Assembly (NCBI RefSeq): GCF_900070365.1
Contig: NZ_LN850107.1
Location: 1,426,001 to 1,490,000, forward strand
DNA length: 64,000 nt
Source of the DNA: Alloactinosynnema sp. L-07
GTDB lineage: Bacteria; Actinomycetota; Actinomycetes; Mycobacteriales; Pseudonocardiaceae
Direction of reading: 5' to 3'
Part shown: piece after piece, positions 1 to 64,000 of the stretch
Numbering within the stretch: position 1 is the stretch's first letter
Layout: the number at the start of each line of letters is the position of its first letter
The notes under the pieces: generated by a model
The model's input: only the letters and a program-made list of their open reading frames with translations
Database searches by the model: none
What the model was told of the DNA's origin: nothing
Made by a program: the position numbers and the translations under genes

Positions 1-366
1 CACCAGCCTGCTCGCCTCGCCCAGCGCGTCGGACAGCCAGGCCGCCGCGTCGTCGCCGAGGTCGATGCCTTGATACGGCGCCTTGAACAGCGTCACGTCT
101 CGGCGCGGCGCGGTGAGATCGACCGGGACCTCGATCGGCTCCATCCCGTCGACGCGCAGCGTGATCCGGTCGCCGGTGTCGGTGACGGAGGGCCGGATCG
201 TGGCCAGCCGGGGGGAGCGGCGCTGGCTGCGGAACAACCCGGTCAGGTCGGTGACCATGAACGCGCGGTCGTGGGCCAACCCGGCCGCCGTCGTGACCGC
301 GTCCGCGACGGAGACGCCCGCGCAGCCCTTGATCGGATAGGTGTTCAGCTCAACGACGGTCGCCAC
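1..366 (-). CDS. MOSC-family protein, N-terminal part (runs off the window)
   Basis: This is a 122-codon N-terminal fragment from a GTG at 366; the rest lies beyond base 1. It opens with VVELNTYPIKGCAGVSV, continues with a GLAHDRAFMV segment and an SQRRSPRLATIRP segment, and then a beta-rich stretch. This is the usual pattern of the MOSC N-terminal beta-barrel domain. The family's C-terminal MOSC domain binds molybdenum cofactor or handles sulfur and metals through a conserved Cys, which cannot be seen here. The gene lies 10 bp downstream of the lipid-kinase gene on the same strand, so co-transcription is likely. The exact substrate is unknown. Confidence 0.8.
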   Translation of the reverse strand, partial: MATVVELNTYPIKGCAGVSVADAVTTAAGLAHDRAFMVTDLTGLFRSQRRSPRLATIRPSVTDTGDRITLRVDGMEPIEVPVDLTAPRRDVTLFKAPYQGIDLGDDAAAWLSDALGEASRLV

Positions 367-376
367 AGCGCCGAAA

Positions 377-1857
377 CTACCGGTAGATCGAGAGCGCCCG
401 CGGGCGTGAGCGGAAACAGAACCGGTTGGCCAGGGGCCCGACTTCGCCGTCGGTGGCGATCCGCCGGTGCCCGTCGAGCAGGTGGACGTCCAGTTCGGGG
501 ACGTCGAGTTCGCGGTACACGTGGCTGGTGCCCAGCGTGCGGGCGAGGGTGGCCAGGACGAACCGGGCACGGGAGAACGGCACGTCGGCGCGCAGGTAGC
601 GAACGTCGAGCAAACCGGTGTCCAAGGCCGGGCGGCGGGTGGGCGCGAAGCCCTTCGGGTCGTAGATGCCGTTGCCCACGAACAGCCACCACACCAGGTG
701 CGGCTTGCCGTCCAGCGCCATCCGGATCGGCTGGGCACGGCGCAGCGAGCGCCACATGGCCACCGCACCCGCGGGCCACTTGGGCCAGCCCTTCGACTCC
801 AGCTTCTCCCGCATCCGGACCATCTCGGGGTAGCCGCCGACGCTGGCGGTGTTGACGAACCAGCGGTGCCGCTCGGCCCCCAGCGGTCGATGATCTCCAC
901 TCCGGCCAGGTCGATCTCGACGCCGCGGCCATCGGCGACGGCGGCAGCGGCGTCATCGGCGGTCTCCACACCGATGTCGCGGGCGAAGTGGTTGAGCGTG
1001 CCCGCCGGGATCAGCACCAGCGGCAGCTGGAACTCCGCGGCTACCGCGGCGACGGCGGCGACGGTGCCGTCCCCGCCCGCGACGCCGAGCGCGCGGATAC
1101 CCGGGGTGGCCTTGACCTCGTCGGACAGGCTGTCGATCAGGTTCGTCCCCGGCGTCGGGTTGATCACGGTCGCCATGGGCCAGCGTTCGGCCAGCTCGTC
1201 GGTGGGGTCGTCGCCGAGGCCGGAATTGGGGTTGACCAGCACGAGCAGGCCCTCGCCTGCGGGGAGGGGCTCGACGGCCGCTGAGTGGGCGGTATGGGCG
1301 GCTGTCGGCTTGACCACCGGCCACCAGTGCCGCACCAGGTACGCGGCACCGACGCCGATCGCCGCGCCCGCGGCGACGTCGCTGGGCCAGTGCACGCCGG
1401 TGTGCACCCTGGAATAGGCCACCGCGGCGGCCACCGGGGCCAGGACGGCGGCGGCTTGGGGGCACTCCATCGCCACCCCCGTGGTGAACGCGACCGCCGA
1501 GGCCGAGTGTCCCGACGGGAACGACGAACTGATCGGGCGCTTGGTCAGCCGCCGCGGTATCGGCAGCAACTCGGCGGCGGGCCGCCTGCGCGGGAACAGG
1601 TTCTTCCCGACGAGGTTGGCCGACGCGCTGGCGATCGCGATCGATCCCACGCCTCGGACGGCCGCCCGCCGGGTCGGGCCCTTCTTGGCGGCCAGGATGG
1701 CGGCGACGGCGAACCACAGTCCGCCGTGGTTGGCCGCCATGGACAGCCGCTTGAGTCCGCGGTCGACGGGGGAGGTGGGCAGCGCCGCGGTGGCCCTGAC
1801 CAGCGCCTGGTCCAGCCGGTTTACGCGGCGCGCGGAGCGCTTGACATGACCGAACAT
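377..1857 (-). pseudogene. PAP2 phosphatase / diacylglycerol-kinase-like fusion, frameshifted as given
   Basis: ATG at 1857. The N-terminal half is a PAP2 lipid phosphatase: KNLFPRRRP (C1), SFPSGHSAS (C2) and SRVHTGVHWPSDVAAG (C3) are all present. The C-terminal half is a DAGK-catalytic lipid kinase, with LVNPNSG, GGDGTVAA and PAGTLNHFARD. Reading in frame fails after VEIIDRWG. The rest of the kinase domain (from the residues MVRMREKLES to the end ALSIYR) lies in another frame and stops at 377. One extra base in the five-C run at 877-881 would restore a single fusion protein of about 490 residues. Without it the original frame runs on into the MOSC gene. The family acts on membrane lipids such as phosphatidate or undecaprenyl phosphates. 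It may be a real mutation or a homopolymer sequencing error. Confidence 0.82.
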
Positions 1858-1988
1858 GATCCCCTGATTCAACAGGACGGCGCAGCCGCCCGCTTGACGA
1901 CCCGGCCCTGGTGCTGCACTAGGTGAACGGCCGGTGACCGAAACGGTCGATAACGGATAGGTGGACCGCCCCGATCGGCGCTCTGATG

Positions 1989-2011
1989 TTGTCGGTCTTT
2001 GCGCATAGGCT
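1989..2011 (+). promoter_or_regulatory. PafBC-type (RecA-NDp) promoter of pafA
   Basis: TTGTCGGTC at 1989-1997, eight bases, then TAGGCT at 2006-2011. This matches the published LexA-independent damage-inducible promoter (TTGTCRGTG, N8, TANNNT) at 8 of 9 plus all fixed -10 positions. The -10 sits exactly 12 bases before the pafA ATG, so transcription would start at the ATG. An AGAAGG tract also lies between the -10 and the ATG. In mycobacteria this promoter is activated by PafBC, whose genes follow pafA here. Confidence 0.65.
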
Positions 2012-2017
2012 AGAAGG

Positions 2018-3376
2018 ATGCAGCGGCGGATCTTCGGAATCGAGACCGAATTCGGCGTGACCTGCACGTTCCACGGACAGCGCAGGCTGTCCCCGGACGA
2101 GGTCGCGCGGTACTTGTTTCGGCGCGTGGTGTCGTGGGGGCGTTCCTCGAACGTCTTCCTGCGCAATGGATCACGCCTCTACCTGGATGTCGGATCACAC
2201 CCCGAGTACGCGACGGCGGAGTGCGACGACCTGGTCCAACTCGTCACCCACGACAAGGCGGGGGAGCGGATCCTGGAGGATCTGCTCGTCGATGCCGAAC
2301 GCAGACTCGCCGACGAGGGCATCGGCGGCGACATCTTCCTGTTCAAGAACAACACCGACTCGGCGGGCAACTCCTACGGCTGCCATGAGAACTTCCTGGT
2401 CACCAGGGCCGGGGAGTTCTCCCGCATCGCCGACGTGCTCCTGCCGTTCCTGGTCACCCGGCAGCTGATCTGCGGCGCGGGCAAGGTCCTGCAGACCCCG
2501 CGCGGCGCGGTGTACTGCCTGTCCCAGCGCGCCGAGCACATCTGGGAGGGCGTCTCCAGCGCCACGACCAGGTCGCGCCCGATCATCAACACCCGCGACG
2601 AGCCCCACGCCGACGCCGAGCGCTACCGCCGCCTGCACGTCATCGTCGGCGACTCGAACATGGCCGAGCCGACGACGCTGCTCAAGGTCGGTACGGCGAA
2701 CCTGGTCCTGGAGATGATCGAGGACGGCGTCCAGTTCCGGGACTTCAGCCTGGACAACCCCATCCGCGCCATCCGCGAGATCAGCCACGACCTCACCGGC
2801 CGCAGGCTGGTCCGGCTCGCGGGAGGCCGCGAGGCGTCGGCGCTCGACATCCAGCGGGAGTACTACGCCAAGGCCGTCGAGCACGTCGCCCGCCGCTCGC
2901 CCGACCCGCTGGCCCAGCGCGTGGTCGACATGTGGGGCAAGGTCCTCGACGCGATCGAGGCGCAGGACCTCACCAAGATCGACCGCGAGATCGACTGGGC
3001 GATCAAGCACCGGTTGGTGGAGCGCTACCAGGCCAAGCACAACCTGGATCTGTCCAGCGCCCGCATCGCCCAACTCGACTTGGCCTACCACGACATCCGA
3101 CGCGGCCGGGGCATCTTCGACCTGCTCCAGCGCAAGGACCTGGTGTCCAGGGTGACCGACGACGGCGAGATCGAGGCCGCCAAGGACACCCCGCCGCAGA
3201 CCACCCGGGCCAAACTCCGCGGCGACTTCATCGCCGCGGCACAGCAGGCGGGCCGCGACTTCACCGTCGACTGGGTCCACCTCAAGCTCAACGACCAGGC
3301 CCAGCGCACCGTCTTGTGCAAGGACCCGTTCCGCGCGGTGGACGAGCGTGTCGAACGTCTGATCGCTTCGCTGTAA
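2018..3376 (+). CDS. pafA: Pup--protein ligase PafA
   Basis: 452 residues, the normal length. PafA uses ATP to join the C-terminal glutamate of the small protein Pup to lysines of target proteins, marking them for the actinobacterial proteasome. The N-terminus [15 protein letters not shown] holds the metal/ATP-binding glutamates (E9, E11), and [11 protein letters not shown] carries the catalytic Asp (D57). [17 protein letters not shown] and the basic nucleotide-binding segment around [13 protein letters not shown] are typical of the PafA/Dop glutamine-synthetase-like fold. A PafA rather than Dop identity is supported by the adjacent pafBC. pup, prcBA, mpa and dop are not in the 2 kb to the left, where a lipid-kinase gene stands instead, so the proteasome locus is split or interrupted here. 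Confidence 0.97.
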
Positions 3377-3416
3377 GTCGGTTGCCGAGGGCGGGCCTTG
3401 TGGGGACGATCCCCGC

Positions 3417-3962
3417 ATGGTCCGCCCTTCGCCTGTCCTGACCGGTGACATCGTCGTCCTGCGCCGCAAGCGTCCCAGCGACCTGGCTGAGCTGTGGGCG
3501 GTGGTCGATGCGGCCCTGCCCCACCTGCGCCCGTGGATGTCGTGGACGCTGGGCGGTGTCACCGAGGACACCATCCGAGGGCACCTCGCCGACGTCGACG
3601 TGGCGTGGGACGCGGGCACGGAGTTCGGTTACTCGATCACCATCGACGGCGCGATCGTCGGGAGCTGCTCGCTGATGGCCAGGGTCGGCCCGGGCGGCAT
3701 CGAGATCGGGTACTGGCTGCACCCCGCCCACGTCGGCCGCGGCGCGGCGCTGGAGGCCGCGGCTCTGCTGGTCGAGACCGCTTTCGGGCTACCGGGCGTC
3801 CAGTTCGTTGAGATCGTGCACGACTCGGCCAACGTCCGCAGCGGCGCCATTCCGCGCAAACTCGGCTTCACCGAGGTCGCTCGGGTCTCGCCGCCGCAGG
3901 ATCCGATCACGTCGGCTGAGGACGGCGTCGACGTCCGCTGGCGCCTTACCAAACCACGCTGA
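3417..3962 (+). CDS. GNAT N-acetyltransferase, RimJ/RimL-like
   Basis: 181 residues, ATG at 3417, 40 bp after pafA. The start LTGDIVVLRRKRPSD, the central GGIEIGYWLHPAHVGRG (acetyl-CoA pyrophosphate-loop region) and HDSANVRSGAIPRKLGFTEV near the end are the pattern of ribosomal-protein/amine GNAT acetyltransferases that move acetyl from acetyl-CoA to an amine. The substrate cannot be read from sequence. It sits between pafA and pafB, which are usually adjacent in actinobacteria, so it looks like an insertion into the operon; pafB has its own promoter after it. Confidence 0.88.
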   Translation: MVRPSPVLTGDIVVLRRKRPSDLAELWAVVDAALPHLRPWMSWTLGGVTEDTIRGHLADVDVAWDAGTEFGYSITIDGAIVGSCSLMARVGPGGIEIGYWLHPAHVGRGAALEAAALLVETAFGLPGVQFVEIVHDSANVRSGAIPRKLGFTEVARVSPPQDPITSAEDGVDVRWRLTKPR

Positions 3963-3996
3963 CCCACACGTCTCCTTCAAGGCCTTGAGGCTGCTC

Positions 3997-4036
3997 CATG
4001 GATCTCATTATTCGCTATTAGCTATCAAGATATCCG
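3997..4036 (+). other. AT-rich patch in the GNAT-pafB intergenic region
   Basis: The gap between the GNAT gene and pafB (3963-4191) holds no gene. Within it about 40 bases around 3997-4036 are strikingly A/T-rich (ATTATTCG, TATTAGCTATCAAGATATCC), unlike anything nearby. It could be an upstream promoter element, an Lsr2-type silencer binding site or a scar of lost DNA; sequence alone does not decide. Confidence 0.4.
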
Positions 4037-4179
4037 ATGGTGGCGTTCCCCCGATGGGGTGCCGGTGAGAGGAAATAGGGGAAAAGCGCCAGGACCTGGG
4101 CCGCGCGGAATCCGTCGTCGGGTGGGGGATTCGCACGCATGTTCGGTGTGTTGGGTGAAGGTGCAGGGTGCGGGCACGT

Positions 4180-4185
4180 TATGGT
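4180..4185 (+). promoter_or_regulatory. -10 element for leaderless pafB mRNA
   Basis: TATGGT (TANNNT type) occupies exactly -12 to -7 relative to the GTG at 4192, so the first transcribed base would be the start codon. There is no Shine-Dalgarno before that GTG, which fits a leaderless message. No good -35 or PafBC-type upstream half is visible. Confidence 0.5.
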
Positions 4186-4191
4186 GCGCAG

Positions 4192-5166
4192 GTGTCCGTC
4201 GCACGCGCCGAGCGCTTGGTGAATCTGGTGCTGTGCCTACTGTCGACTCGCCAGTACCTCAGCGCCGATCGGATTCGGGGGATCGTCCCCGGCTACTCCG
4301 ACGCGCCCACAGATGAAGCCTTCTTCCGTACCTTCGAGCGGGACAAGACCGAGCTGCGCGACCTGGGCATCCCGCTCGAGGTGGGCCGCAACTCGGTGTT
4401 CGACACCGTTGACGGCTATCGCATCGCGCGGCGGGATTACGAGCTCGGCGAGATCGACCTGGAGCCCGACGAGGCCGCCGCGGTGGCGTTGGCGGTGCGG
4501 CTGTGGGACTCCCCGCAGCTCACGGGAGCCGCGCACGGTGCCCTGTTGAAGCTGCGGGCGGCTGGGGTGGATGTCGACCAGGCCGCGCCCGCGATCGTCG
4601 AGTCCAAGGTTCGTACGTCCGAGCCCGCGTTCGCGCCGCTGTTGGCGGCGGTGCAGGACGGGCAGGCGGTGTCGTTCGGCTACCGCAAGCCCTCGCCGGC
4701 CGAGGTCACCGACCGGGTGCTCGATCCGTGGGGCGTCGTCTCCTGGCGGGGCCGCTGGTACGTCGTCGGCCACGACCGCGACCGAGGGGCGCCGCGCTGC
4801 TTTCGGCTGTCGCGGGTGGTCGGCGAGGTTCGCAAGGTGGGCAAACCAGGGCAGGTACGCAGGCCCGAGAACGTCGACCTGATGCAGTTCGTGGCCAACA
4901 CCGGCGGTGAAGCGGTCCACTCGTCCACCATCCGGGTCTGGGTGGCCGACGGCCGCGCCGCCGGGGTGCGGCGGCGGGCGACGGTCGTGGACAGGCAGGA
5001 CATCGACGGGGTGGCGGGCGACGTCCTGGAGTTGGAGCTGCGCTTCCCCGACACGGCGGCGGGATGGCTGGCCGGATACGGCGCCGATGTCGTCGTGATG
5101 GAGCCTGAGGTGTTGGCCAAGTCGGTGCGGGAGCGACTGATCGCGGTCGCGGGGGAGGCACGATGA
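4192..5166 (+). CDS. pafB: WYL-domain transcriptional regulator PafB
   Basis: 324 residues from GTG 4192; an in-frame GTG at 4168 would add eight residues but ignores the well-placed -10. The N-terminal winged HTH starts SVARAERLVNLVLCLLSTRQ, and a WYL domain in the middle shows the SFGYRKPS and WYVVGHDRDRGAPRCFRLSR core, followed by the WCX C-terminal extension. PafB acts with PafC as a heterodimer that binds DNA and activates the LexA-independent DNA-damage regulon; the WYL domain is thought to sense a nucleic-acid signal. The stop overlaps the pafC start by 4 bp. Named after the Pup pathway by position, it is not itself a proteasome part. Confidence 0.93.
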   Translation: MSVARAERLVNLVLCLLSTRQYLSADRIRGIVPGYSDAPTDEAFFRTFERDKTELRDLGIPLEVGRNSVFDTVDGYRIARRDYELGEIDLEPDEAAAVALAVRLWDSPQLTGAAHGALLKLRAAGVDVDQAAPAIVESKVRTSEPAFAPLLAAVQDGQAVSFGYRKPSPAEVTDRVLDPWGVVSWRGRWYVVGHDRDRGAPRCFRLSRVVGEVRKVGKPGQVRRPENVDLMQFVANTGGEAVHSSTIRVWVADGRAAGVRRRATVVDRQDIDGVAGDVLELELRFPDTAAGWLAGYGADVVVMEPEVLAKSVRERLIAVAGEAR

Positions 5167-6137
5167 CCGCCGCGCAGGATCGCCTGCCCAGGCTGTTGGC
5201 GCTGGTGCCCTATCTGATCGCCCGGCCGGGGATCCGCATCGAGGAGGCCGCCGCCGACTTCGAGGTCACCACCAAGCAGCTGCGCAAGGACCTGGAGCTG
5301 CTCTGGATGTGCGGGCTGCCCGGCTACGGCCCGGGCGACCTGATCGACATTTCGTTCGACGAGGACACCGTCACCGTCACCTTCGACGCGGGCATGCGCA
5401 GGCCGCTGCGACTCACCGGGGCCGAGGCGACCGCACTGCTGGTGGCGCTGCGCGCCCTGGTCGACACCCCCGGGGTGGTCGACGCGGACGCGATCCGCAG
5501 GGCCGTCGCCAAGATCGAGGTCGCCGCGGGCCAGGCGCAGCCCGCCGGGGTCGCGGTGGGTCTGGGCGTGCGCGAGGCCGCGGAGACGGTCAAGGTCCGA
5601 GAGTCCGTCCAGGCCGCTCTGCAGGCGGGTCGGGCGATCCGGATGGCGTACTACACCGCCTCCAAGGACGAGGTGACCGAGCGGACGGTCGACCCGATGC
5701 GGGTGCTCATCGTCGAGGGCCGCGGCTACCTGGAGGCCTGGTGCAGGCGGGCCGAGGCGGTCCGGCTGTTCCGGCTCGACCGCATCGACGAGCTGGCGGT
5801 GCTCGACGAGCCCGCCGCGCCGCCCCCCTACGCCGAGCCGACCGACGTCTCGGCGGGTCTGTTCCGGGCCGCCCCGGACCAGTCGGTGGCCCGGCTCGTG
5901 CTGGAGCCGGACGCGCGCTGGATCTCGGAGTACTACCCGGTCGAGGACGTCGAGGAGCTGGGCGCGGGCAGGCTGCGGGTGTCGATGCGGTACTCCGACA
6001 CGTCGTGGATCGTGCGGCTGCTGCTCGGCCTCGGCGGCGAGGTCAGCGTCGAGGAACCGCCCCACTTGGCCGACGAACTGCGGGCGCAGGCCGCGGCCGC
6101 GGTGACGCGGATTGATCGTTACCTCGCGGCCACCTGA
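5163..6137 (+). CDS. pafC: WYL-domain transcriptional regulator PafC
   Basis: 324 residues, the same length as PafB and its paralogue. ATG overlaps the pafB stop (ATGA). An N-terminal HTH (DRLPRLLALVPYLIARPGI, then FEVTTKQLRKDLELLWMCGL) is followed by a WYL domain (IRMAYYTASKDEVTERTVDP, YLEAWCRRAEAVRLFRLDRI) and a WCX end domain. With PafB it forms the activator of the mycobacterial-type DNA-damage response. Translational coupling of two equal-length paralogues suits an obligate heterodimer. The likely target promoter upstream of pafA, 3 kb away, is described separately. Confidence 0.93.
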   Translation: MTAAQDRLPRLLALVPYLIARPGIRIEEAAADFEVTTKQLRKDLELLWMCGLPGYGPGDLIDISFDEDTVTVTFDAGMRRPLRLTGAEATALLVALRALVDTPGVVDADAIRRAVAKIEVAAGQAQPAGVAVGLGVREAAETVKVRESVQAALQAGRAIRMAYYTASKDEVTERTVDPMRVLIVEGRGYLEAWCRRAEAVRLFRLDRIDELAVLDEPAAPPPYAEPTDVSAGLFRAAPDQSVARLVLEPDARWISEYYPVEDVEELGAGRLRVSMRYSDTSWIVRLLLGLGGEVSVEEPPHLADELRAQAAAAVTRIDRYLAAT

Positions 6138-6189
6138 TGTCCGCCGGCGTCTGTGCCGGGAGTGACCGCGGACCAGGTAGGGTTTCGTC

Positions 6190-6438
6190 GTGCCGTACCT
6201 GCCGATCGCGGTACTAGCCCTGGCTGGGCTGGTACTGCTTGGATTAGCTCTGGTCCGCCTGGTTAGTGGGCTGGGTCGGGTGCGGGCCGCTCTCGCGGCG
6301 GCGAAGACGACCTTCGGTGACAAGACCGGGTTCCTCAGGGCCAGGTCCGCCGCCATCGGGGTCGCGCTCGCCGAACGGAAGCGGTCCGCCGGGCGCGTAC
6401 CATCGACAAGGCGAATGCAGACAGGAGGACGGCCGTGA
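6190..6438 (+). CDS. Small membrane-anchored protein of the paf-tat locus
   Basis: 82 residues, GTG start. Residues about 3-27 form one hydrophobic transmembrane segment (YLPIAVLALAGLVLLGLALV), followed by a basic, helical cytoplasmic tail. Its stop overlaps the tatA start by 4 bp, so the two are translationally coupled. A short protein of this kind is often seen between pafC and tatA in actinobacteria, and I do not know its function. It contains an in-frame TTA leucine codon at 6244, which is rare in such GC-rich genomes. Confidence 0.7.
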   Translation: MPYLPIAVLALAGLVLLGLALVRLVSGLGRVRAALAAAKTTFGDKTGFLRARSAAIGVALAERKRSAGRVPSTRRMQTGGRP

Positions 6439-6740
6439 ATCTGGGACCGTGGGAGATCCTCATCATCGCAGTGGTGATCGTGCTGCTGTTCGGTGCGAGG
6501 AAGATGCCTGCCATGGCGCGCTCGCTCGGGCAGTCCATGCGCATCCTCAAGGCGGAGACCAAGGGGATGCGCGAGGACGAGAAGTCCGAGGAGGCCAAGC
6601 CCGACGCGGCCCCGGCCACCCCGCAGCAGCTGCCCGCCGCCGCCGCGCCGGTGCAGACCCCGGAGCAGCTGCAGAAGCAGATCGATGAGCTGCAGGCCAA
6701 GGTCAACCAGCAGAACCAGCCGCACAAAAACGCGAGCTGA
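6435..6740 (+). CDS. tatA: Twin-arginine translocase subunit TatA
   Basis: 101 residues. TatA oligomers form the protein-conducting part of the Tat system that exports folded proteins. The layout is canonical: a short N-terminal transmembrane helix (LGPWEILIIAVVIVLLFGA), the FGARKMPAMARSLGQSM hinge and amphipathic helix, then a charged Pro/Ala/Gln-rich tail ending in a short predicted helix. tatC follows 17 bp later. tatB is not here, as is common in actinobacteria where it lies elsewhere. A client in this window is the NgcE-like lipoprotein, which has a twin-arginine signal. Confidence 0.95.
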   Translation: MNLGPWEILIIAVVIVLLFGARKMPAMARSLGQSMRILKAETKGMREDEKSEEAKPDAAPATPQQLPAAAAPVQTPEQLQKQIDELQAKVNQQNQPHKNAS

Positions 6741-6757
6741 GAGGAACGGTTCGCACG

Positions 6758-7717
6758 GTGGTGCGTGATACGCCCCGCCGGGATGGAAGCCGTCGCGAGA
6801 AGCGGAAGATCCGCAGTCGTCGGCACAATCCCGACGGCACAATGTCGTTGAAGGATCACCTGTACGAGCTTCGTAACAGGTTGGGTTTGGCGATCCTCTC
6901 CATCCTGCTGGGCGGTGTTTTCGGCTTCCTGTGGTTCATGTACGACATCGGACCGATTCCCTCGCTGAGCAAGGTGTTGTTGGGCCCCTACTGCGAGCTG
7001 CCCAGTGACGTTCGGTTCTCGCCGAACGACAAGTGTCAGCTGTTCCAGACGAAGCCTTTCGAAGCCTTCATGGTGAACTTCAAGGTCGGTATCGCGGCGG
7101 GCATGGTCGTGACCGCTCCGCTGTGGCTGTACCAGTTGTGGGCGTTCATCACCCCCGGCCTGTACTCGCGGGAGCGCAAGTTCGCGTACATCTTCGTGTT
7201 CTTCGCCTCGATCTTGTTCGCCGCGGGCGCGGTGCTGGCGTTCTTGGTGATCCCGCAGGGCCTTGAGGTCCTGGTCAGCTTCGGTGGCGACGCGTTCATC
7301 ACCGCGTTGAACGCCACGGACTACATCTCGTTCGTGCTGGTCATGCTGCTGATCTTCGGTGTGAGCTTTGAGATGCCGCTGTTGGTGATCATGCTCAACA
7401 TGGTCGGCGTGCTTCCGTACGCGAATCTGAAGCGTTGGCGGCGCGGGATCATCTTCGGCCTCTTCATCTTCGCCGCGGTCGCCACGCCGGGCACCGACCC
7501 GATCTCGATGATCGTGTTGTCGGCGGCGATGACGGTGTTGTTCGAACTGGCCGTGCAGGTCGCCCGGATCCACGACAAGCGCAAGGCCAAGCGGGAAGCC
7601 GCGGAGGACTTGGGCCTCAGCGACGACGAGGCGACGCCGCTGGACCTGAGCGCGGCGCCGGTGGCGCCGAGCAAGCCGCTGGCCGAGCTGGGCAAGGATC
7701 TCGACGACGTGACCTGA
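6758..7717 (+). CDS. tatC: Twin-arginine translocase subunit TatC
   Basis: 319 residues from GTG 6758 (GTG 6761 is equally possible). TatC is the six-helix membrane receptor for twin-arginine signal peptides. Visible hallmarks are MSLKDHLYELRNRL at the start of the core, the periplasmic loop, LYQLWAFITPGLYSRERK and the FGVSFEMPLLVIMLN segment. A roughly 25-residue basic N-terminal and a charged C-terminal extension (about 60 residues) are typical of actinobacterial TatC. Co-transcribed with tatA. Confidence 0.96.
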   Translation: MVRDTPRRDGSRREKRKIRSRRHNPDGTMSLKDHLYELRNRLGLAILSILLGGVFGFLWFMYDIGPIPSLSKVLLGPYCELPSDVRFSPNDKCQLFQTKPFEAFMVNFKVGIAAGMVVTAPLWLYQLWAFITPGLYSRERKFAYIFVFFASILFAAGAVLAFLVIPQGLEVLVSFGGDAFITALNATDYISFVLVMLLIFGVSFEMPLLVIMLNMVGVLPYANLKRWRRGIIFGLFIFAAVATPGTDPISMIVLSAAMTVLFELAVQVARIHDKRKAKREAAEDLGLSDDEATPLDLSAAPVAPSKPLAELGKDLDDVT

Positions 7718-7751
7718 TCGCGTCGCCCGGCCTGTGGATAGCGGGCGACGC

Positions 7752-7774
7752 GTGTCGGTCCGATGTGAAAGCCT
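7752..7774 (+). promoter_or_regulatory. Possible weak PafBC-type promoter of helY
   Basis: GTGTCGGTC at 7752-7760, eight bases, then AAGCCT at 7769-7774, ending six bases before the GTG of helY. It matches the damage-promoter consensus at 7 of 9 in the upstream part but has A for T at the first -10 position. The spacing to the start codon is identical to that at pafA, which is the main reason to list it. Confidence 0.3.
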
Positions 7775-7780
7775 TGCGTC

Positions 7781-10552
7781 GTGTCCGTATCCCGCACCCC
7801 GGCCGAGGCGTACGCGGCCTCCCGTCGCCGTGTGAGCAGCCCTAAGCTCGCGCAGTTCGCAGGCGAGCTGACCTTCGATCTCGACCCCTTCCAGGCCGAC
7901 GCGTGCGGCGCGCTGGAAGGTGGCCACGGGGTCCTCGTATGCGCGCCCACCGGCGCGGGAAAGACGGTGGTGGGTGAGTTCGCGGTGCACTTGGCGCTGG
8001 CCGAGGGCCGCAAGTGTTTCTACACAACGCCGATCAAGGCGCTGTCGAACCAGAAGTTCGCCGACCTGACCGCGCGCTACGGCGCCAAGTCCGTTGGTCT
8101 GCTGACCGGAGACACCTCGGTCAACGGCAACGCGCCGGTGGTCGTGATGACCACCGAGGTCCTGCGGAACATGCTTTACGCACGGTCCTCCGCGCTCGAC
8201 GGCTTGGGCTATGTGGTGATGGACGAGGTCCACTACCTGGCCGACCGGTTCCGCGGCGCGGTGTGGGAAGAGGTGATCCTGCACCTGCCGGAGTGGGTCA
8301 ACCTCGTGTCGCTGTCGGCGACGGTGAGCAACGCCGAGGAGTTCGGCGAGTGGCTGGTGGCGGTGCGCGGCGACACGACGGTGGTCGTCGACGAGCACCG
8401 GCCGGTGCCGCTGTGGCAGCACATGCTGGTCGGCAACCGGTTGCTGGACCTGTTCGCAGGCGACGAGCCGAGCTCCTCCGAGCTGCACATCAACCCGCAC
8501 CTGGTGCGCCGGGCCGAGGAAGTCGGGCGGGCGCACGCGCCGTGGCACGGGTCTCGCGCGCGCGGCGGTCGGGCCTCGGGTCAGCGGGGTGGGCCGCGGT
8601 TCAAGCCGCCGTCGCGGGTCGAGGTGATCGAGCGGCTCGACTCGCAGGGGCTGCTGCCCGCGATCATCTTCGTGTTCAGCCGGGCGGGCTGTGAGGCCGC
8701 GGTGTCGCAGTGCGTGCGGTCGGGGTTGCGCCTCAACACCGAGGACGAGGCCGCCGAGGTGCGCCGGATCGTCGACTCGAAGACCAGGGAGCTGCCCGAC
8801 GGCGACCTGACGGTTCTGGGGTTCTGGGAGTGGCGGGAGGCGTTGGAGCGCGGGTTCGCCGGGCACCACGCCGGTCTGCTGCCCGCGTTCAAGGAGACCG
8901 TGGAGGAGCTGTTCCTGCGTGGGCTGGTCAAGGCGGTGTTCGCCACCGAGACGCTGGCGCTGGGGATCAACATGCCCGCGCGGACGGTCGTGCTGGAGAA
9001 GCTGGTCAAGTACAACGGTGAGGCGCATGTCGAGCTGACGCCGGGGGAGTACACGCAGCTCACCGGCCGCGCCGGGCGGCGCGGGATCGATGTCGAGGGC
9101 CACGCGGTGGTGGTGTGGCAGCCGGGGTTGGACCCCAAGCAGGTGGCGGGGCTGGCCTCGACCAGGACGTATCCGCTGAAGTCGTCGTTCAAGCCCGGCT
9201 ACAACATGGCGGTCAACCTGGTCGACCGGCTGGGCGCGGCGCAGGCGCGGGAGATCCTGGAGCAGTCGTTCGCGCAGTTCCAGGCCGACCGGTCGGTCGT
9301 TGGCCTGTCGCGGCGGGTGGAGCGCAACCGGGAGGCACTGGCCGGGTACTCCGACTCGATGTCGTGCCATCTGGGCGATTTCGCCGAGTACGCGGCGCTG
9401 CGCAAGCAGATCTCGGACCGGGAGAAGGCGCTGTCGCGGCAGAACAGCACGGCGCGGCGTGCCGAGGCGGCGCACTCGTTGGAGCAGCTGCGCAAGGGCG
9501 ATGTGATCGCGGTGCCCGCCGGTCGCCGGTCGGGGCTGGCGATCGTGATCGATCCTGGGCTCGACCCGATGGGCGAGCCGCGGCCGCTGGTGGTGACCGA
9601 GGACCGCTGGGCGGGCCGGTTGTCGGTGTCGGACTTCCCGAACCCGGTGACCGCGCTGGGCCGGGTGCGGCTGCCCAAGCAGGTGGATGTTCGGTCGCCG
9701 CGGTCGCGCCGGGATCTGGCCTCGACGCTGCGGGCGGCGGGGATCGAACTCCCCGCGCGGGAGCGGCGCCGGGGTGGAACCGACGACGACCCGGAGTTGG
9801 CGGCGGCGCGGCGGGCGCTGCGGGTGCACCCGTGCCACGGCTGTCAGGACCGGGAGAACCACGCGCGGTGGGCGGAGCGATATCAGCGACTGCTGTCGGA
9901 GACCGAGCAGGTCGAGCGCAAGGTCGCGGCGACGACACATTCGCTGGCCAGGGCGTTCGACCGGATTCGCGGGCTGCTGGCCGAGCGCGGCTATCTGGCT
10001 CCGGGCACGGGGGACAAGCAGGGCGAGCAGGTGGTGACCGAGCACGGCAAGCGGCTGGCCAGGTTCTACAGCGAGTCCGACCTGCTGGCCGCCGAGTGCC
10101 TGCGCAACGGTGTCTGGGATGGTCTGGGCGCCGCGGAGTTGGCGGCGGTGGTCTCGGCGCTGGTGTTCGAGGCGCGGCGCGACGGGCCGCTGGAGCCTAG
10201 GGTGCCCGGTGGCGAGGTCGAGGCCGCGCTGGTGGCGACCGCGCGGTTGTGGGCGGAGTTGGAGAGCGACGAGCGTCACCACCGGCTCGACCGCACCCGC
10301 CAGCCTGACCCTGGCTTCGCGTGGACGGTGTTCCGGTGGGCGCGGGGTGAGTCGCTGGAGAAGGTGATCACGGCGGCCGACTCGGCGGGCCATGAGCTGT
10401 CGGCGGGTGATTTCGTGCGCTGGTGCAGGCAGGTGATCGATCTGCTCGACCAGATCCGGGACGTCGTTGGCGAGCATCAGCCGGTCGGGGCGACCGCGGC
10501 GGAGGCGGTCAAGGCGATCCGGCGGGGCGTTGTGGCGCTGGCGACGGCGTGA
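7781..10552 (+). CDS. helY: SKI2-type DEAD/DEAH-box RNA helicase HelY
   Basis: 923 residues, GTG start. It belongs to the Ski2/Mtr4-like superfamily 2 helicases that unwind RNA or RNA/DNA using ATP. Motif I APTGAGKT is at 55-62, motif II is DEVH, motif III SAT, and motif VI QLTGRAGRRG. The C-terminal DSHCT-type helical domain is recognisable near the end (ESLEKVITAADSAGHELSAG). A basic Arg/Gly-rich insert (around SRARGGRASGQRGG) lies between the two RecA lobes, and a CHGCQDRENHARW cysteine pair lies in the middle. The tatA-tatC-helY order is conserved in actinobacteria. No Shine-Dalgarno precedes the GTG, so the message may be leaderless. Confidence 0.93.
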   Translation: MSVSRTPAEAYAASRRRVSSPKLAQFAGELTFDLDPFQADACGALEGGHGVLVCAPTGAGKTVVGEFAVHLALAEGRKCFYTTPIKALSNQKFADLTARYGAKSVGLLTGDTSVNGNAPVVVMTTEVLRNMLYARSSALDGLGYVVMDEVHYLADRFRGAVWEEVILHLPEWVNLVSLSATVSNAEEFGEWLVAVRGDTTVVVDEHRPVPLWQHMLVGNRLLDLFAGDEPSSSELHINPHLVRRAEEVGRAHAPWHGSRARGGRASGQRGGPRFKPPSRVEVIERLDSQGLLPAIIFVFSRAGCEAAVSQCVRSGLRLNTEDEAAEVRRIVDSKTRELPDGDLTVLGFWEWREALERGFAGHHAGLLPAFKETVEELFLRGLVKAVFATETLALGINMPARTVVLEKLVKYNGEAHVELTPGEYTQLTGRAGRRGIDVEGHAVVVWQPGLDPKQVAGLASTRTYPLKSSFKPGYNMAVNLVDRLGAAQAREILEQSFAQFQADRSVVGLSRRVERNREALAGYSDSMSCHLGDFAEYAALRKQISDREKALSRQNSTARRAEAAHSLEQLRKGDVIAVPAGRRSGLAIVIDPGLDPMGEPRPLVVTEDRWAGRLSVSDFPNPVTALGRVRLPKQVDVRSPRSRRDLASTLRAAGIELPARERRRGGTDDDPELAAARRALRVHPCHGCQDRENHARWAERYQRLLSETEQVERKVAATTHSLARAFDRIRGLLAERGYLAPGTGDKQGEQVVTEHGKRLARFYSESDLLAAECLRNGVWDGLGAAELAAVVSALVFEARRDGPLEPRVPGGEVEAALVATARLWAELESDERHHRLDRTRQPDPGFAWTVFRWARGESLEKVITAADSAGHELSAGDFVRWCRQVIDLLDQIRDVVGEHQPVGATAAEAVKAIRRGVVALATA

Positions 10553-10715
10553 CCGGCGTGTTTCGGATCATCGGTGATCGCTGGGCCGAACGGGTTTTGT
10601 GGGACACGCTGGGCGGTCGGGGTGGGACCCGACGCCCGGCTGTGGTTGGATCGCGCGCAGAGGTGTCCGGTGTTCGGGCATTGGGCGCGCTACCTCGATC
10701 AGGCGGAGGCAAGAC

Positions 10716-11348
10716 ATGAGCAGCCCTTACGGGCCGTCCGGTGGTAATGACCCGCAGCATCAGTGGGGGCAGCAGCCCTACGGTGGCGGTCCCACCCCGG
10801 GCACTCCGGCCGGCGGGTTCCCGGCGCAGCCGGGCGGCTACCCGCCGCCGCAGCAGAACCCGTATGGGCAGCCGGGTGGCTATCCGCAGCAGCAGCCGCA
10901 GCCCACGCAGCAGTACCCGGTGGGTGGCGGCTATCCACAGCAGCAGCAGCAGCAGAACCCGTACGGCCAGCCCGGTGGCTACCCGCCGCCGATGGGTGGC
11001 TACCCGGGTGCGCCCGCGAAGAAGAGCAACACCTGGATCTGGATCCTGGTGACGGTCGCGGTGCTCGCGGTCGGCGCGGTCGGTGTCCTCGGCTTCATCA
11101 CGCCGGGCTTTTTCAACACGAAGGTGTTCGACAAGGCCGCCGTCGAGGCGGGCGTGAAGTCGATCCTCACCGACAAGTACAACATCGAGAAGGTCGAGTC
11201 GGTGACGTGCCCGGAGAAGCAGGAGGTCAAGAAGGACCTCCAGTTCACCTGCACCGCCAAGATCGACGGCCAGGACAAGACGATCAACATCACCGTCAAG
11301 ACCGACACTGACGGCCAGTACGAGGTCGCTCCGCCGAGCGACAAGTAG
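10716..11348 (+). CDS. Pro/Gln/Gly-rich membrane protein with DUF4333 domain
   Basis: 210 residues from ATG 10716, with GGCGGAGG upstream. Residues 1 to about 105 are a low-complexity cytoplasmic region built from repeats such as [10 protein letters not shown] and long CAG-encoded glutamine runs. A single transmembrane helix follows ([20 protein letters not shown]), then an extracellular domain of about 85 residues like DUF4333, with two cysteines (VTCPEKQE and [10 protein letters not shown]) that probably form a disulfide. The family is common in actinobacteria, often as lipoproteins or membrane proteins; its role is unknown. Monocistronic, ending at a strong hairpin. Confidence 0.85.
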
Positions 11349-11358
11349 TTCCGGCTTC

Positions 11359-11395
11359 ACTCGGGCGCGTGACCGCTTCGGTCACGCGCCCGAGT
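11359..11395. terminator. Bidirectional hairpin terminator
   Basis: Perfect 16-bp arms (11359-11374 and 11380-11395) around a five-base loop GCTTC. It lies between the convergent DUF4333 and TetR genes and includes the stop codon of the latter. No U-tract on either side. Confidence 0.8.
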
Positions 11396-11966
11396 CGTTC
11401 CCGCCGAAGATCCGCGCCAGTTCGGCGTCCAGCGCGGCCAGGGCGGTCGCCGCGGTGTGGTGGCCTGCGAGGGTGTGCAGGGCGAGCCCGTCGACGACTG
11501 AGAGCAGCAGCGTGGCCTCGGTGGCGGGGTCGGCGGTGGTGGCCTCGGCGAGCATCCCGGTGAGGTGCTCGTGCCCCTGTCGCCACCCGTCCCGCAGGTG
11601 TCGGGCGGTGTGGGAGTCGACGGTGGCGCGCATCAGGAACGCGAACCCGACCAGCGCCTCGGTGCGTCGGGTCTCGTCCAGCGGCAGGGTCTCGACCAGC
11701 ATCGCGCGGATCCTGGCCCGCACCCCGTCCGCAGCCGCGTATGCCGCGCCCATCCGGTCGCCGACTCGCGCGGACATCGCTTCGAGGGCGTGGCGCAGCA
11801 TCGACTCCTTGCTGTCGAAGTAGTGCTGGACCTGGCCCATGGACACCCCGGCCTCGGCGGCGACCTGACGCAGGCTGACGGACTCGATCCCGCCGGTGAT
11901 GATCAGCCGCCACAGCGCTTCGATGATCGTTCGCCGCCGCTGGGCGTGGTCGACCTGCTTGGGCAC
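11382..11966 (-). CDS. TetR-family transcriptional regulator
   Basis: 194 residues from GTG 11966. The N-terminal HTH reads RRRTIIEALWRLIITGG, then VSLRQVAAEAGVSMGQVQHY, followed by FDSKESML, a clear TetR DNA-binding domain. The helical C-terminal half would bind a ligand not deducible from sequence. It is transcribed away from the methyltransferase gene; the two share a 78-bp intergenic region with two near-identical palindromes, so it probably represses both itself and the methyltransferase. Confidence 0.93.
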   Translation of the reverse strand: MPKQVDHAQRRRTIIEALWRLIITGGIESVSLRQVAAEAGVSMGQVQHYFDSKESMLRHALEAMSARVGDRMGAAYAAADGVRARIRAMLVETLPLDETRRTEALVGFAFLMRATVDSHTARHLRDGWRQGHEHLTGMLAEATTADPATEATLLLSVVDGLALHTLAGHHTAATALAALDAELARIFGGNDSGA

Positions 11967-11979
11967 CCTGCCTCTTTCC

Positions 11980-12020
11980 AATGCGTCCGCATTGCATCGA
12001 TGATACGATGCGAACGCATT
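11980..12020. promoter_or_regulatory. Double palindromic operator for the TetR regulator
   Basis: Two copies of ATGCGNNCGCATT: 11980-11993 (AATGCG, TC, CGCATT) and 12007-12020 (GATGCG, AA, CGCATT), centres 27 bp apart. A third palindrome, GCATCG/CGATGC (11994-12011), lies between and partly inside them. Placement in the divergent promoter region suits cooperative binding by two TetR dimers. Confidence 0.7.
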
Positions 12021-12044
12021 GTAAACACGAGAAGGAGTGGTGGC

Positions 12045-12650
12045 ATGGCGACGAAGTACTGGGACCGGGTCGGGCGTGTCGGGCGGGGGCGCGACTTCCG
12101 GGGGAACAAGGGCAGGGCTGATCTCCGTAGGCTGGCGGAGGCGGCGCTGGAGTTGAGGCCGGGCGACCGCGCGCTCGACATCGGCTGCGGTTCCGGAACG
12201 GACTTGGCCATGCTGCGCGAAGCGGTTGGCCCGGACGGCTATGTACTGGCCATCGACAGCAGCACGGTCATGGTGGCGCAGGCCAAGGCGCTCGTCGAGG
12301 CACACGGCTGGGACAACGTCGAAGTGCGGCAGGCCGACGCGACGACGCTCGCGGTCGAGGGGTTCGACGCGGCGCTGTCGATCTTCGCGGTCAGCGCCAC
12401 CCCGGACGTTAGGGCCACCCTGGTCAACGCCCGCGCGGCACTGCGGCCGGGCGGGCGCCTCTATGTGATGGACCTGCGCCTGGTGGACCCGACCCCGCTG
12501 AACCACGTGTTCCGGTGGGCCTACCGGACTTTCGCGCGCTGGGCCGGGGTGGACGTGCTGGACACGGCCCGGTATGTGTTCGACACCGTCGAGGCACCAG
12601 ACCAGCTGCCGTCGTGGCCGCCGGTCGCCGCGTTCACCGCTATCCGGTGA
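12045..12650 (+). CDS. SAM-dependent methyltransferase (class I)
   Basis: 201 residues, ATG 12045 with GAAGGAG upstream. The SAM-binding Rossmann motif I is ALDIGCGSGTDLA, followed by the acidic ribose-contacting VLAIDSS and motif II/III LRPGGRLYVMDL, as in the UbiE/COQ5 type. It transfers a methyl group from S-adenosylmethionine to an unknown acceptor. The divergent TetR gene suggests induction by a small molecule, so modification of a toxic compound or antibiotic is possible but only inferred. The 3' end overlaps the convergent exonuclease gene by 11 bp. Confidence 0.9.
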   Translation: MATKYWDRVGRVGRGRDFRGNKGRADLRRLAEAALELRPGDRALDIGCGSGTDLAMLREAVGPDGYVLAIDSSTVMVAQAKALVEAHGWDNVEVRQADATTLAVEGFDAALSIFAVSATPDVRATLVNARAALRPGGRLYVMDLRLVDPTPLNHVFRWAYRTFARWAGVDVLDTARYVFDTVEAPDQLPSWPPVAAFTAIR

Positions 12651-13566
12651 TCGCGGCGATCAGTCGGTCGACGGGGGCGCCGAGGTCCCAGCGTTCCTGC
12701 AGTTCTCGGACGCGTTCGAGGTCCAGCACCGAGGCGGGCAGCTTCTCCTCGCCGTGGAACTGGATCGGCGCGTCGGTGGCCACGGCGACCACCTTGGGGG
12801 CGGCGGCCAGGTAGGCGGCGTCCGCCTTGAAGGCGGACTGGACGCGCAGGGGTACCTCCTTGCTGCCCGCGGCGGCGGCCTCGACCAAGGCGGCGAGCGA
12901 GCCGAACTTGGTGATCAGCTTGGCCGCGGTCTTCTCGCCGATGCCCGCGATGCCGGGCAGGCCGTCGGACGGGTCGCCGCGCAGGACGGCCATGTCGGCG
13001 TAGGCGGAGCCGCGTTCGGGCAGGCCGTACTTCTGGCTGAGTTCGCGCGGGCCGAGGGTCTCGGCCTTGGACCAGCCGCGGCCGACGTAGATGACGCGGA
13101 CCGGCGTGGGGGAGTCGCGGACGCACTGGAACAGGTCGCGGTCGCCGGTGATGACCTCGACCGCGTCGTCGGTCTCCCGGTCGGCCAGGGTGCCGATGAC
13201 GTCGTCGGCCTCGTAGCCCACGGCGGCGGCCATGCAGATGCCCGCGGCGTCGAGCAGTTCCATGATGATCGGCACCTGCGGGGTGAGCGTGTCTGGCACC
13301 TCCTCGACGTTGTTCACCGGGTCGGCGACGCGCTGGGCCTTGTAGCTGGGGATCGCCGCGACCCGGAAGGCCGGGCGCCAGTCGGCGTCGAGGCAGGCGA
13401 CCAGCCGCGACGGGCGGCGCTCGGTGATGATCTGGGCGACCATGCCCGCGAAGCCGCGCACGGCGTTGACGGGCTTGCCGTCGGGGGAGGTCAGGGATTC
13501 GGGGAGCGCGTAGAACGACCGGAAGTACAGCCCGGCCGAGTCCAGCAGCACGAGGGGTCCGCTCAC
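12640..13566 (-). CDS. 5'-3' exonuclease (PIN/FLAP family)
   Basis: 308 residues from GTG 13566 (VSGPLVLLDSAGLYFRSFYA). A stand-alone version of the N-terminal nuclease domain of DNA polymerase I, removing 5' flaps or RNA primers and working in repair. It shows the acidic metal-binding residues LLDSAG, GYEADDVIGTLA and VITGDRDLFQ, and the H3TH DNA-binding motif GLPGIAGIGEKTAAKLI. Length fits the single-domain actinobacterial enzymes. It is divergent from an ArsR-like regulator across a long palindrome. Confidence 0.92.
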   Translation of the reverse strand: MSGPLVLLDSAGLYFRSFYALPESLTSPDGKPVNAVRGFAGMVAQIITERRPSRLVACLDADWRPAFRVAAIPSYKAQRVADPVNNVEEVPDTLTPQVPIIMELLDAAGICMAAAVGYEADDVIGTLADRETDDAVEVITGDRDLFQCVRDSPTPVRVIYVGRGWSKAETLGPRELSQKYGLPERGSAYADMAVLRGDPSDGLPGIAGIGEKTAAKLITKFGSLAALVEAAAAGSKEVPLRVQSAFKADAAYLAAAPKVVAVATDAPIQFHGEEKLPASVLDLERVRELQERWDLGAPVDRLIAAITG

Positions 13567-13589
13567 GAACGTTAACCCTGCCACAAAAC

Positions 13590-13627
13590 GATCGCAGAGA
13601 CTTCTTTGCAAAGAACTCTCTGCGATC
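13590..13627. promoter_or_regulatory. 38-bp near-perfect palindromic operator
   Basis: 19-bp arms meet at 13608/13609 (the centre reads TTCTTTGCAAAGAA) and extend outward through GATCGCAGAGA and its complement; only the 13601/13616 pair fails to match. It covers the likely -35 (TTTGCA, 13605-13610) of the ArsR-like gene, whose -10 (TATGGT, 13628-13633) abuts it. It is the probable autoregulatory site and could also affect the divergent exonuclease gene. Confidence 0.75.
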
Positions 13628-13640
13628 TATGGTGGGTGTC

Positions 13641-14210
13641 ATGACGGACCCGACCTACCACCATGTCAACGTCGAGGGCCTCAAAGTCCTGGCCCACCCG
13701 CTGCGCATCCGCCTGCTGGGGCTGCTGCGGCTGCACGGCCCCGCGACGGCCTCGGGGCTGGCCAAACGGGTGGGGGAGAGCTCGGGGACGACCAGCTGGC
13801 ACCTGCGCCAGCTCGCCGACGCCGGATTCATCGAGGAGGACACCGAACGCGGCAACCGCCGCGACCGGTGGTGGCGCGCGGCGCAGGACTACACCACGGT
13901 GCGGGAGCAGACGATGCCCGCGGACCCGGAGGTCCAGGACGCGCTCGCCACGTACCTGGTCAACATCCTCGACGGCTATCACGAGCGTGCCGTGGAGTTC
14001 ATCAGGGCGCGGCACACTTGGGACGAGCCGTGGCGGCACACGTCGGACATGTCGGACTGGGTGCTGCCGATGGACCCGGACGAGGCCACGCGGTTCTTCG
14101 CCGACATCGAGGCCGTGGTCGAGCGCTACCGCCATGTCAATCGGCCGGGCGACCAGCACGTCGCGGTGCAGTTCCAGGCGTTCCCGCTGCGGCACGAGGA
14201 CCTCTCGTGA
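13641..14210 (+). CDS. ArsR-like winged-helix transcriptional regulator
   Basis: 189 residues from ATG 13641; an in-frame GTG upstream at 13629 would place the start inside the -10. The winged helix starts LKVLAHPLRIRLLGLLRLHG and continues with recognition helix GTTSWHLRQLADAGFIEED, like ArsR/SmtB members with a long effector-binding tail. No metal-binding cysteine motif is seen, so it is not a classic metal sensor. It overlaps the following MFS gene by 4 bp, so it very likely controls that transporter. Confidence 0.88.
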   Translation: MTDPTYHHVNVEGLKVLAHPLRIRLLGLLRLHGPATASGLAKRVGESSGTTSWHLRQLADAGFIEEDTERGNRRDRWWRAAQDYTTVREQTMPADPEVQDALATYLVNILDGYHERAVEFIRARHTWDEPWRHTSDMSDWVLPMDPDEATRFFADIEAVVERYRHVNRPGDQHVAVQFQAFPLRHEDLS

Positions 14211-15424
14211 GCCGGGTCCCCTTGGTCGCGTTGCTCGGGGCCAACGCGCTGTCGGTGTGCGGGACGACGATGACGTTCCTGGCGGTGCCGTGGTTCGTGT
14301 TGCAGACGACCGGCAGTCCGGCGCGCACAGGCCTGGTCGCGGGCGTCGAGGTGGCGGGCGCGGTGATCGCGGCCCTGCTGGGTGGGCCGGTGATCGACCG
14401 GATGGGCAGGCGGCGCAGCAGCGTGGTGTCGGACCTGGCCGCGGCGGCCGTGGTCGCGGCGATCCCGGTCCTGTTCGCGGTGGGCGGGCTGCCGTTCGGG
14501 GTGCTGCTGGTCTTGGCGGCGGCGCTGGGGCTGACGCGGGCGCCGGGTGAGACGGCCAGGTGGGCGATGATGGCGTCGCTGATCACCTCGTCGGGTGTGT
14601 CCGCCGAACGCGCGTCGAGTGCCTATGACGGGGTGAGCAGGGGCGCGCGGATGGTCGGCGCGCCGCTGGCCGGGGTGTTGATCGCCGTGCTCGGTCCGCA
14701 ACAGGTGCTCCTGGTCGACGCGGGCACGTTCCTGGTGTCGGCGTTGATCATCGGGTTGCTGGTGCCGGAGGTGGGTACGGCCGAGGAGAGCGAGGGCGGG
14801 TACCGCGAGCGGATGCGCCGCGGCTTCGCCTACCTGCGCGGTGACCGGCTGATGCTGGCGATCATGGTGATGGTCATGGTCACGAACCTGCTCGACGCGG
14901 CGCTGTCCTCGGTGCTGATCCCGGTCTACGCCAACGACATCCTGCACAGTTCCGTCGCGTTAGGACTGATCGTCGGTGTGTTCGGCGGGTGCGCGATGGC
15001 GGGGACGATGCTCTACGCGTGGGTCGGCCTGCGGCTGCCGCGCCGGATCACTTACACGGTGGCGTTCCTGCTGGTCGGTGCGCCGCGGTACTTCGTGATG
15101 GCCGCCGAGCCGGGGCTGGCGGTGATCCTGGTGACGATGGCGGTGTCTGGCCTGCTGTGCGGGGCGATCAACCCGATCCTCGGGGTGGTGGAGTACGAGC
15201 GGGTTCCCGATGACGTGCGGCCGATGGTGCTGGGCGTGATCTCCGCGGCGGTCCTGGTCGGCGCCCCGATCGGCGCGGTCGCGGCGGGGCTCGCGGTGGA
15301 GGTCGTCGGTCTCGGGCCGACGCTGGTCGTGGCGGGCGTGGCCTACCTGGCCGCGACGGTGTGCCCGGCGGTGTTCCCGGTGTGGCGCGAAATGGACGCG
15401 AAGCCGGAACTCGTCGCGCGGTAG
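14207..15424 (+). CDS. MFS transporter (drug-efflux type)
   Basis: 405 residues from GTG 14207, coupled to the regulator by GTGA. About ten to twelve hydrophobic segments are spread along the protein; the loop after the second helix, GGPVIDRMGRRRSS, is the MFS signature A region (G-x-x-x-D-R-x-G-R-R). The overall pattern resembles MFS_3/enterobactin-exporter or macrolide-efflux proteins. Substrate unknown. It carries an in-frame TTA codon at 14960. An ArsR-like repressor plus MFS pump is a typical inducible export pair. Confidence 0.9.
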   Translation: MSRVPLVALLGANALSVCGTTMTFLAVPWFVLQTTGSPARTGLVAGVEVAGAVIAALLGGPVIDRMGRRRSSVVSDLAAAAVVAAIPVLFAVGGLPFGVLLVLAAALGLTRAPGETARWAMMASLITSSGVSAERASSAYDGVSRGARMVGAPLAGVLIAVLGPQQVLLVDAGTFLVSALIIGLLVPEVGTAEESEGGYRERMRRGFAYLRGDRLMLAIMVMVMVTNLLDAALSSVLIPVYANDILHSSVALGLIVGVFGGCAMAGTMLYAWVGLRLPRRITYTVAFLLVGAPRYFVMAAEPGLAVILVTMAVSGLLCGAINPILGVVEYERVPDDVRPMVLGVISAAVLVGAPIGAVAAGLAVEVVGLGPTLVVAGVAYLAATVCPAVFPVWREMDAKPELVAR

Positions 15425-15433
15425 AACTAGCCC

Positions 15434-15880
15434 GTGCGACCTGAACCCCTCGACCTCGCCGACGACGCCACTGCCCACGCGGTGCACGGTGTCGGCCTCC
15501 GCGCCTACCGGGTGGAGGCCGACCTCATCGGCCACGACATCCCCGCCCTACACGAGACGGTCGCCGACCTGCGCGCCAAGCCCCTGCGGTGGCTCGGCTG
15601 CCGCGTCGACGGCGTGCCGGTCGCCTTCGTCGCGTGGACCGACGACGACGGGATCGACATCGATCGGCTGTGCGTCGACCCGGCGTGGTTTCGGCGCGGA
15701 CTGGCCTCAGCTCTGGTGACCGAACTGCTCGCGCGCACCGAAGGCGACGTCACGGTCTCCACCGGGGCCGACAACACCCCAGCCGTCACCCTGTATGAGC
15801 GCGCCGGGTTCGCCAGGACGGGCTCGATCGAGCCGGTGCCGGGCCTGCTGGTGGCGACCTTCGAGCTACAGCGCGGGTGA
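15434..15880 (+). CDS. GNAT N-acetyltransferase
   Basis: 148 residues, GTG start. The conserved core is IDIDRLCVDPAWFRRGLASA, which carries the acetyl-CoA-binding R/Q-x-x-G-x-G/A variant (RRGLAS), followed by ADNTPAVTLYERAGFARTG, the usual beta6-alpha4 motif. The acceptor substrate is unknown. It converges on the Lrp-type gene with a 15-bp overlap of coding ends. Confidence 0.88.
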   Translation: MRPEPLDLADDATAHAVHGVGLRAYRVEADLIGHDIPALHETVADLRAKPLRWLGCRVDGVPVAFVAWTDDDGIDIDRLCVDPAWFRRGLASALVTELLARTEGDVTVSTGADNTPAVTLYERAGFARTGSIEPVPGLLVATFELQRG

Positions 15881-16324
15881 GCGGCCCTCGTACGGCGTTG
15901 AGAGCACGACCGTCGTGCGGGTCGAGACCTTCGCCGCCTCGCGGATCTTGCGCAGCAGGTCCTCCAGGTCGGTGGGCGAGCCGACGCGGACCAGCAGCAC
16001 GTAGGAGTGGTCCCCGGCCACCGAGTAGCACGACTCGATCTCGTGGATGTGCTCCAGCCGCGTCGGGTAGTCGTCGGGGGCGGCCGGGTCGATCGGGGTG
16101 AGCGAGATGAACGCGGTCAGCGGCAGCCCGATCGCCTCGACGTCCAGGCGCGCTGAGTAGCCGCGGATGACCGCGCGCTGTTCGAGCCTGCGCACCCGCT
16201 GGTGCACGGCGGACACGCTCAGCCCGACCCGCTCGGCCAGGTCGGTGAAGCTGCACCGGCCGTCGGCGGAGAGCTCGCGCACGATCGCCTTGTCGATCGG
16301 CTCCAGTTCGCCATCGCTCGTCAC
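15866..16324 (-). CDS. Lrp/AsnC-family transcriptional regulator
   Basis: 152 residues from GTG 16324. N-terminal HTH (LEPIDKAIVRELSADGRC, then LAERVGLSVSAVHQRVRRLE) plus the C-terminal RAM amino-acid-sensing domain (PLTAFISLTPIDP, SCYSVAGDHSYVLLVRVGS). Members respond to amino acids. Its start overlaps the stop of the upstream Xaa-Pro peptidase gene by 4 bp, so the pair forms an operon; control of peptide or proline metabolism is a reasonable inference. Confidence 0.94.
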   Translation of the reverse strand: MTSDGELEPIDKAIVRELSADGRCSFTDLAERVGLSVSAVHQRVRRLEQRAVIRGYSARLDVEAIGLPLTAFISLTPIDPAAPDDYPTRLEHIHEIESCYSVAGDHSYVLLVRVGSPTDLEDLLRKIREAAKVSTRTTVVLSTPYEGRSPAL

Positions 16325-17445
16325 AGGACCACCAGCTCGTGCGGGCGGTTGTTGAGCGGCTCGACGCCGGTCTCGGTGACGACCACGATGTCCTCGATCC
16401 GCGCGCCCCATCGGCCCGGCTGGTAGATGCCCGGTTCGATGCTGAAGGCCATGCCCGGCTCCAGGACCCGGTCGTTGCCCGCGACGATGTAGGGGTCCTC
16501 GTGCACGTCGAGGCCGATGCCGTGGCCGGTGCGGTGGATGAAGAACTCGCCGAACCCGGCCTCGGTGATGACCGCGCGCGCCGCCGCGTCGACCTGCTCG
16601 GCGGTGACTCCGGGCTTGACGAACTCGACGGCGGCGGCTTGGGCGCGCTGGAGCACGGCGTAGGTGTCGCGGACGTCGGCGTCGCGGGGCTCGCCGACGG
16701 CGTAGACGCGGGTGCTGTCGGAGTTGTAGCCCTCGGGCAGCGGCCCGCCGATGTCGACGACCACGACGTCGCCGGTCTCGATCACCCGGTCGGACAGGTC
16801 GTGGTGGGGGCTGGCGCCGTTGGGTCCGGAGCCGACGATGACGAACTCGGCGCGGACATGTCCTTCGGCCACGATGGCGGCGGCGATGTCGGCGCCGACC
16901 TCGCGTTCGGTGCGACCCGCGCGCAGCCACTCGCCCATGCGGGCGTGCACCCGGTCGATGGCCGCGCCCGCCGCGCGCAGCCCGGCGACCTCGGCGGCGT
17001 CCTTGCGCATCCGCAGCTCCCCGAGCACCGGACCGGCCAGCACCTGCCGCGCCGAGGGCAGCGCGTCGCGCAGCGCCAGCGTGTGCAGCGCGGGCAGCAC
17101 GTCGCCGACACCGACCTGGGCGGCCGGGCCGAGCAGGTCGGCGACCATCGCGTACGGGTCCTCACCGTCGACCCAGGTGGCGACCCGCACGCCGAGGTCG
17201 GCGGTGGGGAGGGCCGCGTAGCCGGGGGCTTCGAGCTTGGGGACGACCAGGACCGTCTCGTCGGCGATGACCAGGCAAGTCAACCGCTCGAAGGAGTGGC
17301 CGGTGCCGCCGATCAGATATGTCAGGTCGGTTCCGGGCGCGACCACCAGCGCGTCGATCCCGGCGGCGTTGGCGGCCGCCTTGGCACGGGCGAGTCGGTC
17401 GCGCAGGAGCGCGGGAGCCGGGGCGGTGGCGGCGGTCGTGGACAT
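16321..17445 (-). CDS. Xaa-Pro aminopeptidase / M24 metallopeptidase
   Basis: 374 residues. An N-terminal creatinase-like domain is followed by the pita-bread M24 domain. All five dinuclear metal ligands are present: the two Asp in VDIGG and NSDSTR, the His in HRTGHGIGLDVHEDPY, and Glu in FSIEPGIY and GARIEDIV. It removes N-terminal residues next to proline from peptides in the cytoplasm. The gene is translationally coupled to the Lrp regulator downstream. Confidence 0.93.
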   Translation of the reverse strand: MSTTAATAPAPALLRDRLARAKAAANAAGIDALVVAPGTDLTYLIGGTGHSFERLTCLVIADETVLVVPKLEAPGYAALPTADLGVRVATWVDGEDPYAMVADLLGPAAQVGVGDVLPALHTLALRDALPSARQVLAGPVLGELRMRKDAAEVAGLRAAGAAIDRVHARMGEWLRAGRTEREVGADIAAAIVAEGHVRAEFVIVGSGPNGASPHHDLSDRVIETGDVVVVDIGGPLPEGYNSDSTRVYAVGEPRDADVRDTYAVLQRAQAAAVEFVKPGVTAEQVDAAARAVITEAGFGEFFIHRTGHGIGLDVHEDPYIVAGNDRVLEPGMAFSIEPGIYQPGRWGARIEDIVVVTETGVEPLNNRPHELVVL

Positions 17446-17501
17446 GATCTGCAGCCTAGTCCGGTGAGGGAACCGCGAGCAGGCGAGTGCGTCCCATCAG
17501 C

Positions 17502-18008
17502 ATGCGCGTATTTCTGCTGGCCGTGGTCCTGCTGGTGACGGCGGGCTGCTCGCCGAGTCTGCCGTCGGCGATGCCGGACGACTTCACCGCGACCGTGGAG
17601 TACGAGACCGGGTCGCTGCCGCCGCGCTATCGCTACGAGTGGAGGCTGACGCTGACCGTCACGGAGGCCACCGTCAGCTGGAAGCCCGGCTACGACAAGT
17701 CCACCCCGCCGTGGACGACGACCGTGCCGGTGACCCGGGAGGCCCGGGCCACCTTCTACGACCGCCTGCGCTCGTCGGGTGGGTTGCAGGCGAGTTCGTC
17801 AAACAGCGACGGGATGACCGGCGGCTCGACCGGGTCGGTGCACGCCACCGTCGACGGCGAGACCTATGACTCGGCGGAGTTGGGCCTCAGCCGCGACAGC
17901 CGCGGCCTGCTGGAGACCGTCGAGGACGCCGCGAAGGACCTCGTCCCCGCCTCTGTGTGGGCCGACTTTGACCGCAAACAGGATGAATGGGGCAAGTCTC
18001 AGCCCTGA
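17502..18008 (+). CDS. Putative lipoprotein
   Basis: 168 residues from ATG 17502; a GTG at 17487 would only add residues before the signal peptide. The signal peptide MRVFLLAVVLLVTAGC ends in a lipobox (VTAGC) with the acylated Cys at 16. The mature part is beta-rich and polar, with no motif I recognise. It ends adjacent to the convergent GDSL esterase gene, sharing no bases. Function unknown. Confidence 0.75.
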   Translation: MRVFLLAVVLLVTAGCSPSLPSAMPDDFTATVEYETGSLPPRYRYEWRLTLTVTEATVSWKPGYDKSTPPWTTTVPVTREARATFYDRLRSSGGLQASSSNSDGMTGGSTGSVHATVDGETYDSAELGLSRDSRGLLETVEDAAKDLVPASVWADFDRKQDEWGKSQP

Positions 18009-19064
18009 TCACGGCCCGATGCTGGTGGCCGCGTGCAGGTCGCCGGTGTCGCCGGGCAGACACGCGGCGGCGCGGTCGCTGGTGGCCAAGAACTCGCCGA
18101 GGCAGCGGCCGAAGGCGGTGTGCCCGGCGGCGTTGGGGTGGAAGGACTCCTGCAGCGCGTGGGTGGCGCGCGCGTCGTCCTGCAGGTCGGCCCAGCGCAC
18201 CGACAGTCTGCTGAACCATTCCTGCGAGGCGTCCTCCCGCGAGCACGCCTCCCGGCCCAGGCCCGCGCGGGACAGGTCGAGAAAACGCGCCCCGGACTCC
18301 CGGGCGACGCGCCGGGCGCCTTCGGTGAGCAGCGGCACCGCCGACTCGCGCACCCACCGCAGATCATCCGCGCGGAACGGGCAGCCGTTGAGGTTGCGCA
18401 ACGAGTCCAGGGCGTCGGGACTGATCGGCGCGGCATAGGACTGCAGGACGAGTTGATAGTCGGTCGGCCGGTAGCCGGCGTCGCGCATGACGTCGCGGAT
18501 GTCGTTGATCGCGTCTAGGACTTTCGGGACCATCGCGTCGACCTTGCCCGGCCAGTCCTTGCCCGCGCTCTCGGCGCAGCCCGGCTTGTCGCGGTCGAAC
18601 CACGCCTGCACACAGGCGTCGAGCACCCTGGCGAACCCAGGATCGTCGTTTGCGCCGACCGAGACCAGCACCGCCACGACCCGCTTCTGCCGCGCGAGCG
18701 CGCCGAGCCGACGGGCCTGGGAGCCCTCGGTGTACTGCCGCGCCTCGCCAAGGCCGACTTGCGCGGAGGGTGCGCCCGAGCAGGCCAGGTTGACCGTGTC
18801 ATCGATGCCGATGAGGGCGGTCTGATGGATGGTGGCGTGGCGCGAGCGGTGGCACCAGTTGCCGTCCTCGCCGTCGGTGCCGACCTCGTAGTCCCCGGCC
18901 GACTCACCAGAGATCGTGGAGTCGCCCAGCGCGACGAGAACCCGCGGCACCCCCTCGGGCGGGCCGGGCGCCGGCGCGGGATTGTTGCCCACCACGAGGA
19001 ACGCGCCGACCAGCAGAATCACCAGCACCAGCGCGCCGCCGACCCACCATCGGAATCGTCGCAT
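18009..19064 (-). CDS. Membrane-anchored SGNH/GDSL esterase-like protein
   Basis: 351 residues from ATG 19064. A single N-terminal transmembrane segment (about residues 9-27) anchors a secreted SGNH hydrolase domain. Block I is VALGDSTISGE with the nucleophile Ser, the Gly block lies near LACSGAPSAQ, the Asn block is VSVGANDDPGF, and the final catalytic pair is in ESFHPNAAGHTAFG. Several cysteines suggest disulfides outside the membrane. The substrate is unknown; relatives cleave esters of lipids or glycans. Confidence 0.88.
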   Translation of the reverse strand: MRRFRWWVGGALVLVILLVGAFLVVGNNPAPAPGPPEGVPRVLVALGDSTISGESAGDYEVGTDGEDGNWCHRSRHATIHQTALIGIDDTVNLACSGAPSAQVGLGEARQYTEGSQARRLGALARQKRVVAVLVSVGANDDPGFARVLDACVQAWFDRDKPGCAESAGKDWPGKVDAMVPKVLDAINDIRDVMRDAGYRPTDYQLVLQSYAAPISPDALDSLRNLNGCPFRADDLRWVRESAVPLLTEGARRVARESGARFLDLSRAGLGREACSREDASQEWFSRLSVRWADLQDDARATHALQESFHPNAAGHTAFGRCLGEFLATSDRAAACLPGDTGDLHAATSIGP

Positions 19065-19102
19065 CAGGACCAGTCTAACGATGATCACCGACCGGCCGCA
19101 TG

Positions 19103-19139
19103 TTGACAGGAGGCTGTCAATATGACAGGCTTCTGTCAT
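19103..19139. promoter_or_regulatory. Tandem palindromic operator overlapping the start codon of the DJ-1-like gene
   Basis: TTGACAG-N4-CTGTCAA (19103-19120) and ATGACAG-N4-CTGTCAT (19122-19139), both with perfect 7-bp arms, centres 19 bp apart. The second ends in the ATG at 19138. The TGACAG/CTGTCA core suits the MarR regulator encoded second in the operon, making direct autorepression by blocking initiation likely. Confidence 0.75.
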
Positions 19140-19758
19140 GACTTCGGACATCTTGATCGCTGTTTACGACGGGCTCGCGGACTGGGAGATCGGCTACGTG
19201 ACGGCAGGCCTCAACACCCCGGCCTTCCAACTCACGCCCGGCCGGTTCCGGGTGCGGACGGTGGGGGAGAACCTGAACCCGATCACCACGATGGGTGGGC
19301 TCACGGTCGTGCCTGACGTCGCACTGGCCGACGCCGACATCGACGGTGCCGCGCTGTTGGTGCTGCCAGGAGCGGATTCCTGGCTGGAGGGCGCGAACAC
19401 GGCGTTCTCCGCCGCGGCTGTGTCCCGACTCGACAACGGCAAGCCGGTGGCGGCGATCTGCGGTGCGACAGTGGGTTTGGCGGCGGCGGGCGCTCTCGAC
19501 ACGCGCGACCACACCGGCAACGCGCCGGAACAGTTGGCGATCGCTGCTTCTTATGCGGGACAGGAACGGTTCCGGACGGAGCGGGCCGTGTCGGACCAGG
19601 GTTTGATCACCGCAGGCGCGGCGAGTCCGCTGGAGTTCGCGGTGGAGGTCTTCCGAACACTGGACGTCTACGCTCCTGACGTACTCGACGCCTGGTACCA
19701 ACTCAACGCCACTGGAGATCCGAAGTGGTTCTTCCGGCTGATGGAGATCGCCGCGTGA
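19138..19758 (+). CDS. DJ-1/PfpI-family protein (type 1 glutamine amidotransferase-like)
   Basis: 206 residues. It starts ILIAVYDGLADWEIGYV, contains LLVLPGADSW and the nucleophile elbow VAAICGATVGLA with the reactive Cys. The fold is shared by DJ-1 deglycases, isonitrile hydratases and stress peptidases; which activity applies is not clear. It is first in an operon with a MarR regulator (4-bp overlap), with palindromes over its start, so it is probably stress- or ligand-induced. Confidence 0.85.
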   Translation: MTSDILIAVYDGLADWEIGYVTAGLNTPAFQLTPGRFRVRTVGENLNPITTMGGLTVVPDVALADADIDGAALLVLPGADSWLEGANTAFSAAAVSRLDNGKPVAAICGATVGLAAAGALDTRDHTGNAPEQLAIAASYAGQERFRTERAVSDQGLITAGAASPLEFAVEVFRTLDVYAPDVLDAWYQLNATGDPKWFFRLMEIAA

Positions 19759-20219
19759 CCCGAACGCCTGGGGGTGACGCGTTGACCGACATCATCGTGC
19801 GCACCTTTCATCTGAACGGCGCGTTTCTCCGCGCAGCTGAGCACATTTCGTTGCCACAGGGTTTGACACCGTCTTGGTGGCAGGTGCTCGGCGGCGTGTT
19901 GGACGAGCCCCGCTCGGTCGCTGACATCGCACGGGACATGGGGATGGCACGGCAGAGCGTGCAGCGAACGGCCGACTTGTTGGTGGAGAAGGGATTAGCG
20001 GAGTATCTACCCAACCCGGCGCACGCACGGGCGAAGCTGATACGGCCGAGCCCGACTGGGTGGAAGGCCATTCGGGGGATGACAGAGGCACAGCACGCCT
20101 TTACGAATCGGGTTGCCGCGAGATTTGACGACGCCGAATTGGCGGCTGTAGCGGACCTGATGTCGCGGTTGGCTGTTGTGTTGGCTGAGGACGAGGGTTC
20201 CGTCCGCACCATCGGGTGA
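19755..20219 (+). CDS. MarR-family transcriptional regulator
   Basis: 154 residues from GTG 19755, overlapping the preceding stop. The winged helix reads LTPSWWQVLGGVLDEPRSVA, then DMGMARQSVQRTADLLVEKG, then a beta-wing (LPNPAHARAKLIRPSPTG) as in MarR proteins. It probably represses its own operon through the tandem palindromes at 19103-19139. It has a TTA codon at 19995. Its last two codons and stop lie inside the end of a 152-bp inverted-repeat element, so the C-terminus may have been altered by that insertion. Confidence 0.9.
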   Translation: MTRTPGGDALTDIIVRTFHLNGAFLRAAEHISLPQGLTPSWWQVLGGVLDEPRSVADIARDMGMARQSVQRTADLLVEKGLAEYLPNPAHARAKLIRPSPTGWKAIRGMTEAQHAFTNRVAARFDDAELAAVADLMSRLAVVLAEDEGSVRTIG

Positions 20220-20361
20220 AACTGGGCGATCACGCTTTGCCTGGGGCCCCTACGACGGCCCTGTGGGGAAAAAGCGGTGGCGGATAAGGCACCCCACACG
20301 CCAAGCAGCTTAGGGCCGTCGTCCCCCCAGACAAAGCGGGATCACCCAGCTTCACCCGATG
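20210..20361. repeat. Large imperfect inverted-repeat (MITE-like) element
   Basis: Outer arms of about 50 bases pair: 20210-20262 with 20312-20361. The ends are CATCGGGTGAA and TTCACCCGATG, and matched blocks include CTGGG, GCTTTG, CTGGGG and ACGACGGCCCT. A second hairpin (TGTGGGG 20262-20268, CCCCACA 20292-20298) sits in the loop. It fills most of the gap between marR and the convergent oxidoreductase and begins within the marR 3' end. It encodes no protein. It may be a mobile miniature element, or a large RNA or termination structure. Confidence 0.7.
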
Positions 20362-20396
20362 CCGCTCAGGCGCGGGGGTGCGGCTTTGGTTGCGAA

Positions 20397-21293
20397 CTAA
20401 GGGATCAGTAGGAGCCTCCCCCTTTGGCCGCCTGCGGCGAGCGTCTTGTGGGCGCCGGACGCCTGATCCAACGGCAACGTCGCGCTCACCCGCGCAGACA
20501 GGAGTCCAGTCGCGGTGTCGGAGAGCAGATGGGCCAGCGCAGCGCCGTCAGCCGTGACATTGACCGCGCTGGTCTCAACCCGCCCCCGGCCGTCGGGCAC
20601 CGCAGGCGGGATGACCCCGACATACTTCCCGTCGTCGCGGACCAACCCGACAGCGATGTCCGCGAGTACAGCCGCATCGAGCACAGCGTCGAACCGGCCG
20701 ACAGGTTCGGTGATCAGGTCGACCGCCCCCGCCGACAGAACGAACTCGCGGTCGCTGTGCCTGGCCAAACCAGTGACGCGCCAACCCGCGCGGGTCGCCA
20801 GAGCCACCGCGTATCCACCGACCCCACCCGCGGCCCCGGTGATCAGAAGCGACCCGTTCGCAGTACCCAGCAGAGCGACCGCTTGGGCCGCCGTCAGACC
20901 GTTGAGCGGGACTGTCGCGGAATCCGTGAGTGACAACCCCTCGGGAATCAGCGCAGCAGCGGCCGCAGGGATCACAGCTTCCTCGGCATACGCGCCCAGG
21001 GCGCGGTCGACACCCGCGGACAGCCCCGCGACCAGGTCACCGACCACGAACTCCACCCCCGACCCCACCGCCGTCACCGTCCCCGCCAGATCCCACCCAA
21101 GGCCGACGTACTCGGTCTGATTGATCCACCCCAGCCTGTGAAAGACCCCCTCCCGGGTCTGCAGATCGACCGGATTGACCCCAGCCGCGGCCACCCGCAC
21201 CCGGACCTCCCCGGGGCCGGGCACAGGGGTCGGCACCTCGACGATCTCGATGGCATCAACCGAACCTGGCTCGCGAACGACAGCGGCACGCAT
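20397..21293 (-). CDS. NADPH:quinone oxidoreductase-like MDR enzyme
   Basis: 298 residues. Zinc-free medium-chain dehydrogenase: N-terminal GroES-like fold (VPTPVPGPGEVRVRVAAAGV) and a Rossmann domain with LLITGAAGGVGGYAVALA. It would reduce quinones or enones with NADPH. The ATG is 104 bp from the divergent HxlR gene start, and HxlR regulators often control such quinone reductases, so the two are probably a redox- or electrophile-responsive pair. Confidence 0.9.
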   Translation of the reverse strand: MRAAVVREPGSVDAIEIVEVPTPVPGPGEVRVRVAAAGVNPVDLQTREGVFHRLGWINQTEYVGLGWDLAGTVTAVGSGVEFVVGDLVAGLSAGVDRALGAYAEEAVIPAAAAALIPEGLSLTDSATVPLNGLTAAQAVALLGTANGSLLITGAAGGVGGYAVALATRAGWRVTGLARHSDREFVLSAGAVDLITEPVGRFDAVLDAAVLADIAVGLVRDDGKYVGVIPPAVPDGRGRVETSAVNVTADGAALAHLLSDTATGLLSARVSATLPLDQASGAHKTLAAGGQRGRLLLIP

Positions 21294-21348
21294 GCTTGAT
21301 CCTCCAAAGTTATACGCTCTCTTGCGAACAACCTTGGGGGAGTAGCTC

Positions 21349-21361
21349 TCTTCCAGGAAGA
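21349..21361. promoter_or_regulatory. Possible HxlR operator
   Basis: TCTTCC-A-GGAAGA, a perfect 6+6 palindrome in the divergent oxidoreductase/HxlR intergenic region. A GCAC/GTGC pair lies just after it (21365-21378). Confidence 0.45.
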
Positions 21362-21397
21362 AGGCACCTGAAAGTGCGTAACCGAGGAGGAGGTGCG

Positions 21398-21799
21398 ATG
21401 GCCACCACGACCGCCGCTGAGCGCCGGGCCCACGCGAAGAGTGAGTTCGACTCCTACCTGGCCACCTGTGCCAGCAGGCACGTGCTCGACCGCCTGGCCG
21501 ACAAGTGGGTCACGCTCGTCCTCTGCGCGCTCGGTGATCATGGCTCGGCCATGCGCTACTCCGAGCTGTCGCGGCGCGTGGCCGGGGTGAGTCAGAAGAT
21601 GCTCACCCAGACCCTGCGCGCCCTGGAGCGGGACGGCCTCGTTTGCCGGACCGTCACCCCGACCGTCCCAGTCACGGTCGACTACGACCTGACCCCGCTT
21701 GGCGCGTCTCTGCTGGCGATAGTCCGCGGGCTCAAGCGATGGGCCGACACCCACGTCGACCAGATCCTTACTTCGCGCGAGGAGTTCGACGCGCGCTAG
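21398..21799 (+). CDS. HxlR-family transcriptional regulator
   Basis: 133 residues from ATG 21398 with GAGGAGG upstream. The HxlR winged helix is clear: VLDRLADKWVTLVLCALGDH, then YSELSRRVAGVSQKMLTQTL, then a wing ending YDLTPLGASLL. A Cys in LATCASRH, just before the first helix, matches the position used for redox or electrophile sensing in YodB/HypR-like members. It overlaps the convergent hydrolase gene end by 32 bp. Likely controls the divergent quinone reductase. Confidence 0.92.
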   Translation: MATTTAAERRAHAKSEFDSYLATCASRHVLDRLADKWVTLVLCALGDHGSAMRYSELSRRVAGVSQKMLTQTLRALERDGLVCRTVTPTVPVTVDYDLTPLGASLLAIVRGLKRWADTHVDQILTSREEFDAR

Positions 21800-22595
21800 T
21801 GGTCTCGGCGAAGTGGGCGGCGAGTTCGGGGGCCAGGACCTTGGCCTTGACCATGTGGGTCTGGCCCGGCAGCGTCCGGTACTCGGCGCCCGCGATCGAG
21901 TCGGCGATCGCGGACTGGGCGGTGCGAATCCACTGTGGACTCTTGCCGCCGTCGAGCACCAGGGTCGGTGCCTTGATTCCCGCGTAGGTGCCTGCGGGCA
22001 GCGGGTGTCCGGCCTGGTTCGGGGTCACGATCGACAGGTCGTAGGGCAGCGTGTGCGCGACCCCGGTCAGCTTCTTCCACACGGGGATCAACGGCATGAT
22101 CGCCACGAAGACCGCGGGGGTGCCGACCAGCTTCAAGAACCTCTTCACCGCCGCGCCGCGCTTGCCCGCCTGGACCAGGTCTCGCAGGTCCGCGGGCGTG
22201 CTCGCCGGAATCGGCGGGCGGGTGCCGTCGACGATGAACGGGGCCTCGTAGGTGGCCAGGCGGGTGATCGGCAGGCCGCGTTGGGCCGCGGCCAGGGCGA
22301 GCGCGGCGCCGGAGGAGAAGCCGACGACGTGTGCCGAGCCGCCCGCCGCCTCGATCAGGGCGGCCAGGTCGTCGGTCTCGCGGTCGACGCTGTAGTCCGG
22401 GGTGTCGCCGGAGCCGCCCCGGCCGCGGCGGTCGTAGCAGTACACCGTGAACCGGTCGGCCAGTTCCTTGGCCACGTCGCGGCTCGGGCCCATCTCGCGG
22501 TGGCACAGCGCGCCGTCCACGATGATCAGTGCCGGGCCGGTGCCGTGGGTCTCGTAGGCGATCGTCGTGCCATCGGCGGAGGTCACGGTGCTCAT
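21768..22595 (-). CDS. Alpha/beta-fold hydrolase
   Basis: 275 residues from ATG 22595 (AAGGAGA upstream). Nucleophile elbow GFSSG in HVVGFSSGAALALAA, oxyanion region around IIVDGALCH, late acid in PTLVLDGGKSP and the final His in PGQTHMVK. The hydrolysed bond is unknown. It is downstream of, and on the same strand as, the ECF sigma gene with a 67-bp gap, so it could be a member of that sigma factor's transcription unit. Confidence 0.88.
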   Translation of the reverse strand: MSTVTSADGTTIAYETHGTGPALIIVDGALCHREMGPSRDVAKELADRFTVYCYDRRGRGGSGDTPDYSVDRETDDLAALIEAAGGSAHVVGFSSGAALALAAAQRGLPITRLATYEAPFIVDGTRPPIPASTPADLRDLVQAGKRGAAVKRFLKLVGTPAVFVAIMPLIPVWKKLTGVAHTLPYDLSIVTPNQAGHPLPAGTYAGIKAPTLVLDGGKSPQWIRTAQSAIADSIAGAEYRTLPGQTHMVKAKVLAPELAAHFAETTSARRTPRAK

Positions 22596-22662
22596 GTCGG
22601 TCTCCTTGTCGGATCGGTCGGTCACCGGTGCGTCGGACGGCGTCGTCGGATTTCGACACGGG

Positions 22663-23925
22663 TCACGAGATTTCTTCCGCGCGGGCGATGAGCAGGTCGC
22701 GTTCGCGGGCGTTGCCCGTCAGCCCGGCCGCGCGCTCGAACTCCGCTTTGGCCTCCTGGTCGCGTCCGGCCTTGCGCAGCAGGTCGCCTTTCACGCTCGC
22801 CAGCAGGTGATAGCCCGCCAGCGTCTGGGCGGCCTCGACCGGTTCGAGCACCGCGAGCCCGGCCACCGGGCCGAACGCCATCCCGTGCGCCACCGCGCGG
22901 TTGACCTCGACCACCGGGTTCGGCGCGACCTGGCCCAGCACGTCGTAGAGGCCCGCGATCCTGGCCCAGTCGGTGTCCTCGGCGCGGGCCGCACGGGCGT
23001 GGCAGGCGGCGATCGCGGCCTGCACGACATAGGGGCCGACCGGGGCGTCGAGCCGGTCGGCGCGGTCGAGCGCGTCGAGGCCGCGGCGGATGAGCAGGCG
23101 GTCCCAGCGGGAGCGGTCCTGGTCGAGCAGCAGCACCGGCCCGCCATCGGCGCCGGTGCGGGCCGCGGTCCGCGACGCCTGGATCTCCAGCAGCGCCTGC
23201 AGGCCGTGCACCTCGGGCTCGTCGGGGGCGAGCTGGGCCAGGACGCGGGCCAGCCGCATCGCCTCCTCGCACAGCGCGGGCCGCATCCAGTCGTCGCCCG
23301 CGGTGGCCGAGTAGCCCTCGTTGAACACCAGGTAGATCACGCCCATCACCGCGGCCAGCCGCTCGCGGCGCTCCCGGCCGGTCGGCAGGTCGAACTCGAC
23401 GCGCGCCTCGGTCAGGGTCTTCTTCGCCCGCGACACCCGCTGCCCGACCGTGGCGTCCTTGGCCAGGAACCCGCGGGCGATCTCAGTCGTGGTCAGGCCG
23501 CCGACCAGCCGCAGCGTCAGCGCCACCCGCGCCTCGGTGGGCAGTATCGGGTGGCAGGTCATGAACATCAGCCGCAGGACGTCGTCCTCGATGTAGTCCA
23601 CGGCCGCGGCGAAATCGGGAACGTGCGACTCGGGGGTGTCGCGGCTTAGTTCCTCGGTCTTGCGCCGCAGTGTCTCCGCGCGCCGGAAGTGGTCGACGGC
23701 GCGGCGCTTGGCCACGGCCATGAGCCAGGCGCCCGGATTGTCCGGGACGCCCGACTCGGCCCACTGTTCGACGGCGGCGATCAGGGCGTCCTGCGCCAGG
23801 TCCTCGGCCAAGCCCACTTCGTGGGTCATCCGGACCAAGCCCGCGATCAGGCGGGTCGACTCGTGCCGCCACACCGCCGCGACCGCTCGGTCCGACTCCC
23901 GCTCACCCGTGCGTGTGGTGCCCAC
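22663..23925 (-). CDS. ECF RNA polymerase sigma factor, ECF42 type with C-terminal extension
   Basis: 420 residues, about twice a plain ECF factor. Sigma-2 (ESTRLIAGLVRMTHEVGLAE, DLAQDALIAAVEQW) and sigma-4 (TLRLVGGLTTTEIARGFLAK) domains occupy residues 1 to about 175. The remainder is a helical, TPR-like extension ending AGLTGNARERDLLIARA. This architecture beside a YCII/DGPF protein defines the ECF42 group, which has no anti-sigma factor; the extension is needed for activity in studied members. GTG start; the YCII gene lies 38 bp upstream on the same strand. Confidence 0.92.
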   Translation of the reverse strand: MGTTRTGERESDRAVAAVWRHESTRLIAGLVRMTHEVGLAEDLAQDALIAAVEQWAESGVPDNPGAWLMAVAKRRAVDHFRRAETLRRKTEELSRDTPESHVPDFAAAVDYIEDDVLRLMFMTCHPILPTEARVALTLRLVGGLTTTEIARGFLAKDATVGQRVSRAKKTLTEARVEFDLPTGRERRERLAAVMGVIYLVFNEGYSATAGDDWMRPALCEEAMRLARVLAQLAPDEPEVHGLQALLEIQASRTAARTGADGGPVLLLDQDRSRWDRLLIRRGLDALDRADRLDAPVGPYVVQAAIAACHARAARAEDTDWARIAGLYDVLGQVAPNPVVEVNRAVAHGMAFGPVAGLAVLEPVEAAQTLAGYHLLASVKGDLLRKAGRDQEAKAEFERAAGLTGNARERDLLIARAEEIS

Positions 23926-23963
23926 AGTGGACGATCAGAGCACCCGAGCCGCCATCGATCAAG

Positions 23964-24341
23964 TCAGTCGCTGGTCGCCGGGGGCTCGTCCGGGCCCGCG
24001 ATCCGGCGCACGTGGACCGAGCCCTCCCAGGACGGCCAGTGGTCGCGGTGGATCTGGATGAGCCGGTGGGCGCTCTCGACGGCCTCCTCGTGCGAGCGGG
24101 ACTCGATCACCGCGTAGCCGCCGATGACCTCTTTGGCCTCGGCGTACGGGCCGTCGGTCACCGACACCGCGCCGTCAGCGAGCCGCACCTCGGTGCATTC
24201 GGTGTTGGTGAAGAGGCCGCCCGCGTCGAGCATCGATCCCGCCGCGAACAGCTTGGTCATCTCAGCGCCCATGGCCTCGACCAGCGCCCGCGGCGGGGCG
24301 CCGATGTCTTCGGCCATGTTGATGAACACCATGTACCTCAT
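23964..24341 (-). CDS. YCII/DGPF-domain protein, partner of the ECF42 sigma factor
   Basis: 125 residues from ATG 24341 (AAGGAG upstream). MRYMVFINMAED at the start and SVTDGPYAEAKEVIGGYAVI (the DGPF motif, here DGPY) identify the YCII-related family. These proteins are often encoded next to and regulated by ECF42 sigma factors; some relatives of the fold have dehydrochlorinase-like or ligand-binding activity, but the function is unproven. Co-oriented and immediately upstream of the sigma gene. Confidence 0.9.
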   Translation of the reverse strand: MRYMVFINMAEDIGAPPRALVEAMGAEMTKLFAAGSMLDAGGLFTNTECTEVRLADGAVSVTDGPYAEAKEVIGGYAVIESRSHEEAVESAHRLIQIHRDHWPSWEGSVHVRRIAGPDEPPATSD

Positions 24342-24428
24342 GGGATCTCCTTCTTCCTTGGTGGCGAGCCTGCCACGACACCGCGTCGAACGCCGGGACC
24401 CGGTTTCGACACGGCCCACCAAGAAAGT

Positions 24429-24463
24429 CCGGTGCCCCGGCGGAACGCCCGCCGGGGCACCGG
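24429..24463 (-). terminator. Intrinsic-type terminator of the S37 peptidase gene
   Basis: Perfect 14-bp GC-rich arms (24429-24442 and 24450-24463), seven-base loop, followed on the minus strand by a T-rich ACTTTCTT. It lies 5 bp after the peptidase stop. Confidence 0.88.
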
Positions 24464-24467
24464 AGCG

Positions 24468-25907
24468 CTACATCGGGCGGCGCTCGTTGCGCGGCTCGGC
24501 GAGGTCGAGCTCGGTCAGCCCGTCCTCGACGCTGTTCGTGCGCGACAGCACCGACGGCGCGGTCACGTTCGCCCACCGGCGCAGCGTCGCGGTGGCGGCG
24601 TCACGCTCGGCCGGGACCAGCGCGGCGATGTTCGCCCCGTGGTTGGCGCCCGGAGCGGTGTAGGTGAAGGAGTCGTTGCGGCTGGGGAAGAACGGCTCGG
24701 CGCCCCACGGGTCGTTCTGGCCGTAGACGAACAGCATCTGGCTGGACCGGGTGCGCACCCAGGTGTCGACGTCGAGCATCGCTGACGGGTCGTGCCTGCC
24801 CCGCAGGTCGGTCGGCAGGCTCGAGTTCGCCTGGTAGAGGCCCGGGTACTGGGTCAGGCCCCGCAGGTGCTCGAACTTGAGCGACGGCCAGCCGAGCTGG
24901 GTCGCGGCCTGCCGGTAGTAGGCGGCGTAGGGGAGGATGCCCTGGTCGGCGTAGAAGGAGAAGCCCGCCACGTTGTCGATGAAGGTGTAGAGCTCGTCGG
25001 TGGTGGCCGTCGCCGCGGGCACGGTCGCGCAGTCGGCCTGCGTGGAGTACTGCCAGAACGCCCACACGGTGTCGAGCACGACCATCTCGAAGGCCTTGTC
25101 GATCGACCCGAGCACCTGGGTGAAGGTCAGCCCGCCCGCGTCGGCCGCGGCCTGGTACTTCGCCAGCATCTCCGGGCGCCGCTTGAGCGCCTCCGTCTGC
25201 ACACCGTCGAGCCGGGCGCGGCAGTCCGCGTCGGTGCCCACGTTCTTGAAGAACGCGTCGTACGGGCCGTCGAGCCGGTTGATCCGGTCGTTCGGCGCGA
25301 CGTAGGCGACCACGCCGTCGACGTCGCGGGGGTAGAACCGGCGGTGGTAGATCGAGGTCATCCCGCCCTTACTCGCGCCAGTGGAAATCCACTTGGCTGA
25401 GTAAACGGGCTTGAGGGCCGCCACGATCCGGTGGTGGTCGGTGGCCGCCTGCCAGATGTTGAGCTTGTCCCAGTCGGCGGGGTCGGGCCGCGACGGCTCG
25501 AAGAACCGCTGCTCCACGGAGATCTGGTTGCCGTCGACCAGTCGCGTCGGCTCCGACCGGAACGCGGTGGTGCGCATGTTGTAGCCGGTGGTGTGCAGGA
25601 TCATCGGCCGGTCGGTGGCCTTGTGCAGCAGCTGGAACCGCTGCTCGAACCGCTGGCCCGCGGGCTTGCGGTGGTCCGCGGGCTGGCTGTAGGTCAACAG
25701 GAAGAACCGGTACCCGGCGGGCGGGGTCGCCGACTCCGACACCACGGTCAGCCCGGGGATCGCCCGCAGCTGGTCGCCGATGTCGGTCTGCGACTGAGCG
25801 CCGCTCGGCAGGGCCTGCGCCGAGGCGATCCCCGACCCGCCGACCAGTCCCGCGACCGCCACGACGGCCAACACGGCCGCGAGCGCTCGACTTCTACGGA
25901 TGAACAC
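24468..25907 (-). CDS. Secreted peptidase S37 (tripeptidyl aminopeptidase-like)
   Basis: 479 residues from GTG 25907, chosen because GGGAG lies at the right distance; a GTG at 25922 is in frame. The N-terminal signal peptide (basic RRSR, hydrophobic ALAAVLAVVAVAGLVG, ending near ASAQA) sends it outside. The serine nucleophile is in KWISTGASKGGMTS (G-x-S-x-G), with later acid and His regions (VYGQNDPWGAEP, APGANHGANI). The S37 family in Streptomyces cleaves tripeptides from protein N-termini. Probably feeds peptide uptake. Confidence 0.88.
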   Translation of the reverse strand: MFIRRSRALAAVLAVVAVAGLVGGSGIASAQALPSGAQSQTDIGDQLRAIPGLTVVSESATPPAGYRFFLLTYSQPADHRKPAGQRFEQRFQLLHKATDRPMILHTTGYNMRTTAFRSEPTRLVDGNQISVEQRFFEPSRPDPADWDKLNIWQAATDHHRIVAALKPVYSAKWISTGASKGGMTSIYHRRFYPRDVDGVVAYVAPNDRINRLDGPYDAFFKNVGTDADCRARLDGVQTEALKRRPEMLAKYQAAADAGGLTFTQVLGSIDKAFEMVVLDTVWAFWQYSTQADCATVPAATATTDELYTFIDNVAGFSFYADQGILPYAAYYRQAATQLGWPSLKFEHLRGLTQYPGLYQANSSLPTDLRGRHDPSAMLDVDTWVRTRSSQMLFVYGQNDPWGAEPFFPSRNDSFTYTAPGANHGANIAALVPAERDAATATLRRWANVTAPSVLSRTNSVEDGLTELDLAEPRNERRPM

Positions 25908-26036
25908 GCCCAACTCCCTCACGTCCTTCGGGCCGCGCAGGGTATGGCGGCTCGGAAAGCGCGAGTCTTGCGCATCAACCCGGTGGTGGGAAAGTGCCTA
26001 TCCACAGGCCACGATGGACGTTGTCCGCCGATTGGC

Positions 26037-26350
26037 CTACGACAGCTCGACGCCTTCGACCAGGCGGGTGTGGTACGACCGCCGCGTCGTCCACCGGGTC
26101 GACGAAGGCGATCGTCTGGAGCATGATCACGACCTCGCCGGTGGCGATGGCGTGAGCCAGATCGACTTCTTGCCGGTGAGCGCGGTGAACGACAGCCGGA
26201 AGTCCAGCGCGGGCTCGGCCCGGGTACTTGGCTCTTTGCTCGGTGATTGATGGGTCCTTGGCGCCTGTCCCGGTCAGCTGCGTGGCAAGACCCTCCGGGT
26301 TGATCTCGGCCAGGGTCGCGGGTGAGTCCACCGCGAGCGCGCGCCAACGC
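26037..26350 (-). pseudogene. Degraded gene remnant with several frame changes
   Basis: The 646-bp gap between the S37 gene and kamA has no intact gene. On the minus strand, protein-like pieces appear in succession in different frames: ATLAEINPEGLATQLTGTG and SITEQRAKYPG, then PALDFRLSFTALTGKKSIW, then ATGEVVIMLQTIAFVDPVDD, then YHTRLVEGVELS before a TAG at 26037-26039. Three frame shifts within about 300 bases suggest a decayed gene. I do not recognise the family. 25923-26036 shows nothing I can identify. Confidence 0.4.
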
Positions 26351-26508
26351 CTTGCTCCTCGCCCGAGAAGATCGAGCGGTGCTGCCTGAACATGTCCGGA
26401 GTGCCGTCCGGACCAGGGCGAGTCTCCGTCTCAGGTACGCAGGGCAGCCTGAAGTGGCCCCGGAGGGATCATCGGCCGTCATCAACCACTCGTGAACCCC
26501 CAGAGCGA

Positions 26509-26543
26509 CGAACCGCCCCGGCCAAAGTGACCAGGGCGGTTCG
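26509..26543 (-). terminator. Hairpin terminator after kamA
   Basis: CGAACCGCCC (26509-26518) pairs perfectly with GGGCGGTTCG (26534-26543) across a 15-base loop, 10 bp beyond the kamA stop. There is no clear U-tract. Confidence 0.7.
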
Positions 26544-26553
26544 CGCAGTCTAG

Positions 26554-27999
26554 CTACGCCTGGTGGTCCGGATTCTCTTGCCAGAATTTCTGTCCCGTGG
26601 CGCCCAAGGTGGAGATCGGGTCGTAGTACGGGTACCGGCGGCTCAGGATCGCGGCGGCCTCCTCGGCCTCCATCCGCTCGGTGCCCGCGCGGTAGTTCTT
26701 CGTCCAGTACGAGATGCCCAGTTCCCGGTCGTACTCGGCGAGCTGGTGCACCCAGCGCTTGCCGACGTAGGGAACGTCGCAGATGATGCGCGGTGTCGCG
26801 TAGCCGGGCAGGTAGCCCATGATCGCGTGCTGGAGTTCCTGGGCCTCCCACACGGCCACGCGCCAGTGCTCGGCGTTGGGGATCATGTCGCACATGTAGA
26901 AGTAGTACGGCAGGATGTTCGCCTCGCCCTGCAGGGCGAAGCACAGGTCCAGCAGCGCCTCCGGGGTCGCGTTGACCCCGCGCATCAGCACACCCTGGTT
27001 GCGCACGTCGCGGACGCCGACCTCCAGCGCGGTCCGCGCGGCCTCGGCGACCAGCGGGGTCACCGACTGCACGTGGTTGACGTGGGTGTGGATGGCCAGG
27101 TTGACCCCGCGGCGAGCCGCGGTGCGCGCCACCCGCTCCAAGCCCTCGACGACGCTGGGCTGCAGCCAATGCTGCGGAAGGCCCGCCAGCGCCTTGGTGG
27201 CCAGGCGGATGTCGCGGACCGTCTCGATGTCGAGCAGGCGCATCAGGAACAGCTCAAGCTGCTTCCACGGCACGTTGGCCACGTCGCCGCCGGAGACGAC
27301 CACGTCGCGCACGCCCGGCGTGCGCTTCAAGTAGTCGATCATCTGGTCGTAGCGGTCGACCGGCTTGAGGGTCAGCTTGTGCTTCTCCACCTGCGGGGTC
27401 GAGTTGCCGACCAGGTCCATCCGGGTGCAGTGCCCGCAGTACTGGGGGCAGGTCGAGAGCATCTCGGCGAGCACCTTCGTCGGGTACCGGTGGGTCAGGC
27501 CCTCCACGACCCACATCTCCGCCTCGTGCAGCGAGTCGCGCTCCGAGTGCGGGTGCGACGGCCAGACCGGGTCGCGGTCGGACCGGACCGGCACCATGTA
27601 GCGGCGCACCGGGTCGGCGAAGAACGCCTCGGTGAACGCCGCGGTGCTCGTCGGCGCGGTCGGCGCCATCGTGTTGAGCATCTGCGGCGGCAGCAGCATC
27701 GACATCGTCGCGAGCTGCTCCTGGTCGGCGGCCAGTTCCTCGTAGAACGACTCGGCCAGCAGGTCGCCGACCACCGCGCGCAGCTGGCGGGGGTTCTTCA
27801 CACAGTTGACCCGCTGCCACTGCGCGTCGCGCCACTGCGCATCGGTGACGTGCGCCCAGCCGGGGTAGCGCCGCCAATCGGGTTCGACCAGTTCCCTGCG
27901 GACGTACTCGTAGGGCTGGCCTCCCGCCTGGTGCACCGCGTCGGACACCGTCGTCGCCGGGATCTCCGGCCCAATCGCTGCAACACTCAGCGCAGTCAT
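26554..27999 (-). CDS. kamA: L-lysine 2,3-aminomutase (radical SAM)
   Basis: 481 residues. It converts L-lysine to L-beta-lysine using a [4Fe-4S] cluster, S-adenosylmethionine and PLP. The cluster motif CxxxCxxC is at C184, C188 and C191 (STCPQYCGHCTRMDLVG). RDVVVSGGDVANVP and the C-terminal region fit KamA rather than EpmB. It is divergent from kdd and the kamDE genes, which take beta-lysine further, so a catabolic role fits better than antibiotic biosynthesis. The 78-bp divergent gap carries a palindrome and repeats. Confidence 0.94.
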   Translation of the reverse strand: MTALSVAAIGPEIPATTVSDAVHQAGGQPYEYVRRELVEPDWRRYPGWAHVTDAQWRDAQWQRVNCVKNPRQLRAVVGDLLAESFYEELAADQEQLATMSMLLPPQMLNTMAPTAPTSTAAFTEAFFADPVRRYMVPVRSDRDPVWPSHPHSERDSLHEAEMWVVEGLTHRYPTKVLAEMLSTCPQYCGHCTRMDLVGNSTPQVEKHKLTLKPVDRYDQMIDYLKRTPGVRDVVVSGGDVANVPWKQLELFLMRLLDIETVRDIRLATKALAGLPQHWLQPSVVEGLERVARTAARRGVNLAIHTHVNHVQSVTPLVAEAARTALEVGVRDVRNQGVLMRGVNATPEALLDLCFALQGEANILPYYFYMCDMIPNAEHWRVAVWEAQELQHAIMGYLPGYATPRIICDVPYVGKRWVHQLAEYDRELGISYWTKNYRAGTERMEAEEAAAILSRRYPYYDPISTLGATGQKFWQENPDHQA

Positions 28000-28055
28000 A
28001 TGTGCTCCTCGCCGTTCGGGTGGCGTAAAGATATGCTGCCATACGACTTGGATGA

Positions 28056-28068
28056 CGTAAATCTTACG
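28056..28068. promoter_or_regulatory. Palindrome in the kamA/kdd divergent promoter region
   Basis: CGTAA-ATC-TTACG, a perfect 5+5 palindrome just before the kdd ribosome-binding site (CGGAGG). A related half (CGTAAAGAT) lies at 28024-28032. It is a candidate operator for coordinate control of both directions. Confidence 0.4.
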
Positions 28069-28077
28069 GAGGTCGAT

Positions 28078-29121
28078 GTGACGGAGGCTCGCTTCGTGTC
28101 GCCATTCGGGCTACACCGCGTGCTGGAGCCCGCCGGTGTGCTGCCCCAGCAGGCACAACGCCTCGACCCCGACCCGACGCCCGCCGCCGACGAGGTCGTC
28201 CTCGACGTCGAGCGCCTCAACCTCGACGCCGCCTCCTACCGGCAGTTGCGCGAGGAACACGGCACGGGCGAAGAGCTCAAGGCCGCCGTCCTAGCCATCG
28301 TCGCGGCGCGCGGCAAGATGCAGAACCCGGTGACCGGGTCGGGCGGCATGCTGCTGGGCACCGTGCGCGCCGTGGGCCCACACTCGCCGCTGGGCCTCAA
28401 GGTCGGTGACCGGGTCGCCACCCTGGTCTCGTTGACGCTGACCCCGCTGCGCATCACCGACGGCCTGGTCGACTGGGACGGCACCAGCGAGCAGGTGCCG
28501 TGTCAGGGCACCGCCGTGCTGTTCGGGCGGTCCATCGCCGCGGTTCTGCCCGACGACCTGCCCGACGAACTGGCCCTGTCGGTCCTCGATGTGTGCGGCG
28601 CCCCGGCGCTGACCGACCGCGTCGTGCGCGCCGCGGGCCCGGGTGCCTCAGTTTGTGTCCTGGGCGGCGGGGGCAAGTCCGGGTCGCTGTCACTGGTCGC
28701 CGCACGTCGGGCCGGTGCGGGTCGGGTCGTGGCGCTGGTGCCGTTCGAGTCCGAGGCCGACGCGGTCCGTGAGGCGGGACTGGCCGACGAGGTCGTCATC
28801 GCCGACGCCCGCAACCCGGTCGCGGTCGCCGAGGCCGTCGGCGAGCCGGTCGACGTGACCGTGGTGTGCGTCGACGTGCCCGGCTGCGAGCACGGCGCGA
28901 TCCTGGCCACCGCCGACGGCGGCACGGTGATCTTCTTCTCCATGGCCACGTCGTTCTCCGCCGCCGCGCTGGGTGCCGAGGGGCTGGCCGCGGACGTGCG
29001 GATGCTCGTCGGCAACGGCTACGTGCCCGGTCACGCCGCCTTCGCCCTGGACCTGATCCGCGCCGAGGCCGGGGTGCGCGCCCTGTTCGAGGCCCGAGAG
29101 CGGCAGACTCAGCCGCTATGA
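28078..29121 (+). CDS. kdd: L-erythro-3,5-diaminohexanoate dehydrogenase
   Basis: 347 residues from GTG 28078 (GGAGG just upstream); ATG 28033 would add 15 residues and overlap the putative operator. It oxidises 3,5-diaminohexanoate to 5-amino-3-oxohexanoate with NAD+. RFVSPFGLHRVLEPAGVLPQ and RLNLDAASYRQL at the N-terminus and the nucleotide-binding VCVLGGGGKSGSLSLVAARR are characteristic of Kdd, as is its place beside kamA/kamDE. It is coupled to the next gene by ATGA. Confidence 0.9.
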   Translation: MTEARFVSPFGLHRVLEPAGVLPQQAQRLDPDPTPAADEVVLDVERLNLDAASYRQLREEHGTGEELKAAVLAIVAARGKMQNPVTGSGGMLLGTVRAVGPHSPLGLKVGDRVATLVSLTLTPLRITDGLVDWDGTSEQVPCQGTAVLFGRSIAAVLPDDLPDELALSVLDVCGAPALTDRVVRAAGPGASVCVLGGGGKSGSLSLVAARRAGAGRVVALVPFESEADAVREAGLADEVVIADARNPVAVAEAVGEPVDVTVVCVDVPGCEHGAILATADGGTVIFFSMATSFSAAALGAEGLAADVRMLVGNGYVPGHAAFALDLIRAEAGVRALFEARERQTQPL

Positions 29122-30743
29122 CGACCCGCGCTGTTCCTGCTCGGACACTCCTGACCGGCGGCAACATCCACTCACCAGCCGACCCGCACGCCACGGCCAT
29201 GGCCGTGGAAGACGGCATCGTGGTATGGCTCGGCCAGGACTCCGTCGGTCGTACGCTGTACGAGAACGCGGACGTGGTCGTGGACCTCGCGGGCGCGTTC
29301 GTCGCGCCCGCGTTCGTCGACGCCCATGTGCACGCCACCTCGGCGGGGCTGCTGCGCACCGGCCTCGACCTGACGGGCTGCGAGTCGCTCACCGAGTGCC
29401 TGGACGCGATCCGCTGGTTCGTCCGTGACCACGGCGGGCAGTTGATCTGGGGCCACGGCTGGGACGAGACCAAGTGGCCGGAGCGGCGCCCGCCGACCCG
29501 CGCCGAACTCGACGCCGCAGCCGAGGGCGCCGCGCTCTACCTCTCGCGGATCGACGTGCACTCCGCGCTGGTCAGTTCCGCACTGCTCGACCACGCGCGG
29601 GGCGCCGAAGGGTTCAGCGAGGACGGCCCGCTCACCAAGGACGCCCACCACCGCGTCCGGCGCGCGGCGCAGTCCGCGATCACCCCCGCCCAGCGGGCCG
29701 ATGCGCAGACAGCGTTCCTCGACCACGCCGCGTCGATGGGCATCGCGTCGGTCCACGAGTGCGCGGGCCCGGACATCTCCGGCGCCGACGACTTCGCCGA
29801 GCTGCTCGCCCGCACCAGTGGCCCCGAGGTCGTCGGCTACTGGGGCGAACGCGGCCCAGCCGACCTGGCGATCGGCAAGGGCGCGCGCGGCCTGGCGGGC
29901 GACCTGTTCGTCGACGGCGCCATCGGCTCGCGCACCGCGGCGCTGTGCCACCCCTACACCGACCGGCCCGACACCAGTGGTGCGCTCTACCTCGACGCCG
30001 CCGCCATCGGCGAACACCTGCGGGTGTGCACCGAGGCCGGGATCCAGGCGGGCTTCCACGTCATCGGCGACGGCGCCGTCGCCGAGGTGATCGACGGGTT
30101 CGCCATCGCCGAGAAGACCGTCGGCCGCGAAGCGCTCGCGGGGGCCCGGCACCGGCTCGAACACCTGGAGATGGTGACCGCCGAGCAGGCCGAACGCCTG
30201 GGCCAGTGGGGTGTCGTGGCGTCGGTGCAGCCGCTGTTCGACGCCGCGTGGGGTGGCGCGGACGGCATGTACGTCGAGCGGCTGGGGGAGCGCGGCACCA
30301 CGCTCAACCCGTTCTCCCGCCTCGCCGCCGCCGGGGTGATCTTGGCCCTCGGATCGGACGCGCCGGTCACCCGGGTCGACCCGTGGGCCACCGTCCAGGC
30401 CGCGGTGCACCACCGCACCGACGGCCACGGCCTGTCCCCGCGCGCGGCGTTCACCGCCCACACCCGCGGCGGCTGGCGCGCGGCCGGGGTCGATGACGGC
30501 CTGACCGGGACTTTGCAGCCCGGCGCGCCCGCCACCTACGCCATCTGGGACGCCCCCGAGCTGGTCAGCGCCACCGCTGACGCGCGGGTGCAGCGCTGGT
30601 CGACCGACCCGCGCTCGCGCGTGCCCGCCCTTCCGCCGCTGCACCCCGGCGCGGACCTGCCCGCCTGCCTGCGCACCGTCCTGCGCGGGCACACGATCTT
30701 CGACCGTTTCGACCGCGAGGAGCATCATCGTGGCCCTGCTTGA
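29118..30743 (+). CDS. Amidohydrolase, YtcJ-like, inside the lysine cluster
   Basis: 541 residues. Metal-dependent amidohydrolase superfamily: HxH in FVDAHVHATS, later metal/active-site regions GFHVIGDGAV, HRLEHLEMV and LGSDAPVTRVDP. YtcJ-like proteins hydrolyse N-acyl or formyl amides; the substrate here is unknown. It overlaps kdd (4 bp) and kamD (14 bp), so it is a stable operon member. Because lysine intermediates are amines, an acylated intermediate or N-acyl-lysine derivative is a possible substrate, by inference only. Confidence 0.88.
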   Translation: MTTRAVPARTLLTGGNIHSPADPHATAMAVEDGIVVWLGQDSVGRTLYENADVVVDLAGAFVAPAFVDAHVHATSAGLLRTGLDLTGCESLTECLDAIRWFVRDHGGQLIWGHGWDETKWPERRPPTRAELDAAAEGAALYLSRIDVHSALVSSALLDHARGAEGFSEDGPLTKDAHHRVRRAAQSAITPAQRADAQTAFLDHAASMGIASVHECAGPDISGADDFAELLARTSGPEVVGYWGERGPADLAIGKGARGLAGDLFVDGAIGSRTAALCHPYTDRPDTSGALYLDAAAIGEHLRVCTEAGIQAGFHVIGDGAVAEVIDGFAIAEKTVGREALAGARHRLEHLEMVTAEQAERLGQWGVVASVQPLFDAAWGGADGMYVERLGERGTTLNPFSRLAAAGVILALGSDAPVTRVDPWATVQAAVHHRTDGHGLSPRAAFTAHTRGGWRAAGVDDGLTGTLQPGAPATYAIWDAPELVSATADARVQRWSTDPRSRVPALPPLHPGADLPACLRTVLRGHTIFDRFDREEHHRGPA

Positions 30744-32304
30744 CCTGGACCCCGCGGTCGTGGCCACCGCGCGCGGGCTGGCCGCCAAGGCCGCCGCGCC
30801 GGTGGTCGACATCGCCCGGGCGCACACCACCGTCGCCGTGGAGCGCGCCACGCTGCGGCTGGCGGGCATCACCGGCGCCGACACCACCCACCGCGCCGGT
30901 GACGTGCCGTGGGTCAACCGCGTCGTGGACACCGTCCGCGAACACTGCGGCCTGGAGCACGGCGTCGCGCTGCCGGTGTTCCACGCGCTGCGCGAGCACG
31001 ACCTGGGCAGCCTGACCGAGTTGGCCGAGGCCACCGCCGCCGGGCAGATCCAGTTCACCATCCCCACCGGCCGCGCCGCCACGGGAGCGGCGAAGACCGC
31101 GCGCGGCGCCGTCGCCAAGGGGCTGCGGTCCGTCGACCGCAACAAGGCGCAGCGCGCCAAGCTGGTCGGCAAGCTCGGCGACCCGCCGCAGCGGCCGTGG
31201 ATCTACCTGATCGTCGCGACCGGCGACATCGACGAGGACGTCGTGCAGGCCGCCAACGCCGCGCGCGCGGGCGCGGACATCATCGCGGTGATCCGCTCCA
31301 CTGGTCAGTCCCTTTTGGACTACGTGCCGGAAGGCGCCACGCACCACGGGTTCGCGGGCACCTACGCCACCCAGGAGAACTTCCGCATCATGCGGGCCGC
31401 GCTGGACGAGGTGTCCAAAGAGGTTGGCCGCTACGTACGGCTCACCAACTACGCCTCCGGCCTGTGCATGCCTGAGATCGCGGTGCTCGCGGGCCTGGAA
31501 CGGCTCGACATGATGCTCAACGACTCGATGTACGGGATCCTGTTCCGCGACATCAACCCGATCCGCACCTTTGTGGACCAGCGCTTCGCCCGACAGGTCC
31601 ACGCGCGGGCCGGGATCATCATCAACACCGGCGAGGACAACTACCTCACCACCGCCGACGCCGTCGACGCCGCGCACACCGTCACGGTGTCGCAGCTGCT
31701 CAACGAGCACTTCGCGCACGAGGCGGGACTGACCGACGACCTGCTCGGCCTGGGCCACGCCTTCGAGATCAACCCGAAGGTGCCCGACTCGTTCCGGCTG
31801 GAGCTGGCGCACGCGCTGCTCGCGCGGGAACTGTTCCCCGACGCGCCGCTGAAGTGGATGCCGCCGACCAAGCACATGACCGGCGACGTGTTCAACGGCT
31901 ACCTGCTCGACGGGTTCTTCAACCTCGCCGGTGTCCTCACTGGACAGTCGATCCTGCTGGTCGGGATGATGACCGAGGCCGTGGTGACCCCATTCCTGTC
32001 CGACCGCGACCTCGCCCTGGCCAACGTCCGCTATGTGCTGGAGGCGGCGGGCAGTCTGCGGGAGGACTTCCGACCGGCGCCAGACGGGCTGATCGTCAAG
32101 CGCGCCCACCAGGTGCTCGGCCAAGCGGTCGACCTGCTGGAACGCGTGGTCGACGACGGGCTGCTCAACGCCATCGCCGACGGCACCTTCGGCCTGATGA
32201 AACGCCCCGCGCACAAGGGAAAGGGCGCCGACGGCGTCATCGAGAAGGCCGACGGCTACCTCAACCCCGCCACCACCCTGCTCGATGAGGGAGCCACGGC
32301 ATGA
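30730..32304 (+). CDS. kamD: Beta-lysine 5,6-aminomutase alpha subunit
   Basis: 524 residues from GTG 30730. Large subunit of the adenosylcobalamin- and PLP-dependent enzyme that moves the terminal amino group of beta-lysine from C6 to C5, giving 3,5-diaminohexanoate. Conserved TIM-barrel segments such as FTIPTGRAATG, IAVIRSTGQSLLDYVPEG, RLTNYASGLCMPEIAVLAG and KWMPPTKHMTGD match the KamD family. It overlaps kamE by 4 bp. Confidence 0.94.
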   Translation: MALLDLDPAVVATARGLAAKAAAPVVDIARAHTTVAVERATLRLAGITGADTTHRAGDVPWVNRVVDTVREHCGLEHGVALPVFHALREHDLGSLTELAEATAAGQIQFTIPTGRAATGAAKTARGAVAKGLRSVDRNKAQRAKLVGKLGDPPQRPWIYLIVATGDIDEDVVQAANAARAGADIIAVIRSTGQSLLDYVPEGATHHGFAGTYATQENFRIMRAALDEVSKEVGRYVRLTNYASGLCMPEIAVLAGLERLDMMLNDSMYGILFRDINPIRTFVDQRFARQVHARAGIIINTGEDNYLTTADAVDAAHTVTVSQLLNEHFAHEAGLTDDLLGLGHAFEINPKVPDSFRLELAHALLARELFPDAPLKWMPPTKHMTGDVFNGYLLDGFFNLAGVLTGQSILLVGMMTEAVVTPFLSDRDLALANVRYVLEAAGSLREDFRPAPDGLIVKRAHQVLGQAVDLLERVVDDGLLNAIADGTFGLMKRPAHKGKGADGVIEKADGYLNPATTLLDEGATA

Positions 32305-33089
32305 CGACCACAGAAGAGCCCAAGACCGAGACGGACGCGCCGAAGAAGAAGCGCTACGTTCGTCCCTACGGCGACACGACCGGCGACGGTATGGCGCAGC
32401 TGTCGTTCACCCTGCCCGTCCCGTTCGGGCCGCGGGCGGACGGGGCCGCGCAGCAGCTGGCGAACAAGATGGGCATGGACCCGGCGATGGTCGTGCACTC
32501 GCACCCGATCGGCGCCGACTTCACCTTCTTCGTCGTCTACGGCTCCGTGCAGCACATCGTCGACCTTGACGAGGTGCGGGTGGTCGAGCGCGAATACCCG
32601 CTGCTGCCGCCGTCGGACGTCAACAGCACCATCAAGAAGACGTTGCGCCGCAAGATGGTTGTCGTCGGCGCGTGCATCGGCACCGATGCCCACACAGTCG
32701 GCATCGACGCGATCCTCAACATCAAGGGCTTCGCCGGCGAGAAGGGCCTGGAGTACTACCGCGAGCTGCGCGTGGTGAATCTCGGCGCCCAGGTGTCGGT
32801 GCCCGAACTGGTGAAGGCCGCGCGCGCCGACAAGGCCGACGCGGTGCTCGTCTCCCAGGTCGTCACCCAGCGCGACGCGCACATCCTCAACACCCAAGAG
32901 ATGTCGGCGGCCTTCCGTGAGGCGATGGGGGAGCGCTGCCCGCTGCTCATCGCGGGCGGACCCCGTTTCGACCCGCTCATGGCCGGGGAACTCGGCGTCG
33001 ACCGGGTCTTCGGCCGCGGCACCACCCCCGGCGAGGTCGCCTCCTACCTCGTCCACGCCATCAGCCAGCGAAAGGAAGTCCACGCATGA
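32301..33089 (+). CDS. kamE: Beta-lysine 5,6-aminomutase beta subunit (B12-binding)
   Basis: 262 residues. The small subunit carries the cobalamin domain, with base-off motif D129-x-H131-x-x-G134 (GTDAHTVG), and Lys142 in LNIKG, which corresponds to the lysine forming the PLP Schiff base in the clostridial enzyme. The N-terminal dimerisation domain contains GDGMAQLSFTLPVPFG. The following kal gene overlaps by 4 bp. The need for adenosylcobalamin implies that the host makes or imports B12. Confidence 0.94.
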   Translation: MTTTEEPKTETDAPKKKRYVRPYGDTTGDGMAQLSFTLPVPFGPRADGAAQQLANKMGMDPAMVVHSHPIGADFTFFVVYGSVQHIVDLDEVRVVEREYPLLPPSDVNSTIKKTLRRKMVVVGACIGTDAHTVGIDAILNIKGFAGEKGLEYYRELRVVNLGAQVSVPELVKAARADKADAVLVSQVVTQRDAHILNTQEMSAAFREAMGERCPLLIAGGPRFDPLMAGELGVDRVFGRGTTPGEVASYLVHAISQRKEVHA

Positions 33090-33475
33090 CCCGCGAGGTC
33101 GGCTTCACCGTCACCCACCGCCACTACGTGCCGCACTCCCACGCCCACTACGGCGGCAACCTCGTCGACGGCGCCTACGGCCTGGGCATGTTCGGCGACC
33201 TCGCCACGGAGATGTGCGTCCAGACCGATGGTGACGAAGGCCTGTTCGCCGGCTACAGCAACGTCGAGTTCCTCGCGCCGATCCGCGCCGGTGACGTCAT
33301 CGAGGGCACCGCGACCCTGACCCGGATCGGCACCCGGTCGCGCGCGATGGACTTCGAGGTCCGCGTGGTCTGCCGGTCCGCGCCCGAGCGGGGCGACTCG
33401 GCCGCCGACGTGCTCGACCCCCCGATCGTGGCCACCCGCGCCTCGGGCACGGTGGTCGTCCCCGCTCAGGCCTGA
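33086..33475 (+). CDS. kal: 3-aminobutyryl-CoA ammonia-lyase
   Basis: 129 residues, single hot-dog fold (VDGAYGLGMFGDLATEMCV; FLAPIRAGDVIEGTATLTRI). It removes ammonia from 3-aminobutyryl-CoA to give crotonyl-CoA, the last specific step of the lysine fermentation route. Assignment rests on fold plus operon position (4-bp overlap with kamE). The enzyme linking Kdd and Kal, the 3-keto-5-aminohexanoate cleavage enzyme Kce, is not in this window. Confidence 0.88.
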   Translation: MTREVGFTVTHRHYVPHSHAHYGGNLVDGAYGLGMFGDLATEMCVQTDGDEGLFAGYSNVEFLAPIRAGDVIEGTATLTRIGTRSRAMDFEVRVVCRSAPERGDSAADVLDPPIVATRASGTVVVPAQA

Positions 33476-33618
33476 CCGGCCACCCGCGCCGCTGTCCGGG
33501 CGCGGATGGCCATGTCGAGCCTGGTGAGGGCGTGCTCGACGTGGGTCTCGGCGGTGCGCTGGGCGATGGCCAGCCGGGCAGAGATGTCCCGGCTGGCCAT
33601 CCTCAGTGCGACCAGCCT
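33466..33618 (-). pseudogene. Relic of a LuxR-type C-terminal HTH domain
   Basis: A 51-codon minus-strand frame ending at the TGA at 33468-33466 reads RLVALRMASRDISARLAIAQ, then RTAETHVEHALTRLDMAIRA, then RTAARVAGQA. This lines up with the GerE/LuxR helix-turn-helix. There is no room for the rest of a LuxR protein: the TetR gene ends at 33621. It looks like the tail of a lost gene, truncated by deletion at this junction. It overlaps the kal 3' end slightly. Confidence 0.6.
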
Positions 33619-33620
33619 CG

Positions 33621-34262
33621 TTATCGGGACGAGGACTGCTCGGCGGTCAGCTCGTCCAAGATCCCCTGGGCCAAGGTCCGCAGGTGGGCGCGGGCGCGGC
33701 GCCAGCGCTGGTCGATCACTTCGTCGTCGGTGAGCACGAAGCCGTTGAGCAGGATCCCGCGCATGGTGTCCATCGCGGTGTAGAAGAAGTGGCGAACCCT
33801 TGGGTGGCCGGGGAATTCCGGGAACACGTCCCGGTCGAACTCGGCGAAACTGCTGGCCGCCAGCGACTCCATGGTCGACACCTGTTCGCGCAGTTCCTCA
33901 TCGGAGCGCGAGGCGACCCACAGTTCCACCGTCGCGGTGAAGATCGGGCCCTGATGGGCCTCCCACAGCAGGTCGAGCGCGGCGCCGACCATGTCGTCGG
34001 CGGCGCGCAGCCGGTCGAGCTGGGTGTGGGCGAACTCGGCGCGCTTGATGGCCAGGTGGCGCACCGCGGCGGTGACCAGGTCGGCCTTTGTCGGGAAGTG
34101 GTGGACTTGGGCGCCACGGGTGACGCCCGCGAGTTCGGCTACTTTGGACGTCGTCGTGCCCGCGTAGCCGTAGGTGACCAGGCAGTCGATGGTCGCGTCG
34201 AGCAGTCGCTGGCGCATGGACGCGCTACGTTCCTCTTGCGTGCGCCGGACCTTGTTCTCCAC
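33621..34262 (-). CDS. TetR-family transcriptional regulator
   Basis: 213 residues from GTG 34262. The HTH (RQRLLDATIDCLVTYGYAGT, TTSKVAELAGVTRGAQVHHF, then PTKADLV) is standard TetR_N; the C-terminal domain resembles TetR_C_6-like members. A palindrome stands directly upstream (34282-34301). No divergent partner gene is adjacent; the nearest same-strand upstream gene is another TetR. Possible targets are the neighbouring lysine genes, inferred from proximity only. Confidence 0.92.
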   Translation of the reverse strand: MENKVRRTQEERSASMRQRLLDATIDCLVTYGYAGTTTSKVAELAGVTRGAQVHHFPTKADLVTAAVRHLAIKRAEFAHTQLDRLRAADDMVGAALDLLWEAHQGPIFTATVELWVASRSDEELREQVSTMESLAASSFAEFDRDVFPEFPGHPRVRHFFYTAMDTMRGILLNGFVLTDDEVIDQRWRRARAHLRTLAQGILDELTAEQSSSR

Positions 34263-34281
34263 CGGGGCAGCGTACCCCGCG

Positions 34282-34301
34282 CATACATGCTGGTATGTAT
34301 G
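34282..34301. promoter_or_regulatory. TetR operator palindrome
   Basis: CATACAT-N6-ATGTATG with perfect 7-bp arms, 20 bp upstream of the TetR gene at 33621-34262 and between it and the 3' end of the next TetR gene. Probable autoregulatory site, and A/T-rich enough to include the -10. Confidence 0.65.
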
Positions 34302-34308
34302 TCGCCGC

Positions 34309-34932
34309 TCAGTCCAGCCGGTACAGGGTCGACCAGATGACGTCGGTGAGGACATCGACGATCCGCCCGTCCGCGGCGGGGTCGGCGCCCCGGACGAGCT
34401 GGTAGCCGGCCCGTTCGACCATCCAGGTCAGCACCGCGGCGGTCTCGGCGGGCTCGACGGCGCGCATCACGCCCGCGGTCTGGCCGCGCTCGATGGCCGC
34501 GCGGGTGGCGTCGATGATGCCGCCGGTGAGCGTGCGCAGCTCGACGCCGACCGTCGGGTCGTAGGACGCGGTCTCGACCACGGCGGTGAACGCGGCGCCG
34601 CGGCGGCGGTAGACAGCGATGATCGCGCCGAGCGCGGCGCGGAGTCGGTCGCGGTCGGCGTCGTCCGCCGCGCCCCACCAGCCGCCGGACACCGTCGCCA
34701 GTTCGGCGAGCACGGTGCGCGCGAGCCGCCGCGCGAGGTCGCCCTTGTCCTCGAAGTGGACGTAGAAGGTCGAGCGCGAGATCCCCGCCATGGCCGCCAG
34801 CCGCTCGACGCTGAGCTCGGTGAAGCTCACGCCCTCGTTGACGAGCTGCTCGGCGGCGTCGAGCACGCGCTTCTCCAGCGCGGCTCGGCGGTCCTGCCGG
34901 TTCGACGGGGTGGGTCGGGTGACGGACGGCAT
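34309..34932 (-). CDS. TetR-family transcriptional regulator
   Basis: 207 residues. HTH region EKRVLDAAEQLVNEGVSFTE, LSVERLAAMAGISRSTFYVH, then FEDKGDLA. It is divergent from the membrane-protein gene at 35040 with a dyad in between. A C-terminal ligand domain with VERAGYQLVRGADPAADGR is typical of TetR regulators. Likely represses itself and the divergent gene. Confidence 0.92.
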   Translation of the reverse strand: MPSVTRPTPSNRQDRRAALEKRVLDAAEQLVNEGVSFTELSVERLAAMAGISRSTFYVHFEDKGDLARRLARTVLAELATVSGGWWGAADDADRDRLRAALGAIIAVYRRRGAAFTAVVETASYDPTVGVELRTLTGGIIDATRAAIERGQTAGVMRAVEPAETAAVLTWMVERAGYQLVRGADPAADGRIVDVLTDVIWSTLYRLD

Positions 34933-34959
34933 GTCGGGATCGTAGCCAACGCGGCGTCT

Positions 34960-34998
34960 GGACGGAGTGTCCGGACATAATGTCTTGACAGTGCGTCC
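34960..34998. promoter_or_regulatory. Divergent operator/promoter between TetR and membrane-protein genes
   Basis: GGACGGAGTGTC (34960-34971) and GACAGTGCGTCC (34987-34998) form an inverted repeat matching at 10 of 12. A perfect TGTCCGGACA palindrome (34968-34977) and a consensus -35 TTGACA (34985-34990) lie within it; GATGCT 18 bases further (35009-35014) is the possible -10 for the rightward gene. Confidence 0.6.
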
Positions 34999-35039
34999 GG
35001 GCTTGCGTGATGCTGGGCGGGTCGAAGAGAGGGGTGCCG

Positions 35040-35753
35040 ATGTTGGACTGGTCGTTCACACATTTACCGTGGCTGTGGCTGGGTTTCGTGGTGGTCGGGG
35101 CGAGCTTCCTGCGGCTGGTCTGGACCGGTGTCGTGGTGCTGCGCGCCGCGGACGTGGGCTATGACCCGGCCGCCTGCGCGGCCCGGCGTCCGATGATCGA
35201 CCTGGTGAAGGCCCGCCGCCGCAGACACAGCTGGCCGCGGCTCGCGCTGCCGCTGTTCGTCCTGCTGGTCGCGCTGTTCGTGACTCAGTTGCTCTGGATG
35301 AACCTGTTCACCTACACGCTGATCGCGATCGCCTGGTTCCTCACCGCGCCGGTCCGCAAGATCTGGGGCATCGCGGTGGCCCGGCGCGTCCACGTCGAGA
35401 ACTGGGGTGTCGCAGGCCCGGTCGGCTTCTGGCGAGACGTCCGCGGCTACTACGCCCTCGGCACGCGGATGCCGTCCAAACCAGCCGACCAGGTGTGGTT
35501 CGTCGGCAAGTACCGCTGGCTCAACAAGTTCCAGAACGCCTGGTACATCGTGCAGGTCTACCGCTTCTGGGGCGTCGTCGCGATGGCCGCGGCGTCGCTG
35601 TTCTGGCCGGTGGTCGCCGCCGTCGCGATCGCCTACCACCTCGACGAAGTCGACGACGCCGACTACTTCCGCCCATGGTGGCGCTTCGATCGCGACGCCA
35701 GGCCCGATGACCTGGAACATCGTCAGGACAGCCGCGTGGTCTCGGTCTGGTAG
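35040..35753 (+). CDS. Integral membrane protein of unknown function
   Basis: 237 residues from ATG 35040. Hydrophobic segments are seen at about residues 8-30, 65-105 (LALPLFVLLVALFVTQLLW and the following helix) and 180-205. The cytoplasmic parts are Arg/Trp-rich, and the tail DEVDDADYFRPWWRFDRD is acidic and aromatic. No enzyme motif. Its expression is probably controlled by the divergent TetR regulator, suggesting a role in response to some compound. Confidence 0.72.
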   Translation: MLDWSFTHLPWLWLGFVVVGASFLRLVWTGVVVLRAADVGYDPAACAARRPMIDLVKARRRRHSWPRLALPLFVLLVALFVTQLLWMNLFTYTLIAIAWFLTAPVRKIWGIAVARRVHVENWGVAGPVGFWRDVRGYYALGTRMPSKPADQVWFVGKYRWLNKFQNAWYIVQVYRFWGVVAMAAASLFWPVVAAVAIAYHLDEVDDADYFRPWWRFDRDARPDDLEHRQDSRVVSVW

Positions 35754-35759
35754 GCGCCA

Positions 35760-35792
35760 CCCCACGGCGGGCGTGACAGGCCCGCCGTGGGG
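35760..35792 (+). terminator. Hairpin before kdpE, overlapping its ribosome-binding site
   Basis: Perfect 13-bp arms (35760-35772, 35780-35792) with a seven-base loop GTGACAG, starting 6 bp after the previous gene's stop. The right arm includes the first G's of the GGGGGAGG ribosome-binding site of kdpE. It may end the upstream transcript and also restrict translation of any read-through. Confidence 0.65.
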
Positions 35793-35804
35793 GAGGATCC
35801 CAGC

Positions 35805-36485
35805 ATGACGATGGTCCTGGTTGTCGACGACGAGCCCCAGATCGTGCGCGCGCTGCGGATCAACCTGACCGCCCGCGGCTACGAGGTCGTCACCGCGCCC
35901 GACGGCCGCACCGCCCTCACCGTCGCCGCCGACAAGCACCCCGACGTCGTAGTCCTCGACCTCGGCCTACCCGACCTCGACGGCGTCGAGGTCATCGAGG
36001 GCTTGCGCGGCTGGTCGACGGTGCCGATCATCGTCCTGTCCGCGGGCACCGAATCGACCCGCAAGGTCGACGCCCTCGACGCGGGCGCCGACGACTACGT
36101 CACCAAGCCGTTCGGGATGGACGAACTCCTCGCCCGCCTGCGCGCCGCCGTCCGCCGCGCGTCAACCCACCCCGAGGGCGACTCCCCGATCGTCACCACG
36201 GACGCCTTCACTGTCGACCTCGCCGCGAAGAAGGTCCATCGGCGAGATGTCGAGGTGCACCTGACCCCGACCGAGTGGGGCCTGCTGGAGATCCTGGTGC
36301 GGAACCCAGGAAAGCTCGTGGCCCAGAAGCACCTGCTGCGAGAGGTCTGGGGCCCGTCGTACACCGACGAAACCCAGTACCTCCGCGTCTACGTGGCCCA
36401 ACTCCGCCGGAAACTGGAGAACGACCCGTCGCACCCTCGCCACTTGATCACCGAAGCGGGCATGGGCTACCGCTTCGAGATGTGA
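35805..36485 (+). CDS. kdpE: OmpR/PhoB-type response regulator, KdpE-like
   Basis: 226 residues from ATG 35805. Receiver domain with acidic pair (VVDDEP), phosphoacceptor Asp in VVLDLGLPDLDG, conserved Thr/Ser (VLSAGTE) and Lys (YVTKPFGMDELLARLR). The winged-helix output domain has HLTPTEWGLLEILVRNPGKL and YLRVYVAQLRRKLE. This is closest to KdpE, which with KdpD controls the high-affinity potassium pump. No kdpD or kdpFABC lies beside it, so it is an orphan here and the name is by similarity. Confidence 0.85.
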   Translation: MTMVLVVDDEPQIVRALRINLTARGYEVVTAPDGRTALTVAADKHPDVVVLDLGLPDLDGVEVIEGLRGWSTVPIIVLSAGTESTRKVDALDAGADDYVTKPFGMDELLARLRAAVRRASTHPEGDSPIVTTDAFTVDLAAKKVHRRDVEVHLTPTEWGLLEILVRNPGKLVAQKHLLREVWGPSYTDETQYLRVYVAQLRRKLENDPSHPRHLITEAGMGYRFEM

Positions 36486-36528
36486 CGAGTCATTTGATGT
36501 TCAATGGCGGGCGGACAAGGAGGCCGTG

Positions 36529-37263
36529 ATGGCGACAGTCGGGCTGTTCATCACCTGCTTCAACGACACGATGTTCCCGGAGACGGGGAGATCGGTGGTC
36601 CGGGTGCTGGAGCGTCTCGGGTACAAGGTCGTGTTCCCGGCCGGGCAGACGTGCTGTGGTCAGATGCATTTCAACACCGGCTACCAGCGCGAATGTGTCC
36701 CGCTCGCGCGCGGGTTCGTGGATCGGTTCGAGGGGGTGGATGTGGTGGTGGCCCCGTCGGCGTCCTGTGTGGCGATGGTGCGGGAGTTCTATGGGCGGGT
36801 GGCCGAGGTGGCCGGTGACCGGGCGCTGGCGGCCGCGGTGGCGCGGACGGTGCCCAGGGTCTACGAGTTCACCGAGTTCCTGGTCGACGTGGCCAAGGTG
36901 ACCGATGTGGGCGCGTCGTTCCCGCACAAGGTCACCTATCACCCGACCTGCCACGGTCTGCGGGTGCTGGGTCTTGGGGAGCGGCCGCTGACCCTGTTGC
37001 GGGCGGTGCGTGGGCTGCGGTTGATCGACCTGCCCGCCGCCACCGAGTGTTGCGGGTTCGGCGGCACGTTCGCGCTGAAGAACTCCGATGTCTCCGTGGC
37101 CATGGGTGCCGACAAGGTCAGCCGCGTGCTCAGCACCGGCGCCGAGGTGCTCACGGCCGCGGATAACTCTTGCCTGCTGCATGTCGGCGGGCTCCTCTCG
37201 CGGGCGCGCAGCGGTGTCCGCGTAATGCACCTGGCGGAGATCCTGACCCAGGGGGCGGCATGA
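36529..37263 (+). CDS. lutA: L-lactate oxidation iron-sulfur subunit LutA
   Basis: 244 residues from ATG 36529 (AAGGAGG upstream). Two CCG-type cysteine-rich motifs (QTCCGQMHFNTGY, then ATECCGFGGTFALKN) typical of heterodisulfide-reductase-like Fe-S oxidoreductases, with YHPTCHGLRVL before the second. With LutB and LutC it oxidises L-lactate to pyruvate. Its stop overlaps lutB (ATGA). Confidence 0.93.
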   Translation: MATVGLFITCFNDTMFPETGRSVVRVLERLGYKVVFPAGQTCCGQMHFNTGYQRECVPLARGFVDRFEGVDVVVAPSASCVAMVREFYGRVAEVAGDRALAAAVARTVPRVYEFTEFLVDVAKVTDVGASFPHKVTYHPTCHGLRVLGLGERPLTLLRAVRGLRLIDLPAATECCGFGGTFALKNSDVSVAMGADKVSRVLSTGAEVLTAADNSCLLHVGGLLSRARSGVRVMHLAEILTQGAA

Positions 37264-38693
37264 CCGGGGCCTGGCTGGGCATGCCGCCGTTTCCGGCCGC
37301 GGCCAGGGAGGCCGTGCGGGACAGCCAGCTTCGGGTGAACCTGCGCGACGCGACCGCGACCATCCGGGGCAAGCGCGCCGCGGTCGTGGCCGAGCGGGCC
37401 GACTGGGAGCGGCTGCGCCGGGCGGGCAAGGAGATCAAGGACCGCGCGCTGCGTGACCTGGACACCTACCTGGTCGAGTTGGAGCGCAACGTCGGCGAGG
37501 CGGGCGGGGTGGTGCACTGGGCCCGCGACGCCGAGGAGGCCAACCGGATCGTGTGCGACCTCGTCCGCGCCGAGGGCGCCGACGAGGTGGTCAAGGTCAA
37601 GTCGATGGTCACCCAGGAGATCGGGCTCAACGAGGCGCTGGCGGCGGCGGGGATCACGGCGTTGGAGACCGATCTCGCCGAGTTGATCGTCCAATTGGGA
37701 CACGATCGGCCCTCGCATATCCTGGTCCCGGCGATCCACAAGAACCGCGCGCAGATCCGGGAGATCTTCCTCAGGGAGATGCCCGGCGTCGCCGCCGACC
37801 TCACCGACGACCCGGCCGCGCTGGCCGGGGCCGCCCGCGAGCACCTGCGCCGTAAGTTCCTTACCGCCAAGGTCGCGGTGTCCGGGGCGAACTTCGCCGT
37901 GGCCGAGTCTGGGGCGCTTGTGGTTGTGGAGTCCGAGGGCAACGGCCGGATGTGTCTGACCCTGCCCGAGGTGCTCATCAGCGTGGTCGGCATCGAGAAG
38001 GTGGTGCCGACCTGGCGCGACCTGGAAGTGATGTTGCAACTGCTGCCGCGGTCGTCGACCGGTGAGCGGATGAACCCGTACACCTCGACCTGGCGCGGGG
38101 TCACCCCCGGCGACGGTCCGCGGCGGTTCCACCTCGTTCTGCTCGACAACGGCCGCACCGACGCGCTCGCCGACGACATCGGCAGGCAGGCGCTGCGCTG
38201 TATCCGCTGCTCGGCGTGCCTCAACGTGTGCCCGGTCTACGAACGCACCGGCGGCCACGCCTACGGCTCGGTCTATCCCGGCCCGATCGGCGCGATCCTC
38301 ACCCCGCAGCTGCGCGGCATCACCGCCGACGCGGTCTCCCCGACGCTGCCGTTCGCCTCGACTCTGTGCGGCGCCTGCTACGAGGCCTGCCCGGTGCTGA
38401 TCGACATCCCGCAGGCGCTGCTGCACCTGCGGGCCAAGGCGGTCGACGCCAAGCGCGGCAACCCGTCGGCCGAGCGGATGGCGATGAAGGCCGTCGGCTG
38501 GGTGTTCGCCAAACCAGGCAGGCTCGCGTTGGCCCAGCGGCTCGGCGCGGTCGGCGCGAAGCTCGTCAGCAGGCGCGGTCGGATCCGCAGGCTGCCGGGC
38601 CCGCTGTCCGGATGGACCGACGCCCGTGACCTCCAGGCACCGCCCACGGAGTCGTTCCGGTTGTGGTGGAAGCGAAACAGGGGAGAACCGTGA
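37260..38693 (+). CDS. lutB: L-lactate oxidation iron-sulfur subunit LutB
   Basis: 477 residues. The N-terminal LUD domain (DTYLVELERNVGEAGGVVHW; VAESGALVVVESEGNGRM) is followed by a ferredoxin-type domain with two [4Fe-4S] motifs, CIRCSACLNVCP starting at C314 and CGACYEACP at C370, and a C-terminal DUF3390-like region. It relays electrons from lactate oxidation. Translationally coupled to both lutA and lutC. Confidence 0.94.
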   Translation: MTGAWLGMPPFPAAAREAVRDSQLRVNLRDATATIRGKRAAVVAERADWERLRRAGKEIKDRALRDLDTYLVELERNVGEAGGVVHWARDAEEANRIVCDLVRAEGADEVVKVKSMVTQEIGLNEALAAAGITALETDLAELIVQLGHDRPSHILVPAIHKNRAQIREIFLREMPGVAADLTDDPAALAGAAREHLRRKFLTAKVAVSGANFAVAESGALVVVESEGNGRMCLTLPEVLISVVGIEKVVPTWRDLEVMLQLLPRSSTGERMNPYTSTWRGVTPGDGPRRFHLVLLDNGRTDALADDIGRQALRCIRCSACLNVCPVYERTGGHAYGSVYPGPIGAILTPQLRGITADAVSPTLPFASTLCGACYEACPVLIDIPQALLHLRAKAVDAKRGNPSAERMAMKAVGWVFAKPGRLALAQRLGAVGAKLVSRRGRIRRLPGPLSGWTDARDLQAPPTESFRLWWKRNRGEP

Positions 38694-39289
38694 ACGCCCG
38701 TGCGGAGATTCTCCAGCGGATCCGGGCCGCGCTGGCCCAGGCGCCCGACGTTGTTGAGGTGTCCCGGGACTACGAGATGAGCCTGCCCGGCGTCGATCTG
38801 GTCGAGCTGTTCGCCGAGCGGGTCGGCGACTACCGCGCCAAGGTCGTGCGAGTCCCGGCCGACAGCCTGTCAGCGGCCATCGCCGCCGAACTCGAAGCCG
38901 CCGGGATTCGGCGCGTGGTGACTCCGCCGGACCTGCCGGAAGGGTGGGTGCCCAGCGCCATCGTGGACGGGCCGCTGTCGGTGTCCGAATTGGACACGAT
39001 GCACGGAGTCGTGACCGGGTGCGCGGTCGGCATCGCCGAGACCGGTACCATCGTGCTCGACGCGGGTGTCCACCAAGGCCGCCGCGCCATCACCCTGATT
39101 CCCGACTTCCACCTGTGCGTGGTGCGCGTGGACCAGATCGTGGGCACGGTGCCGGAGGCGATCGCCGGGCTTGACCAGCGCAGACCACTGACGTGGATCA
39201 GCGGCCCGTCGGCCACCAGCGACATCGAACTGAAGCGGGTCGAGGGCGTGCACGGCCCCCGCACGCTCGTTGTACTCATCGCAGAGTGA
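38690..39289 (+). CDS. lutC: LUD-domain subunit LutC
   Basis: 199 residues from GTG 38690, overlapping the lutB stop. A single LUD domain (SVSELDTMHGVVTGCAVGIA, then ETGTIVLDAGVHQGRRAITL, then PDFHLCVV). Third subunit of the lactate-oxidising complex; it lacks cysteine clusters. Completes a lutABC operon from 36529. Confidence 0.93.
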   Translation: MNARAEILQRIRAALAQAPDVVEVSRDYEMSLPGVDLVELFAERVGDYRAKVVRVPADSLSAAIAAELEAAGIRRVVTPPDLPEGWVPSAIVDGPLSVSELDTMHGVVTGCAVGIAETGTIVLDAGVHQGRRAITLIPDFHLCVVRVDQIVGTVPEAIAGLDQRRPLTWISGPSATSDIELKRVEGVHGPRTLVVLIAE

Positions 39290-39301
39290 CGCTGCCTCCG
39301 T

Positions 39302-39380
39302 AAACATCGGATCTGCGCGAAGCGCGGACGCAACTGTTGACTTATGCGCGAAGTGCGCCCTAAATTTGCACAATCGTGCA
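39302..39380 (+). promoter_or_regulatory. Promoter and operators of the sugar ABC ATPase gene
   Basis: TTGACT (39337-39342), 18 bases, TAAATT (39361-39366) is a good housekeeping promoter. Around it are a repeat TGCGCGAAGYGCG (39314-39326 and 39345-39357), a palindrome TGCAC-N4-GTGCA (39367-39380) at the start of transcription, and AAACATCGGAT (39302-39312), which is shared with the promoter of the FadR-type gene at 41.9 kb. Confidence 0.6.
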
Positions 39381-39404
39381 TCCCTCGTTGGTTGGAGTGG
39401 CCCC

Positions 39405-40490
39405 ATGGCCGGTGTGTCGTACCGCGGAGTGACCCGGCGCTATCCCGGCGTGGCGCGGCCCGCTCTCGAACAGCTCGATCTGAAGGTCGAGGAGGGTGAG
39501 TTCCTGGTGCTCGTTGGTCCGTCCGGCTGCGGGAAGTCCACCACCCTGCGCATGTTGGCCGGGCTGGAGCCGGTCGACGACGGCGAGATCTGGATCGGTG
39601 ACCGCGACGTCACCAGCCTGCCGCCCAAGGACCGCGACATCGCCATGGTGTTCCAGAGCTACGCGCTCTATCCGCACATGACGGTGGGGGAGAACATCGG
39701 CTTTCACCTCAAAATCAGCAAGCTCGGCAAGGCCGAGCGCGCCAAGCGGGTCCTGGAGGCGGCCAAGCTGCTCGACCTCGAACCGTATCTCGACCGCAAG
39801 CCCGCCAAGCTCTCCGGCGGCCAGCGTCAGCGCGTGGCCATGGGTCGGGCCATCGTGCGCCGCCCCCAGGTGTTCCTGATGGACGAGCCACTGTCCAACT
39901 TGGACGCCAAGCTCCGGGTGCAGACGCGCACGCAGATCGCCTCGCTGCAGCGGCGCCTCGGGGTCACCACGCTCTACGTCACCCACGACCAGACCGAGGC
40001 CATGACCATGGGCGACCGGGTCGCGGTGCTCAAGGACGGCGAGCTGCAGCAGTGCGACACGCCGGTGAACCTGTTCTCCCGGCCGGTCAACCTGTTCGTC
40101 GCGGGCTTCATCGGCTCGCCCGCGATGAACCTGCTCGAAGCCGCGGTCGACGGCGACACGGTTCGGCTCGGTGCCTGGGCGACGCGGATGGACCGCGCCG
40201 GTCTCGCCGGGCTCACCAGCCGGGACCTGGTCATCGGGGTACGCCCGGAGAGCTGGCGGATCACCGAGCGGGGCACGGGACTCTCGGCCACGATCGACGT
40301 CGTCGAGGAACTGGGCAGCGACGGCTTCCTCTACTGCCGCGCCGACATCGGCAGCGGGACGCGGCCGGTCACGGTGCGCACCGTCGGCATGTCCCGGCAC
40401 CGCCCCGGCGACCGGCTGAACCTGACGCCGGTCACCGACCACGTCCACCTGTTCGACAAGGCGACAGGTCTGCGCCTGGGCAGCCAGTGA
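39405..40490 (+). CDS. Sugar ABC transporter ATP-binding protein (MsiK/UgpC type)
   Basis: 361 residues from ATG 39405 (GGAG upstream). Walker A GPSGCGKST, Q-loop MVFQSYALYPHMTV, signature LSGGQRQRVAMGRA, Walker B VFLMDEP, and a C-terminal TOBE regulatory domain after about residue 235. This is the CUT1 multi-sugar ATPase type, known in Streptomyces as MsiK, which powers several sugar importers lacking their own ATPase. No permease or binding protein lies next to it, and the NgcEFG-like importer at 55-58 kb has no ATPase, so the two probably work together. Confidence 0.92.
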   Translation: MAGVSYRGVTRRYPGVARPALEQLDLKVEEGEFLVLVGPSGCGKSTTLRMLAGLEPVDDGEIWIGDRDVTSLPPKDRDIAMVFQSYALYPHMTVGENIGFHLKISKLGKAERAKRVLEAAKLLDLEPYLDRKPAKLSGGQRQRVAMGRAIVRRPQVFLMDEPLSNLDAKLRVQTRTQIASLQRRLGVTTLYVTHDQTEAMTMGDRVAVLKDGELQQCDTPVNLFSRPVNLFVAGFIGSPAMNLLEAAVDGDTVRLGAWATRMDRAGLAGLTSRDLVIGVRPESWRITERGTGLSATIDVVEELGSDGFLYCRADIGSGTRPVTVRTVGMSRHRPGDRLNLTPVTDHVHLFDKATGLRLGSQ

Positions 40491-40511
40491 CCGGCCCCGT
40501 GCGCCATATCC

Positions 40512-40795
40512 TTATCGGGTCGGCATCGTGGCCACGTGGAGGTCGAAGGCGCTGGGCGCGGTGGTGCGCGCGTAGGAGAACAGCGTGCCGCTCGGTCTGA
40601 TGTCGCCCGCGAACACGTCCTGGCCGAACGTGTAGGTCGCCACGTCAGCGCCGTTCAGCGTGCTGGTGAAGGTCAGAGACCGGCCCGGCGAGACAACCGG
40701 GTTGGTGAATAGCAGCGAACCGTCGTCGGATACGTCGGACCCGCTGTAGCCGCGCACGCCGCTGAGACCGACAGAAGCACTCGACGTCGAATCAT
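40512..40795 (-). pseudogene. Small secreted-protein remnant
   Basis: An 81-codon frame (40512-40757) reads as a beta-rich fragment (DVSDDGSLLFTNPVVSPGRS, DVFAGDIRPSGTLFSYARTT). Just upstream, in another frame from ATG 40795, is a signal-peptide-like MIRRRVLLSVSAACAATAG. One frame change would join them into a short secreted protein. I do not recognise the family and it may be an intact small gene with a different start. Confidence 0.4.
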
Positions 40796-41042
40796 GGCCA
40801 TCATCGTGGCCGGCTCACCCGCTCCGCCGCCATCTCGCCCAGATGATCATGCCGAACAAGGGACTCGGACTGGCCGACAAAGGCTCTGGCCACCCCGAAG
40901 CCCGGTGCCCAGCCCTCAGATTTCTCCGCGCTCCGACTCAACAGAGCAACGTGGCGATTGGCTGGGCCGCCCCACCCGTGCCGGACTCGACATGTTGACC
41001 GGCGCGGGCACGATCACCGCGCGCTGACTGGAAGGACCCGCC
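40796..41042. other. Intergenic region upstream of the SMP-30 gene
   Basis: No gene, strong hairpin or clear promoter seen. A GGAAGG ribosome-binding site for the lactonase gene stands at its right end. Confidence 0.5.
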
Positions 41043-41936
41043 ATGACCGACGTCCTCGGCAACGCGCTCGCCACCTGTGTCGGAGGCCCGGCAGGCTATC
41101 TGGCCGAAGGGCCGCTGTGGAGTGGCGGCGAGCTGTCCTGGGTCGACATCACCGCCGGGCGGCTGCACGTGGCCCGCTGGGTCGACGGTGCGCCCCGGCA
41201 CTACCTGAGCCTGTCCGTCGACGGTGCCTTGGGGGCGGCGGTCCCGCTGGCCGACGGCGCGGGTTGGCTGGCGTTGACCGGTTCGTCGGTGACCGTGCTG
41301 CGCCGCGACGGCTACGACACCCCGCTCGGCCAGATCTTCGACGGCCCGGCCGGGGTGCGGTTCAGCGACGCGAAGTGTGACCCCGTCGGCAGGCTGTGGG
41401 CGGGCACCACGCCCGCGTCGCTGGGCCACGGCGCGCTCTACCGCTTCGATCTCGACGGGTCGGTGACGCGGATCCGGACCGGGGTCGGTGTCGCCAACGG
41501 TCTTGGCTGGAGCCCGGACGGCACCCGGATGTACTCTGTGGACAGTGCCGCGCGGACCCTGGAGGTCCACGACTACGACTTGGCGGCCGGGGAAGCCACC
41601 GATCGGTGCCCGCTGGTCGAGTTCGAGCCCGGCTGCGGCGAGCCCTGCGGCCTGACGGTGGACGCCGATGGCGGGATCTGGGTCGCGCTGTGGGACGGGG
41701 CTCAGGTCCGCCGCTATGCCCCGGACGGCGTCCTTACCGCCGTCGTCCCGATGCCCACGAGCCGTCCGACGAGTTGCGCGTTCGCTGGTCCAGACCTTGA
41801 CGTTCTGGTCATCACCACCGCCCGCGGCGCGGACCTCGAGGCGGGCGCGGGCCTGCTCCACACCTGCGAGCCTGGGGTGCGCGGCGTGCCCGCGACGCCG
41901 TACCTGGGCAAGGCCCCCGTGTCCCAGCTAGTCTGA
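41043..41936 (+). CDS. SMP-30/gluconolactonase-family protein
   Basis: 297 residues, six-bladed beta-propeller. The divalent-metal ligands of this family are visible: Glu in YLAEGPLWSGG, Asn in GVANGLGWSPDG and Asp in SPDGTRMYSVDSAA. Such enzymes open sugar lactones (gluconolactone, arabinonolactone). A FadR-type regulator follows 32 bp later, suggesting a locally regulated sugar-acid pathway; a gluconokinase gene at 49.2 kb could use the product. Confidence 0.9.
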   Translation: MTDVLGNALATCVGGPAGYLAEGPLWSGGELSWVDITAGRLHVARWVDGAPRHYLSLSVDGALGAAVPLADGAGWLALTGSSVTVLRRDGYDTPLGQIFDGPAGVRFSDAKCDPVGRLWAGTTPASLGHGALYRFDLDGSVTRIRTGVGVANGLGWSPDGTRMYSVDSAARTLEVHDYDLAAGEATDRCPLVEFEPGCGEPCGLTVDADGGIWVALWDGAQVRRYAPDGVLTAVVPMPTSRPTSCAFAGPDLDVLVITTARGADLEAGAGLLHTCEPGVRGVPATPYLGKAPVSQLV

Positions 41937-41937
41937 C

Positions 41938-41951
41938 AAACGTCGGATGTT
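41938..41951. promoter_or_regulatory. Probable FadR/GntR operator
   Basis: AACGTC-G-GATGTT (41939-41951) is a near-perfect 13-bp palindrome (one mismatched pair) 17 bp before the FadR-type gene, and AAACGTCGGAT also occurs, with one change, before the sugar ATPase gene at 39302. Confidence 0.6.
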
Positions 41952-41968
41952 CAGTTAGGGGCCGCGGG

Positions 41969-42667
41969 ATGCCGGTTACGGACGAGGCGATCGAGAAGAT
42001 CAAGGACATGATCGTCAGTGGGGAGCTCGGCCCTGGCTCCAAACTGCCCCGCGAGGCCGACCTGGCCGAACGACTGGGGCTGTCCCGCAGTTCGCTGCGC
42101 GAGGCGGTCAAGGCGCTGTCGCTGATCCGGGTGCTGGACGTCCGCCAGGGCGACGGCACCTACGTGACCAGCCTGCAGCCCACCCTGCTGCTCGACGCGC
42201 TGGGCTTTGTCGTGGACTTCCACCAGGACGCGGCCGTGCCGCACTTCCTGGAAGTCCGCCGGATCCTCGAACCCGCCGCCACCGCCATGGCCGCCACCGA
42301 GATGTCCGACGCCGACATCGCGGGCTTGCGCCGCGTGCTGGCCGAGCTGTCCGACGACGCCTGCGTCGAGGAACTGGTCGCCAACGACCTGGAGTTCCAC
42401 CGCCGCATCGCCACCGGCTCGGGCAACCCGGTGCTGTGCTCGTTGATAGTGGGCGTGTCGGGCCCTACCGCCCGAGCCCGCGTCTGGCGCGGCCTGACCA
42501 GGGACGGCACGGTCCAGCGCGCCCGCGAGCAACACGCGGCCATCTGCGACGCGATTGAGGCACGCCAGCCGGAGATCGCCCGCGCGTGGGCGACGGTGCA
42601 CGTGGCGGACGTGGAGTTATGGCTGCGCGACGCACCCGCCTCGGCGCTGACCTCGGGTGCGCCCTGA
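41969..42667 (+). CDS. FadR-subfamily GntR transcriptional regulator
   Basis: 232 residues. Winged HTH (IEKIKDMIVSGELGPGSKLP, ADLAERLGLSRSSLREAVKA, QGDGTYVT) and a helical FCD effector domain with the Asp and His residues (NDLEFHRRIA; REQHAAICDAIEA) that bind a metal and a carboxylate ligand. Likely senses a sugar acid or lactate-like molecule. Contains a TTA codon at 42617. Possible targets are itself, the lactonase gene and the sugar ATPase. Confidence 0.93.
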   Translation: MPVTDEAIEKIKDMIVSGELGPGSKLPREADLAERLGLSRSSLREAVKALSLIRVLDVRQGDGTYVTSLQPTLLLDALGFVVDFHQDAAVPHFLEVRRILEPAATAMAATEMSDADIAGLRRVLAELSDDACVEELVANDLEFHRRIATGSGNPVLCSLIVGVSGPTARARVWRGLTRDGTVQRAREQHAAICDAIEARQPEIARAWATVHVADVELWLRDAPASALTSGAP

Positions 42668-42699
42668 CCTCGCACCCCAGGCCGGCAAGTAAAGAACGT

Positions 42700-42751
42700 T
42701 TGACATCATGTCTGTGTTGCTTTACCTTGAGTGATGTCAAGTTTGCTTTAC
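42700..42751. promoter_or_regulatory. Operator region of the small membrane protein/XRE operon
   Basis: TTGACATCA (42700-42708) and TGATGTCAA (42732-42740) form a perfect 9-bp inverted repeat. TTGCTTTAC occurs twice directly (42717-42725, 42743-42751), and its reverse-complement core GTAAAG lies at 42689-42694. A short A/T-rich segment in GC-rich DNA. Likely binding site of the XRE regulator in this operon. Confidence 0.6.
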
Positions 42752-42763
42752 AAGGGAGTGGTC

Positions 42764-43189
42764 GTGGCGGTCGAAGAGAAACGCGCGTGGATCATGGCCG
42801 TGGTCACGGTCTGCGCGTACGCGGTCTACGCCGCGATCGTCCTGGGGCGGGCGGGTGACGTTCCCCTGGTCGACGTGTCCTATGTGGCGCCGATGCTGTG
42901 GAGCATCGGCGCGGCCATCGTGGCATCGATCGTGCTGCACATCGCGGTCTCGATCGCCTCGCCGGACCCGAACAAGCGCGATCAGCGCGACCGGGAGATC
43001 GGCCAGTTCGGCGACTACGTCGGCCAGTCATTCGTCGTCATCGGCGGGGTGACGGCGTTGATCCTGTCCTTCGTCGAGGCCGACCACTTCTGGATCGCCA
43101 ACGCGGTCTACCTGGCGTTCGCGCTCTCGGGAATCCTGGGATCGGTGGCCAGGATCTTCGCCTACCGCAAGGGGTTCCAGGGATGGTGA
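42764..43189 (+). CDS. Four-helix membrane protein, XRE-associated
   Basis: 141 residues from GTG 42764 with AAGGGAG upstream. Four hydrophobic segments (around residues 9-29, 40-62, 79-100 and 108-128). The pattern small membrane protein followed by a coupled short XRE regulator is widespread in actinobacteria and firmicutes; its function is unknown. The downstream XRE gene overlaps by 7 bp. Confidence 0.8.
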   Translation: MAVEEKRAWIMAVVTVCAYAVYAAIVLGRAGDVPLVDVSYVAPMLWSIGAAIVASIVLHIAVSIASPDPNKRDQRDREIGQFGDYVGQSFVVIGGVTALILSFVEADHFWIANAVYLAFALSGILGSVARIFAYRKGFQGW

Positions 43190-43416
43190 AGTCGACCAAG
43201 GTCACCAACACGATCCGTGCGCTGCGGTTCGCCCACGGGGAGATGACGCAGGCCGACCTGGCCACCAGGGTCGGCGTCACCCGACAGACCATCATCGCCA
43301 TCGAGCAGGGCCGCTACTCGCCGTCATTGGAGATGGCGTTTCAGATCGCCCGCGTGTTCAAGGTGCCCCTCGATGACGTCTTTCAGTATCCGGACAGTGT
43401 GGGAGAGGCACCGTGA
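43183..43416 (+). CDS. XRE-family HTH regulator (short)
   Basis: 77 residues from ATG 43183. A complete HTH_3 domain: KVTNTIRALRFAHGEMTQAD, then LATRVGVTRQTIIAIEQGRY, then SPSLEMAFQIARVFKVPLDD, ending in VFQYP. It is flanked by coupled genes on both sides (the membrane protein and an MDR oxidoreductase). Such short XRE proteins usually repress their own operon; the repeats at 42700-42751 are the likely site. Confidence 0.9.
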   Translation: MVKSTKVTNTIRALRFAHGEMTQADLATRVGVTRQTIIAIEQGRYSPSLEMAFQIARVFKVPLDDVFQYPDSVGEAP

Positions 43417-44381
43417 AGGCGATAGTCCAGGACAGATACGGGTCGACGGACGCTCTTGAGTTCCGCGACATCGATACCCCGACCCCAGCAGACGGCGAGG
43501 TACTCCTGCGGGTCCACGCGGCGGGCGTCGACCCGGGGGTCTGGCACCTCATGACCGGACTTCCCTACCTGGTCCGCTTCTTCGGCTACGGAGTGCGCAA
43601 ACCGAAGGTCCGCGTCTGCGGCCAGGACGTCGCGGGCCGGGTCGAAGCGGTCGGCAAGGGCGTCACCCGGTTCAAGCCGGGAGACGAGGTGTTCGGCACC
43701 TGCACGGGCTCATTCGCCGAATACGCGTGCGGCAGGCAGGACCGCCTGGCCCGGATCCCGGCGAACCTCCGCGCCGACCAAGCCGCGGCCGTACCCGCCT
43801 CCGGTCTGAGCGCACTGCAAGGCCTTCGTGACCTCGGAAAGCTCCAATCAGGACAGAAAGTCCTGATCATCGGCGCCGCGGGCGGCGTGGGCACCTTCGC
43901 CGTCCAACTGGCCAAGGCGTTGGGCGCCGAAGTCACCGGCGTATGCAGCGCGACCAAGGTCGACCTGGTACGGTCCCTCGGCGCGGACAAGGTGATCGAC
44001 TACACCAAGGACGACTACGAGTCAGGCCGGTACGACCTCGTCCTCTCCACCGGAGGCAACCGGTCCCTGTCCGAACTCCGACGCGCTCTCACCCCAACTG
44101 GCACCCTCGTCATCGTCGGCGGGGAAGGCGGCGGACGGTGGCTGGGCATGATGTCCCTGATATTCAAGGCGACGGCGTTGTCACCCTTCGTGAAACACAA
44201 CATCCGAAGCCTGATGTCGGTCCCACACGCGGAAGACCTTGAGGCGCTGCGGGAGTACATTGAGGACGGAACAGTCATGCCGATCATGGACCGTACCTAC
44301 TCCCTCAACGAAGCCGCCGAGGCGATCAATCGTGTCCACAACGGACAATCCCGAGGCAAGGTAGTCATCACAACCACCTAA
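43413..44381 (+). CDS. NAD(P)-dependent MDR oxidoreductase
   Basis: 322 residues, GTG start overlapping the XRE stop. Zinc-free medium-chain reductase: GroES-like start (MKAIVQDRYGSTDALEFRDI) and Rossmann motif VLIIGAAGGVGTFAVQLAKA. The type reduces quinones or alkenals with NAD(P)H. As last gene of the three-gene operon it could be an oxidative-stress output. The substrate is not known. Confidence 0.9.
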   Translation: MKAIVQDRYGSTDALEFRDIDTPTPADGEVLLRVHAAGVDPGVWHLMTGLPYLVRFFGYGVRKPKVRVCGQDVAGRVEAVGKGVTRFKPGDEVFGTCTGSFAEYACGRQDRLARIPANLRADQAAAVPASGLSALQGLRDLGKLQSGQKVLIIGAAGGVGTFAVQLAKALGAEVTGVCSATKVDLVRSLGADKVIDYTKDDYESGRYDLVLSTGGNRSLSELRRALTPTGTLVIVGGEGGGRWLGMMSLIFKATALSPFVKHNIRSLMSVPHAEDLEALREYIEDGTVMPIMDRTYSLNEAAEAINRVHNGQSRGKVVITTT

Positions 44382-44527
44382 CAACGATGGCCACCCGACG
44401 CGCCCCTCGTTGTCACTCTCCTGCCATCGGCAGCCCACCCAAGGCTCCAGTTTCCTTAAACCGCAACACAACAACGCCACCCAAGCCCCAACCGACCGCT
44501 TTCCACCAGCACCCCGTCCTGGCCATC

Positions 44528-44617
44528 TTTAACATCCGATCGGCGGTGTCAAGGGTCGGCTTGCCGATCGCGCAGCGACGCCGCAGGCGCCCTTGACGCC
44601 GTCGATCGAATGTTAAA
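44528..44617. repeat. Inverted repeat with 28-bp arms
   Basis: 44528-44555 pairs with 44590-44617 (outer ends TTTAACAT / ATGTTAAA, inner ends GTCAAGGG / CCCTTGAC) with about three mismatches; loop about 34 bases. It lies in the gene-free 44382-44768 interval between convergent genes. It may be a terminator or a small repetitive element; the long A/T-ended arms are unlike simple terminators here. Confidence 0.7.
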
Positions 44618-44656
44618 CGCTCGGGCTAGGGGAGCGACCCCCGCCGTTGTGCGCCA

Positions 44657-44700
44657 ACGAGTGTACTCGTTCGTTGAGCGACGACGAGTGCACTCGTTCG
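44657..44700. repeat. Two tandem palindromes ACGAGTRYACTCGTTCG
   Basis: ACGAGTGTACTCGTTCG at 44657-44673 and ACGAGTGCACTCGTTCG at 44684-44700, each self-complementary in its first 14 bases (fully so in the second), repeating every 27 bp. They look like protein-binding sites, yet no gene starts nearby. Confidence 0.7.
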
Positions 44701-44733
44701 GGCTTCGGAGGACGAGGGTGCTGGGGGGAGTGC

Positions 44734-44750
44734 GGGGACCTTCGGTCCCC
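44734..44750 (-). terminator. Terminator hairpin of the TPR-LuxR gene
   Basis: GGGGACC-TTC-GGTCCCC, perfect 7-bp stem and three-base loop, 19 bp beyond the stop of the leftward LuxR-type gene. No U-tract. Confidence 0.65.
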
Positions 44751-44768
44751 ACAAGCAAAGGACAAAGA

Positions 44769-46292
44769 TCAAATGCCGCTGGGGCGGGTGACCAGGCCGT
44801 GGTCGAAGGCGTAAGCCGCTGCTGCTGTTCGTGAGCTGACGTTGAGTTTGAGGTAGATGTTGGCCAAGTGCCGTGCCACGGTCTTGTCGCTGAGGACCAG
44901 GGCGGCGGCTGTCTCTCGGTTGGTTTTGCCTGCTGCGACTAGCAGTAGGACATCCAGCTCTCGTGCGGTGAGGCCGCTGGGTGGGGTGGACGGTGGGGCA
45001 ACACCGAGGGTGGTCAACGTCGTGGTGGCTGCGGCTTGTTCTCGGTCGCTTGCGTCATCGTCCCCGAGAGCCTTGTAGGTTTGGGCCAGGAGTAGTCGGA
45101 CTCGGGCGCAGTCGTGAGGTGCCTCCAGGTTTCGCCATCGCGTGCAGGTTCGGCGCAGGATCGGGAGGGCTTCTTCGGGGTTGCCCTCGGCGAGTAGGAC
45201 GGCTCCCTGTGCTTGCCAAGCCATGGCTTCCAGGCCGGGGCTGACATAGTGGGCCGCCGCCTCCATCAGTTCGTCAGTGGCCTTTCGGGCTACATCGATT
45301 GCTCCAGCGGCAATCGCGATGTCCACGGCCGCCGCGCAGAGGCGCACCCGGGCGAGTAGGCCGCTGTCTTCGGCGGTCAGGGCGGACTGTATCGATCGGA
45401 GGGCGACGTCGGTGCGGCCCTGGGACAGTCGGAGCAGGGCTAAGCCGGGTTGTGGGTCGCGGCCCAGTTCGTGGGCTTGGAGGTAGGCCTGTTCGGCACC
45501 CGCGTGGTCCTGGCGCAGGCGACGGGCTTCGCCGATGACGTAGTGGGCTTCGGCGGCGGATGTGGCGATGACTCCGGCCAGGTCGGTGCCGGTGCGCTGG
45601 GCGTCGGTTTCCGACTGGGCCCATTGTCCGCTGATCTGACGTAGTTGGGCCTGGTGGACGCGGCAGATGCCGGTGAAGACGACCGCGTTCGACTGGTCTG
45701 CGCACCACTGGCCGAGTGCCTGTGTCCATCGGCGCATTCGGGGCAGGTCGACAAGTTCGTGGCAGATCTCGATCATTCTGCAGTACAGGTGGCCCGCCCA
45801 GACCGGGTGCAGGCCGCCGCCGAGTATCGCGGCGATCGCCTGGTCGGCCTGGGTGAAACCCTCGGTCAGGTGGCCTTTTCGGATCAGGGCGCGGCCCTCG
45901 GCCATCGTCGCGGCGGCTACCAGGCTTGGGTCGCCGAATCGTTTGGCGGCGGCGCTGACCTCGCGGGCGCCGGAGACGACCGCGTCGAGGTCGGGGCTGG
46001 TCTCGACCTCGGCGAGGAAGCGGAGGTAGGTGCTTTCCAGACAGTCCGGCTCGTCGCGCAGCAGTAGGGCCGCGCGGTTCATCCACGTCTCGCAGCGGGC
46101 CTCGTCGCCGCGCATGAACAGCAGGCCTGCCAGGTCCAAGGCGGCCATGGCCGCCGGACGGGTCATCCCGGCCTGTTCGTGCCCGTGAAATGCCGCTTCC
46201 GCGGCGGCGAGGGCCTCATCGACGTTGCCGACCCACCATTCGGCGTCGCCCATGGCGCTCAGGTCGGTCGGGCTGGGGTGCGCTCCGGTCAT
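44769..46292 (-). CDS. TPR-containing LuxR-family transcriptional regulator
   Basis: 507 residues from ATG 46292 (a GTG at 46346 is also in frame). Residues 1 to about 430 are helical TPR-like repeats; the end is a LuxR/GerE HTH (GLTARELDVLLLVAAGKTNR, then ETAAALVLSDKTVARHLANI, then YLKLNVSSRTAAAAYA). No ATPase P-loop, so it resembles the C-terminal part of LAL/MalT-type proteins without the NTPase domain. It diverges from the WXG100-calpain operon across 197 bp and is the natural candidate to control it. Confidence 0.88.
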   Translation of the reverse strand: MTGAHPSPTDLSAMGDAEWWVGNVDEALAAAEAAFHGHEQAGMTRPAAMAALDLAGLLFMRGDEARCETWMNRAALLLRDEPDCLESTYLRFLAEVETSPDLDAVVSGAREVSAAAKRFGDPSLVAAATMAEGRALIRKGHLTEGFTQADQAIAAILGGGLHPVWAGHLYCRMIEICHELVDLPRMRRWTQALGQWCADQSNAVVFTGICRVHQAQLRQISGQWAQSETDAQRTGTDLAGVIATSAAEAHYVIGEARRLRQDHAGAEQAYLQAHELGRDPQPGLALLRLSQGRTDVALRSIQSALTAEDSGLLARVRLCAAAVDIAIAAGAIDVARKATDELMEAAAHYVSPGLEAMAWQAQGAVLLAEGNPEEALPILRRTCTRWRNLEAPHDCARVRLLLAQTYKALGDDDASDREQAAATTTLTTLGVAPPSTPPSGLTARELDVLLLVAAGKTNRETAAALVLSDKTVARHLANIYLKLNVSSRTAAAAYAFDHGLVTRPSGI

Positions 46293-46489
46293 GGCATCCG
46301 TCCCAAGGGGACTTCTGAGTATCGCAGCTCCGTCCGGCCTGTCCACCGATCCGCCGGTCAGGGCAAATGGCCAGGCCGCCTTGGCGGGCCGGGCGGCGAC
46401 CCGGTAGGTATGTAGGTGGCGTGCCGCCGGGAACGAGATCGGCCGGGCGTGCGTCGGAAGCGAAACAGAGTCGGAGTTGGGGGTAGCAC

Positions 46490-46789
46490 GTGGTCGCCCA
46501 GATGGACGTCGGCGAGGTCCGCAGGATCGCGCGGGAGGCGCGCGCGGAGTTGGGGGCCGTCCCGCCCGCGACAGAGGGCGAGGCGCAGGTCAAAGCCGGG
46601 ACCGCGCTGTTGCGCCACGAAGGTGCCACACCGACGCTGAACACGATGGCCGAGCGGCTGCAGGAGGCGCTGGCCGAGCTGTCAGCACTCACCGGTGACG
46701 TCATCGACGCCCTCGGCAAGTCCGCCGACCTGCTCGGCGACACCGAGAAGGCCAACACGCACAGCCTCAGCACCAGGAAGGTCTCGTGA
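46490..46789 (+). CDS. Small helical WXG100-like (type VII substrate) protein
   Basis: 99 residues, GTG start. Predicted as two long amphipathic helices separated by a short turn, with helix 2 around TLNTMAERLQEALAELSALT, i.e. the size and shape of ESAT-6/CFP-10-type proteins, but with no Trp and so no true WXG motif. It overlaps the next gene, a WxG-calpain fusion, by 4 bp. By analogy with ESX pairs it may be the secretion partner of that protein's N-terminal domain. Assignment rests on size, helicity and neighbour. Confidence 0.6.
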   Translation: MVAQMDVGEVRRIAREARAELGAVPPATEGEAQVKAGTALLRHEGATPTLNTMAERLQEALAELSALTGDVIDALGKSADLLGDTEKANTHSLSTRKVS

Positions 46790-48489
46790 CCACGCCCGGG
46801 CCGTGGACGTGGGACCTCGTCCTGATCTCCGAGCCTGAGGGCGGCCACCAGGCCGCCGCCGGGTTCGCCGCGATGGCCGCCTCCGCGAACGGCATCACCA
46901 GCGTCATCGACAAGCTGGAGCGTGTCCCGTGGGAGGGCCCGGCCGCCGAGGCGTACCGCGCCTACCTCAGTGACCTGCGCGGCGTCGTCCTGCGGACCAT
47001 GACCGTGGCCGAGGACAGCCAGCACGCCACCGTCGGTGCCACCGGCACCTTGGACGCCCTGCGCACGCCCGCGACGGAGACCGCCGACGAGCTCAACCGG
47101 TTCCAGGCCGCCGTCGACCAGATGAACGGGCCGAACAACGACGACCTGGACTTCATCGAGGTCACCCAGGTCGCGGTCATGCGCGGTCAGGCGATGGGCG
47201 CGCTGGGCCGGGTTCGCGGCCAACGCGACGAGGCGCTCAACCTGCTCACCGACCTGGTCAAAGCCCAGGAGGAAACCCTGCTCACGCTGCGCCCGCCGCG
47301 CGGACCGGACGCCTCGCGGATCACCGACCCGGTCGAGCGCGCCGCGGTGGAGGCGCTGTCGGGCGAGGTCAACCAGACCCTCGACAAGGCGGGCGACACC
47401 GATCGCGCGCGCGACTACGCCGACAAGATCAACCAGGCGGACAACGACTACGCCCGCAGGCTGCTGTTGCTGCAGGCCGCCGACGACCTCAGCGCCGCCG
47501 AACTCGACTACCTGCTCGACCACCTCGACACCGACGCGCTGCACAACGCGATGGCCACCGACTTGCTGCCCTTCGGGGGCGGACCGGAGGACAGCGCGGC
47601 CCAGCGCGAGTTCTACAACAAGATCGCGGGCAAGGTCGACCTCGACACCCTCAACGGCCTGGCCGACCAGCTGCCCGAGGACTACTGGCACCCGAATCCG
47701 TACAACGACGTGCCCGAGCTCGGCGACGACCTGCGCCCGGACGGCACCAACCTCAGCTGGCAGCCGCTGCCCGACGCGGGCAAGCCGGTCACCGCCGACA
47801 CGATCGACCCCAACGATGTCCAGCAGCGCGGTCTCGGCGACTGCCACCTGCAGGCCACGCTGTACTCGCTGGCCGGCACGCCGGAGGGTAGGCAGCAACT
47901 GGCCGACAACATCCAGCTGAACCCCAACGGCACCTACACCGTGACGCTGTACCGCAACGACGGCACGCCGGTCCCGGTCGTGGTCACCCCCGACACCCCG
48001 GTGCAGCGCAACGGCGCGGGCTGGCAGTCGACCTACGACGGCAACCAGGCCAACTGGGTGCAGCTCTATGAGAAGGCGCTGGCCCAGACCAACGCCGAGC
48101 TGTCGCAGCAACCGTCGATCGAGAGCGGCCACGGCCAGAACCAGGAGCGCGGCTACCCCGGCCTCAACGGCGGCTTCCCCGAAGAGGACATGGCCAGGGT
48201 CACCGGCGAGCGCCCCGAGAAGGTCGACAGCCCCAACGTCACCGACGACCAGCTGCGCGAGTTCGAACGCGACGGCAAGCCGGTGACCGTCACCATCCTG
48301 GGCGAGGAGCCGTACCAGGACCCCAGCGGCACCAATCTCGTCAACAATCACGTGTACTCGCTGGAGCGTGTCGACTGGAGCACCAACCCGCCGACCGCGC
48401 ACCTGCGCAACCCGTGGGGCAGCGAGCACATCGCGATGCCGCTCAACGACCTGCGTGCGCACACGACGTACATGACCGTGGGGAAGTAG
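46786..48489 (+). CDS. WxG-domain protein with C-terminal calpain-type (C2) cysteine peptidase
   Basis: 567 residues, GTG start. The N-terminal 110 residues are a helical WXG100/LXG-like domain with W49-E-G51 in the turn (VPWEGPAAEAYRAYL). A helical linker follows to about 330. The C-terminal domain matches the calpain core: QQRGLGDCHLQATLYSLAGT with catalytic Cys353, NNHVYSLERVDW with His522, and HLRNPWGSEH with Asn542. There is no signal peptide; the N-terminal domain is the likely type VII export signal. It sits between a small WXG100-like protein and two small candidate inhibitors. Proposed role: exported protease effector. Known bacterial calpains are rarely characterised. Confidence 0.85.
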   Translation: MTTPGPWTWDLVLISEPEGGHQAAAGFAAMAASANGITSVIDKLERVPWEGPAAEAYRAYLSDLRGVVLRTMTVAEDSQHATVGATGTLDALRTPATETADELNRFQAAVDQMNGPNNDDLDFIEVTQVAVMRGQAMGALGRVRGQRDEALNLLTDLVKAQEETLLTLRPPRGPDASRITDPVERAAVEALSGEVNQTLDKAGDTDRARDYADKINQADNDYARRLLLLQAADDLSAAELDYLLDHLDTDALHNAMATDLLPFGGGPEDSAAQREFYNKIAGKVDLDTLNGLADQLPEDYWHPNPYNDVPELGDDLRPDGTNLSWQPLPDAGKPVTADTIDPNDVQQRGLGDCHLQATLYSLAGTPEGRQQLADNIQLNPNGTYTVTLYRNDGTPVPVVVTPDTPVQRNGAGWQSTYDGNQANWVQLYEKALAQTNAELSQQPSIESGHGQNQERGYPGLNGGFPEEDMARVTGERPEKVDSPNVTDDQLREFERDGKPVTVTILGEEPYQDPSGTNLVNNHVYSLERVDWSTNPPTAHLRNPWGSEHIAMPLNDLRAHTTYMTVGK

Positions 48490-48493
48490 GACG

Positions 48494-48763
48494 ATGAACG
48501 ACTTCACCGAAAGCGTGGGCGCCCCCCAGGGACTGCTGGTCCCCCTCGGCGGCGTCGCGACCGACCCGGACGGCGTCAACTACGCCGTGGCGTCCATCGA
48601 CGGCGACAACGTCGAACTCCGCTGCTGGCGCGGGGAGGAGAGCGCGACCGTCGTGCGCGCGGTCAAGGGTGTCCCGGTGCGGATCGGAGAGCAGGACGTG
48701 CTGATCTCCGCGGTGCTGACGGAGGAGGGCAAGCGGCCATGGGTCGTTCTCGGACCGGCCTGA
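48494..48763 (+). CDS. Small cytoplasmic protein, candidate immunity protein
   Basis: 89 residues, ATG four bp after the calpain gene. Predicted beta-rich (GLLVPLGGVATDPDGVNYAV; NVELRCWRGEESATVVRAVK), no signal or membrane segment, acidic. No family I recognise with confidence. Tight spacing behind a putative toxin and its small size suggest a role in neutralising the peptidase inside the cell, which is inference from position only. Overlaps the next gene by 25 bp. Confidence 0.6.
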   Translation: MNDFTESVGAPQGLLVPLGGVATDPDGVNYAVASIDGDNVELRCWRGEESATVVRAVKGVPVRIGEQDVLISAVLTEEGKRPWVVLGPA

Positions 48764-49170
48764 TCGCCGCCCTCGGCTGCCTGCTCGCCCTCGCCGGGTG
48801 CGGCGGGACGGAGACACCCGCCGACCCCGTCGCTGTCTCGACGACGACTCCGTCTCCCGATGTCAAGCCCAGCGGCTACCAGTTGCCGCAGGGCGAGTCG
48901 ACGGAACTGTTCACGGGCAAGACCGGCACGGTCACAGTAAAGGTGGGTGACGTGCTCGTGGTGCAGCGCACGCGGGAGGTGCGCCAGCGTCCCGATAGGA
49001 CGGTGCTGGTCCTGGCCGAGTCCCGGGCCGACGGCAAACTCGTGTTCCAGGCCATCGCCGCGGGCCGCACGTCGCTCTACACGGAGGACCCGCGCCGCGC
49101 GCCGTGCTCGTCGACGCCGTGTCCGCCGGGCGTGGGCGCCCCGCCGAGCGTCACCGTGGAGGTCAAGTAG
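48739..49170 (+). CDS. Lipoprotein of the calpain operon
   Basis: 143 residues from ATG 48739. Signal peptide with lipobox LALAGC, acylated Cys21. The mature domain looks all-beta (GTVTVKVGDVLVVQRT; LVFQAIAAGRTSLYTEDP) with two cysteines (APCSSTPCPPG). The VGD/strand/GRTSLY spacing recalls the chagasin-like (I42) immunoglobulin-fold inhibitors of cysteine peptidases, but the inhibitor loops NPTTGY and RPW are not present, so this is a weak resemblance. Being on the outer face of the membrane it could guard against the exported peptidase. Confidence 0.65.
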   Translation: MGRSRTGLIAALGCLLALAGCGGTETPADPVAVSTTTPSPDVKPSGYQLPQGESTELFTGKTGTVTVKVGDVLVVQRTREVRQRPDRTVLVLAESRADGKLVFQAIAAGRTSLYTEDPRRAPCSSTPCPPGVGAPPSVTVEVK

Positions 49171-49675
49171 GTCGATCGAGGGCGCGCAGAGTGGTGTCGA
49201 TGATCTCGGCCGGGCTCATGGCGACGTCCACCTCGACGCCCGGTTCGTCGGGGGCGAGGGGCTGCAGGTCGGCCAGCTGTGAGTCGAGCAGGCGCACCGG
49301 CATGAAGTGTCCGGCGCGGCCGGTCATCCGGTCGGCGAGCAGCGCGCGGTCCCCGTGCAAGTGCAGGAACCACACCTGGTCGGGCGCGGCCTGCCGCAGC
49401 AGGTCGCGGTAGGAGCGTTTGAGCGCCGAACAGGTCACCACCCCGCCGCCGGTCCGCGAGTGCTCGGCGACCCAGTCCGCGATGGTGGCCAGCCAGGGCA
49501 GGCGGTCGCCGTCCGACAGCGGGATCCCCGCGCTCATCAGGGCGATGTTCGCCGGTGGATGGAACTCGTCGGCCTCGGCCAGGGGGACGCCGAGTCGCTC
49601 GGCGAGCAGGGCGGCCACGGTGCTCTTGCCCGCGCCAGACACACCCATAACGACCACAACCGTGTGCTCTTTCAT
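49163..49675 (-). CDS. gntK: Gluconokinase
   Basis: 170 residues. Phosphorylates gluconate to 6-phosphogluconate with ATP. P-loop VMGVSGAGKST, ADEFHPPANIALMSAGIPLS, DRLPWLATIADWV and CSALKRSYRDLLR are diagnostic of the GntK/IdnK family. Monocistronic here; it overlaps the convergent lipoprotein gene by 8 bp. It may use gluconate formed by the lactonase at 41 kb. Confidence 0.95.
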   Translation of the reverse strand: MKEHTVVVVMGVSGAGKSTVAALLAERLGVPLAEADEFHPPANIALMSAGIPLSDGDRLPWLATIADWVAEHSRTGGGVVTCSALKRSYRDLLRQAAPDQVWFLHLHGDRALLADRMTGRAGHFMPVRLLDSQLADLQPLAPDEPGVEVDVAMSPAEIIDTTLRALDRPT

Positions 49676-49731
49676 GGCGATCAGTAAAAGTGGCGGTCAC
49701 ATATTTGTCACCTGAGTGGGAGGGTGGACCC

Positions 49732-51252
49732 GTGATCCTCGACCTGAAACTGGTGCGTGGCCGTGTCGTGACGATGGACCCGCTGCGACCCACCGCGACG
49801 ACTGTCGGTGTGTGGCGCGGACGTGTCGTCGGCCTAGATGAGGACGTGGCCGATCTTCCCGCGGCTCGAACGGTGGATCTCGACGGCGCCACGGTGCTGC
49901 CCGGGTTCATCGACGCCCACACGCACCTGGCCTGGGCCGGACGCGCCCGGCGCACCATCGACGTGTCCCAGTGCGTGACGGTCGACCAGATACTGGACGC
50001 CTTGCGCGGAGCACCGGGGCAGGGGTGGATCGAGGGCACGGGCTATGACCGGCGGGCGGTGCCGCTCACCGCCGCCGACCTTGACACGGTCAGCGCGGAC
50101 CGCAACATCTACGTGCAGGACCTGTCCGGGCACGCGTGCGTGGTGAACTCGGTGGTGCTCAAGCAATTGCCGGGCATCGTCAGCGACGGCTGGCTCACCG
50201 AGACAGACCGCGCCGCCGCCCACGCGCTGCTGCTGCCGTACTCGATCGACGCCCTCAGCGCGGACCTGCGCCACAGCGTTCGGGAAGTGCTGTCCCAGGG
50301 CATCACGATGTGCGCGGAGGCCGGGGTCGGCGCCGGGCTGCTGGCGGGCAGCCCGGTCGAGGTCGCCGCCTACCAGCGGGCGAACCTGCCGATCCGGGTC
50401 CAGCTCATGGTATCCGCCGACGTCCTGCACGCGGTGAACGCGCACCAGGACGACGGGATCACCCGCGCCATCGATCTCGGCCTGCACACCGGGTTCGGCG
50501 GCGACCGGCTGTCGATCGGCGCGCTCAAAGTGTGGACCGACGGCGGGATGATGGCTCGCACCGCCGCGCTCACGGAACCGTACGAGGGCACCGACAACAC
50601 TGGCGAACTGCTCGACGAACGCGCCGCCATCCTCGACGGCCACGCGGCGGGCTGGCAACTGGCCGTCCACGCCATCGGTGACCGCGCCGTCGACTTCGCC
50701 CTCGACACCCTCGCCGAAGCCCAGGCCCGCGCGCCGCGCCCAGACGCGCGGCACCGGATCGAACACTGTGGACTCGTCCGCCCCGACCAACTCCGCCGGA
50801 TCGCCGAACTCGGCGTGATCCCCGTGATCCAACCTGCCTTCCTGTGGTCCTACGGCGACGACTACGCCGCGATCATGGGCGCGCGGCGCGCGCCGTGGAT
50901 GTACCGGGGCCGCTCGTTCCTTGACCACGGCATCACGATCGCGGGCAGCTCCGACCGGCCGGTGGCCGACGGAGCCCCGCTGCGCGCGATCGAGTTCATG
51001 GTCGAACGCCAGTCCGCCGGCGGCATGAAGATCGGCCCGGGCGAGGAGATCACGGTCGAGGAAGCCCTCGCCGCGTACACCGCGGGCGGCGCGTACGCGT
51101 GCCGGATGGAGCACGACCTCGGCAGCGTCACGCCGGGCAAACTGGCCGACTTCGTGGTGCTCGCGGACGACCCTCGAACCGCGCCACGCGTCGCCGCTGT
51201 CCCAGTGGTCGCCACGATCGTCGGCGGCGAGGTCGTCCACGGCGCGGTCTGA
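49732..51252 (+). CDS. Amidohydrolase, YtcJ-like
   Basis: 506 residues from GTG 49732 (GGGAGGG upstream). HxH in FIDAHTHLAW, then WQLAVHAIGDRAVDFALDTL, HRIEHCGLV and AGSSDRPVADGAPL, the same architecture as the amidohydrolase in the lysine cluster, so the window holds two members of this family. Hydrolyses an amide-type bond of unknown substrate. Confidence 0.88.
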   Translation: MILDLKLVRGRVVTMDPLRPTATTVGVWRGRVVGLDEDVADLPAARTVDLDGATVLPGFIDAHTHLAWAGRARRTIDVSQCVTVDQILDALRGAPGQGWIEGTGYDRRAVPLTAADLDTVSADRNIYVQDLSGHACVVNSVVLKQLPGIVSDGWLTETDRAAAHALLLPYSIDALSADLRHSVREVLSQGITMCAEAGVGAGLLAGSPVEVAAYQRANLPIRVQLMVSADVLHAVNAHQDDGITRAIDLGLHTGFGGDRLSIGALKVWTDGGMMARTAALTEPYEGTDNTGELLDERAAILDGHAAGWQLAVHAIGDRAVDFALDTLAEAQARAPRPDARHRIEHCGLVRPDQLRRIAELGVIPVIQPAFLWSYGDDYAAIMGARRAPWMYRGRSFLDHGITIAGSSDRPVADGAPLRAIEFMVERQSAGGMKIGPGEEITVEEALAAYTAGGAYACRMEHDLGSVTPGKLADFVVLADDPRTAPRVAAVPVVATIVGGEVVHGAV

Positions 51253-51268
51253 CGGGTGTGTCCGGGTG

Positions 51269-51754
51269 TCACCCCCGCCGCAGCATCGCGGTCACCGTGA
51301 GTGGACCGACCGGCAGCTCAGCGGTCACCGCGAAGCCGAGACGGTGGTAGAGCGCGACGTTGGTAGGGTCCGCGGTGGTCAGGAAGACCGGACCGGCGAT
51401 CCCGTCGATGATGCGCCTCGCGACGCCGTGGCCTCGGGACTCGGGGCGCACGCCGATGAACTCCAAAGTGGACGCTCCGGCGGGCTTGAGAGCTTCGGTG
51501 GCCGCGAGGTAGGTCAGAGTCCGGCGGACGGCGCGCGGGCCGCAGCCGAGGAGGACCCGGCCGGTCCAGGCCAGTTGGGCGAGGGTGCCGGGCGTGCCTG
51601 GACCGGTGACGAGGGCCGCCGCGCCCGGTTCGGTGATCGTTCGGACGCCGGGGAGCCGGATGGTCGCGGCGAACCACGGCGCCTTGCGGGAGCCGCACAG
51701 CCAGGTCATGCCCGGCTCGGTGGCGAACGCCGCGGCGAGCAGGTCAGCGGTCAT
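51269..51754 (-). CDS. GNAT N-acetyltransferase
   Basis: 161 residues. The acetyl-CoA motif is LEFIGVRPESRGHGVARRII (Q/R-x-x-G-x-G/A as RGHGVA), followed by ADPTNVALYHRLGF. Its start overlaps the end of the membrane-protein gene by 11 bp, placing it third in a TetR-led operon (52873 leftward). Substrate unknown. Confidence 0.9.
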   Translation of the reverse strand: MTADLLAAAFATEPGMTWLCGSRKAPWFAATIRLPGVRTITEPGAAALVTGPGTPGTLAQLAWTGRVLLGCGPRAVRRTLTYLAATEALKPAGASTLEFIGVRPESRGHGVARRIIDGIAGPVFLTTADPTNVALYHRLGFAVTAELPVGPLTVTAMLRRG

Positions 51755-52316
51755 GCAGCGGCGCCTCGGGGACCAGGTGGCAGACCAGGAGCTTGAGGTA
51801 GAACAGCGCGGGGAACCACGCCAGCACCGCGGGCAGCCAACCGAGGTTGATCAGGAACAGCGCCATCAGCAGCGCCATGGCCACCGGCCTGCGCAACTCG
51901 ACCGGCATCGACTCGATGAGGACGGCCGAGCCGAGCAGCAGCAGCGCGTTGACGAGGAACCAGGTCCAGGTCCCGCCCAGGAACGCCGCCACGGCGGCCA
52001 GGTGCAGTACGTGCGCGCTGACGAACACCAGGCGCGGCCTCGCGGCGGGAAGCCGGTGGTACCAGCGTTTGGCCGAGTTCGTCGCGTTGGTCAGCACCCC
52101 GCCCGCCAGGTCGAGCGCGAGGACCGCGACCAGCGCCAGCCGCCAGCCGGTGACGCCCCCGGTTCGCCAGACGAACCAGCCGATCAGCCCGGCGGCCACG
52201 ACACCGCCGACGACCTCCACCGCGGTCTCGCCGCGCGACTTCCCCGGGCCCATGAACCGGTCGAGCGCGCCGGTAGGTTCCGGAATGGTCCAGTCGAAAC
52301 GCAGGTCAGCCCTCAT
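51744..52316 (-). CDS. Integral membrane protein
   Basis: 190 residues from ATG 52316, overlapping the TetR stop (ATGA). About five hydrophobic helices (VEVVGGVVAAGLIGWFVW; LALVAVLALDLAGGVLTNA; FVSAHVLHLAAVAAFLGG; two more towards the end). The conserved histidine-containing stretch KRWYHRLP and SAHVLHLAA are notable. Function unknown; likely the main target of the TetR regulator it is coupled to. Confidence 0.8.
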   Translation of the reverse strand: MRADLRFDWTIPEPTGALDRFMGPGKSRGETAVEVVGGVVAAGLIGWFVWRTGGVTGWRLALVAVLALDLAGGVLTNATNSAKRWYHRLPAARPRLVFVSAHVLHLAAVAAFLGGTWTWFLVNALLLLGSAVLIESMPVELRRPVAMALLMALFLINLGWLPAVLAWFPALFYLKLLVCHLVPEAPLHDR

Positions 52317-52873
52317 CTCGGCCCCCACAGCCCGGCCAGCAGGCTCCACTCGGCCGCGCCCGCCGGGTGACCGGCGAGTGCCCAGCCGTCGAGTTCGCGC
52401 AAGACCGCCGCGGTCGCCCGGACGAGCAGCTCGGCGGCGACGTCGGTGCGGATGACTCGCACCCGCTGCCCGTTGGACACGACCGCCGCGACCCAGTCGA
52501 CGGCCTGCGGGTCCTCAGGTCGAGACAGTGCCGAGGTCGCGAGGGCCAGGTCGTGGGGATGATCTTCAAGATGGGCGACGAGCCGCGCGGAGCCCGCCCG
52601 CAGCGCGGCCCAGAACTCCTCGGCGGTGTCGACCTCCCGCCAGGCGCCCAGCGCGCCCAACAGCCTGGCTCGGACGTCGTCAAGGACGGTGTCGAGCAGA
52701 TCGCCCTTGCCGTCGAAGTAGTGGTACGCGGCGGTCTTCGAGATCCCGGCGGCCTCGATGATCTTGTTGTACGAGGCCGCGTCCGGGCCCTGTTCGGCGA
52801 ACTGCGCCCGCGCGACGGCGAGGATCGCCGCCTGCCGGTCGGGTGGCAGCCGAAGGAAACGGGGGAGTGGCAT
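52313..52873 (-). CDS. TetR-family transcriptional regulator
   Basis: 186 residues from ATG 52873. HTH (RQAAILAVARAQFAEQGPDA, ASYNKIIEAAGISKTAAYHY, FDGKGDLLDTV). First gene of a leftward operon TetR-membrane protein-GNAT with overlapping ends. A double dyad lies directly upstream (52877-52912), supporting autoregulation. Confidence 0.93.
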   Translation of the reverse strand: MPLPRFLRLPPDRQAAILAVARAQFAEQGPDAASYNKIIEAAGISKTAAYHYFDGKGDLLDTVLDDVRARLLGALGAWREVDTAEEFWAALRAGSARLVAHLEDHPHDLALATSALSRPEDPQAVDWVAAVVSNGQRVRVIRTDVAAELLVRATAAVLRELDGWALAGHPAGAAEWSLLAGLWGPR

Positions 52874-52876
52874 GAA

Positions 52877-52912
52877 CCAATGATACGCACCATTGGGGTG
52901 TACTGCTAGTAC
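52877..52912. promoter_or_regulatory. Operator dyads upstream of the TetR operon
   Basis: CCAATG (52877-52882) with CATTGG (52891-52896), and GTACT-GCT-AGTAC (52900-52912). The first lies 3 bp before the TetR ATG. Both fit dimeric repressor sites. Confidence 0.6.
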
Positions 52913-52914
52913 CC

Positions 52915-53637
52915 CTATTCGAGTGTGGTCGTCGCGAGGTACACGGTGGCTGTGGCGTCGCGGTCCTGCAGCGGGTTCGGGAAGGTGACCACTTCGGCCT
53001 TGACCTGGGCGAAGGCTAGTCCGAGCGCGGCGACGTAGTCGTCGTCCGGTGGGTCGTTCGACCACAAGCCGAACACCCCGCCCGGCCGCAGCAGTGCGGC
53101 GAGTCGCTCCGCGCCTGCGGGTTCGTAGAAGTCGCCGTGGCTGGGGTGGAGCAGGTGGCGCGGGGAGTGGTCGATGTCGACGATGATCGCGTCGAACCGC
53201 CTGCCCGGCTGGGTCGCGTCGAGGCCGCCGGGGGAGCGGGCCATGGCGAAGAAGTCGCCGTGGACCAGGGTGCAGCGCGGGTCGGCGGTCAGGGTCGTGC
53301 CCGCCGGGATCAGACCGCGCTCGTGCCAGTCGATCACCTCGGCGAGCGCGTCGATCACGGCCAGCGAGCGCACGGCCGGGTTCTCCAGCACGGTCAGCGC
53401 GGTGTAGCCGAGGCCGAGCCCGCCGACTGCCACGGCCCAGTCGGAGCCGGTCAGCTCGGCGAGGGCGCGGCGGGCGACCTCTTCCTCGGCGAAGGTGAAC
53501 AGGCTCGACATCAGGAAGTCGTCATCGAGTTTGATCTCGTGGACCTCCTTGTCGAAGGTCTTGTCCCAGCGCTTGCGCAGGACGAGTTCCCCGAGCGGGG
53601 TCGGACGCCAGTCGAGTTCCTGGAAGCGGCTACTCAC
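52915..53637 (-). CDS. Spermidine-synthase-like methyltransferase-fold protein
   Basis: 240 residues, GTG start. Rossmann motif VAVGGLGLGYTALTVLENPA, acidic VIDALAEVIDWH and IIVDIDHSPRHLLHPSHGDF resemble polyamine aminopropyltransferases/SpeE-like proteins, with the N-terminal EVHEIKLDDDFLMSSLFT. The full gatekeeping loop of true spermidine synthase is not evident, so the substrate is uncertain. Confidence 0.75.
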   Translation of the reverse strand: MSSRFQELDWRPTPLGELVLRKRWDKTFDKEVHEIKLDDDFLMSSLFTFAEEEVARRALAELTGSDWAVAVGGLGLGYTALTVLENPAVRSLAVIDALAEVIDWHERGLIPAGTTLTADPRCTLVHGDFFAMARSPGGLDATQPGRRFDAIIVDIDHSPRHLLHPSHGDFYEPAGAERLAALLRPGGVFGLWSNDPPDDDYVAALGLAFAQVKAEVVTFPNPLQDRDATATVYLATTTLE

Positions 53638-53700
53638 CTTGCGACCACGGGCATTGGTTCATCCAGGAAACGTACTCCCTACTCCAAGCGGCGGATTGAC

Positions 53701-53750
53701 GTGACCGGGGTCACCTCCTAATTTGCCGAGTTAGGAAAGTTTCCTAACTC
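53701..53750. promoter_or_regulatory. ROK operator and adjoining palindrome
   Basis: GAGTTAGGAAA-G-TTTCCTAACTC (53728-53750) is a perfect 23-bp palindrome of the A/T-rich kind bound by ROK regulators, ending 13 bp before the ROK gene. GTGACC-GG-GGTCAC (53701-53714) lies just upstream, and TAATTT (53719-53724) between them may be the -10. Confidence 0.8.
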
Positions 53751-53763
53751 AGAAGGCAGGTCG

Positions 53764-54972
53764 ATGAGCGAGCCGACGCCCGGTACCCCCAGCACGCTGC
53801 GCGCGATCAACGACCGGGCGGCGCTGGAAGTCCTGCTGGCGCGCGGCCCGCTGACCCGAACCGAACTCGCGTCGATCACGGGGATCTCCAAGCCGACGGC
53901 GTCGCAGCTGCTGAGCCGGTTGCAGGAGTCGGGATTGGTTGTCCTGGAAGGCATCCGGCAGGGACGGCCCGGTCGGACCGCCGAGTTCTACGGGGTCAAC
54001 CCGAGCGCGGCGCACGTGGCGGCGGTCGACGTCACCGCCGCCCGGATCGACGTGCGGGTGGCCGAGCTGACCGGTCGGGTGATCGGCGAGCACCGCCTGC
54101 CCACGCCCGGGCGCGCGGCGGGTGACCTTGTTGGTCGGATGTCGGCGGCGATCAGTGGCGCGTGCGAGCCCGCCGGGATCGCGGTGTCCGCGCTCAACCG
54201 GGTGGTCATCGGCGTCCCCGGCGCGATCGATCCGGCGACCGGGCTGCTCGGCTTCGCCGCGCACCTGCCGGGCTGGCGGGTGCCCAGCCTGGTGGAGACC
54301 CTCGGCGACGGGCTCGGCGTGCGCGTCGAGGTGGAGAACGACGTCAACCTCGCCGCCCACGCCGAGCAGTCCAACGGCGTCGCGCGCTCGGCGGACAGCT
54401 TCGCGGTGCTGTGGGTCGCCGACGGCATCGGCATGGCGCTGGTGATCGGCGGGCGCCTGCACCGGGGCGCGACCGGGGGCGCGGGCGAGGTCGGCTACCT
54501 GCCGGTGCCGGGGGCGCCCACCGCCCGGGAGGTCGGCCGTAACGCCAACCACGGCCTGCAAGCACTGGTCGGCGGCCCGGCCGTGCACAAGATCCTGCGC
54601 TCGTACGGCTTCCGCGGCGCCGAACCGGCCGTCGCGGTGCGTGTGGCCGCCGACGCGCTGCGACCCGGCGGGTCCGCGGACCGGGCCGAGCAGGCCGAGA
54701 GCGCGCTGCGGGAGGTGGCGGCCCGCGTGGCGGTCGGGCTGTCCTCGGTGGTCGCCGTGGTGGACCCGGCCCTGCTGGTCCTCACCGGCGAGGTGATGCA
54801 CGCGGGCGGCGAGCGGCTGCGCGCGTTCGTCCAGGCCGAGCTGCACGCCACAGTCCGAGCGCGGACGCCGGTGCTGCTGTCGACGCTGTCCGCGCAGCCG
54901 GTGCTCGAAGGGGCCCTCACCCTGGCCCTGCGACAGACCCAAGACGAGTTGTTCGCCGCGACCCTGCCCTGA
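53764..54972 (+). CDS. ROK-family transcriptional regulator
   Basis: 402 residues. N-terminal winged HTH (GPLTRTELASITGISKPTAS, QLLSRLQESGLVVLEGIRQG) and the ROK sugar-binding/kinase-like fold (IGVPGAIDPATGLLGFA; GATGGAGEVGYLPV). The CxCGxxGC zinc motif normal in ROK repressors and kinases is absent. First gene of an operon for sugar import and cleavage, with a perfect palindrome at its promoter, so it is expected to repress the operon until sugar binds. Confidence 0.92.
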   Translation: MSEPTPGTPSTLRAINDRAALEVLLARGPLTRTELASITGISKPTASQLLSRLQESGLVVLEGIRQGRPGRTAEFYGVNPSAAHVAAVDVTAARIDVRVAELTGRVIGEHRLPTPGRAAGDLVGRMSAAISGACEPAGIAVSALNRVVIGVPGAIDPATGLLGFAAHLPGWRVPSLVETLGDGLGVRVEVENDVNLAAHAEQSNGVARSADSFAVLWVADGIGMALVIGGRLHRGATGGAGEVGYLPVPGAPTAREVGRNANHGLQALVGGPAVHKILRSYGFRGAEPAVAVRVAADALRPGGSADRAEQAESALREVAARVAVGLSSVVAVVDPALLVLTGEVMHAGGERLRAFVQAELHATVRARTPVLLSTLSAQPVLEGALTLALRQTQDELFAATLP

Positions 54973-54996
54973 GTTCGACCCAGCCCCAGGAGAACC

Positions 54997-56451
54997 ATGT
55001 CCGGACACGATCGCCCCAATCCCTTACTTACCAACGACCTCTCCCGCCGCGGCCTGCTGCGCGGCTTCGGCGCGGCCGCCCTGCTGGCCGTCCCCGGCAC
55101 CACCCTGCTCTCGGCGTGCGCGACGAGCGGCGGGGGCGGCACGCCGACCAACGCCGCCACCGGCGTCGCCGGGCCCGGCAACCCGTTCGGCGTCGCCGCC
55201 GAGGCGCCGCTGGAAGTGGTGATCTTCAAGGGCGGCCTCGGCGACGAGTACGCGACCAAGGTGCACGAGCCGCTGTACCAGGCGCGGTACCCGAAGGCGA
55301 AGATCAAGCACGTCGCCACCCAGCAGATCGCCCAGACCCTGCAGCCCCGGTTCGCGGGCGGCGACGTGCCCGACGTGATCGCCAACTCCGGCACCGACCT
55401 GATGGACAACGCCGCGCTGCAGGCCGAAGGCCAACTGCTCGACCTGACCGCGCTGTTCGACGCCCCCGCGATCGACAACCCGACGAGCAAGGTCCGCGAC
55501 TCGCTGGTGCCCGGCACCGTCGAGTCAGGACTGATCTCCGGCAAGCCGTTCGTCCTCAACTACGTCTACACCGCGTATGGCCTCTGGTACGACAGCGCGC
55601 TGTTCGCCAAGAACGGCTGGACCGCGCCCAAGACGTTCGACGACTTCAAGGCCGTCTGCGAGAAGATCAAGGCCGCCGGTCTGGTCCCGTACGCGTATCC
55701 GGGCAAGAACGCCGCGTACTACCAGTACTGGATGATCCTCATCTCCGCCGCGAAGGCGGGCGGCAACCAGGTGCTGATCGACATCGACAACCTCGCCGAC
55801 GGCGCCTGGTCCAAGCCCGCCGTCAAGCAGGCCGCCGCGGCGTGGGCCGAGATCGGCGCCAAGTATATGGACAAGAGCTACGAGGGCCTGACCCACACCG
55901 AGGTCCAGACCCAGCAGAACCAGGGCAAGGTCGCGTTCTTCCCGTCCGGGTCGTGGCTGGAGAACGAGCAGAAGGAACAGACCCCGCAGGGCTTCGCCTA
56001 CGCGGTGACGCCGACCCCGAGCCTGCCGGGCGACAAGATGCCGTTCGCCGCGATTCGGGCCGCCGCCGGTGAGGGCTACATCGTGGCGGCCAAGGGCCGC
56101 AACACCGCGGGCGGGCTGGAATACCTGCGGCTCATGCTCAGCCGCGACGGCGCGCGTGGGTTCACCGAGAAGTCCGGCAGCGTCACCGTGGTCCGCGGCG
56201 CGGCCGACGGGCTGCCGCTCTCGCCGGGCAACAAGAGCGTCGCCGCCGCGCAGACCGCCGCGGCCAACGACATCGTCACCTACAACAGCTTCGAGGGCTG
56301 GTACAAGGAGCTGGAGACCGAGCTGCGCACGCAGACCAACGCATTGATGTTCGGCCGGATCTCCGCCGACGAGTTCTGTTCGAAGATGCAGTCGAAGGCG
56401 GACGCGACCAAGGCGGACTCCTCGATCCCGAAGCAGAGCCGGACGTCGTGA
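54997..56451 (+). CDS. ngcE: NgcE-like sugar-binding lipoprotein of an ABC importer
   Basis: 484 residues. The signal peptide carries a twin-arginine motif (DLSRRGLLRGFGAAAL) followed by lipobox LLSAC, so it is probably exported folded through Tat and lipid-anchored. The body is an extracellular solute-binding protein family 1 fold (DVIANSGTDLMDNAALQAEG; FFPSGSWLENEQKEQTPQGF) most like NgcE, the N-acetylglucosamine/chitobiose receptor of Streptomyces. The permease genes follow directly. Confidence 0.85.
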   Translation: MSGHDRPNPLLTNDLSRRGLLRGFGAAALLAVPGTTLLSACATSGGGGTPTNAATGVAGPGNPFGVAAEAPLEVVIFKGGLGDEYATKVHEPLYQARYPKAKIKHVATQQIAQTLQPRFAGGDVPDVIANSGTDLMDNAALQAEGQLLDLTALFDAPAIDNPTSKVRDSLVPGTVESGLISGKPFVLNYVYTAYGLWYDSALFAKNGWTAPKTFDDFKAVCEKIKAAGLVPYAYPGKNAAYYQYWMILISAAKAGGNQVLIDIDNLADGAWSKPAVKQAAAAWAEIGAKYMDKSYEGLTHTEVQTQQNQGKVAFFPSGSWLENEQKEQTPQGFAYAVTPTPSLPGDKMPFAAIRAAAGEGYIVAAKGRNTAGGLEYLRLMLSRDGARGFTEKSGSVTVVRGAADGLPLSPGNKSVAAAQTAAANDIVTYNSFEGWYKELETELRTQTNALMFGRISADEFCSKMQSKADATKADSSIPKQSRTS

Positions 56452-57356
56452 GCATGGCGCGCGGCAGGCCGCGGTTCATCATCGGTTTCCTCGCGGCGCC
56501 GGTCGCCCTGTACCTGGTCTTCGTGATCGGGCCGTACGGGCAGGCGTTCTACATCGCGATGACAAACTGGCGCGGCCTGTCCGCGAGCCCCACCTGGGTG
56601 GGATTCGACAACTTCACCAGGCTGCTCGGCGACGGCGTGTTCTGGACCGCGGTGGGCCACCACTTGGTCCTGTTGCTCGCGCTGCCGCTGATCACCTTGA
56701 CGCTGGCTCTGTTCTTCGCGTTCCTGCTCAACGTCGGGGGTGACGGCGGCCGCGGCGGGATCCGCGGGTCGACCTTCTACAAGGTGGTCCTGTTCCTGCC
56801 GCAGGTCCTGGCGGTCGCCGTGGTGGGCGTGCTGTTCCAGGCGGTGTACCGGCCTGACGGCAGCGGCGTGCTCAACGGCCTGCTGAGCACCGTCGGGGTG
56901 GACCCGGTGGGCTGGCTCACCGAGCCCGACCTGGCGCTGTGGTCGATCATCGGGGTGATGGTCTGGCAGGCCGTCGGCTTCTACGTGGTCCTGTTCTCGG
57001 CCGGGATGTCGTCGATCCCCAAGGAACTGCACGAGGCCGCCGAACTGGACGGCTGCGGCCGGGTGCGGATGTTCTTCCAGGTAACCCTGCCCCTGCTGTG
57101 GGACACCGTGCAGGTCGCCTGGGTCTACCTGGGGATCGCCGCGTTCGACGGGTTCGCCATCGTCGCGGTGCTCTCGGTCGACCGGGGCGGCCCGGACGGG
57201 GCGACCACGGTGCTGCCGCTGGAGATCTGGCGCACCGCGTTCAGCTTCTCCAAGTTCGGCTACGCCTCGGCGATGGGCGTCGCGCTGTTCTTCCTCACCA
57301 TCACCTTCGCCGCGCTGGCCCTGCGGGTCACCCGACGCGAGCGGGTGGAGTTCTGA
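56448..57356 (+). CDS. ngcF: NgcF-like sugar ABC permease
   Basis: 302 residues from GTG 56448, overlapping the ngcE stop. Six transmembrane helices; the ATPase-contacting EAA loop reads LHEAAELDGCGRVRMFFQVT before LPLLW. CUT1 family permease 1. Substrate inferred from the neighbouring receptor. Its stop shares a base with the ngcG start (TGATG). Confidence 0.9.
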   Translation: MSMARGRPRFIIGFLAAPVALYLVFVIGPYGQAFYIAMTNWRGLSASPTWVGFDNFTRLLGDGVFWTAVGHHLVLLLALPLITLTLALFFAFLLNVGGDGGRGGIRGSTFYKVVLFLPQVLAVAVVGVLFQAVYRPDGSGVLNGLLSTVGVDPVGWLTEPDLALWSIIGVMVWQAVGFYVVLFSAGMSSIPKELHEAAELDGCGRVRMFFQVTLPLLWDTVQVAWVYLGIAAFDGFAIVAVLSVDRGGPDGATTVLPLEIWRTAFSFSKFGYASAMGVALFFLTITFAALALRVTRRERVEF

Positions 57357-58195
57357 TGCGCCGCGAGCGGAATGTCCTAATGGGACTGTCGCATGGGGCG
57401 CTGCTGATCTGGACGATCACCGTGATCGCGCCTATTCTGTGGACGTTCCTGTCCTCGTTCAAGACCAACACCGAGATCTTCGGCGACCCGCTGTCGCTGC
57501 CCGACGCGATCCGGTTCGACTCGTGGGGGCGCGCGTGGGAGACCGCGCACGTCGGGCGGTACCTGCTCAACAGCGTGATCGTCGTCGGACTGGGCACCGC
57601 GGGCACCATGCTGCTCGGCGCGATGGCGGCCTACGTGCTGGCCAGGTTCCGCTTCCCCGGCAACCGGCTGGTCTACCTGATGTTCATCTCCGGCATGGTG
57701 TTCCCGGTGTTCCTGGCGCTGGTGCCCTTGTTCTTCGTGGTGAAGAACCTCGGCCTGCTCGACACCCACACCGGCCTGATCCTGGTCTACATCGCGTACT
57801 CACTGCCGTTCACGATCTTCTTCCTGGCCGCGTTCTTCCGCACGCTGCCGACCTCGGTGGCCGAGGCGGCGCTGATGGACGGCTGTTCGGAGACCAGGAC
57901 GTTCTTCCAGATCATGGTCCCGATGGCCAAGCCCGGCCTGATCAGCATCACCATCTTCAACGTCATCGGCCAGTGGAACCAGTACCTGCTGCCGATCGTG
58001 CTGCTCTCGGGCAGCGTCGAGGAGAAGTGGGTGATCACCCAGGGCATCGCGAACATCTCCACCAGCGCCGGCTACCAGGCCGACTGGCCCGGCCTGTTCG
58101 CGGCGCTGAGCATGACGATCATCCCGGTGGTCGTCGTCTATGTCGTGTTCCAACGCCAGATCCAGGCCGGACTCACCGCGGGAGCGCTCAGATGA
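57356..58195 (+). CDS. ngcG: NgcG-like sugar ABC permease
   Basis: 279 residues. Six transmembrane helices, EAA loop VAEAALMDGCSETRTFFQIM before VPMAKPG. CUT1 permease 2, partner of NgcF. The operon has no ATPase gene; the MsiK-type ATPase at 39.4 kb is the likely energiser. Overlaps the GH4 gene by 4 bp. Confidence 0.9.
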   Translation: MRRERNVLMGLSHGALLIWTITVIAPILWTFLSSFKTNTEIFGDPLSLPDAIRFDSWGRAWETAHVGRYLLNSVIVVGLGTAGTMLLGAMAAYVLARFRFPGNRLVYLMFISGMVFPVFLALVPLFFVVKNLGLLDTHTGLILVYIAYSLPFTIFFLAAFFRTLPTSVAEAALMDGCSETRTFFQIMVPMAKPGLISITIFNVIGQWNQYLLPIVLLSGSVEEKWVITQGIANISTSAGYQADWPGLFAALSMTIIPVVVVYVVFQRQIQAGLTAGALR

Positions 58196-59451
58196 AGTTG
58201 GCCGTTGTCGGCGGCGGATCCACCTACACCCCCGAGCTGATCGACGGCTTCGCCCGGCTGCGAGAGGTGCTGCCGCTCACCGAGATCGCCTTGATCGACC
58301 CCGACGCCGACCGGCTCGCGCTGGTGGCGGGCATGTCGGAGCGGATCCTGCGCCGGACGGGCTGCTCGACCCGGATCACCACCTGGGCGGCGGTCGAGGA
58401 CGGCGCGCGTGCCGCCGACGCCGTGTTGATCCAGCTGCGGGTGGGTGGTCAGGTCGCGCGGCACCTGGACGAGACGGTGCCGCTGACCTGCGGGTGCGTC
58501 GGCCAGGAGACCACCGGGGCGGGCGGGCTGGCGATGGCGCTGCGGACCGTGCCGGTGGTGTTGGACGTGGCGGCCAAGGTCGCCGAGGTCGCGCCGGACG
58601 CGTGGATCGTGGACTTCACCAACCCGGTGGGGATCGTGACCCGGGCGCTGCTCGACGCCGGGCACCGGACGATCGGGCTGTGCAACGTCGCGATCGGCTT
58701 CCAGCGCCGGTTCGCCGCGCTGCTCGACGTCGAGCCCGCCCAGGTGTCGCTCGACCACGTCGGCCTCAACCACCTGACCTGGGAGCGAGCCGCCTACATC
58801 GACGGTGTTGATGTCTTGCCCGAGCTGCTTGCCAAGTACGGTCCGGAGATCGCCGAACAGGTGGTGTTGCCGGTGTCGTTGCTGCACCTCCTCGGCGTGG
58901 TTCCTTCGTATTACCTGAGGTACTTCTACGAGCACGACGCGGTGGTGCGCGAACAGCTCGTGACGCCCAGCCGCGCGTCCGCGGTGTCCGAAGTGGAGCG
59001 GAAGCTGCTGCGGATCTACGCCGACCCGACCGTCGACGCCAAGCCGGAACTCCTGGGCAAGCGCGGCGGCGCCTTCTACTCGGAGGCGGCGGTCGCGCTG
59101 CTGACGTCGCTGCTCGGTGGCCGGGTCGACACTCAGGTGGTGAACGTCCGCAACAACGGCACCCTCCCGTTCCTGCCGGACGCGGCGGTGATCGAGGTGC
59201 CCGCCACGGTGTCTCGCGACGGCGCCGTCCCGAACGCGGTCGCGCCGGTCGACCCGCTCTTCGCCGGGCTGATCGCGAACGTCTCGGCCTACGAGGAACT
59301 GGCCGTGCGAGCCGCGATCGGCGGCGCCGAGGACCTGGTGGTGCGGGCGCTGCTGGCGCATCCGCTGGTGGGCCAAGCCGACAAGGCGGCCGACCTGGCG
59401 CGACGGGTGATCGACGCCAACCGGGCACATCTTCCCTGGGCCGCCGCGTGA
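58192..59451 (+). CDS. Family 4 glycoside hydrolase (6-phospho-beta-glucosidase-like)
   Basis: 419 residues. GH4 enzymes use NAD+ and Mn2+ in a redox mechanism. Visible are the NAD-binding VVGGGSTYTPELIDGF, LIQLRVGGQVARHLDE, the CGCVGQETTGAGG loop, metal-ligand Cys and His regions GLCNVAIG and DHVGLNHLTWER. Most similar to 6-phospho-beta-glucosidases. Because ABC import delivers unphosphorylated sugar, the kinase encoded next may provide the phosphate, or this member may act on free disaccharide. Confidence 0.9.
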   Translation: MKLAVVGGGSTYTPELIDGFARLREVLPLTEIALIDPDADRLALVAGMSERILRRTGCSTRITTWAAVEDGARAADAVLIQLRVGGQVARHLDETVPLTCGCVGQETTGAGGLAMALRTVPVVLDVAAKVAEVAPDAWIVDFTNPVGIVTRALLDAGHRTIGLCNVAIGFQRRFAALLDVEPAQVSLDHVGLNHLTWERAAYIDGVDVLPELLAKYGPEIAEQVVLPVSLLHLLGVVPSYYLRYFYEHDAVVREQLVTPSRASAVSEVERKLLRIYADPTVDAKPELLGKRGGAFYSEAAVALLTSLLGGRVDTQVVNVRNNGTLPFLPDAAVIEVPATVSRDGAVPNAVAPVDPLFAGLIANVSAYEELAVRAAIGGAEDLVVRALLAHPLVGQADKAADLARRVIDANRAHLPWAAA

Positions 59452-60419
59452 GCGTGCGGACGATCCTCGCGGTGGACGGTGGCAACAGCAAGACCGACGT
59501 CGCCGTGCTCACCGAGGCGGGCGCGATACTCGGCCGCGCGCGCGGACCGGGCTTCGAGCCGCACCGGGTCGGCGTCCCCGCCGCGGTGGACGTGATCGCC
59601 GAGACCGTGCGGCAGGCGATGGGTGACATCCGCCCGCCGTTCGCCGACCACGTCGCCGCCTTCCTCGCGGGCGCCGACCTCCCAGAGGAGGAAGAAGCCC
59701 TCCGCGCCGAGTTGGAGCGTCGCGGCTACGGCCGGACCGTGGAAGTCGGGAACGACACCTTCGCCATCCTCCGGGCCGGGGCCCGACACGGCTGGGGCGT
59801 CGCGGTGGTGTGCGGCGCGGGGGTGAACGCGGCAGGCGTCGGGCCGGACGGCCACGTCGCCCGCTTCCCGTCTCTCGGGCGGATCAGCGGCGACTGGGGC
59901 GGCGGCATGCACCTGGCCGAGGAGGTGCTGTGGCACGCGGTCCGCGCCGAGGATGGCCGCGGGCAGGCGACGGCGCTGGCGCCGATGGTCCGCGCGCGCT
60001 TCGGGGTGGACCAGGTCGTGGACGTCGCGCTCGGGCTGCACCGCGGCGAGATCGCCATGTCGGACCTCGACGGGCTGGTGGTGCCGCTGTTCGTGTTGGC
60101 CAAGTCCGACGAGGTCGCCGCCGAGATCGTGGGGCGGATGGCGGACGAGGTGTGCGCGCTCGGCACGGTGATCCTGGATCGGTTGGGGCTGCTGGACACC
60201 CCGACCGAGGTCGTGCTCGGCGGCGGGATCCTGACCGCGGGGGATCCGGCGTTCACCGAGGCGATCCGCGCGAAGTACGCCAAGCGCGCACCGCTGGCCG
60301 AGTTGGTCATCGGGTCGAGGGATCCGATCGTCGGCGTGGCCCAATTGGGCCTCGACCGGCTCGACGCCCCACCGGCGGCCTATGACCGGGTGGCCGACGA
60401 GTTGGCGACTATGACGTGA
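59448..60419 (+). CDS. BadF/BadG-type sugar kinase (N-acetylglucosamine kinase-like)
   Basis: 323 residues, GTG start overlapping the GH4 stop. ASKHA kinase fold: phosphate-1 loop LAVDGGNSKTDVAVL, phosphate-2 VVCGAGVNAAGV, a DWGGG motif (GRISGDWGGGMHLAEEV) and adenosine loop VLGGGILTAG. Eukaryotic-type GlcNAc kinases share this family. Likely phosphorylates the amino sugar released or imported by the operon. Last gene; it converges on the SARP gene with an 11-bp overlap. Confidence 0.88.
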   Translation: MSVRTILAVDGGNSKTDVAVLTEAGAILGRARGPGFEPHRVGVPAAVDVIAETVRQAMGDIRPPFADHVAAFLAGADLPEEEEALRAELERRGYGRTVEVGNDTFAILRAGARHGWGVAVVCGAGVNAAGVGPDGHVARFPSLGRISGDWGGGMHLAEEVLWHAVRAEDGRGQATALAPMVRARFGVDQVVDVALGLHRGEIAMSDLDGLVVPLFVLAKSDEVAAEIVGRMADEVCALGTVILDRLGLLDTPTEVVLGGGILTAGDPAFTEAIRAKYAKRAPLAELVIGSRDPIVGVAQLGLDRLDAPPAAYDRVADELATMT

Positions 60420-63408
60420 TCGGGGAGTTCTCGGCGTACTCGCGGGCACCGTGGTCACGGAACACGGCCAAGGCGGCGGCTCGAAGCCCGTCGGCGAGCT
60501 CGGGTTCGCCGCGGGCGTCGTGCAGCAGGGCCACGTCCCAGTCGGTGCGGGCCGACCAGAGCGGGGCCTCCATCGTCGCCCACAGCGTTGTCGCCGCGGC
60601 CAGACAGGAGGCAGCGTCGTCCAGGCTCCCCTCGGCCAGGTGCAGCTCGCCGAGCGTGCGCAGGGTGACGGCCTGACCCCAACGGTCGCCCATGGCCTGG
60701 CAGACCGCCAACGACGACTCCAGCGGTTCGAGCGCCAGGTCCGCCTGTCCGAGGCGCAGCCGCGCCTTGGCCAGGGCGCGCACGCAGTAGGCCTCCATCA
60801 GTTTGTCGCCGACCTGGTGGAAGATCGCCGCGGCCTGCTCGCACGCCCGCACCGCCGCCGTCAGGTCACCACGGGCGCGGTGGAACAGCCCCATGGACCG
60901 CAGGACGAGCCCTTCGCCGCGGCGGCTGCCGATCCGCCGGTACGCGGCGAGCGAGTCCGCCAGATCGGCCCACCCGGTGTCGTAGTCGCCGCGCTCCAGC
61001 CGGACGGATCCGCCGACCCGCTTGGCGTTGGCGACCCCGGCCACCTCGCCGAGTTCGTCGAACAGCGCCGCCGCCTGGTCCAGGAAGTGCAGCGCCTCCA
61101 CCAGTCTGCCGGGTTCCCGGCACGCGGCGCCCAGACCGGAGAGGGCCACCGCCTGCCCGTGGGGGTCGCCGAGTTCCCGGAACAGGCCCAGCGCCGCGCT
61201 GAAGTGCTGACGGGAGTCGAGGAAGCGGTCCTGCAGGTACCGCAGCTGGCCGAGTTCGGCCCGCATGACGGCCTCGCCGTAGCGGTCCTCCGCGCGGCGG
61301 ACCGCGGCGAGCGCGGCCCGGTTGATCCGCTCCCGGGATTCGAACCGGTTGACGCCGAGGAAGGACGGCCCCAGTGACGCGGAAGCGAAGTGGCGGACCA
61401 GGTCGTGCACGCCGAGGGCGGCGGCCCGCTCGACGCCGACGACCAGCGCGGGCTGTTCGATCTCGAACCACTCGTAGGGCGCGGCCATCACCAGCGCGAC
61501 CATCTCGGCCGAGACCGGATAGTCCCGGATCGTGGGGCGCCGCCACTGGATCTCGTTGGGCGGCGACTCGGCGGCGAATGCGTCGGCGAGGGTGAGCCAG
61601 CCGCCCAGCACCCTGGCCACGGCGGCCGACAAGTCCTCAGTGGACTCATCGCTCTCGGCGCGTTCGCGGCCGTAGATCCGCACCAGGTCATGCAGGTGGT
61701 AGCGCACGCAGCCGAGATCATCGACCCTGGCGAAGTCGACCAGGTGGGCGTCGACCAAGCGCTCGGCGAGCCGTTCGGCCTCGGCCTCGGTGGTGTCCAT
61801 CAGCCAGGCGAGGATCCACAGCGAGAACTCGGGCACGCCGAGATAGCCGAGACGACGCAAGGCGGTTTGGTCTGACTCGTCGAGTCGGCGGTAGGTGTAC
61901 TCGAAACTGGCCCGCACCTCCAGATCGGCGATGGACAGCTCGTCGAGTCGGCGCCGTTCGTCGGCGAGCCGGTCGGCCAGCAAGGTCAGCGGCCAGCGCT
62001 GGCGGGTGGCCAGTCGCGCGCCCGCGATCCGGATGGCCAGCGGCATCCGGCCGCAGTGCTCGATGATCTCCCGGGCGGGTCGCTCCTCGGCCCGCACCCG
62101 ATCGGCGCCGACGATCCGGCTCAGCAGCCCGAACGCCTCGTCGGCGTCGAGCACGTCGAGGTCGACCGGGAGCGCCCCGGCGAGCCCGACCAGTCGGTTG
62201 CGGGCGGTCACCAGCACCGCGCAGCCCGCTCCGTCCGGGAGCAGCGACTGGATCTGCTGACCCGTGGCCGCGTCGTCGAGCAGCACCAGCACCCGACGAT
62301 CGGACAGGACGCTTCGGTAGAGCGCGGCGCGCTCGTCGGCGGCCGCGGGCATTTCGGCCTGGCCGACGCCCAGTGCCTTGAGGAAGCGCCCCAACACCTC
62401 ACCGGGCTCCGCCGGCGCGTCGGTCATCCCGCGCAACTCGGCGTACAGCTGTCCATCGGGGAAGAGTTCGGCGAGTTGGCGGGCGATCCGTGCGGCCAGC
62501 GCCGACTTTCCGCTGCCGCCGCGTCCGGTGATCACCTGGACGGGGGCCGCGAGGTTGTCCGGCCGCGGTGTCAGTGCCTCGACCACGGCCGCGATCTGCG
62601 GCGCGCGGCCGGTGAAGTCGGCGGTGGACGCGGGCAGCTGCGCCGGGACCAGGATGGACGACTCCGCGACCAGCGGCCCCCGCAGACTCGGGTCCGCGCC
62701 CAGGATGGCCTGGTGGATCGCCGCCAGCTCCGGCCCCGGATCGACACCGAGCTCCTCGACCAGCCCGTCCCGGCCGGTCCGGTACGACGCCAGGGCCTCG
62801 GACTGCCTGCCCAGCCGGTAGAGCGCGACCATGTGCTGGCCGCGGAACCGCTCGTTGGTCGGATACCGGCCGACCAGCGCGGTCAGCTCCGGCAGCAGCC
62901 GGTCCTGGCGGCCCAGTTCGAGGTCGGCGGCGATGCGTTCCTCGGTCGCGGTCAGCCGCAGCTCGTCGAGCCGGGCGGCCTCGCCGGTGAGCGTCTCGCC
63001 CAATCCGTCCAGTGCGGGCCCGCGCCACAGCGCGAGCGCGGCGTCGAGCAGGTCGGAGGTCGTCCGCGGGGTCGACGCGCGGCGGCCTTGGTCGAGCAGC
63101 CCGTGGAAGACGTCGAGGTCGAGCGTGTCCTCCGGCAGGTTCACCGTGTAGCCGGGCGGCCGAGTGACGATGAGGTCATCGATCCCGTGCTCGGTCAGCG
63201 CCCGGCGCAACGTCTTGACGTAGGTCTGGATCACGCTCCGCGCGGTCGCGGGCGGCTCACCCGGCCAGATGACCTCGATGAGCCTGCCGACGGACACGAC
63301 CCGGCCGGACTCCAGCAGCAGCGCGGCGAGCAGGGCCTGTGGCTTCGCCCCGCCCAGCGGCACCGGGCGACCCGACGCCACGACCTCCAGCGGACCCAGG
63401 ATCTTCAC
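60409..63408 (-). CDS. AfsR/SARP-family regulator with NB-ARC and TPR domains
   Basis: 999 residues from GTG 63408, placed just before KILGPLEVVASGRPVPLGG where SARP proteins normally begin; a GTG at 63510 is in frame and would add 34 residues. Domain order: OmpR-type DNA-binding domain (1 to about 95), bacterial transcriptional activator domain (about 98-243), NB-ARC ATPase with P-loop GRGGSGKS at 295-302 and VLVLLDDA, then TPR repeats from about 650 to the end. Such proteins activate secondary-metabolite or secreted-protein genes. The divergent CHAP gene is the nearest candidate target. Confidence 0.92.
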   Translation of the reverse strand: MKILGPLEVVASGRPVPLGGAKPQALLAALLLESGRVVSVGRLIEVIWPGEPPATARSVIQTYVKTLRRALTEHGIDDLIVTRPPGYTVNLPEDTLDLDVFHGLLDQGRRASTPRTTSDLLDAALALWRGPALDGLGETLTGEAARLDELRLTATEERIAADLELGRQDRLLPELTALVGRYPTNERFRGQHMVALYRLGRQSEALASYRTGRDGLVEELGVDPGPELAAIHQAILGADPSLRGPLVAESSILVPAQLPASTADFTGRAPQIAAVVEALTPRPDNLAAPVQVITGRGGSGKSALAARIARQLAELFPDGQLYAELRGMTDAPAEPGEVLGRFLKALGVGQAEMPAAADERAALYRSVLSDRRVLVLLDDAATGQQIQSLLPDGAGCAVLVTARNRLVGLAGALPVDLDVLDADEAFGLLSRIVGADRVRAEERPAREIIEHCGRMPLAIRIAGARLATRQRWPLTLLADRLADERRRLDELSIADLEVRASFEYTYRRLDESDQTALRRLGYLGVPEFSLWILAWLMDTTEAEAERLAERLVDAHLVDFARVDDLGCVRYHLHDLVRIYGRERAESDESTEDLSAAVARVLGGWLTLADAFAAESPPNEIQWRRPTIRDYPVSAEMVALVMAAPYEWFEIEQPALVVGVERAAALGVHDLVRHFASASLGPSFLGVNRFESRERINRAALAAVRRAEDRYGEAVMRAELGQLRYLQDRFLDSRQHFSAALGLFRELGDPHGQAVALSGLGAACREPGRLVEALHFLDQAAALFDELGEVAGVANAKRVGGSVRLERGDYDTGWADLADSLAAYRRIGSRRGEGLVLRSMGLFHRARGDLTAAVRACEQAAAIFHQVGDKLMEAYCVRALAKARLRLGQADLALEPLESSLAVCQAMGDRWGQAVTLRTLGELHLAEGSLDDAASCLAAATTLWATMEAPLWSARTDWDVALLHDARGEPELADGLRAAALAVFRDHGAREYAENSPITS

Positions 63409-63582
63409 CTGGACGGCGGTGCTCGGTGCGGTCAAAGGGTCGATCCATTCGGTGCCACGGGCGCTGTCGAGACGCCAGTGTGGCACGAACGAACCGCCGC
63501 TACGCCGCACTTACAGCAAAGTTTCAGCACCGGCGTCGAGCCTGCTCTTGGCCGCTGAACGCGTCCAGGAGAGGGGACAGCC

Positions 63583-64000
63583 ATGCCAGGTCTTCGCACA
63601 GTGATCGCGGTGGTGCTCAGCGTGCTGGTGGGCGCCGGGGTGATCGTCGTGTCCGGTCCGGCGGCCATCGCCGCCGCCGAGCCATCGATCGTGTCGATCG
63701 CGGAGGCGGAGCTGGCCGACGCCACCCGCAACCACGAGGAGCCGATGGGCAGCGACTGCAACTTCTACGTCGGCCAGACCCGTCCGCACATGGGCGCGTG
63801 CGGCGCGTTCGGCGGCTCGACGTGGCGGTCGGCGAGTTGGTGCGCGGACTTCGCCAAGTACGTGTGGCGCAAGGCGGGCGACATCGAGGCCGCGATGCCG
63901 GACCGGGCGGGCAACCTCAACGGCTGGGCGCATTCCTTCTACGAGTACGGCAAGCGCAACGGCACCTGGCACCCGCGCGAGAGCGGCTACCTGCCCCGGC
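63583..64000 (+). CDS. Secreted CHAP-domain protein, N-terminal part (runs off the window)
   Basis: 139 codons are visible from ATG 63583 (AGGAGAGGGG upstream). Signal peptide (LRTVIAVVLSVLVGAGVIVV ending near AIAAA), then a CHAP-like domain: CNFYVGQTRPHMGACGAFGG and WRSASWCADFAKYVWRKAG with the putative catalytic Cys in SWCADF. CHAP enzymes cut peptide or amide bonds in peptidoglycan. The catalytic His is beyond the window end. Divergent from the SARP regulator. Confidence 0.85.
   Translation, partial: MPGLRTVIAVVLSVLVGAGVIVVSGPAAIAAAEPSIVSIAEAELADATRNHEEPMGSDCNFYVGQTRPHMGACGAFGGSTWRSASWCADFAKYVWRKAGDIEAAMPDRAGNLNGWAHSFYEYGKRNGTWHPRESGYLPR

Follow-up and report, generated by a model that had tools for sequence, protein, structure and literature searches.

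Calpain is best known as an animal signalling protease, and a locus of Alloactinosynnema sp. L-07 in which a calpain-type domain is encoded beside three small genes raises the question of what such an enzyme does in a bacterium and what its neighbors are for. The locus lies in a stretch of 64,000 nucleotides, referred to here as the window. On balance we consider it reasonably probable that it is a four-gene exported calpain effector cassette, which moves as a unit and brings its own inner and outer guards. In the mechanism that we propose, the helper would pair with the hairpin at the N-terminus of the 567-aa protein to give one helical bundle with a single WxG, and a type VII (ESX/EssC-type) exporter would recognize this bundle as the export signal. 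The calpain-type cysteine endopeptidase domain would find its protein substrates beyond the producing cell, most likely inside or at the surface of competitors, to which it would be toxic; the 89-aa protein would block the enzyme in the producer cytosol before export, and the lipoprotein, on the outer face of the membrane, would block enzyme arriving from outside. If this is true, calpain in these bacteria is an exported effector with its own inhibitors.

The four-gene locus and its enzyme

The four tightly linked ORFs reported by the first-pass annotation are all present on the + strand (Table 1), where the first two overlap by 4 bp, the second and third lie 4 bp apart and the last two overlap by 25 bp. 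When the 64-kb window is compared at the DNA level with the 18-kb locus (L006) of G014, a second genome of the genus, a single match appears; it starts 71 bp upstream of the first gene and ends 6 bp short of the end of the last. Over aligned stretches the proteins of the two genomes are 77% (helper), 88% (calpain), 84% (89-aa protein) and 71% (lipoprotein) identical, or 76, 88, 84 and 63% over full pairs, with dN/dS values of 0.32, 0.18, 0.24 and 0.37, respectively. Four window genes that flank the unit were looked for in the 18-kb locus of G014, and none was present there; the four-gene unit is common to both genomes and its gene context is different. Judged by sequence, the cassette is real, conserved and functional-looking.

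Table 1. Features of the calpain locus, in window coordinates
Feature	Position	Strand	Basis and remarks
Stretch homologous to G014	46419..49164	+	82.8% identical DNA; covers the four genes
99-aa helper gene	46490..46789	+	ORF; 77% identical in G014 over 96 aa; position and alignment with relatives' helpers
567-aa WxG-calpain gene	46786..48489	+	ORF, Pfam match, profile comparison, structure model
Helical hairpin of 567-aa protein	46843..47058	+	Predicted; residues 20-91, Trp-Glu-Gly 49-51 at the turn
Peptidase_C2 domain	47791..48426	+	Residues 336-547 with Gln347, Cys353, His522, Asn542
89-aa soluble protein gene	48494..48763	+	All-beta model; weak hhalign link to DUF6406-like family
143-aa lipoprotein gene	48739..49170	+	Lipobox LAGC; presumed outer guard; domain of unknown family

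The enzyme had been described as a calpain-type peptidase with intact Cys353, His522 and Asn542, and Pfam match, profile alignment and structure model bear this out. Peptidase_C2 (PF00648) matches the 567-aa protein over the residues given in Table 1 with 53.3 bits against a cut-off of 23.8; a profile of 12 relatives matched solved calpains with E-values down to 1.4e-26 and brought the Cys, His and Asn motifs into register; and the model is calpain-like, the calpain core fold and the Cys, His, Asn triad being present. Gln347, Cys353, His522 and Asn542 are invariant in all 12 aligned proteins, as well as in 41 of 41 in a larger alignment. The triad is complete in 77 of 81 non-redundant calpain relatives, the four exceptions being two ORFs cut short, one frameshifted frame and one Asn to Ser replacement. 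By these profiles and this model, the C-terminal domain belongs to calpain family C2 and is a predicted peptidase.

The same enzyme could serve as an exported house protease, trimming the surface or matrix proteins of its own producer and no weapon at all, with the small proteins as inhibitors against misfiring, much as staphostatin guards against staphopain misfiring. We hold this to be rather unlikely, given three traits more usual for effector-immunity genes: the patchy presence of the calpain (2 of 16 genomes of the genus, the window genome and G014), the changed gene context in G014, and, in the genome G1121, an orphan protein related to the 89-aa protein and 46% identical to it. In G1121 a profile search found no Peptidase_C2, a missing match being no proof of absence; the orphan fits orphan immunity, and equally other jobs.

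Recurrence of the cassette and its presumed guards

The wider distribution of the calpain was addressed in several genome samples. PF00648 was found in 22 of 397 genomes at the level of the order and in 6 of 396 at that of the phylum, and relatives of the 567-aa protein in 41 of 394 genomes of the class sample. A contig scan queried with the 567-aa protein alone found no relative; the alignment query gave 52 named loci, 20 of them titled Streptomyces and the others Cellulomonas, Jiangella, Kribbella, Microbispora, Humibacillus and more. Genes were called in 96 loci (1204 genes), including the flanks of 40 genome-search places, by a simple codon-usage caller, and the 93 calpain ORFs with lengths of 300-1000 aa were reduced, at a 95% identity threshold, to 81 loci. 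A guard HMM, built from six downstream seeds (three cytosolic, three lipoprotein) through eight iterations, matched 85 genes among the 1033 that these 81 loci contain; 84 of the matches lie within three same-strand genes downstream of the calpain, and the remaining one is the frameshifted frame of L149. At least one guard gene is found downstream in 51 of the 81 calpain loci, and both a cytosolic and a lipoprotein or membrane-anchored guard in 32, the cytosolic one coming first except in L124 and L134. The guard domain is doubled in 19 proteins, 18 of which are classed as lipoproteins. This co-occurrence in other genomes upholds the claim that helper, enzyme and the two small genes behind it recur together; for the guard gene directly downstream of the enzyme, position and co-occurrence are observed and the immunity role is putative.

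The 30 loci without a guard by the HMM comprise the window, G014, 19 Frankia-type loci (17 belong to family f104, two are titled Frankia), three f8 loci, and L106, L107, L108, L149, L156 and L163. The Frankia-type lone calpains, mostly at a fixed place, count against the effector-cassette reading. Calpains with neither helper nor guard were seen in L074-L083, L085-L088, L092, L094, L097, L100, L128 and L133 (f104, including Frankia sp. R82), where by eye they mostly adjoin a thiolase-like or GMC-oxidoreductase-like gene and may have another role. In L149 (5176-7452) one frame holds both calpain and lipoprotein; it was tried as a calpain-guard fusion and rejected, because it leaves the catalytic domain through an apparent frameshift into the lipoprotein. 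Calpains with a TadE/Flp-like hydrophobic N-terminus (by eye) are encoded in L106 (5639-7352) and L107 (5786-7655), from G441 and G629, each with a single small lipoprotein-like gene behind it that the guard HMM does not match. Very long frames of 1,679 to 9,009 aa with one to six Peptidase_C2 matches occur in G231 (C1:4789819-4803120) and several f15 genomes.

Since the guard HMM had been seeded with both kinds of guard, the domain they share was checked by Pfam and by separate profiles. At E up to 0.1, DUF6406 (PF19944) matched 14 of 21 cytosolic guard proteins (the window protein and 20 of the 30 listed), with a best E-value of 5e-10, and 9 of 26 envelope guard proteins (the window protein and 25 of the 42 listed), with a best of 4.8e-17. 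In the Haloactinopolyspora alba cassette (L114) both guards are clearly related to DUF6406. Separate cytosolic and envelope profiles matched each other in seven of nine groups (P 1.1e-40 to 4.4e-4) and failed to do so in the window group (P 0.36) and in G035 (P 0.18); four comparisons across groups gave weaker matches (P 2.2e-4 to 0.022). In many relatives, then, one beta domain stands both inside and outside the membrane, the window case being weaker. By pairwise scores, the two guards of a locus exceeded the 99% shuffle level in 17 of 36 loci, and the best-scoring partner was the lipoprotein of the locus itself in two of 36; tight coupling of guards to their own partners was therefore set aside, and concerted evolution is shown only for some groups.

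For the window itself, the 89-aa protein gave an all-beta model (pLDDT 84.1, pTM 0.72) from an input alignment that contained the guard family. It has no match in Pfam, PF19944 included, and a PF19944 search of the window genome returned weak matches elsewhere than its gene. In hhalign, the protein together with its G014 and G1121 relatives scored 23.6 against six cytosolic relatives, with 100 column shuffles reaching at most 18.4; alone it scored 19.5, in an alignment out of register, where 188 unrelated small proteins reached at most 16.9. We regard it as a presumed cytosolic guard, weakly related to DUF6406. The 143-aa lipoprotein had been labelled an I42 (chagasin-type) inhibitor, a label that profile searches do not support: no Pfam profile matches up to E 1, I42 included, nor does the I42 profile of NCBIfam. 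Profile-profile comparison places this lipoprotein outside the DUF6406-like guard family, and G1167 has a stand-alone lipoprotein with 31% identity to it; the window lineage may therefore have recruited another lipoprotein for the outer post, which would then do the outer job with a different domain. The suggestion of protection on both sides of the membrane has become likelier, since cytosolic and envelope genes carry the same Pfam domain in many relatives, but the window lipoprotein stands apart from that family.

As both guards are versions of DUF6406 in many relatives, the mechanism would place one fold on both membrane sides. We tentatively extend this to the family at large, in a proposal that we see as possible but somewhat short of probable: DUF6406 would be a bacterial calpain inhibitor family, and actinobacteria would use this one fold inside and outside the membrane to protect themselves from exported calpains, its placing following the enzyme, with cytosol and envelope for the WXG-type and cytosol only in some Streptomyces-type loci. 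No known inhibitor fold is found among the matches listed for the guards. DUF6406 matches occur in 71 of 374 genomes at E 0.001 (29 over cut-off), and 30 fetched loci of about 3 kb hold a calpain in seven cases and none in 23 (20 of the 23 in family f103). The domain is not bound to calpain, which counts against the effector-cassette reading. The f103 loci (L182-L184, L186-L189, L191, L193, L194, L196-L205) carry DUF6406 at two recurring types of place, as lipoproteins beside ligase-like genes and as 89-aa proteins beside a helicase-like gene (neighbors by eye).

Occurrence without calpain is also what would be seen if the small genes encoded chaperones or folding and activation factors of an exported protease, a role that a position beside the enzyme and a beta fold matching no known inhibitor fit equally well. 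An export chaperone, however, has no use on the outer face, and one domain inside and outside, as well as the proteins with the domain twice, fits neutralization better; we judge the chaperone explanation very unlikely and keep the small proteins as candidate inhibitors.

Relation to described systems

The statement that no system of this make-up had been described can be kept only in part. WXG100-calpain fusions are listed by Rawlings (2015; PMC4631099), three in Herpetosiphon and one in Segniliparus, and a referee in the same paper considered WXG-fused calpains likely toxins of type VII secretion. These proteins resemble that of the window in the fusion of a calpain domain with a WXG-type domain; the account differs in that helper, downstream guards and DUF6406 are not described in the part of it covered here. 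Compartment-specific immunity is likewise on record, for the Staphylococcus aureus toxin EsxX, which has separate inside and outside protection by ExiAB and ExiCD (PMC12744356); but EsxX is membrane-depolarising, and ExiAB and ExiCD belong to different families and are no case of one domain used twice. The full helper-calpain-guard-guard cassette was not found in print within open-licence PMC text, nor was any mention or function of DUF6406.

Other systems share single traits with the cassette. TslA-TilA-TlaA1-TlaA2 of S. aureus is also a four-gene type VII system with an enzyme toxin, small helical partners and an immunity lipoprotein, whereas its toxin is a lipase with reversed domain order, its lipoprotein is of the DUF576 family, and none of the four named genes is given as a cytosolic guard in the text covered (PMC10730906). 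In Cpe1-Cpi1 the toxin is a cysteine protease of papain fold, and the adjacent gene encodes a small immunity protein, but delivery is by T6SS or CDI in gram-negative bacteria, and Cpe1, which cuts GyrB and ParE, is not a calpain (PMC12136450). Papain-like peptidase domains on WxG-type type VII toxins of actinobacteria are known from Tox-PL1, which represents other papain-like clades; the word calpain is absent from the first 300,000 characters of that paper (Zhang, 2012; PMC3482391).

The newer element, by the profile comparisons above, is that in many relatives the guards inside and outside the membrane share one domain. A scattered remark that some bacterial calpains have WXG domains becomes a defined, testable four-gene system, and DUF6406, a Pfam family of unknown function, gains a concrete hypothesis. 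If the proposal is true, these would be natural protein inhibitors of calpain-type proteases, and one immunity fold would serve two compartments.

Helper, WxG pattern and type VII machinery

The first-pass annotation called the first gene a WXG100-like helper and the N-terminus of the enzyme a WxG domain. The 99-aa helper is alpha-helical by composition and a presumed partner of the calpain N-terminus; what stands of the first claim is a recurrent helper upstream of the enzyme, and what profiles do not support is WXG100 membership, the protein having no match of weight in Pfam or NCBIfam; it also has no WxG. Likewise, WEG 49-51 of the 567-aa protein does lie in a predicted hairpin, between helices 20-45 and 52-91 (block pLDDT about 48-74, moderate confidence), but neither a WXG100 nor an LXG profile matches the protein significantly. 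Among 30 helpers scanned at E up to 0.1 (those of the window, G014 and two other relatives, and 26 of the 36 listed), EspC matched eight, WXG100 three and PPE two, the window helper matching none.

The motif follows a pattern across pairs. In 47 helper-calpain pairs, with the first 130 calpain residues scanned, WxG is present in the helper only in 34, in the calpain only in 11, in both in one and in neither in one. After collapse at 60% calpain identity (n = 21) these numbers are 15, 5, 0 and 1 (Fisher 2.9e-4), and exclusivity persists at 70% (6.5e-4) and 50% (1.6e-3). One WxG per pair is what a two-protein bundle with a single WxG would show, and it offers a rule for spotting pairs of type VII effector and helper. 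The YxxxD/E motif is the export motif of T7SSa substrates. It occurs in six of the 47 helpers and 22 of the 47 calpain N-termini, and the window pair (helper, and calpain up to residue 130) lacks it, which runs counter to the export reading. At L110 (5143-6899; G597) the calpain is preceded by a 59-aa protein that begins with the same residues, SELY, as the calpain N-terminus and is not the usual helper.

The claim that type VII machinery exists in the same genome was confirmed: EccB is encoded at two places, 3.98 Mb and 5.18 Mb, both of which have EccC matches over cut-off beside it and, by eye, EccD-like and mycosin-like genes. These lie megabases from the cassette (1.47 Mb), beside which no type VII gene was seen. 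In a panel of 35 genomes, the 15 with helper, calpain and guards were examined for EccC and EccB. EccC exceeds the TIGR03925 cut-off in five; nine have EccC matches of 195-224 bits, below cut-off, in frames of 1557-1573 aa with no EccB, and since matches below cut-off also occur in 8 of 14 control genomes, these nine calls rest on score and frame length. The fifteenth, G035 (86% complete), has helper, calpain and guards with no EccB and a weak EccC match (8.1e-11), which counts against the effector-cassette reading. Fetched flanks contain EccC-like or WXG100 genes in 11 of the 81 loci, L115, L119 and L157 being query loci or copies. Actinobacterial EssC variants with FHA domains have been termed T7SSd (PMC11217815).

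A protease that stays in the cytosol for regulation or defence, with the WxG hairpin as a mere dimerisation unit, would agree with the lack of an adjoining type VII gene at the window cassette and with the cytosolic guard only at some calpain loci (L110, L111). Most guarded calpains, however, adjoin a lipoprotein or membrane-anchored guard, helpers include EspC and WXG100 profile matches, and EccC-like genes lie close to some loci; we give the cytosolic protease the slightest chance of the explanations weighed here, and prefer to read the enzyme as a probable type VII substrate.

A further observation concerns the window genome at about 2.828-2.834 Mb (L178, 8027-13740), where an EccC-like stretch lies within a 1021-aa frame shared with transposase-like sequence (by eye), so that this third ATPase gene looks broken. 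Proteins of 473 and 98 aa adjoin the EccC-like stretch and look like another WXG-type effector and its helper.
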